From a virus: 20,639 nucleotides of DNA. The translations under genes were made by a program, and so were the position numbers. The stretch lies in IMG/VR virus record IMGVR_UViG_3300050821_007310, positions 1-20,639 of that record. One strand, written 5' to 3'. This document shows positions 1 to 20,639 of this stretch, in pieces; position 1 is the first letter of the stretch; every line of letters begins with the position of its first letter. The notes under the pieces were generated by a model. It worked only from the letters and a program-made list of their open reading frames with translations. It was not told the DNA's origin and did no database searches.

Positions 1-81
1 TATCGTGCTCGTGAATGTCCCTGGCAGCGTTCCGGTTTTGCCTGGCTCGAACAACGCCTATCCCCATTGATATCGGGGTAG
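1..81 (+). CDS. C-terminal end of an unidentified protein (partial)
   Basis: Frame 1 is open from the first base to a TAG at 79-81 and gives 26 residues rich in Arg, Trp and Leu, with a helix-like end (FAWLEQRLSPLISG). It looks like the last residues of a gene that begins outside the window. It stops 6 bases before the next start, as in a tight forward operon. The family cannot be named from so little sequence. A chance open stretch of this length is possible, so confidence is modest. Confidence 0.4.
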   Translation, partial: YRARECPWQRSGFAWLEQRLSPLISG

Positions 82-87
82 GCAAGA

Positions 88-279
88 ATGCCCCACCCGC
101 ATCTCGAAATCTGGCAGTCCAGCGAGAACCGGCAAGAGAAGCACTATTTTCTCAAGGACGGACGCGGTCACGCGTACCAGAACGCCGATTATTTGTTTGG
201 AATAAACCCTGAATTAGTCCCGCCCGAGTTGGAGCAGGAAATCCTAAAACTGCTACAGCCGGTTTATGGGGGCGGATGA
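88..279 (+). CDS. Small hypothetical protein, 63 aa
   Basis: I do not recognise this protein. It is acidic and soluble-looking, with an aromatic N-terminal half (YFLKDGRGHAY, DYLFG) and an amphipathic C-terminal helix (ELEQEILKLLQ) that ends in a Gly tail. The ATG at 88 follows AGG with a 7-base gap (GTAGGCAAGA-ATG), a reasonable ribosome site. The stop at 277-279 overlaps the start of the following membrane peptide (ATGA, 276-279), so the two are probably translationally coupled. A weak hairpin (TATCCC with GGGGTA, about 59-81) lies just ahead of the start. The role is unknown. Confidence 0.6.
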   Translation: MPHPHLEIWQSSENRQEKHYFLKDGRGHAYQNADYLFGINPELVPPELEQEILKLLQPVYGGG

Positions 280-389
280 TGCAACACGCAATCACCATTG
301 GCGATGTGATATGGTTGGCGGTGGGTTTTGGCGGATTGTTTGTAATTATCGCCATCCTCGCCGCCTATGCGGACGGGTTTAGGCACTGA
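276..389 (+). CDS. Single-pass membrane peptide, 37 aa
   Basis: The protein has 37 residues: a short N-terminus (MMQHAITIGDV), one clear hydrophobic segment of about 20 residues (IWLAVGFGGLFVIIAILAAY, residues 12-31) and a short polar tail (ADGFRH). The first Met overlaps the stop of the preceding gene (ATGA), so coupled translation is likely; a second Met follows at once. Small one-helix proteins in phages include holins, spanin parts and superinfection-exclusion factors, but no lysin is visible next to it, so no function is assigned. Its 3' end overlaps the end of the reverse gene at 379-534 by 11 bases. Confidence 0.6.
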   Translation: MMQHAITIGDVIWLAVGFGGLFVIIAILAAYADGFRH

Positions 390-534
390 GTTGCTTGCGA
401 ATTTGCGCGGCTCGTTTTTCGAGCTGTTTCGCGGTGGTTGAGTTTCGGTAATTATTCGGCATTTCCGCGAGGCGCTTTTCGATTTGCTTCAGGGTTTCCT
501 CGAGTTCTTCGGTTCGTGCGGTAATTTCGGTCAT
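379..534 (-). CDS. Small reverse-strand coiled-coil protein, 51 aa
   Basis: The reverse strand reads 51 residues from ATG (534-532) to TAA (381-379). The protein is almost wholly charged helix: MTEITARTEELEETLKQIEK, a short Pro-Asn-Asn-Tyr break, then a second helix KQLEKRAAQIRKQL. This looks like a helical hairpin or short coiled coil. A GAGG ribosome site lies 7 bases ahead of the start. A 17-codon ORF (584-531) ends in ATGA overlap with it and may act as a leader. It diverges from the small terminase gene and converges on the membrane peptide. I do not know the family. It is the first of several small reverse genes in this otherwise forward region. Confidence 0.6.
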   Translation of the reverse strand: MTEITARTEELEETLKQIEKRLAEMPNNYRNSTTAKQLEKRAAQIRKQLSA

Positions 535-678
535 CTCACGTCCTCTGGTTTGAGTTCTAGCCTGATCATCAACCGAAGCAGCATTGCGGCGTTTCAGACC
601 TCGCGAGGCGAAAGCGGCAAGGCTCGGATGTACAGCCTGTCGTTAGCGCCAGATCGAATGATTAATTGAATTTAATCA
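535..678. promoter_or_regulatory. Divergent intergenic region ahead of the packaging genes
   Basis: These 144 bases separate the reverse coiled-coil gene from the forward TerS-like gene, so promoters for both directions could lie here. It holds a 10-base palindrome CCTCGCGAGG (599-608), a possible 17-codon reverse leader ORF (584-531) and an AT-rich inverted repeat beside the TerS start. No convincing -35/-10 pair can be read on either strand. Confidence 0.35.
660..677. promoter_or_regulatory. AT-rich inverted repeat, possible operator
   Basis: GATTAA (660-665) and TTAATC (672-677) form perfect 6-base arms around a 6-base centre, ending one base before the TerS start codon. The site is AT-rich in a GC-rich region and sits where a bound repressor would block transcription or translation initiation. 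The TerS start has no good Shine-Dalgarno sequence because this repeat occupies that position. Binding is inferred from symmetry and place only. Confidence 0.35.
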
Positions 679-1014
679 ATGGAAAAAATCAAATCAAAGA
701 AGGGCGGGGCTAGACCGGGCGCAGGACGCAAGCGGGGCTCCAAGGATGCGGCTACCCGCGACCAGCGCATGTCCATACAGGCCCTCGCAAGGACGTATGA
801 CGCGCTTGCTCTGGCCACCCTGGCGCGCGTTGCCGAAAGCAGCCCAAACGATTCCGCGGCCGTATCGGCTTCGAATTCCTTGCTCGATCGCGGCTATGGC
901 AAACCACCTCAGTCGCTAGAGCATTCCGGCCCCGATGGCGGACCAATCCAGCAGCAGATCACCAGCATCCAACGCGACATCGTTGATCCCAAAGAAAGCA
1001 ACTCGGCCACCTGA
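679..1014 (+). CDS. Terminase small subunit-like protein, 111 aa
   Basis: The basic Gly-rich N-terminus (KKGGARPGAGRKRGSKDAAT, residues 8-27) is the hallmark opening of many phage TerS-type proteins. A helical segment follows (MSIQALARTYDALALATLAR), then the typical SNSLLDRGYGKPPQ element at about 84-97. TerS recognises the packaging site on phage DNA and recruits the large subunit. A large terminase lies downstream, after an intervening methyltransferase. The ATG at 679 gives the full Gly-Arg motif but lacks a strong ribosome site. The stop TGA overlaps the next ATG by one base (1014), so the methyltransferase is probably coupled. The assignment rests on motif and position. Confidence 0.7.
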   Translation: MEKIKSKKGGARPGAGRKRGSKDAATRDQRMSIQALARTYDALALATLARVAESSPNDSAAVSASNSLLDRGYGKPPQSLEHSGPDGGPIQQQITSIQRDIVDPKESNSAT

Positions 1015-2372
1015 TGCGCCCTGAACAGTTGGCTGACGGCATTTTGCTATATAATGCGGATTGCCGGGAAGTTCTGCGTTCTCGGCCTGATAATTCGGTT
1101 GATAGCGTTGTGACCGATCCTCCCTATGCGCTGGTGTCGATCGTCAAGCGGTTCGGTTCTGCCAATGCTGCGCCCGCCAAGGGGAACGAGGCGTATATGC
1201 GGGCCTCGGCCGGCTTCATGGGCAAGCAATGGGACACCGGGGACACGGCGCATTCCATAGAGTTCTGGCAAGAATGCCTGCGGGTATTGAAACCGGGCGG
1301 CCATGTCGTCGCATTCGCTGGAACTAGAACCTATCACCGATTGGCGGTTGCCATTGAGGATGCGGGCTTTGAAATCCGCGACATGGTTCAATGGATTTAC
1401 GGCCAAGGATTCCCGAAATCGCATGACGTGAGCAAGGGGATTGATCGGGCGGCGGGCGCGGAACGGGAGATTATTGGAAAAAGCAATCGCCACGGCGGCG
1501 GCATTGTCGGCAATGGTTCAAGTTACGAACTGCCGCCAGAAATTCACAGCATCACCGCTCCCGCCACCGACTCCGCCCGCCAATGGCAAGGCTGGGGCAC
1601 CGCGCTAAAGCCAGCGAACGAGCCGATCTGTCTCGCCCGCAAGCCGCTCTCGGAAAAGACTGTTGCCGCCAACGTCCTGAAATGGGGAACTGGCGCGATC
1701 AATGTGGATGGGTGCAGGGTTGATTCGGGTGGCGAGGCGATAGCGGCGCACAAAGGCGGCGGAAATCGCAACGTGCTCGGCGGTACAGGTGGTGAAAGTC
1801 TCAACGGATACCTTTCGGGAGACGCCGGCAAGTTCTTAAACACGCAAGGCCGCTGGCCTGCCAACGTCATCACCGATGGCAGCGAGGAAGTGGTCAAGGG
1901 GTTTCCGGACGACGGCCGAAAGCCTCCCCAACCCCGCAACGGGGGATTCAGAAGCGAAGATGCACGACGAGGGAATGTAGATTTTAAGTCCGGTTGCCGC
2001 CCCACATTGCCAGTTGATCGAGGCGACTCCGGCTCTGCCGCTCGCTTCTTCTATTCCGCGAAAGCCTCCAAGGTAGACCGCGCAGGCTCAAAGCACCCAA
2101 CGGTCAAGCCAATCAAGCTGATGCAATACCTCGCCAGATTGGTTACGCCGCCCGGCGGTACGCTTTTAGACCCATTCGCTGGAAGCGGTACGACGGGCGT
2201 AGCGGCGCTCCGAGAGGGCTTTAAAGCCATCCTGTGCGAGCGCGAAACAGAATACGCCGCCGACATCAGGTCGCGGTTTGCAACTGTCGACAAAACAGAT
2301 GATGGGGCGCGCAATAGCGCAACTGAATTCATTGACGAATTGCCGCTTTGGGCCAATCAACTATCGACATAA
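1014..2372 (+). CDS. DNA amino-methyltransferase, beta class (N6-adenine or N4-cytosine)
   Basis: This enzyme transfers a methyl group from S-adenosylmethionine to an exocyclic amino group in DNA. Catalytic motif IV, DPPY, is at residues 35-38, and the SAM-binding motif LLDPFAGSGTTG is at about 384-395, preceded by HPTVKP (361-366). The order DPPY first, FAGSG last defines the beta class, with the target-recognition region between them (about 140-350). GWGTALKPANEPICLARKP (193-211) is common in phage members. At 452 aa it is a full-length solitary enzyme with no restriction partner here. It starts at 1014 inside the TerS stop and ends 19 bases before terL. Likely roles are protecting phage DNA from host restriction or marking DNA for packaging. 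The base modified cannot be read from the motif alone. Confidence 0.9.
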   Translation: MRPEQLADGILLYNADCREVLRSRPDNSVDSVVTDPPYALVSIVKRFGSANAAPAKGNEAYMRASAGFMGKQWDTGDTAHSIEFWQECLRVLKPGGHVVAFAGTRTYHRLAVAIEDAGFEIRDMVQWIYGQGFPKSHDVSKGIDRAAGAEREIIGKSNRHGGGIVGNGSSYELPPEIHSITAPATDSARQWQGWGTALKPANEPICLARKPLSEKTVAANVLKWGTGAINVDGCRVDSGGEAIAAHKGGGNRNVLGGTGGESLNGYLSGDAGKFLNTQGRWPANVITDGSEEVVKGFPDDGRKPPQPRNGGFRSEDARRGNVDFKSGCRPTLPVDRGDSGSAARFFYSAKASKVDRAGSKHPTVKPIKLMQYLARLVTPPGGTLLDPFAGSGTTGVAALREGFKAILCERETEYAADIRSRFATVDKTDDGARNSATEFIDELPLWANQLST

Positions 2373-2391
2373 TACATAAAATGCGGACAAT

Positions 2392-3591
2392 GTGAAGCTC
2401 AGGATCCCGACGGCGCGGGCGTTCAAGCCGCTAGTCCCTCCCAAGCGATATAAGGGCGCATCCGGCGGTCGCGGTAGCGGCAAGACCCAGTTCTTCTGCG
2501 AGGCCATGGTCCTCGACATGCTGGACGGCCATCGCTGCCTATGTTTGCGTGAGGTGCAGAATTCCATCAAGGATTCGGACAAGCAGGTGGTCGAGGACTC
2601 GATCGCCAAGCTTGGTCTGGAAAAGCTATTCAGGATCACCGATCAGGAGATTTCCGGCCCACGCAATAGCCTCATGATTTTTCGGGGCTTGCAGAACCAT
2701 ACCGCCTCGACCATCAAGTCGCTCGAGGGATTCACCCGAGCCTTTGTCGACGAGGCGCAGACTATCACCAAACGCTCGCTCGAGCTATTGACGCCGACGA
2801 TTCGCGCGCCAGGCTCTGAGTTGTGGTTTGGCTGGAACCCGGAACTGCCCGACGATCCGGTCGACAAGTTCTTTCGTGAAAATGCGGCCGATCCGCATTT
2901 TGTCCATGTCAAGGTCAATTATAACGACAATCCATGGTTTCCGGCCGAGCTGCGGCAGGACATGGAGCGCGACAAGCGCCGCGATCCTGAGAAATACGCC
3001 CATGTCTGGTTGGGTGGCTACCAGCGCAATTCGGAAGCGCGGGTGTTCAAGAACTGGCGGGTGGAGAGCTTTGAAACTCCGCTCGATGTGCCGCGGTTTT
3101 ATTTCGGTGCTGACTTTGGCTTTGCGAACGACCCGGCGGTTATGGTCCGGTGCTGGATCCGGGATCGCACGCTGTTTGTCGATTATGAGGTGTGCTCTGC
3201 CGGCGTCGAGATCGACCACACACCGGCGATGTTTGCTAAAGTTCCGGGCGCTCAGCAATGGCCTAGCGTGGCCGACAGCGCCAACCCGCAATCGATCAGC
3301 TACCTGAAGCGGCACGGCTTTCCGAGAATGACGGCGGCCGTCAAGGGGCCGGGATCAATCGAGGAAGGCGTCGAATTCCTGAAGAGTTACGACATCGTCG
3401 CGCACCCCAGGTGCAGGAACACGATCGATGAATTGACGATGTATTCTTATGAGGTTGATGATAAGACCGGCGAAGTCCTGCCGAAGCTCAAGGACAAGAA
3501 AAACAACGTCATCGACGCCTTGCGTTATGCCACCGAGCCGCTGCGGCAGACGCAAACCAAGCGGGCTTACGTCAACTTTATGGGGCGCTGA
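2392..3591 (+). CDS. terL: Terminase large subunit (packaging ATPase and nuclease), PBSX-like
   Basis: This is the motor that pumps and cuts phage DNA at the portal. The ATPase domain shows Walker A GGRGSGKT (25-32), Walker B RAFVDEAQ (116-123) and the coupling motif FGWNP (146-150). The C-terminal RNase H-like nuclease has acidic residues in GADFGFANDP (D241), VADSANPQS (D295) and KNNVIDALRYA (D375). At 399 aa the length suits the PBSX/Terminase_3 type. The start must be GTG 2392: the nearby ATGs at 2381 and 2390 run straight into TGA, and an in-frame TAA lies at 2377. A GGA sits 4 bases upstream. The stop overlaps the next ATG by one base. Confidence 0.93.
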   Translation: MKLRIPTARAFKPLVPPKRYKGASGGRGSGKTQFFCEAMVLDMLDGHRCLCLREVQNSIKDSDKQVVEDSIAKLGLEKLFRITDQEISGPRNSLMIFRGLQNHTASTIKSLEGFTRAFVDEAQTITKRSLELLTPTIRAPGSELWFGWNPELPDDPVDKFFRENAADPHFVHVKVNYNDNPWFPAELRQDMERDKRRDPEKYAHVWLGGYQRNSEARVFKNWRVESFETPLDVPRFYFGADFGFANDPAVMVRCWIRDRTLFVDYEVCSAGVEIDHTPAMFAKVPGAQQWPSVADSANPQSISYLKRHGFPRMTAAVKGPGSIEEGVEFLKSYDIVAHPRCRNTIDELTMYSYEVDDKTGEVLPKLKDKKNNVIDALRYATEPLRQTQTKRAYVNFMGR

Positions 3592-3776
3592 TGACTATCA
3601 CCATGAGCGAAGAGAAGATAAAGGCCGGCTCGCTCTACCTTCGTCAGGTGATGAGCCGCAATCATGATGGGCCGTCTACTGGATGGGATGCGGGTTGTCA
3701 GTGCGATGAGTGCGTGGAGCGTTGGGTCCGCGGCCTTCAGGCGCTCTGGCAGGACACGCAAGAAACAATACGTTAA
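3591..3776 (+). CDS. Small Cys-cluster protein, 61 aa
   Basis: I do not recognise this protein. It has a helical N-terminal half (SEEKIKAGSLYLRQVMSR), a Gly-rich turn, then GCQCDECVERWVRGL, with Cys 36, 38 and 41 close enough to bind a metal. The C-terminus is helical. The ATG at 3591 overlaps the terL stop by one base; a second in-frame Met at 3603 is an alternative start. Its position between terminase and portal is where many phages carry small unneeded genes. A hairpin follows the stop (3787-3812). The function is unknown. Confidence 0.6.
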   Translation: MTITMSEEKIKAGSLYLRQVMSRNHDGPSTGWDAGCQCDECVERWVRGLQALWQDTQETIR

Positions 3777-3786
3777 GTTCCAGCGC

Positions 3787-3812
3787 GGCACGAGTTGTCT
3801 TAACCTCGTGCC
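3787..3812. terminator. Hairpin between convergent small genes, weak terminator
   Basis: GGCACGAG (3787-3794) pairs perfectly with CTCGTGCC (3805-3812) around a 10-base loop. It lies just past the stop of the 61-aa forward gene and just past the end of the possible reverse gene at 3817-3945, so it could end transcripts from both sides. No T-run follows on either strand, so termination would be weak or factor-dependent. Confidence 0.4.
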
Positions 3813-3816
3813 CTCA

Positions 3817-3945
3817 TCAGGTGGCTTTAAGACCCGCGTAGACCGGTGGAGCCGGCTGGCGCCGAGAGGGTTTAACCGCGCTGGTAATCTGTTCGTTTTT
3901 CACCCATTCTTCGAACAGTTCCTGTAACAGCAAGGCTGATTTCAT
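3817..3945 (-). CDS. Possible reverse-strand small protein, 42 aa
   Basis: The reverse strand is open from ATG (3945-3943) to TGA (3819-3817) and reads like protein: MKSALLLQELFEEWVKNEQI, then a basic Pro-rich tail (PSRRQPAPPVYAGLKAT). It fills a gap that otherwise lacks a gene and ends at a hairpin shared with the convergent forward gene. Against it, no Shine-Dalgarno sequence precedes the start, and its first bases overlap the TTG start of the forward gene at 3945. The orientation fits the other small reverse genes in this window. Function unknown. Confidence 0.3.
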   Translation of the reverse strand: MKSALLLQELFEEWVKNEQITSAVKPSRRQPAPPVYAGLKAT

Positions 3946-4235
3946 TGGCAAAATCGCAGCGCAAGACAGCGGCCCCAACCACCGAAAAACGAACAGTTGC
4001 CAAGCGAGTATCCGATCTAGAGGCTGATCTAGCCAAACTATACGCCGAAATCGGATGGCTAAAGGCGCATGTAGCGCCGCGGTCGTGGTCGCATCCCGAC
4101 GCGCCAATGCCACTGATGCCGCCAGGTTACGTGCCGGCCAAATACGAATATTCCTTTATGGCTCTGTGTGGCTGTCCCGTCGGCACGGTATGCGGAAACG
4201 CCGCCTGTCCCCATTTAGCCAAGATAACCTGTTAG
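3945..4235 (+). CDS. Small coiled-coil plus Cys-rich protein, 96 aa
   Basis: The start is TTG at 3945, with AAGG about 10 bases ahead. No better ATG precedes the conserved-looking N-terminus. Residues 1-20 are basic and Thr/Ala-rich, 20-43 form a heptad-like helix (RVSDLEADLAKLYAEIGWLK), 45-65 are Pro-rich, and the C-terminus holds Cys 75, 77, 83, 88 and 96 (CGCPVGTVCGNAACPHLAKI), a possible metal or disulfide cluster. It ends 12 bases before the portal gene and probably shares its transcript. I do not recognise a family. Confidence 0.55.
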   Translation: MAKSQRKTAAPTTEKRTVAKRVSDLEADLAKLYAEIGWLKAHVAPRSWSHPDAPMPLMPPGYVPAKYEYSFMALCGCPVGTVCGNAACPHLAKITC

Positions 4236-4247
4236 CAAGGGCGATGA

Positions 4248-5822
4248 ATGTTCCGCACCATCGCCTCAAAGATCCTTCGCGACAAGGACGAGTCGGATCG
4301 GGCGTTCACCATCGACGTCTATACCCGCGTGCTCGAGGGAGCGCTATACGACCATCTGCCGTTCGGATTCCATTTCGAGAAGCAGGAAAACGGCGAATAT
4401 GTCCCGTTGCGGGACCGCCGCCCCAGCGTGCGCTACAACATCTGCCGCGGCGTGGTCGACGATTCGGTGTCGCTGTTGTTTTCGGAAGGCCATTTCCCGT
4501 CGGCCGAATGCGAGGACGACGACCAGATCAAGGACGCGCTCGCCGATCTGGTCAAGGAATGCGACCTCAATGAAGTGATGCTGGCCTCGGCCACCATGGG
4601 CTCGGTCGGCTCGGTGGCGATTCATCTCCGCGCCTTGAAGCAAAAGGACGGTTCGCACCGGCTGTTCATCAAGCCGCACCGAACCCGGAATTTCACGCCG
4701 ACGTTTGACCCGCAGGCCCCAGATACGCTGATCAAGCTGCGCGAACAGTACAAGGTCAAGGGACACGATCTGGCCGATGCCGGCTATGACATCCCGAAGA
4801 AATACTACAATTCCGATTTCTGGTTCCGCCGCGAATGGGACGACCAGTGGGAAACCTGGTTTCTGCCGTGGCTGGTGATCGATCCGCAGCTTGCCGGTGA
4901 GGACGTCCCCACCGAACCGCGCAAGGATACGTCCCGCAGCGTCCGCCACGCGCTCGGCTTCGTGCCGTGGGTGTGGGTGCGGAATTTGCCCGGCGATCTG
5001 CGTCTGGTGGTGACGGACAAGCCTACGTCGCTGGGGGCCTCGCAGCCCGCCACCGCTATGATGTTTTCTGATTTTGACGGCTGCTGCACCTTTGCCGCGG
5101 CGATCGATGCCATGGTCGAGATCGACTACCAGCTCAGCCAGAGCGGTCGTGGGCTTAAATATAGCATGGACCCGCTGCTATTGCTGAAAGAGCCGGCGTC
5201 GCCTGAGGGCGCCGAGATCATCAAGGGCCCGACCAACGCGCTGGTCACGAGCGAAAAGGGCGGCGCCGAATTGCTCGAGATCGAAGGCTCGGCATTCGCG
5301 GTTGTTCTGGAATATGTGCGAGCCGTTCGCGAATACGCCCTCGAACAGGTTCATGGCAACAAGGCCAACGCCGACAAGCTGTCGGCGGCGCAATCCGGTC
5401 GCGCGCTGGAATTGATGCACCAGGCATTGATCTGGCTGGCCGATCGTCTGCGGGCGTCCTACGGCGAGGGCGCGCTGCTGTCGATCATGAAAATGGCGAT
5501 CGCCGCGCATCAAAAATACCCGCTCACGGTGTTGGGCAAGCCGTGGCCCAAATTGAACGCCGACACCAAGATCACGTTGAAATGGCCGACCTGGTTCCCG
5601 CCCATGTCGGAGGACTTGCAGGCGCAGGCCGGGACGCTGACCACCCTGACCGCTGGCGCGCTGATGTCGAAAGAAACTGCGGTCGGCGTGCTGGCATCGA
5701 ATTACGATATCGAGGATCCGAAGGCCGAGTTCGCCCAGATTCAGAAGGACGTCGAGGAGGCGTCAGAGCGCGCCATCAATGAGGCCGCGCAGATCAAGGC
5801 GCAGACGACTATTCCGACTTAG
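4248..5822 (+). CDS. Portal protein, SPP1 gp6-like
   Basis: The portal is a ring of 12 subunits at one capsid vertex through which DNA is packaged and ejected and to which terminase and neck dock. At 524 aa it has the right size for the gp6-like family. A clip/stem-like body is followed by the conserved helical stretch LEYVRAVREYALEQVHG, the segment KLSAAQSGRALELMHQ (about 384-399) and the KWPTWFPPMSEDLQAQ region typical of this family near the end. The C-terminus is an amphipathic Ala/Glu-rich helix. The ATG at 4248 follows AAGGGCG. It sits directly after terminase and before scaffold and capsid, the standard order. Its last 14 bases overlap the end of a reverse-strand gene. Confidence 0.85.
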   Translation: MFRTIASKILRDKDESDRAFTIDVYTRVLEGALYDHLPFGFHFEKQENGEYVPLRDRRPSVRYNICRGVVDDSVSLLFSEGHFPSAECEDDDQIKDALADLVKECDLNEVMLASATMGSVGSVAIHLRALKQKDGSHRLFIKPHRTRNFTPTFDPQAPDTLIKLREQYKVKGHDLADAGYDIPKKYYNSDFWFRREWDDQWETWFLPWLVIDPQLAGEDVPTEPRKDTSRSVRHALGFVPWVWVRNLPGDLRLVVTDKPTSLGASQPATAMMFSDFDGCCTFAAAIDAMVEIDYQLSQSGRGLKYSMDPLLLLKEPASPEGAEIIKGPTNALVTSEKGGAELLEIEGSAFAVVLEYVRAVREYALEQVHGNKANADKLSAAQSGRALELMHQALIWLADRLRASYGEGALLSIMKMAIAAHQKYPLTVLGKPWPKLNADTKITLKWPTWFPPMSEDLQAQAGTLTTLTAGALMSKETAVGVLASNYDIEDPKAEFAQIQKDVEEASERAINEAAQIKAQTTIPT

Positions 5823-6114
5823 TCGGATGCACCTTGATGAGGCCGTCATCTGTCATTATGCAAACGCCGCCGTTGACCTCGATGGCGATGTCGATGAACC
5901 GCTGGTTGGGCGCAGACAACGATACCGACTTAATCAGCATCCCGCTCCACAGAACCAGATCAGAGCCATCGCAAAGCAGTAGTTCGCCGGTCTGTAAGTT
6001 CAGATACACCAGACCGTTACAACCGGCTTCATCTTCCGCATAAAGGGCAATGGCGCTCTCGCGTGGCAGAAGAACCGCGTCAGGGTAGGCTGGATGCTGC
6101 TCAAATTCTATCAT
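5809..6114 (-). CDS. Reverse-strand hypothetical protein, 101 aa
   Basis: A compact, acidic, beta-rich-looking protein: a short aromatic start (IEFEQHPAYPDAVLLP), then alternating hydrophobic strands (SAIALYAEDEAG, GLVYLNLQTGELLLC, LIKSVSLSA, IAIEVNGGVCIM) and a basic tail. It resembles a small beta-sandwich or barrel, but I do not recognise it. The ATG at 6114 overlaps the TGA of the preceding reverse gene (ATGA), so it is the last gene of a three-gene reverse operon. Its end overlaps the portal gene end by 14 bases. Such oppositely oriented inserts between virion genes are usually accessory (moron-type) genes. Confidence 0.7.
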   Translation of the reverse strand: MIEFEQHPAYPDAVLLPRESAIALYAEDEAGCNGLVYLNLQTGELLLCDGSDLVLWSGMLIKSVSLSAPNQRFIDIAIEVNGGVCIMTDDGLIKVHPTKSE

Positions 6115-6371
6115 TTGCGTTCCCGCCAGGGATAGGGAGAGGTCTCGTTAGGCGAGCCATTAATGTCACCGACGAACTTAAAGCGGCTCTCGCCATATTC
6201 TTTCGGCAGCGGCATGATCGCTTCGTCCTCTTTTCTGACGATCCGATATCCGTTTGCCTCGATTGCCTCGATCGCGGCGCGAGCCATTGAAATTTGATCT
6301 TCCCATGCGGCTGGACTGCCGAACTGGTACATAGCCAGTGCCTTCGCCACCCGATCTTCCAACTCTCTCAT
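6111..6371 (-). CDS. Reverse-strand hypothetical protein, 86 aa
   Basis: The start ATG (6371-6369) is set by a clear ribosome site, ATCAGGAG, 6 bases upstream. The longer open frame reaching 6623 lacks such a signal and runs antisense-like through the 57-aa gene. The N-terminal half is helical (MRELEDRVAKALAMYQFG, then DQISMARAAIEAIEANGYRI) and the C-terminal half is polar with Pro and aromatic residues (PLPKEYGESRFKF, PYPWRERK). It ends in an ATGA overlap with the 101-aa gene and begins 25 bases after the 57-aa gene, so the three form one reverse operon. Function unknown. Confidence 0.7.
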   Translation of the reverse strand: MRELEDRVAKALAMYQFGSPAAWEDQISMARAAIEAIEANGYRIVRKEDEAIMPLPKEYGESRFKFVGDINGSPNETSPYPWRERK

Positions 6372-6396
6372 TTTGAGCTCCTGATGCCAGCTATTG

Positions 6397-6570
6397 TCAA
6401 ATCCTTTGGTAAATATATCGGATTCTGTCGCGGAATTCTTCCAAGCTAATCGAACCGGCATCCAGCCTTTCGAACTCAATGCCCAGCATCGACACCAAAA
6501 GCGTGAATTTATTATTTCCTTCCTGATAGCTAAGGAATGCAGCTCTTGAGAGCGTGACATCGTCGGACAT
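6397..6570 (-). CDS. Reverse-strand small protein, 57 aa
   Basis: This reads ATG (6570-6568) to TGA (6399-6397): MSDDVTLSRAAFLSYQEGNN, a hydrophobic middle (KFTLLVSMLGIEFERL) and a basic, Tyr-rich helical end (EEFRDRIRYIYQRI). A perfect-spaced ribosome site ATCAGGAG lies 6 bases ahead of the ATG, and an extended -10-like element lies about 23 bases ahead. As the first gene of the reverse operon it would be made from that promoter independently of the forward late genes. I do not recognise a family. Confidence 0.65.
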   Translation of the reverse strand: MSDDVTLSRAAFLSYQEGNNKFTLLVSMLGIEFERLDAGSISLEEFRDRIRYIYQRI

Positions 6571-6576
6571 TTTGCA

Positions 6577-6605
6577 CTCCTGATTGAGCGCAAATCATAG
6601 CACAA
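6577..6605 (-). promoter_or_regulatory. Reverse promoter-like element and shared leader
   Basis: On the reverse strand TTGTGCTATGATT (6605-6593) contains an extended -10 (TGC-TATGAT), followed by the leader GCTCAATCAGGAG (6589-6577) with the ribosome site of the 57-aa gene. The same 13-base leader recurs before the reverse gene at 7600, and the same 13-base -10 element recurs at 10687-10699. No good -35 is seen, as is common with extended -10 promoters. Confidence 0.5.
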
Positions 6606-6627
6606 TTCAACAGCAAAATCCAAACAT

Positions 6628-6651
6628 CCGCTCGCTTGACGCGGGTTTTTT
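6628..6651 (+). terminator. Possible weak intrinsic terminator before the scaffold gene
   Basis: CCGC (6628-6631) pairs with GCGG (6641-6644) and is followed by a run of six T (6646-6651). The stem is short, so this is weak alone. It would stop forward transcripts coming through the antisense of the reverse operon, 21 bases before the scaffold start. The placement matches three stronger terminators in the window. Confidence 0.4.
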
Positions 6652-6672
6652 CATGAAAGGCTCAGACAGCCC

Positions 6673-7326
6673 ATGCGTTCCAGTCCATTCGGCGGCTCGA
6701 TGCCGCGTGCAGTATTTGATGCAGCTACAGATGCCGGTGCAGCACCGCCAACCACAACGCAGACCCACGTCAAGGTCGATCTGCCACCGTCAAAATATGA
6801 CGAACCATTGGCCCCCGCGACGCAGACGTTCCCCCGCGAATATGTCGAGGAACTGCGCAACGAGAACAAGACCTGGCGCGGCAAGATGCAGTCCGAGCGC
6901 ACGGCGCGTGAGGCGGCGGAAGCCAGGATCACGGCGGCCGAGGCGATCGCTGCAAGGGCCAAGGAAGCTGCGGAAACCGAGGCCGGCACCAAGGTCAAGG
7001 ATGCCGAGACAAAGGCGAACGAGCGCATCATTCGCGCCGAACTAAAACTGGCGGCGAAACTCGCCGGCATGGTCGATCTCGACGGGCTGAAGCTCGCCGA
7101 TCTGTCAACGGTAAAATTGAAAGATGACGGCACGGTCGAAGGCGCCGACGAGTTGATGGCCAGTCTCAAAGAGAAAAAGCCTTACCTCTTTGGTACAGCC
7201 ACCACTGGTTCGAGCAACCCGACGCCTCCGCCCAAGCCGGATCCCGGCACTCCAAAGCACGCTCGGGACATGACGCCCGCAGAGCGCGAAGCGAAACTGA
7301 ACGAACTCAAGCGCCTGGGGCGCTGA
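6673..7326 (+). CDS. Capsid scaffolding-like protein, 217 aa
   Basis: Scaffolding proteins guide coat assembly and then leave the procapsid. This protein shows the usual build: a low-complexity N-terminus, a long charged helix or coiled coil (about 55-135, Ala/Glu/Lys/Arg-rich, such as ERTAREAAEARITAAEAIAA), a hydrophobic region (LAGMVDLDGLKLADL), a Pro-rich linker (PTPPPKPDPGTP) and the family-style end RDMTPAEREAKLNELKRLGR. It lies between portal and capsid as expected. The ATG at 6673 is used; the in-frame ATG at 6700, preceded by GGCGG, is an alternative. The last 20 bases overlap the end of a reverse gene. Confidence 0.75.
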   Translation: MRSSPFGGSMPRAVFDAATDAGAAPPTTTQTHVKVDLPPSKYDEPLAPATQTFPREYVEELRNENKTWRGKMQSERTAREAAEARITAAEAIAARAKEAAETEAGTKVKDAETKANERIIRAELKLAAKLAGMVDLDGLKLADLSTVKLKDDGTVEGADELMASLKEKKPYLFGTATTGSSNPTPPPKPDPGTPKHARDMTPAEREAKLNELKRLGR

Positions 7327-7600
7327 CCGTATATCTCTCGACGGCCTTTTGAAGTTGCTTAAAAGCCTCCATCCAGCCGACGGCGTCGTCGTGCATCAGC
7401 ATCTTGCACGCGCCGGAATCCAGTTCTCGCTGCATCGCTCTAAGGGCGTATCCAGCGGCCTCCGCTGAAATGACGCGGCCTGCTGAATAGCCGTCCGTGT
7501 TGCCCTTGTAAGGGCGGCAATCGACGATCGGATGGATGACGTCCGGCTCCCACTTTGGCTTTGGCGCATCGCCGAGAGAAACAGTTACATCGTAAGTCAT
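7307..7600 (-). CDS. Reverse-strand hypothetical protein, 97 aa
   Basis: A single reverse gene between scaffold and capsid. The start at ATG 7600-7598 is set by ATCAGGAG, 6 bases upstream; a longer version starting at 7714 (135 aa) is open but has no ribosome site. The N-terminal part is strand-like and Pro-rich (MTYDVTVSLGDAPKPKWEPD). The rest contains a Gly/Tyr turn (YKGNTDGYSAGR) and helices (SAEAAGYALRAMQREL, GWMEAFKQLQKAVERY), with two Cys. I do not recognise it. It shares its leader with the reverse operon at 5809-6570 and probably belongs to the same class of accessory gene. It overlaps the scaffold end by 20 bases. Confidence 0.7.
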   Translation of the reverse strand: MTYDVTVSLGDAPKPKWEPDVIHPIVDCRPYKGNTDGYSAGRVISAEAAGYALRAMQRELDSGACKMLMHDDAVGWMEAFKQLQKAVERYTVSAPGA

Positions 7601-7606
7601 ATCGCG

Positions 7607-7638
7607 CTCCTGATTGAGCACCAACTCTACCACGAATT
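7607..7638 (-). promoter_or_regulatory. Second reverse promoter-like element with the shared leader
   Basis: Reverse strand AATTCGTGGTAGAGTTGG followed by GCTCAATCAGGAG (7619-7607) lines up closely with the element before the 57-aa gene: AATT-(C)GTG, a TGG-extended -10-like TAGAGT (7629-7624) in place of TATGAT, then the identical 13-base leader. The -10 is poorer than its partner and no -35 is visible. Confidence 0.4.
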
Positions 7639-7752
7639 GCGCTGAAGCGCACCACGTTTTCACCCAATCCCCCACATCGCGCAACAGCGCAATCGCATCT
7701 GCCCACCGCGCCATGACGGCGATGGGGCTTCCAACGCAAAGGAACCCCCATC

Positions 7753-9078
7753 ATGGGAATCCAGAACTTCCCGGCTGCATTGCAGCCCATCATCCAGATC
7801 GGTTTCCTCGAGACCGAATTCCAGAAATTCCTGCAGTCCGTTCTTGGCTACCGTCAGGCGGCCATGCGCGAGACCTTTCGCGTCAACATCGGTGAAACGC
7901 TGACCAAGACTCGTCCTGGTCTGAAAGCGCCGACCACCACGCCGCTGGTCACCTCGAGCAATACCAACCTCGACAACGGCCTGTCGCCGACCACGTTCAC
8001 GATCGAACAATACAAACTGACGCTCGCCATGTACGGCGATTCGATCGACCTCAACATGGTCACCAACAAGGTCGGCATTGTCGACCAATTCATGCACAAC
8101 GTGCGGGTCAACGCCATCCAGGCGGCACAATCGCTAGACCGCATCGCGCGCAACCGGTTGTTTGCCGCCTACATGGGCTATAACACCCGCGTCCGCACCA
8201 CGCTCGGTGCGCCGGCGGCGACCATCAACGTCGACGACGTCACCGGCTTCGGCACGGTGCTGGTCAACGGCGTTCCGACGGCAGTATCGGCCACCAATCC
8301 GCTCGCGGTCACGGTGGGCTTGAACGTCTACAGCCTCACCTCGGTCGCGGTCGACGCTTCCAACGTCTCGACGGCGTTCAACGGCATCTCTGGCACGCTG
8401 ACGTTTGCGACCAACGTGACGGTTGCCGACGGCACCGCCGGTAATGCTGTGGTGGCCTCTACCGCCCCGACCATCTTGCGTCCCGGTGGCACCGCTGCAT
8501 CGACCACGGCCTCGATCGCCGCGACCAACCTGTTCAATATGTCGATCGCGCTCGACGCGGTGGCGTATCTGCGGCGCAACGCGGTGCCTGCGATCAACGG
8601 ATACTACAACTGCCATCTTGACCCGGTCAGCGCGCGGCAACTGTTCGCCGATCCTGACTTCAAGCAGCTGTTCCAGGGCCAGAGCGCGGCGCAAGAGTTC
8701 CGCATGGGCAAGGTGATTGAACTGCTCGATTTGCGGTTCGTGCCCACCACCGAAGCTCCGGTGCAGGCGCACCCGACGCTTGCCGGCGTCACCGTCCGCC
8801 GCCCGCTTGTAGTCGGCGAGGGCGCGTTGATCGAAGGCGATTATGAAGGTATGGCCGACCTTAACGTCGCGCCCGCCGATAGCATCATCGACGTGGTCGA
8901 CGGCGTGGTGCAGGTCACCCGCGAACCGCTCGATCGTCTGCAGCAGATCATCGCGCAATCGTGGTATTGGATCGGGGACTTCGTCGCCCCGACTGATTTC
9001 ACGGTCAACGCTTCGATCGTTCCGACCGCCAGCAACGCCTACGCCAAGCGCGGCGTTGTCATCGAGCACGCAGGCTAA
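7753..9078 (+). CDS. Major capsid protein, HK97-fold (N4 gp56 / P22 coat-like)
   Basis: This builds the icosahedral shell. Its 441 aa begin MGIQNFPAALQPIIQIGFLE, a start seen in N4gp56/P22-type coat proteins; the N-arm and E-loop region follow (about 40-100), then the spine helix (IVDQFMHNVRVNAIQAAQSL, 109-128). Residues about 147-245 are a Thr/Val/Ala-rich beta insertion, and the axial domain returns with LDPVSARQLFADPDFKQLFQ (289-308) and the strand set ending VIEHAG. AAAGGA gives a strong ribosome site. A strong terminator follows the stop. Position after portal and scaffold and the high-expression signals support the call; the exact subfamily is inferred. Confidence 0.85.
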   Translation: MGIQNFPAALQPIIQIGFLETEFQKFLQSVLGYRQAAMRETFRVNIGETLTKTRPGLKAPTTTPLVTSSNTNLDNGLSPTTFTIEQYKLTLAMYGDSIDLNMVTNKVGIVDQFMHNVRVNAIQAAQSLDRIARNRLFAAYMGYNTRVRTTLGAPAATINVDDVTGFGTVLVNGVPTAVSATNPLAVTVGLNVYSLTSVAVDASNVSTAFNGISGTLTFATNVTVADGTAGNAVVASTAPTILRPGGTAASTTASIAATNLFNMSIALDAVAYLRRNAVPAINGYYNCHLDPVSARQLFADPDFKQLFQGQSAAQEFRMGKVIELLDLRFVPTTEAPVQAHPTLAGVTVRRPLVVGEGALIEGDYEGMADLNVAPADSIIDVVDGVVQVTREPLDRLQQIIAQSWYWIGDFVAPTDFTVNASIVPTASNAYAKRGVVIEHAG

Positions 9079-9085
9079 TTCAACT

Positions 9086-9119
9086 GGCGCATCCTAAACG
9101 GGTGCGCCCTTTTTCTTTT
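9086..9119 (+). terminator. Intrinsic terminator after the capsid gene
   Basis: GGCGCATCC (9086-9094) pairs with GGGTGCGCC (9100-9108), 9 base pairs with one G-T wobble and a 5-base loop TAAAC, followed by CTTTTTCTTTT. It starts 8 bases past the capsid stop and would end the abundant capsid message. The next start is 23 bases beyond. Confidence 0.8.
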
Positions 9120-9142
9120 GACCCCAATTCGGAGATACCTCA

Positions 9143-9484
9143 ATGGATGACTCATTTGCCAACGGCCTCGTGGCCAAGGCCGGCGGCGCCCAGTTAGGCG
9201 CAACCACGATCGGCCTCGTTTCCGGTTCCGGCGGCGCGACCATGAATCGCTTCACTACGGTCGCCACGGGTGGTGACAGCGCGATTTTGCCGGCCGCATC
9301 GCCGGGCCTTCGTTACTATGTTGAGAATGCCACCGCCAACTCGATGAACATATTCCCGCAGAACAACGGCGACATCATCAACGCACTGGTTATCAATACC
9401 GCTTTCGCGCTTGCCGCGGGCAAGACTGCCTGGTTCATCTGCGTCGGACAGGGCTTTTGGAAAACCCATCCGCTCGTGCCATAA
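9143..9484 (+). CDS. Probable capsid decoration protein, copy 1, 113 aa
   Basis: A small Gly/Ala/Thr-rich beta protein with no membrane or catalytic signature. Segments GLVAKAGGAQLGATTI, RFTTVATGGDSAILPAASPG and ALAAGKTAWFICVGQGFWKT match the next gene closely, so the two are paralogues. Small beta-rich proteins just after the coat gene are usually head decoration or stabilisation proteins; this is an inference from place and composition. GGAG 8 bases upstream is a good ribosome site. It lies between two strong terminators, so it may have its own output level. Confidence 0.65.
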   Translation: MDDSFANGLVAKAGGAQLGATTIGLVSGSGGATMNRFTTVATGGDSAILPAASPGLRYYVENATANSMNIFPQNNGDIINALVINTAFALAAGKTAWFICVGQGFWKTHPLVP

Positions 9485-9490
9485 ATCACT

Positions 9491-9516
9491 AGCCGCCTTC
9501 GGGCGGCTTTTTCTTT
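9491..9516 (+). terminator. Strong intrinsic terminator between the paralogues
   Basis: AGCCGCC (9491-9497) pairs perfectly with GGCGGCT (9502-9508) around the very stable TTCG tetraloop, followed by TTTTCTTT. It begins 6 bases after the stop of copy 1 and lies 30 bases before the start of copy 2. Confidence 0.85.
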
Positions 9517-9546
9517 CATCTAATATAACCCAAGGAGCGCCCCGAT

Positions 9547-9951
9547 ATGGCTGGCGAAACCCCCATTACGCCAAACTACCTTGGCGAGACCGTGATCGAA
9601 AAGAATATCACCATCACCAACCAATTATTCCAATCGACGCAAGAGGGCTTGACGGCCAAGGCCGGTGGCGGGCAGGCCGGTGCTACGCCGATCACAAGCA
9701 TGTGTGCCCGGTTTACCACCGTTGCGACCACGCTGGATTCGGCCATTCTTCCGACCGCCGTCCCAGGTCTGGAAATCACCGTGATCAACGGCACCCCCGC
9801 CGCCAATGCAACAAGCCTCAACGTCTTTCCGGATGTTGGAAGCTCGATCAATGCCACGGCTGCCAATACGGCGCTTGCAGTGCCGAGTGCTAAAACGGCG
9901 ATCTTCTTCACCACCGTTGCCGGCACTTGGCACTCGATCCTGAGCGCATAA
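9547..9951 (+). CDS. Probable capsid decoration protein, copy 2, 134 aa
   Basis: Paralogue of the preceding gene, with a longer N-terminal arm (MAGETPITPNYLGETVIEKN, about 35 residues more). The shared core includes GLTAKAGGGQAGATPI, RFTTVATTLDSAILPTAVPG and SAKTAIFFTTVAGTWHSI. A likely trimeric or beta-sandwich head protein; binding to the capsid is inferred. AAGGAG 9 bases ahead is a near-perfect ribosome site. The stop TAA overlaps the next ATG by one base, so the following small gene is coupled. Confidence 0.65.
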   Translation: MAGETPITPNYLGETVIEKNITITNQLFQSTQEGLTAKAGGGQAGATPITSMCARFTTVATTLDSAILPTAVPGLEITVINGTPAANATSLNVFPDVGSSINATAANTALAVPSAKTAIFFTTVAGTWHSILSA

Positions 9952-10187
9952 TGGCGGATGAAATGAAACGCGGGCCGGGAAGGCCACCAAAGCCGTTTAC
10001 GGTGGTGAAATCGGAAGAACCGGTGAAAGCCGCGCCCGCTGCGTTGCCAGCCTCGGTCACGCTGGAACATCCCTATGCGTATTACGCCGGCGACGGCCTG
10101 ATGCGGGCGTGGCCGGCGGGGCTGGTCGTCACGGATCCCGTCGACATTGCCGATCTGATTGCCCGCGGGGCCCCGCTGAAAGGCTGA
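9951..10187 (+). CDS. Small protein with AT-hook-like start, 78 aa
   Basis: The ATG at 9951 overlaps the previous stop (TAATG) and is preferred to a TTG at 9927 inside the upstream gene. The N-terminus MKRGPGRPPKP contains the GRP core of an AT-hook DNA-binding motif; an Ala/Pro linker follows, then a compact domain (EHPYAYYAGDGLMRAWPAG, DIADLIARGAPLKG). Similar small proteins are found next to phage head genes, where such Gly-Arg-Pro starts are common without proven DNA binding. Function not assigned. Confidence 0.65.
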   Translation: MADEMKRGPGRPPKPFTVVKSEEPVKAAPAALPASVTLEHPYAYYAGDGLMRAWPAGLVVTDPVDIADLIARGAPLKG

Positions 10188-10191
10188 ACCA

Positions 10192-10581
10192 ATGCGCTTG
10201 TCCATCAAAGCCGCGATATTGATTGCCGCGGCGCTACTCCCGTCTTGTGCGGCGTTTGGAGCCGCCATTCAGGCGTTCAAGCCCGGCGGCCAGACCGTGG
10301 TGGTTTCGGCCACCACGACCGCGGCCAGCGTCGCGCTCAATGGTGCTGGAGGCTCGCTGCTGGTGTTCAACGCCTGCACGGTTGAGGCTCGAGTCGATTT
10401 CACCGGCGCCACCGCTACCACGCCCGCGGTCGGCGTTCCCGGCAGCCTCGGCGTTCCCGCGGCAACGTTGGTGGTGCTGGAAATGGGCACCGGCGCCCCG
10501 ATCACGTCCGTCTCGGTCAAGGTCGATTCCGGCTCGGCCTGCAACGTCGAGATCACCCGCGGTGAAGGCATGGCGCATTAA
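10192..10581 (+). CDS. Exported or lipoprotein-type beta protein, 129 aa
   Basis: The first residues form a signal peptide: basic MRLSIK, a hydrophobic core AAILIAAALLP, then SCAAFGA. LPSC resembles a lipobox (Leu -3, Ser -1, Cys +1) although Pro at -2 is unusual; cleavage after FGA is the alternative. The mature part is Thr/Val/Ala-rich with alternating strands (TVVVSATTTAASVAL, SLLVFNACTVEARVDF, ATLVVLEMGTG) and an end like SVSVKVDSGSACNVEITRGE. It looks like a beta-sandwich. It follows the 78-aa gene by 4 bases within the head operon. It could be a cell-surface protein, such as an exclusion factor, or a virion protein with a hydrophobic start. Confidence 0.65.
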   Translation: MRLSIKAAILIAAALLPSCAAFGAAIQAFKPGGQTVVVSATTTAASVALNGAGGSLLVFNACTVEARVDFTGATATTPAVGVPGSLGVPAATLVVLEMGTGAPITSVSVKVDSGSACNVEITRGEGMAH

Positions 10582-10681
10582 ATTCGGATTCCTCGCCCGG
10601 TATTTCTTGGCCCGTCATCCTACTAGAGCGGGGCCGTACTATCGGACTTTCACCGAAATACCCGCTCAAACCGTGTCTCAT
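10553..10681 (-). CDS. Possible leaderless reverse ORF, 42 aa
   Basis: The reverse strand reads ATG (10681-10679) to TGA (10555-10553): MRHGLSGYFGESPIVRPRSS, then an acidic tail. There is no ribosome site, but the ATG lies 6 bases after the extended -10 TATGAT copied from the reverse operon promoter, the layout of a leaderless message. Its end overlaps the forward gene by 29 bases, like the other reverse genes. The composition is not strongly protein-like, so the transcript could instead be a small RNA. Confidence 0.25.
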   Translation of the reverse strand: MRHGLSGYFGESPIVRPRSSRMTGQEIPGEESEFNAPCLHRG

Positions 10682-10722
10682 TCTGCAATCATAGCACAAC
10701 CGAGGCGGGAAGTGAAATAGCC
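10582..10722. other. Intergenic region with nested inverted repeats
   Basis: A 141-base gap in a tightly packed operon. It holds GGTATTTC (10599-10606) with GAAATACC (10655-10662), an exact 8-base inverted repeat, and inside it GGCCC (10609-10613) with GGGCC (10631-10635). No T-run follows, so it is not a typical terminator. It could be a structured leader of the next gene or part of a reverse transcript from the 10687-10699 element. Confidence 0.3.
10687..10699 (-). promoter_or_regulatory. Third copy of the reverse extended -10 element
   Basis: TTGTGCTATGATT on the reverse strand, identical over 13 bases to the element before the reverse operon (6593-6605). Here it points at the small ORF 10681-10553 and the antisense of the signal-peptide gene. 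Confidence 0.4.
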
Positions 10723-10899
10723 ATGAAGATCGTCGCCTACGTCATCCAGTGCGGCATGTCGCTGATAGGTCCATTTGCCAGCGCTGACGAGGCCGCCCGT
10801 GCGTTGAATGTGATTGCCAGGGCCGACGGCACGCTGTCGATCCGGCCCGTGGAAGAGGCCCCTGTTGTTCCTACGCGCTATAAGAAGGGCGAGAGCTAA
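10723..10899 (+). CDS. Small hypothetical protein, 58 aa
   Basis: ATG at 10723, preceded by GCGGGAAG, to TAA at 10897-10899. The sequence reads MKIVAYVIQCGMSLIGPFAS, a helix (DEAARALNVIARADG), a strand (TLSIRPVEE), then a Pro and Lys-rich tail ending KKGES. It has the beta-alpha-beta feel of a small folded domain. It lies 3 bases before the connector-like gene, so it is almost surely co-translated. No family is recognised. Confidence 0.6.
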   Translation: MKIVAYVIQCGMSLIGPFASADEAARALNVIARADGTLSIRPVEEAPVVPTRYKKGES

Positions 10900-10902
10900 C
10901 CC

Positions 10903-11289
10903 ATGGCATTCGCCGACAACGAGAAGACCGATATTCGCCGGTTCTGCGGCTATGAGGCCTATGGCACCGGTCCCGGCGGCTTTTCGTCCTGGCGGTTCTT
11001 TCAGGCCTGGGGCCTGTTGGAATTCCGGCTCAGTAACCTGACGCCACAGGAAGAGGCGGTGGTCCGCACCGTCTATCTCTCAAACCTGTCTGATCTGGAA
11101 TCGGATATCGTCGGCGTTAGGACCAATCTCGACACCGACGTAGCGGCGGTCTGGACCCACAACAAGCAAGAACTGAAAGACCGCGTTGATCTATATAATT
11201 ACTGGCGGCGCGAGCTGTGCCATTTCCTTGGCGTTCCTCCCGGCGATGGCGTCAAGGGCACCAGCAACACCGTCCGCGTGGTGGTCTGA
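10903..11289 (+). CDS. Head-tail connector-like protein, 128 aa
   Basis: A mostly helical protein opening ADNEKTDIRRFCGYEAYGTG, with repeated aromatic residues (FSSWRFFQAWGLLEF), a central helix (TPQEEAVVRTVYLSNLSDLE), a long Asp/Val helix (VGVRTNLDTDVAAVWTHN) and the end ELCHFLGVPPGDG. Its size, helical character and place after the capsid genes fit an adaptor that sits under the portal. The call is inferred from context; no diagnostic motif is seen. It ends 7 bases before the tRNA-like gene. Confidence 0.5.
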   Translation: MAFADNEKTDIRRFCGYEAYGTGPGGFSSWRFFQAWGLLEFRLSNLTPQEEAVVRTVYLSNLSDLESDIVGVRTNLDTDVAAVWTHNKQELKDRVDLYNYWRRELCHFLGVPPGDGVKGTSNTVRVVV

Positions 11290-11296
11290 TTTGTTC

Positions 11297-11371
11297 GCGG
11301 CGTTAGCTCAATGGCAGAGCTATAGTCTTCCAAACTAACGACGACGGGTTCGATTCCCTCACGCCGCTCCA
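11297..11371 (+). tRNA. tRNA-Gly(TCC), divergent
   Basis: A cloverleaf can be drawn: acceptor GCGGCGT (11297-11303) pairs fully with ACGCCGC (11361-11367), the D stem is GCTC/GAGC with loop AATGGCA, the anticodon loop CTTCCAA (11327-11333) has anticodon TCC, the T loop is TTCGATT (11349-11355), the discriminator base is T and CCA is encoded. Weak points: the T stem has only three Watson-Crick pairs of five (ACGGG/CCCTC) and the first anticodon pair is A-A. It would read GGA codons. It stands between connector and neck genes and may be functional but divergent, or decaying. Confidence 0.8.
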
Positions 11372-11388
11372 ATTATGGTGATCTGATC

Positions 11389-11508
11389 ATGGCCACGCTC
11401 TATTTTTATGTGCGCCTGATCGATCTTTACCGGACCTATCGCGGCCTCGGCTACGGCCGGCGCATTGCGTTTTCCTTCGCGCTGGAATTTGCCAGAGCGA
11501 GGCGATGA
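11389..11508 (+). CDS. Small basic aromatic protein, 39 aa
   Basis: ATG at 11389 to TGA at 11506-11508. The protein is MATLYFYVRLIDLYRTYRGL then GYGRRIAFSFALEFARARR: strongly basic, rich in Tyr and Phe, with two amphipathic helices and no acidic stretch. It could lie on a membrane or bind nucleic acid. It is one base from the next gene's start, so it is probably coupled. It has no close Shine-Dalgarno sequence. Unknown function. Confidence 0.45.
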   Translation: MATLYFYVRLIDLYRTYRGLGYGRRIAFSFALEFARARR

Positions 11509-11509
11509 G

Positions 11510-12172
11510 ATGGACGCGGCCACGCTTCAACAGCGGATCTATAAAGGATATAGACTCGCGGCCCAGCGCATCGGCTATCCCTTCACCCTCTATCGCCCGC
11601 AATCGGTCAACAATCCGATAATCCAAACCAATATCGTCGGCGCCCCGCTGAATGCCTCGTTCACGACTGGGCAGGGCTTCAATTATAACAAATGGGGCAA
11701 GCACGAGGACGTGCTATGGTCGGTTCTGGTCGACGGTACACAAACCAAGGTCGGCGATTATCTGGTCTCCACCGCCCGCAACCAGACCTATTTCATCGCC
11801 GCCCAACAGGACGAGTTACCGATCCTAAGCGTGCTATGTAGCCACGTCTTGAGCGTATCCCGCGCCGCGGCTCCGGCCGTTCTCGGCACTAATACCTACA
11901 GTGGCGCAACGCTGGCCGGACAGACGCCGGTGATGACCTCATGGCCGGGATCTCTGGTCATGCAGAGACATGCCGCCTATCCTGATGCGCAATTGCCGAT
12001 GGACGTGTCGGCACCGGCGTTCGTGATCCTGCTCCCACACTTTTCCGGCGCCGACATTCGCACCAGCGACATCATCACCGACGATAATAATCCGAACCGC
12101 CGCTACACCGTGGCCGGCACCGAACTGACGTCGCTCGGATGGCGCATCGCGGCCCGCATCGCGGTGTCCTGA
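11510..12172 (+). CDS. Probable neck / head-closure or virion structural protein, 220 aa
   Basis: The start is ATG 11510 (AGG about 6 bases upstream) rather than the in-frame ATG at 11465, which lies inside the 39-aa gene. The N-terminus is helical (ATLQQRIYKGYRLAAQRIG), followed by PFTLYRPQS and a beta-rich body (DVLWSVLVDGTQTKVGDYLV, TYFIAAQQDELPILSVLC), and a C-terminal domain ending RRYTVAGTELTSLGWRIAAR. Proteins of this layout follow connectors in many phages and may act as stopper or neck parts. That role is inferred from place. The stop overlaps the next ATG by one base. Confidence 0.5.
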   Translation: MDAATLQQRIYKGYRLAAQRIGYPFTLYRPQSVNNPIIQTNIVGAPLNASFTTGQGFNYNKWGKHEDVLWSVLVDGTQTKVGDYLVSTARNQTYFIAAQQDELPILSVLCSHVLSVSRAAAPAVLGTNTYSGATLAGQTPVMTSWPGSLVMQRHAAYPDAQLPMDVSAPAFVILLPHFSGADIRTSDIITDDNNPNRRYTVAGTELTSLGWRIAARIAVS

Positions 12173-12834
12173 TGTGGGCGATTCCATTTCGCAACCAATT
12201 CTATAGCACGACCTTTTCAACCGCGCCGGAAAATCCGATTTCCGAGGGCAATATCTGGCATCACGCCAACTTTGGTAATGCCCTGATCCAAACGGTCACC
12301 ACACCAAATCGCGCGGTCGGGACCCAGTCTGGGTCGGGCGGCTTTAACGACAGCTTCGCCTGGCTTTCCAGATTCCCGCCTAACGTATCGGTGCAGGCCA
12401 CGGTCTACAAAGACCCAACGATTGATACCGTCAATGGCGCGCATGAAATTGAATTGCATTTGCGCATGATCGACACCTCGACTCAAAATCGAGGTTATGA
12501 GTGCAACTGGTCTTCCGGCGGATTTTATTCGCAGATCGTTCGCTGGGACCCGACCAGTTTTACTTTTCTTGCCGGTCAGTTTAACAGCTCCTTCACCGCT
12601 CCCTCAACGGGAGACATCGTCCGCGCTGACATCGTTGGCGGCACAATCACGACCTTCATTATGTATTTAGGCAGCGGCGTCTGGACCCAACTTCAACAAG
12701 CCACCGACAACACCTATGCCGACGGGCAACCCGGCATCGGCATGTGGCTTAATACAACGGCTGGAGGCTTGGCTGCGGGACAAAATAAATATGGCTTCAC
12801 GAACTTTTCCGTGACGGCTCTATACAACGGCTAA
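12172..12834 (+). CDS. Beta-jelly-roll type virion protein (fibre or receptor binding), 220 aa
   Basis: The ATG at 12172 overlaps the preceding stop (TGATG); an upstream ATG at 12139 would add 11 residues inside the previous gene. The sequence is Ser/Thr/Asn/Gly and aromatic-rich with regular strands (HEIELHLRMIDTST, NRGYECNWSSGGFYSQIVRW, DIVRADIVGGTITTFIMYLG), ending GFTNFSVTALYNG. This resembles concanavalin-like or carbohydrate-binding jelly rolls, so sugar binding is likely but not shown. It is the first of four beta-rich coupled genes leading to the tailspike. Confidence 0.6.
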   Translation: MWAIPFRNQFYSTTFSTAPENPISEGNIWHHANFGNALIQTVTTPNRAVGTQSGSGGFNDSFAWLSRFPPNVSVQATVYKDPTIDTVNGAHEIELHLRMIDTSTQNRGYECNWSSGGFYSQIVRWDPTSFTFLAGQFNSSFTAPSTGDIVRADIVGGTITTFIMYLGSGVWTQLQQATDNTYADGQPGIGMWLNTTAGGLAAGQNKYGFTNFSVTALYNG

Positions 12835-12838
12835 GTAA

Positions 12839-13534
12839 ATGGCGATCTCGTTCACCGCCGCCGCGAATAACTGCACTATCGCTACAGTTACAAGCATCAC
12901 TTGCACGCTTCCAGTTGCGGTCGCGGCCGGTGATATTGTCCTCGTTATTGCTAATTGCGGGGCAACAACGGCACCCACTTCAGTCACAATCACAGACGGC
13001 AGCGGAGATACTTACACCGATAGTGCACTAGGTTCATTTGTCGGGGGCGGCACTTTTAATACCGGGCGATTTCGTGTCGGGGCTTTCTTAACCCCGACTG
13101 TTGGAACCACAACGTTTACCGCAACGATGTCACCAGCCAATGGAAACTTTGCAGAAATTTATGCGTGGAAAGTTTCTGGAATTGTCGGCACGCCGACTTT
13201 AGACAAAGCGGTCCAGGCAAATGGCACAGGCACTACTGCTGATAGCGGGTCATCTGGCACGCTTACGGCTGCCGCCGAAGCTGCTGTCGGGTATGTAACG
13301 GTAGCCAATGCCGTAACCGGCGCTGGCTCAGGTTGGAGTACCGGCGGCACCAACATCAATGATGGCATCCAAACGACATCGTCTGATATCGGTGAGCACC
13401 GAATAACCGCCGCGACCACAGCGATTGACGCCACCTGCGCCATCTCCAGCGGCGGCGACTGGCTCGCGATATTGCTGACGGCTTTCGATGCCGGCAGCAC
13501 CTTCGCTAATAACGCTATCATGGTGATGATGTGA
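12839..13534 (+). CDS. Beta-sandwich virion protein (fibre-like), 231 aa
   Basis: Thr/Ala/Gly/Ser-rich and nearly free of Lys and Arg. Repeated strand pairs include MAISFTAAANNCTIATVTS, AAGDIVLVIANCG, TTFTATMSPANGNFAEIYAW, and the end GDWLAILLTAFDAG then FANNAIMVMM. Several Cys in the first half may pair. Composition and neighbours suggest a fibre, knob or decoration subunit. The stop overlaps the GTG start of the next gene (GTGA, 13531-13534), which suggests fixed ratio production. Confidence 0.6.
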   Translation: MAISFTAAANNCTIATVTSITCTLPVAVAAGDIVLVIANCGATTAPTSVTITDGSGDTYTDSALGSFVGGGTFNTGRFRVGAFLTPTVGTTTFTATMSPANGNFAEIYAWKVSGIVGTPTLDKAVQANGTGTTADSGSSGTLTAAAEAAVGYVTVANAVTGAGSGWSTGGTNINDGIQTTSSDIGEHRITAATTAIDATCAISSGGDWLAILLTAFDAGSTFANNAIMVMM

Positions 13535-14358
13535 CTAGAAGTGGTGGCGTAATAACCACTTTGCTGCCTAGCAGCGGGGGCGGCTTTTCTCCGACCTCGT
13601 CACAATCGGCGGCATTTCTAGCCCGCGCCACTGACGTCACGTCCATCACCGACAAGACCCGCTACGACACTATGATCACCGGTCTCGTCAATGATGGTGT
13701 ATGGTCTAAGCTGGACGCGCTCTACATCTTCGCCACGGTGGATCGGGCCACGGCGGTGCTGAACTTGGTCAGCAGCAGTTTCGCCTGCGTCGAGCACGGC
13801 ACGGTCAGTTTCTCGGCCTACCATGGCTATACCGGGGACGGCTCAACATTCTGGCTTGACACCCAGTTCACTCCTTCTACGGCTGGCGGCAACTTCTCGC
13901 TCAATTCCGCTAGCCTGTTCGCTTACGATCTAAGCAACAATACCACCGAGAACGCGGTATTGATAGGAGGGTTTAATTCACAGCGAACCAACCTTCTGAT
14001 GCAGCCAAATTTCGGCCAGTTAAATGTTATCATGAATGGCAACGCGACGGCTAATATCAACGTCGGTCTTAGCAACGCTCAGGGATTTTTTGTCGGCACC
14101 CAGACTGCGACACTGGAGGGGGCGTCGAGGAACGGCGCCGCTATAAGCACGATTTCCGCTGCGCCAGTCGGTCTAGAGAATGGTTCCTTAGCGGTTTTTG
14201 CATTGGCTAACGGGGCAGGCGCTGGCGTCCCGAACGGTTTCACCACCGATCAAATATCGTGCGCCGGGATAGGTGGTGTGCTGACCAGCACTGACGTCGC
14301 CAACCTGTCCTCCCGCATCAACACCTATATGACCGCCTACGGCATCAACGTGTACTGA
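13531..14358 (+). CDS. Fibre- or receptor-associated virion protein, 275 aa
   Basis: The start is GTG 13531 overlapping the previous stop. A Gly/Ser linker (LLPSSGGGFSP) precedes a helical segment (SQSAAFLARATDVTSITDKT, then TMITGLVNDGVWSKLDALYI), followed by a beta body (GYTGDGSTFWLDTQFTP, LFAYDLSNNTTENAVLIGGF) and a short helical end (DVANLSSRINTYMTAYG). It looks like a modular virion protein with a lectin-like body. The stop overlaps the tailspike ATG by one base. Function inferred from composition and place. Confidence 0.55.
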   Translation: MTRSGGVITTLLPSSGGGFSPTSSQSAAFLARATDVTSITDKTRYDTMITGLVNDGVWSKLDALYIFATVDRATAVLNLVSSSFACVEHGTVSFSAYHGYTGDGSTFWLDTQFTPSTAGGNFSLNSASLFAYDLSNNTTENAVLIGGFNSQRTNLLMQPNFGQLNVIMNGNATANINVGLSNAQGFFVGTQTATLEGASRNGAAISTISAAPVGLENGSLAVFALANGAGAGVPNGFTTDQISCAGIGGVLTSTDVANLSSRINTYMTAYGINVY

Positions 14359-16424
14359 TGCCATTCACTAAGAACATCAAGACCGACTACGGGGCCGCGG
14401 GAAACGGGCAGGTCGCGCTCACGAACGTCACCACTACGGCCGGCAGCAATGCGCTGGCGGTCTCCTCGGCCATCTTCGCCGCCGGCGATGTCGGCAAGGC
14501 GATCGCCATCACGGGTGCGGGAGCTGGAGGACTGCAGCCTCTGGTGACGACCATCAGCGGCTTTACCGACAGTCAGCACGTCACACTCACTGCCAACGCT
14601 GTGAGCACGCTCGCCGCTCAGCAGATGCGGGTCTATTGGGGTACAGATGACTCCACGCCATTCCTGAACTGGCAGACTGATGCGAAGGCCCAAGGCACTA
14701 ATCCCTGCGTGTTGACCATCCCGTCAGGGGTCTACTGCAATTTCAGCGCAAGCGGGTTTTTTACCGGGGTCTTTGATCTCACCATCAACATGGGCGGCGC
14801 GACGCTAGCGGAAGTGGCTCGTGGCGGCATATTCTTCCAGTCGGCTGTGGGGACCAACAGCGCGCGGCTCAATCAGGTCAATCAGGGCGACACCGTGCTG
14901 TCGCTGGTGACTGGCTCGCAGACCTCGATCTTCACCGTTGGCAACTGGGTCGCGCTCACCTCGCTCGAAATGCAGGGCAGCGGCGGCTATCCCCCGAACT
15001 TCATAAATTGCGAGTACCATAAGATCATCGCGATCGGCAGCGGCACCATCACCATCGATGCGCCAGCCACCTATACGCACAAAACGACCTACCCGTTCAC
15101 AGGCGATTCCGGTTATGACACCGGCGGCCCCGCTACCCTGTTCATGCTGAAGCAGGACTGGGATCAGAGCGTCGTCATCAACGGCAGCACTGGTGGCACC
15201 CTCGACGCCGGCGGACAGGTGCAGCTTTCCGCTCGCTCGATGACGATCAATAACTGCACCATCTACGGTCGGGAGGCCTACATTCAGGGGTTTGGCCTTG
15301 ACGTGAGCATGGCTGTTTCGATGGTCTTGAACAACTGCACCATCCAGCAAGATGTCGAGGTCGACAAAGACATCACGTCAATGACGTGGAATAACTGCAC
15401 CTGCAATATCCTCGAGTATCAAAGCGCCTCGATCGCCAACTCCTACGTCATCGGCGGCACCTACACCAACATCACGGGTGTGGGCCGCAACATGACGATT
15501 TCCGGCGGCTGCACCGTGACCGGCCAGTTACAACTTGGCTGCATCGGGTTTGGTGCGCCGCTGACCTTTGCTGCCTTCAATAGTAGCCTTGCCGCCATCA
15601 ACTACACCAACGCGGTTCGGCTGGACCTGTCACCGATCTCCTATGCCAATGGAGTGTTCTCCGTCCCGAATGCCTCCGCGACAGCGCTATGGTCCGCTGC
15701 AATACCTGGGACTACAATATTTTGGGAGGGTACTGGCGGTGGCGGTCCTCCGAATTGGGGCCACCAGGCCGTCATCACCGATATCTGGACCGATGGCGTC
15801 ACAACCTTTGCCAGCAGTTCACCTGTACTGGCGGCCGTTCCGCAATATTCGGCTGCTCCGGGGCAAACGCCGGGGACGCTGACGACGACGGGCGCTTTTA
15901 TCCACCCCGCATATTCCGTGACATTTTCAAGCTGTGTGGGATGTGCCGATGCGGTTGATCTTTCGCAGGCCCCTTCTGGGGCACCGCTTTATTCATATAC
16001 CAAGCGGACCTATGCCTCGGGTGCGATCGGCACCACTTCGCCATTTGTAAACGTATGGGGGCGGATCACCGCTATCAATATCAACGTGACGGCGGCGGCC
16101 TCCGGTGCTGGCCCGCTTCATGCCCTAGGAAAATTCGGTACGCAGATATTTGATGCCAATAACCTCTGGCACCTGAGCGATATGGACGTCCAGATCGACC
16201 TCAGCCACACCGGCCTGCGCACCATCACGCCGGCCGGGGTGACCGGCGCAGTCGGAGCCGATGTCATTCCTGCATTGCCATCCGGTGCGTGGATGCCGAA
16301 CGGTATCGGTCCTTATGTGGGATCATCTATCACGGGGGGCGCGGTAACGATCGAGATTATTACCGATGAACGTATTCCAGCTATCGGGCCGTTTTTCGGG
16401 GTCAAACAAGTAGTTAGGGTATGA
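14358..16424 (+). CDS. Tailspike-like protein, right-handed beta-helix, 688 aa
   Basis: The opening NIKTDYGAAGNG is the classic entry of pectate-lyase-type beta-helix phage proteins. The first 100 residues are a Thr/Val-rich head-binding-like domain; 100-430 show short strands separated by turns (INGSTGGTLDAGG, MTINNCTIYG, MVLNNCTIQQ, MTWNNCTCNI, MTISGGCTVTG), a ladder of Asn/Cys-rich coils. Residues about 430-688 form a C-terminal beta domain. Such proteins bind and often cleave host surface polysaccharide; the active-site acids cannot be fixed by eye. It is the largest protein in the window. Confidence 0.75.
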   Translation: MPFTKNIKTDYGAAGNGQVALTNVTTTAGSNALAVSSAIFAAGDVGKAIAITGAGAGGLQPLVTTISGFTDSQHVTLTANAVSTLAAQQMRVYWGTDDSTPFLNWQTDAKAQGTNPCVLTIPSGVYCNFSASGFFTGVFDLTINMGGATLAEVARGGIFFQSAVGTNSARLNQVNQGDTVLSLVTGSQTSIFTVGNWVALTSLEMQGSGGYPPNFINCEYHKIIAIGSGTITIDAPATYTHKTTYPFTGDSGYDTGGPATLFMLKQDWDQSVVINGSTGGTLDAGGQVQLSARSMTINNCTIYGREAYIQGFGLDVSMAVSMVLNNCTIQQDVEVDKDITSMTWNNCTCNILEYQSASIANSYVIGGTYTNITGVGRNMTISGGCTVTGQLQLGCIGFGAPLTFAAFNSSLAAINYTNAVRLDLSPISYANGVFSVPNASATALWSAAIPGTTIFWEGTGGGGPPNWGHQAVITDIWTDGVTTFASSSPVLAAVPQYSAAPGQTPGTLTTTGAFIHPAYSVTFSSCVGCADAVDLSQAPSGAPLYSYTKRTYASGAIGTTSPFVNVWGRITAININVTAAASGAGPLHALGKFGTQIFDANNLWHLSDMDVQIDLSHTGLRTITPAGVTGAVGADVIPALPSGAWMPNGIGPYVGSSITGGAVTIEIITDERIPAIGPFFGVKQVVRV

Positions 16425-16425
16425 T

Positions 16426-16761
16426 GTGAGACCGTCTAAGCGAAGCTTCGAAGGCTACGTCGAAATAGATCACAGCAATAGCCCAGGAATTACGGCCGAG
16501 CAGGCCGCCAGCGTCGGATCAACGGTAGTCGTTCCCGAAGGTAAGATTTTCAAGTCCCCGACGTTTACGTGCAGCCATTGCACACGAGTCGTCATTCTAA
16601 ATCCAGACCGTTCCCGCAGCCGAGGCTATTGCCGCAACTGCGACCATGACATCTGCGACCGTTGTTCGCTGATGATGAAGTTGGGCCATCCTTGTCGGCC
16701 TTTTGCCAAGCTCGTTGAGGACGTCATCAAAGTCAGTTCTTCGCCGAAGATTCTCATCTAG
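16426..16761 (+). CDS. Zinc-ribbon-like protein, 111 aa
   Basis: The start is GTG 16426, two bases after the tailspike stop; the ATG at 16424 runs into TGA. The core holds four CxxC-type elements: FTCSHC (C49, C52), YCRNC (C69, C72), ICDRC (C77, C80) and C90, plus nearby His, enough for two zinc sites. The loop between is Arg-rich (NPDRSRSRGY). The C-terminus has a helix (FAKLVEDVIKV). Small Cys4 proteins of this kind occur in phage structural regions; their role is not established. A strong terminator follows 34 bases later. Confidence 0.7.
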   Translation: MRPSKRSFEGYVEIDHSNSPGITAEQAASVGSTVVVPEGKIFKSPTFTCSHCTRVVILNPDRSRSRGYCRNCDHDICDRCSLMMKLGHPCRPFAKLVEDVIKVSSSPKILI

Positions 16762-16795
16762 CTAAACAACAGTTTTAATCCCTCCGATCAAAAGG

Positions 16796-16820
16796 CCCGC
16801 CTCGAGCGGGTTTTTTTATT
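16796..16820 (+). terminator. Intrinsic terminator after the Zn-ribbon gene
   Basis: CCCGC (16796-16800), loop CTCGA, GCGGG (16806-16810), then seven T and ATT. It ends the tailspike-Zn-ribbon transcript, 23 bases before the next start. Confidence 0.8.
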
Positions 16821-16843
16821 GCCAACTCGAAAGGTAAACTTCT

Positions 16844-17359
16844 ATGGCCCGCAGAATCTCGGCCCAAACCACTTTCACCCCCGCAGCCGTAGCCGACACC
16901 ACCGCATTCACCGCCGGTCAAGCGATGGGCGTGTGGCTGGGTGCTTCCGCTACGCAATACACCCGCTTCTGGGAAATCTCCATCTCGGGGCAGGCCGCGT
17001 CCTCGTCCTCGCCGACCTTCATGCTGTTCTCGCGCGATTCCACCGTTGGTGTCGGCGCGCAGTCTCAGCAGACCGGCGGCACCGACGCATCGTTGGACCC
17101 GGCAACCGCTGCGTTGGCGGCCCCGCTTACTGTCGGCACAAACTTCGCAACCACGTTCAACCAGCGATCTTCTACGCTCCACTTGATGAACTGCTCGCTG
17201 AATGCCTTCGGCGGCGTGTTCTTCTGGCGCGCGAACCGTGCGGAGGAATGCCCGGCGATGGTCGGCAATACCGCATCGCTTGGTGAGTGCTCGCTGTCGG
17301 CGTTCACCGGCGGCACGCCCGGCGCGATCGGCGGTCACGTTATTTACGAAACCTCCTGA
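16844..17359 (+). CDS. Virion-type beta protein, 171 aa
   Basis: A Thr/Ala/Ser/Gly-rich protein, MARRISAQTTFTPAAVADTT onward, with strands (QYTRFWEISISGQAASS, SPTFMLFSRDSTVG), a low-complexity middle (QQTGGTDASLDPATAAL) and GGVFFWRANRAEECPAMVG near the end. GAAAGG 9 bases upstream is a strong ribosome site, and a terminator lies just before it, so it may be made in quantity. It resembles trimeric or decoration-type structural proteins; the precise role is unknown. Confidence 0.65.
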   Translation: MARRISAQTTFTPAAVADTTAFTAGQAMGVWLGASATQYTRFWEISISGQAASSSSPTFMLFSRDSTVGVGAQSQQTGGTDASLDPATAALAAPLTVGTNFATTFNQRSSTLHLMNCSLNAFGGVFFWRANRAEECPAMVGNTASLGECSLSAFTGGTPGAIGGHVIYETS

Positions 17360-17368
17360 GAGGCGACC

Positions 17369-17728
17369 ATGTTGCGTTGGTTCAGGGCGTGGAGGCAACG
17401 TCGAATGCTTCGAAAAACGGCGCTGGGCATCCTGTCGGACCCGGCGCCTAGCATTGACGCATTGATCAAGGCCAAGGGTATTATGGCCGCGTTGGCCGAT
17501 CGCAAGGCTGTCTGCAAACATTGCTTTGAGCCGTTTACGCCGAAAGATCGATCGTTCCCGGAAAGATTCCAGATGCGGTCGATCCTGATGCTGCCGGACA
17601 GCGAGCCCGATCCCATGTTGTGCGAGTCGTGCTTCAACACCGTATCATCGGTCTATAACCCGCAGACGACCAACATAGGGACCAGCAACTCTGGACCGGC
17701 AAATCTGGTTCTCCAGAAGCTGAACTGA
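17369..17728 (+). CDS. Second zinc-ribbon-like protein, 119 aa
   Basis: The basic N-terminal helix (MLRWFRAWRQRRMLRKTALG) could contact nucleic acid or membrane. A helix follows (SIDALIKAKGIMAALADR), then CKHC (49-52) and CESC (85-88), the two knuckles of a Cys4 zinc ribbon separated by about 32 residues. The C-terminal tail is Thr/Asn/Ser-rich. AGAGG 5 bases upstream supports the start. It is 5 bases ahead of the repeat-protein gene. It is not an obvious paralogue of the 111-aa zinc protein, whose Cys spacing differs. Confidence 0.65.
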   Translation: MLRWFRAWRQRRMLRKTALGILSDPAPSIDALIKAKGIMAALADRKAVCKHCFEPFTPKDRSFPERFQMRSILMLPDSEPDPMLCESCFNTVSSVYNPQTTNIGTSNSGPANLVLQKLN

Positions 17729-17733
17729 CGTGA

Positions 17734-19665
17734 ATGGCAAACGTAGTCCGGCCCCCGTTCTACGTTCCTCGCCCGTCGGACGATCCGGTCTGGACCGGGC
17801 AACCGCTGAACTACGGCGCGATTGCTCTAACCTTCACTCAATTGAAGCAGTTCGGTCAGCATGGTCAGGTACCGACCAAACGATATTCGCCGTATGTCCT
17901 AGATGATCCTGCGGTCAGTTGGTCCCCGGCGTTCCAAAATGGTCCTGCTCGTGTCACGCTGACTCAGGTTAAGTTCTACGGCCAGCCAGGGCAGGGGCCG
18001 ACCAAACGGTGGGCGCCGCAATATACCCAGGACGATGCGTCGGTCTGGAATTGGCCGCCGCAGAATTCTCAGGCGATCATCGTCACCAATACTCAGTTAA
18101 AGCAATTCGGCCAGCACGGCCAGGTTACGGCCAAGAACTGGGGTTCGGGCTACACCTACGACGACGCATCAAGCTGGCAATTCCAGAAGCCGCACAATGC
18201 GGCGCTTAAGGTGCAGGGGGCGCCCTTTACGCCGACCTTCTGGAATTATAACTACGACGATTCTGCAGTTTGGAACGCCGAACCGATTTCGGCCTTTGTG
18301 CCGCTATCGCAGCAGCTCGTGCTATACGTTCCGGCGCCGGCGCGAAACTTTCCGGCCGGGGATGACGCCGCGACGTGGCAATGGCAGAAGCCGTACAATG
18401 TCACGCTGTCGTCGAAGCCGCCGTCGCCGTTTGTGCCCCCGTTATGGAAATACAACAACGACGATTCCTCGGTCTGGAACGCAGGGCCGATAAAGTCTAC
18501 AATCTCCTTGTCGCTGGTGCCGTATGCGACCAGTGGTTTGGTTGTTAACTACAGTGACGAACCGTCCGTTTGGTGGGATTGGACCAATCGCAACAACTCT
18601 GGTCTATTAGCGGCTCAAGCCGCTAATCCATTTCAGCATGTCGCGTGGCAGTTCAATAACGATGATCCGGCGGTTTGGTCTGGCGTCACAATTGCCAATT
18701 CTCTTGTGTTGGTTCCCACACAAGTCCAGTTGATTTCGCCATTCTTTGCTCCCAATACTAGCGATGAGATCGGCTGGTCTAATTCGATACATCGCGATTT
18801 GCCGCTGAATGCAATTGTACTGTCGCCTTTCACGATCCGGCAGTGGCTGTTCGGCTATGACGATGCCTCGGTTTGGAATGCGGCGCCAACGGCTCCGGGC
18901 GCTATCATCGCGACCGGATCACAGCAGAAGATATTCGGCCGGCCAGGCCAGGCCCCCACCAAACAGTGGCATTATGATTTCGACGATGCGTCGGTCTGGT
19001 GGAACTGGATCAACCGTAATCTGACGATTACGATTGCGGTCGGAAAACCTCTGACTTTGCCGGCGCAGCAGTTCGTTCTGTCATCGGAAGAACCGTGGCA
19101 ACGGACGATTCAGCGCAATGTCTCGACGCTGTCTATCGTTCTGAACCCGTTCAAAACACGTCAACCAAAACTCGATCTCGATGACGCCGCGGCCTGGCAA
19201 TTCCAGTTCAACAAGGCCATCGCCCCGACTGCCTTCACGATCAGGGCCACGCTGTCGTTCACTTTCTATGACGACGCGGCGGCATGGGCCGGCGGCTTCA
19301 AATCCATCCCCATGACGCTGGCCGGCGGTAAGGCCCCTGTCGCGGTCATGAAAAGGAATTTCGGTCTGCCGCAGGAAGAGTTCTGGAGCCCAACGTTCCA
19401 GGCCATCGTCAACAAGTTCCTACCGAATCCTGCGACGTTTCCATTCTTCTCCAAAAAGTGGGGAATGGACATTCCGCAGGACACGCCGACGACGTTCTCG
19501 AGCCTGCCTGTCGCCATCCTGTTGCGGCGCTTGGTAGCGCTATTCATCAAATCTCCGCGGGTGGCACTGGCGCCGAACGAAAGCCGCGTCGCGACGATGT
19601 CGGAGAACCGCACATTATCGGCCACGACCGAAAATCGCGTCGTGACCGCACCACCTCAGACTTAA
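17734..19665 (+). CDS. DD-x-x-x-W tandem-repeat protein, 643 aa
   Basis: The protein is almost entirely about 16 imperfect repeats, each centred on an acidic pair and Trp (YDDASVWN, NNDDPAVWS, DLDDAAAWQ). The key Trp residues fall at about 20, 63, 105, 148, 180, 215, 248, 280, 315, 348, 381, 422, 455, 488, 518 and 551. Most steps are 30-37 residues, but four are 41-43 because they carry an extra FGQxGQxPTK block (40, 82, 125, 401). Strands of hydrophobic residues separate the motifs, which suggests a solenoid or fibre. The C-terminus has three short ENR-type mini-repeats. No known family is recognised. It sits between the Zn-ribbon gene and the fibre-tail adaptor, so a tail or fibre role is likely. 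Confidence 0.75.
   Translation: MANVVRPPFYVPRPSDDPVWTGQPLNYGAIALTFTQLKQFGQHGQVPTKRYSPYVLDDPAVSWSPAFQNGPARVTLTQVKFYGQPGQGPTKRWAPQYTQDDASVWNWPPQNSQAIIVTNTQLKQFGQHGQVTAKNWGSGYTYDDASSWQFQKPHNAALKVQGAPFTPTFWNYNYDDSAVWNAEPISAFVPLSQQLVLYVPAPARNFPAGDDAATWQWQKPYNVTLSSKPPSPFVPPLWKYNNDDSSVWNAGPIKSTISLSLVPYATSGLVVNYSDEPSVWWDWTNRNNSGLLAAQAANPFQHVAWQFNNDDPAVWSGVTIANSLVLVPTQVQLISPFFAPNTSDEIGWSNSIHRDLPLNAIVLSPFTIRQWLFGYDDASVWNAAPTAPGAIIATGSQQKIFGRPGQAPTKQWHYDFDDASVWWNWINRNLTITIAVGKPLTLPAQQFVLSSEEPWQRTIQRNVSTLSIVLNPFKTRQPKLDLDDAAAWQFQFNKAIAPTAFTIRATLSFTFYDDAAAWAGGFKSIPMTLAGGKAPVAVMKRNFGLPQEEFWSPTFQAIVNKFLPNPATFPFFSKKWGMDIPQDTPTTFSSLPVAILLRRLVALFIKSPRVALAPNESRVATMSENRTLSATTENRVVTAPPQT
17789..19388 (+). repeat. 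Coding tandem repeats of the DD-W protein
   Basis: About 16 units with two sizes, roughly 99 and 126 bases, inside the 643-aa gene. The acidic-Trp core is well kept while the bases between have diverged, so the repeats are old and not a recent slippage tract. The first three units and the eleventh are the long type. Confidence 0.65.
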
Positions 19666-19683
19666 AAGGCAAGGGGCTAAACC

Positions 19684-19992
19684 ATGTCGTTTCTGGCTTG
19701 GCCCTTCAAAGACCCGGCCGAACTCGCCGATTATGATATCGACTGGTCACAGCGTCTAGCTCAGCCCACGCTAACCGATTCCATCGTTAGCTCGTCCTGG
19801 GTCATCACGTCACCGACCACCGTTGGCGAGCCGGTTCTGGTGATCAATTCGAGTTCGTTCACCACCAACCGGACCAAGGTCTGGCTAAAATCCGGCACTC
19901 TCGGCCAGACCTATACGCTGCAGAACACCGTCACCACCTTAAACGGTGACACCCTGATCGAAAGCGTCACGCTGGTTATCAGGTTGAAATAA
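19684..19992 (+). CDS. Fibre-tail adaptor-like protein, 102 aa
   Basis: The start MSFLAWPFKDPAELADYDID then WSQRL carries the DP-x-x-x-x-DYxIDW pattern of the small beta proteins annotated as phage fibre-tail adaptors. Strands follow (SSSWVITSPTTVGEPVLVIN, FTTNRTKVWLKSGTLGQTYT, SVTLVIRLK), as in that family, and 102 aa is a usual length. AGGGG upstream gives the start. It would join the repeat or fibre protein to the tail. The stop overlaps the next ATG by one base. The family name is from recalled motif similarity. Confidence 0.7.
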   Translation: MSFLAWPFKDPAELADYDIDWSQRLAQPTLTDSIVSSSWVITSPTTVGEPVLVINSSSFTTNRTKVWLKSGTLGQTYTLQNTVTTLNGDTLIESVTLVIRLK

Positions 19993-20639
19993 TGGCCGAT
20001 CTAACCGACGTGGAAGAGGCGTTGCGCGCCATAGCCGAGGCCGCCATCTATCCCAACGGCACATCGCAGCCCTCCGCGCTGCCTGGCGCAACACCGGCTC
20101 GTACTTATCGTGGATGGCCGTTGCCGGCGCAACTCGACGCCGATCTGGCGGCAGGCATCGCCAATATCAGCGTCTACCCGATGGCGGGCACCGGCATCAA
20201 AGTCTATCAGATTCAAGATGCGACCTACACCATCGTGCCGTTCACGGCGGGCCTCACCATCGTATCGGTGGTCAATACCAACAATACCAACGTCATCACC
20301 GTCAGCGGGCAACCCAACGCCGGCGAATATCTGACCGTAATCGCGGACGGGGCCAATGTCTTCTCACAGACCGGTGCGAATACTACCGCCCTGTTGGCGG
20401 CTCTGGCTACGCAAGCGCAAGCGATCTATCCAACGGCGAGTTCGACGGCGACGACACTAACCTTACCGGTCAACACATCGAAGCCCATCGTGGTGCGGCA
20501 GGGCGGCATGGCCACGCTAGGCAAGGTGCTATGGCGCCAGCGCCACGACATCCGGGTGACGGTGTGGGCGCCGACCGATGCGATACGATTGCAAGCGGCC
20601 GGCTTGATCGACATCGCGATCAAGGAAAACAACAGGATC
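19992..20639 (+). CDS. Tail-type structural protein (partial, 216 aa seen)
   Basis: The frame is open from ATG 19992 to the end of the window, so the C-terminus is missing. The N-terminus is a helix (DVEEALRAIAEAAIYPNG), then ARTYRGWPLPAQLDADLAAG and ISVYPMAG, a pattern common in small phage tail proteins beside fibre-tail adaptors. A Thr/Val-rich middle (TIVPFTAGLTIVSVVN, NVITVSGQPNAG) and a return to KVLWRQRHDIRVTVWAPTDA follow. It may be a tail terminator or tail-completion type protein; this is inferred. Confidence 0.65.
   Translation, partial: MADLTDVEEALRAIAEAAIYPNGTSQPSALPGATPARTYRGWPLPAQLDADLAAGIANISVYPMAGTGIKVYQIQDATYTIVPFTAGLTIVSVVNTNNTNVITVSGQPNAGEYLTVIADGANVFSQTGANTTALLAALATQAQAIYPTASSTATTLTLPVNTSKPIVVRQGGMATLGKVLWRQRHDIRVTVWAPTDAIRLQAAGLIDIAIKENNRI

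Follow-up and report, generated by a model that had tools for sequence, protein, structure and literature searches.

Two groups of small reverse-strand genes lie within the head operon of an environmental-sample phage and are probably moron-like accessory loci headed by diverged copies of one promoter-leader-start module. The phage is represented by IMG/VR record IMGVR_UViG_3300050821_007310, a 20.6 kb fragment; the record is identical to the window, i.e. the entire stretch of 20,639 bases analysed here. As moron-like loci these features are ordinary in kind; the shared start module is the unusual detail.

Reverse-strand ORFs of the head region

The forward genes of the window are ordered as a probable small terminase-like gene, a DNA methyltransferase (PF01555), the large terminase (PF04466), portal, scaffold and capsid, with more structural and tail-region genes, also forward, downstream of the capsid gene. 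The portal matches Komagataeibacter phage portals at 42%. The four small reverse ORFs that a preliminary description of this DNA had placed amid portal, scaffold and capsid were confirmed in size and in all coordinates (Table 1). That description had presented them as four separate cassettes, and the layout instead gives two insertion units: unit A, a three-gene operon of ~0.8 kb (r57-r86-r101) in the portal-scaffold gap, and unit B, r97 by itself (~0.35 kb), in the scaffold-capsid gap. The r86 and r101 ORFs overlap in a stop-start ATGA, and r101 and r97 run tail-to-tail into the stops of portal (14-nt overlap) and scaffold (20-nt overlap), respectively.

Table 1 Coordinates of genes, ORFs and putative signals in the window (positions count from its first base; signals are predicted from sequence)
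Feature	Position	Strand	Measure
Portal gene, left neighbour of unit A	4248..5822	+	phrog_145 E 1e-11, phrog_64 E 8e-11
r101, 101 aa, third gene of unit A	5809..6114	-	Codon score +0.126, best of six frames
r86, 86 aa, second gene of unit A	6111..6371	-	Codon score +0.093, highest of the six frames
Start signal C, ATCAGGAG-N6-ATG of r86, core only, within operon	6369..6385	-	
r57, 57 aa, first (probable) gene of unit A, AT-rich	6397..6570	-	Codon score -0.010, even so the highest of the six frames
Repeat copy A: -10 region, leader GCTCAATCAGGAG, start and first codons of r57	6554..6603	-	74% identity with copy B over 50 nt
Imperfect dyad / possible RNA hairpin over r57 Shine-Dalgarno	6571..6594	-	-12 kcal/mol; 8/200 shuffles as stable
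Extended -10-like TGCTATGAT of copy A, good	6594..6602	-	
Terminator-like hairpin just before scaffold	6630..6646	+	800 nt from portal
Scaffold gene	6673..7326	+	PF06810 E 3e-19
r97, 97 aa, sole gene of unit B	7307..7600	-	Codon score +0.147, higher than every one of the 50 spurious ORFs
Repeat copy B: -10-like TGGTAGAGT, leader GCTCAATCAGGAG, start and first codons of r97	7584..7633	-	
Imperfect dyad / possible RNA hairpin over r97 Shine-Dalgarno	7604..7621	-	~-9.4 kcal/mol; 18/200 shuffles as stable
Major capsid gene, to the right of unit B	7753..9078	+	phrog_1357 E 8e-31

Reverse ATG-started ORFs tile 756 of the 841 bases of the portal-scaffold gap, a coverage reached by 0 of 1,000 dinucleotide shuffles, and 294 of the 341 bases of the scaffold-capsid gap, which was reached by 21 of 1,000. 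Codon usage was scored using a model for which 13 forward ORFs of the window served as the training set (leave-one-out range 0.04-0.29), and the scores of r101, r86 and r97 fell within the range of the training ORFs, compared with a mean of -0.134 for 50 spurious ORFs. Judged by their sequence, these three are taken as genes; r57, whose codon signal is weak (22% of the spurious ORFs score as well), is a probable gene. The GC content decreases to 0.445 around r57 in unit A, relative to 0.60-0.66 over large parts of the portal and capsid genes, and that of unit B (0.555-0.62) is not distinct from the surrounding genes.

Searches of Pfam, PHROGs, NCBIfam and PADLOC returned no significant family for the small reverse proteins. 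By tblastn, r86, r97 and r101 had no relative in the phage collection, all four reverse proteins had none in the fetched loci, and r86 and r97 had no credible relative in 385 genomes of one class. A search of viral contigs for loci related to the small proteins likewise gave no homologue. The lone r97 match (L309) sits in an apparent ATP-synthase region and was dismissed as chance, and a resemblance of r86 to a common phage hypothetical protein (VAKAL...W...ARAAIEA), seen by eye, was dropped when a regular-expression search of all loci came back empty. Predicted structures of r101 and r97 had a mean pLDDT of 43-44, below usable confidence, and gave no confident fold. Anti-defence, exclusion or conversion functions for the reverse proteins are guesses, and a host-modifying or superinfection role, as is usual for such loci, would be a prior only.

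Repeated leader and start segment

Exactly three instances of the pattern ATCAGGAG-N6-ATG exist in the window, each on the reverse strand and at an ORF start (r86, 6369-6385; r57, 6568-6584; r97, 7598-7614), compared with a mean of 0.00 in 100 shuffles, which bears out the same-spaced start signal previously claimed for three reverse genes. The Shine-Dalgarno AGGAG stands six bases from the ATG at r57 and r97. An identical 13-base leader, GCTCAATCAGGAG, had also been described at two genes, and an exact-match search of the window found it at 6577-6589 (r57) and 7607-7619 (r97) and nowhere else. The r101 gene is without such a leader. The r86 site has in common with the r57 and r97 sites the ATCAGGAG core and the spacing only (14/30 identical bases before the start in both comparisons, and 7-8/30 after it), and shows no sign of a promoter of its own.

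The similarity between r57 and r97 extends to both sides of the leader. Copies A and B of the repeat align by blastn over 36 nt (E 2.7e-4), with 21/30 identical bases before the ATG and 17/30 from the ATG onward. Approximately the first eight codons of each gene lie within the repeat, encoding the N-termini MSDDVTLS (r57) and MTYDVTVS (r97), and the two proteins do not align beyond their beginnings; the earlier statement that the coding regions do not resemble each other is thus correct for the whole proteins and incorrect at their start, where the repeat enters the first ~eight codons. Aligned extended -10-like DNA had been reported at both genes. It is good at r57 (TGCTATGAT) but poor at r97 (TGGTAGAGT, containing TAGAGT), where it has the same distance to the leader as in copy A, and a consensus scan of the region found no sigma-70 promoter with both hexamers. 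Because the similarity spans 50 nt at 74% identity, upstream of the leader and into the codons, the repeat is read as a putative -10/leader/start segment, more than a ribosome-binding site. The 13-mer TTGTGCTATGATT of copy A has one further reverse-strand occurrence, in a different intergenic gap (10687-10699); this site was set aside because the 42-aa ORF after it has a non-coding codon score (-0.255).

If the units were unrelated accessory insertions, their common leader could reflect convergence on a good ribosome-binding site together with chance, an explanation that we consider unlikely. AGGAG is itself under selection, and the r86 site, which shares only ATC-AGGAG and the spacing, is at 14/30 near the level expected from a shared Shine-Dalgarno. 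The leader pattern also occurs in 35 stretches of the viral contigs searched (by a rough estimate not far above chance), none of which has homologous flanks up- or downstream or any sign of kinship to the window, and in none of 25 related virus records; the proposal that the leader is a cassette copied to other sites found no counterpart elsewhere in these contigs. However, among the 91 pairs formed by the 14 AGGAG sites on both strands, the r57/r97 pair is a unique extreme, alone in having all eight bases preceding AGGAG identical (the runner-up pairs have five in common), and its identity reaches the -10 and the codons, neither of which a Shine-Dalgarno needs.

An imperfect dyad is also present in both copies, with the sequences GCGCTC-AATCAG-GAGTGC and GTGCTC-AATCAG-GAGCGC; as RNA, each pairs fully, one of its pairs being a G-U, and the Shine-Dalgarno lies partly within the stem in both leaders. 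The repeat might accordingly be chiefly a binding site, either an operator located where transcription starts or a hairpin in the RNA that hides the Shine-Dalgarno, through which one phage regulator holds both loci off or on together. The folding energies of the two hairpins agree with such a role (Table 1), but the statistics are modest, with copy B no better than shuffles in a longer context and the dyad pattern, allowing one mismatch, found 4 times compared with 1.4 expected, and r86 is without a dyad; a binding site as the main purpose of the repeat therefore seems quite unlikely. A correct -10 would put the transcription start within the 5′ arm and cut the RNA hairpin short, so that an operator at the start site would be the likelier use of the dyad, with modest statistics for either use.

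Head genes of relatives

A tblastn search with portal, scaffold and capsid yielded 206 loci of relatives in which all three were placed. The median gap in these loci is 4 nt between portal and scaffold and 84 nt between scaffold and capsid, and r101, r86, r57 and r97 had no match in them at E 0.1, save one 23-residue, chance-level hit to r97. In the closest relative, L086 (capsid 73%, portal 58% and scaffold 57% identity), the two gaps measure ~68 and ~140 nt and are without both units, and portal, scaffold and capsid directly adjoin one another in Komagataeibacter phages phiKX1 and phiKX2. Both units are thus present between genes that are adjacent in relatives, as morons are, and their absence from the 206 syntenic relatives and from L086 upholds the description of them as accessory.

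A GC hairpin follows the portal gene in 101 of the 206 relatives, 21 of them with a T-rich tail, and lies 25 nt past the portal stop in L086. Because of these similar post-portal hairpins, the terminator-like hairpin before the scaffold gene of the window is probably ancestral and was displaced by unit A. Immediately upstream of its start codon, the capsid gene of L086 has a leader similar to that of the window. Read by eye, these positions would place the insertion point of unit A between the stop of portal and the hairpin, and that of unit B between the stop of scaffold and the conserved capsid leader. No terminator was found immediately downstream of r101 or r97; on the reverse strand, the closest terminator-like sites lie inside portal (5541-5522) and scaffold (7147-7128).

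The repeat could alternatively be a forward signal, ~84 nt before scaffold and ~134 nt before capsid, with the reverse ORFs not being genes at all. Both copies do precede these two forward genes, and the terminator-like forward hairpin adjoins copy A. This is very unlikely given the codon usage, the tiling of the portal-scaffold gap (not equalled in 1,000 shuffles) and the stop-start overlaps of the reverse ORFs, the exact spacing from signal to ATG on the reverse strand, and the absence of the element from relatives.

The portal-scaffold gap exceeds 150 nt in ~35 relatives and mostly holds forward genes in these. Other reverse genes with good codon scores occupy the scaffold-capsid gap of five relatives (L153, L157, L197 and the Komagataeibacter pair L237 and L242); that of L153 encodes 148 aa with a lipoprotein-like signal, MRPKFAFLFVAIPALVALGGC. 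The scaffold-capsid gap is thus a recurrent landing site for differing reverse genes in this phage group. Some of the relatives are elements on bacterial contigs (Acetobacteraceae, Dyella and Luteibacter) and are probable prophages. No integrase was identified within the 20.6 kb fragment, and the phage may be temperate, judging from its relatives only.

Proposed control and known systems

In the reading that we favour, transcription of each unit would run leftward, starting at a promoter on the right edge of the unit and passing through a short leader that carries a strong Shine-Dalgarno, and r86 and r101 would be translated via re-initiation and stop-start coupling. Promoter, leader and first codons of the two units would be diverged copies of one module, so that both loci would probably be under common control, through the transcription start signal, the Shine-Dalgarno and perhaps an operator at the start site. 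This control would be independent of forward late transcription, and the loci may be expressed in lysogens. Counted against this reading are the poor -10 of copy B, the lack of a two-hexamer site, of an adjacent terminator and of homologues, and the weak coding signal of r57. A further step, in which a transferable start module (promoter, dyad leader, Shine-Dalgarno and ~eight codons) was copied within the genome and fused to unrelated small ORFs, placing new accessory genes under one regulator with a common N-terminus, appears rather unlikely.

Comparable loci are known from other phages. An antisense locus within the prophage lytic genes of ST64B (STMMW_20121) has its own promoter by RNA-seq, an antisense lytic-region context has been called characteristic of moron loci, and lambda bor and lom are named among the prophage genes expressed in lysogens (PMC7067206). 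Like morons, the units of the window are extra genes, absent in relatives, that lie between structural genes in the opposite direction with a promoter-like signal, poor in copy B. They differ in that no terminator was found adjacent to them and their proteins have no known relatives, and in that the two loci have a homologous promoter-leader-start segment in common.

The closest published parallel to the leader comes from cluster K mycobacteriophages. Their Start-Associated Sequences (SAS/ESAS; GGGATAGGAGCCC) are asymmetric 13-bp repeats that contain AGGAG and lie a few bases upstream of the start codons of genes unrelated to one another; they number 11-19 and are located in the non-structural half of the genome. 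Involvement in the initiation of translation has been proposed, not established (PMC3203893). The leader of the window is likewise 13 bases long, contains AGGAG and stands a few bases before the ATG of unrelated genes. It is nevertheless not classed as an SAS because its sequence (GCTCAATCAGGAG, not the consensus GGGATAGGAGCCC), copy number (two full copies in the 20.6 kb fragment) and genome region (both in the head operon) differ; in addition, its homology extends to the -10 and the first codons. A repeated leader before unrelated ORFs is also present in IMG/VR contig L039, where TGTAGGTGGGAGG follows GGTAATA (i.e. GGTAATATGTAGGTGGGAGG) four times before unrelated ORF starts and has the appearance of a promoter-leader unit that one phage uses repeatedly. 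The L039 sequence differs from that of the window, its copies are forward, and the contig has only a distant terminase link to the window.

The two inserts, with their diverged copies of one start module, represent a case of late-operon accessory genes possibly gaining their own control. Should the module prove to be a shared regulatory site, it would provide a sequence handle for finding accessory loci in phages whose proteins are without known relatives.

Repeated promoter-like and leader sequences

TTGTGCTATGATT, which forms the extended -10 region in copy A (the repeat at the start of reverse gene r57), recurs without mismatch at 10687-10699 (-), within the gap 10582-10722. The 42-aa ORF downstream of this second copy is not coding-like, and the copy may be a small-RNA promoter or may have arisen by chance. 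The 51-aa reverse ORF (listed below) lies outside the repeat family of copies A and B. On the plus strand of L039, a contig with a distant terminase link to the window, one leader, TGTAGGTGGGAGG, occurs in identical form at 2293, 2535, 2802 and 4693, ahead of four mutually unrelated ORFs and each time with GGTAATA upstream, a pattern that would fit a reiterated, promoter-like leader unit in a phage other than that of the window.

Candidate accessory and structural genes

Features of the window and its relatives
Feature	Location	Strand	Remarks
tRNA-Gly, anticodon TCC	11297-11371	+	flanked by two structural-region genes
51-aa ORF	379-534	-	codon usage phage-like (+0.130); AGAGG-like site upstream
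Terminator-like hairpin	6630-6646	+	immediately 5′ of scaffold
Lipoprotein-like gene	L153:6378-6824	-	scaffold-capsid gap
Reverse gene, Komagataeibacter contig	L237:4762-6372	-	scaffold-capsid gap
Reverse gene, Komagataeibacter contig	L242:4646-6262	-	scaffold-capsid gap

The lipoprotein-like gene is a candidate surface-acting accessory gene. The Komagataeibacter genes encode a product of 536-538 aa, whose mid-part, judged by eye, reads like a Hint/intein-type domain. After capsid, adjacent ORFs of 113 and 134 aa (9143-9951) resemble each other; both match neighbouring ORFs in L086, the closest relative, and may encode head decoration proteins.

Hairpins in the head operon

GC hairpins follow portal in approximately half of the relatives, which suggests that the head operon carries a conserved site for attenuation or processing.
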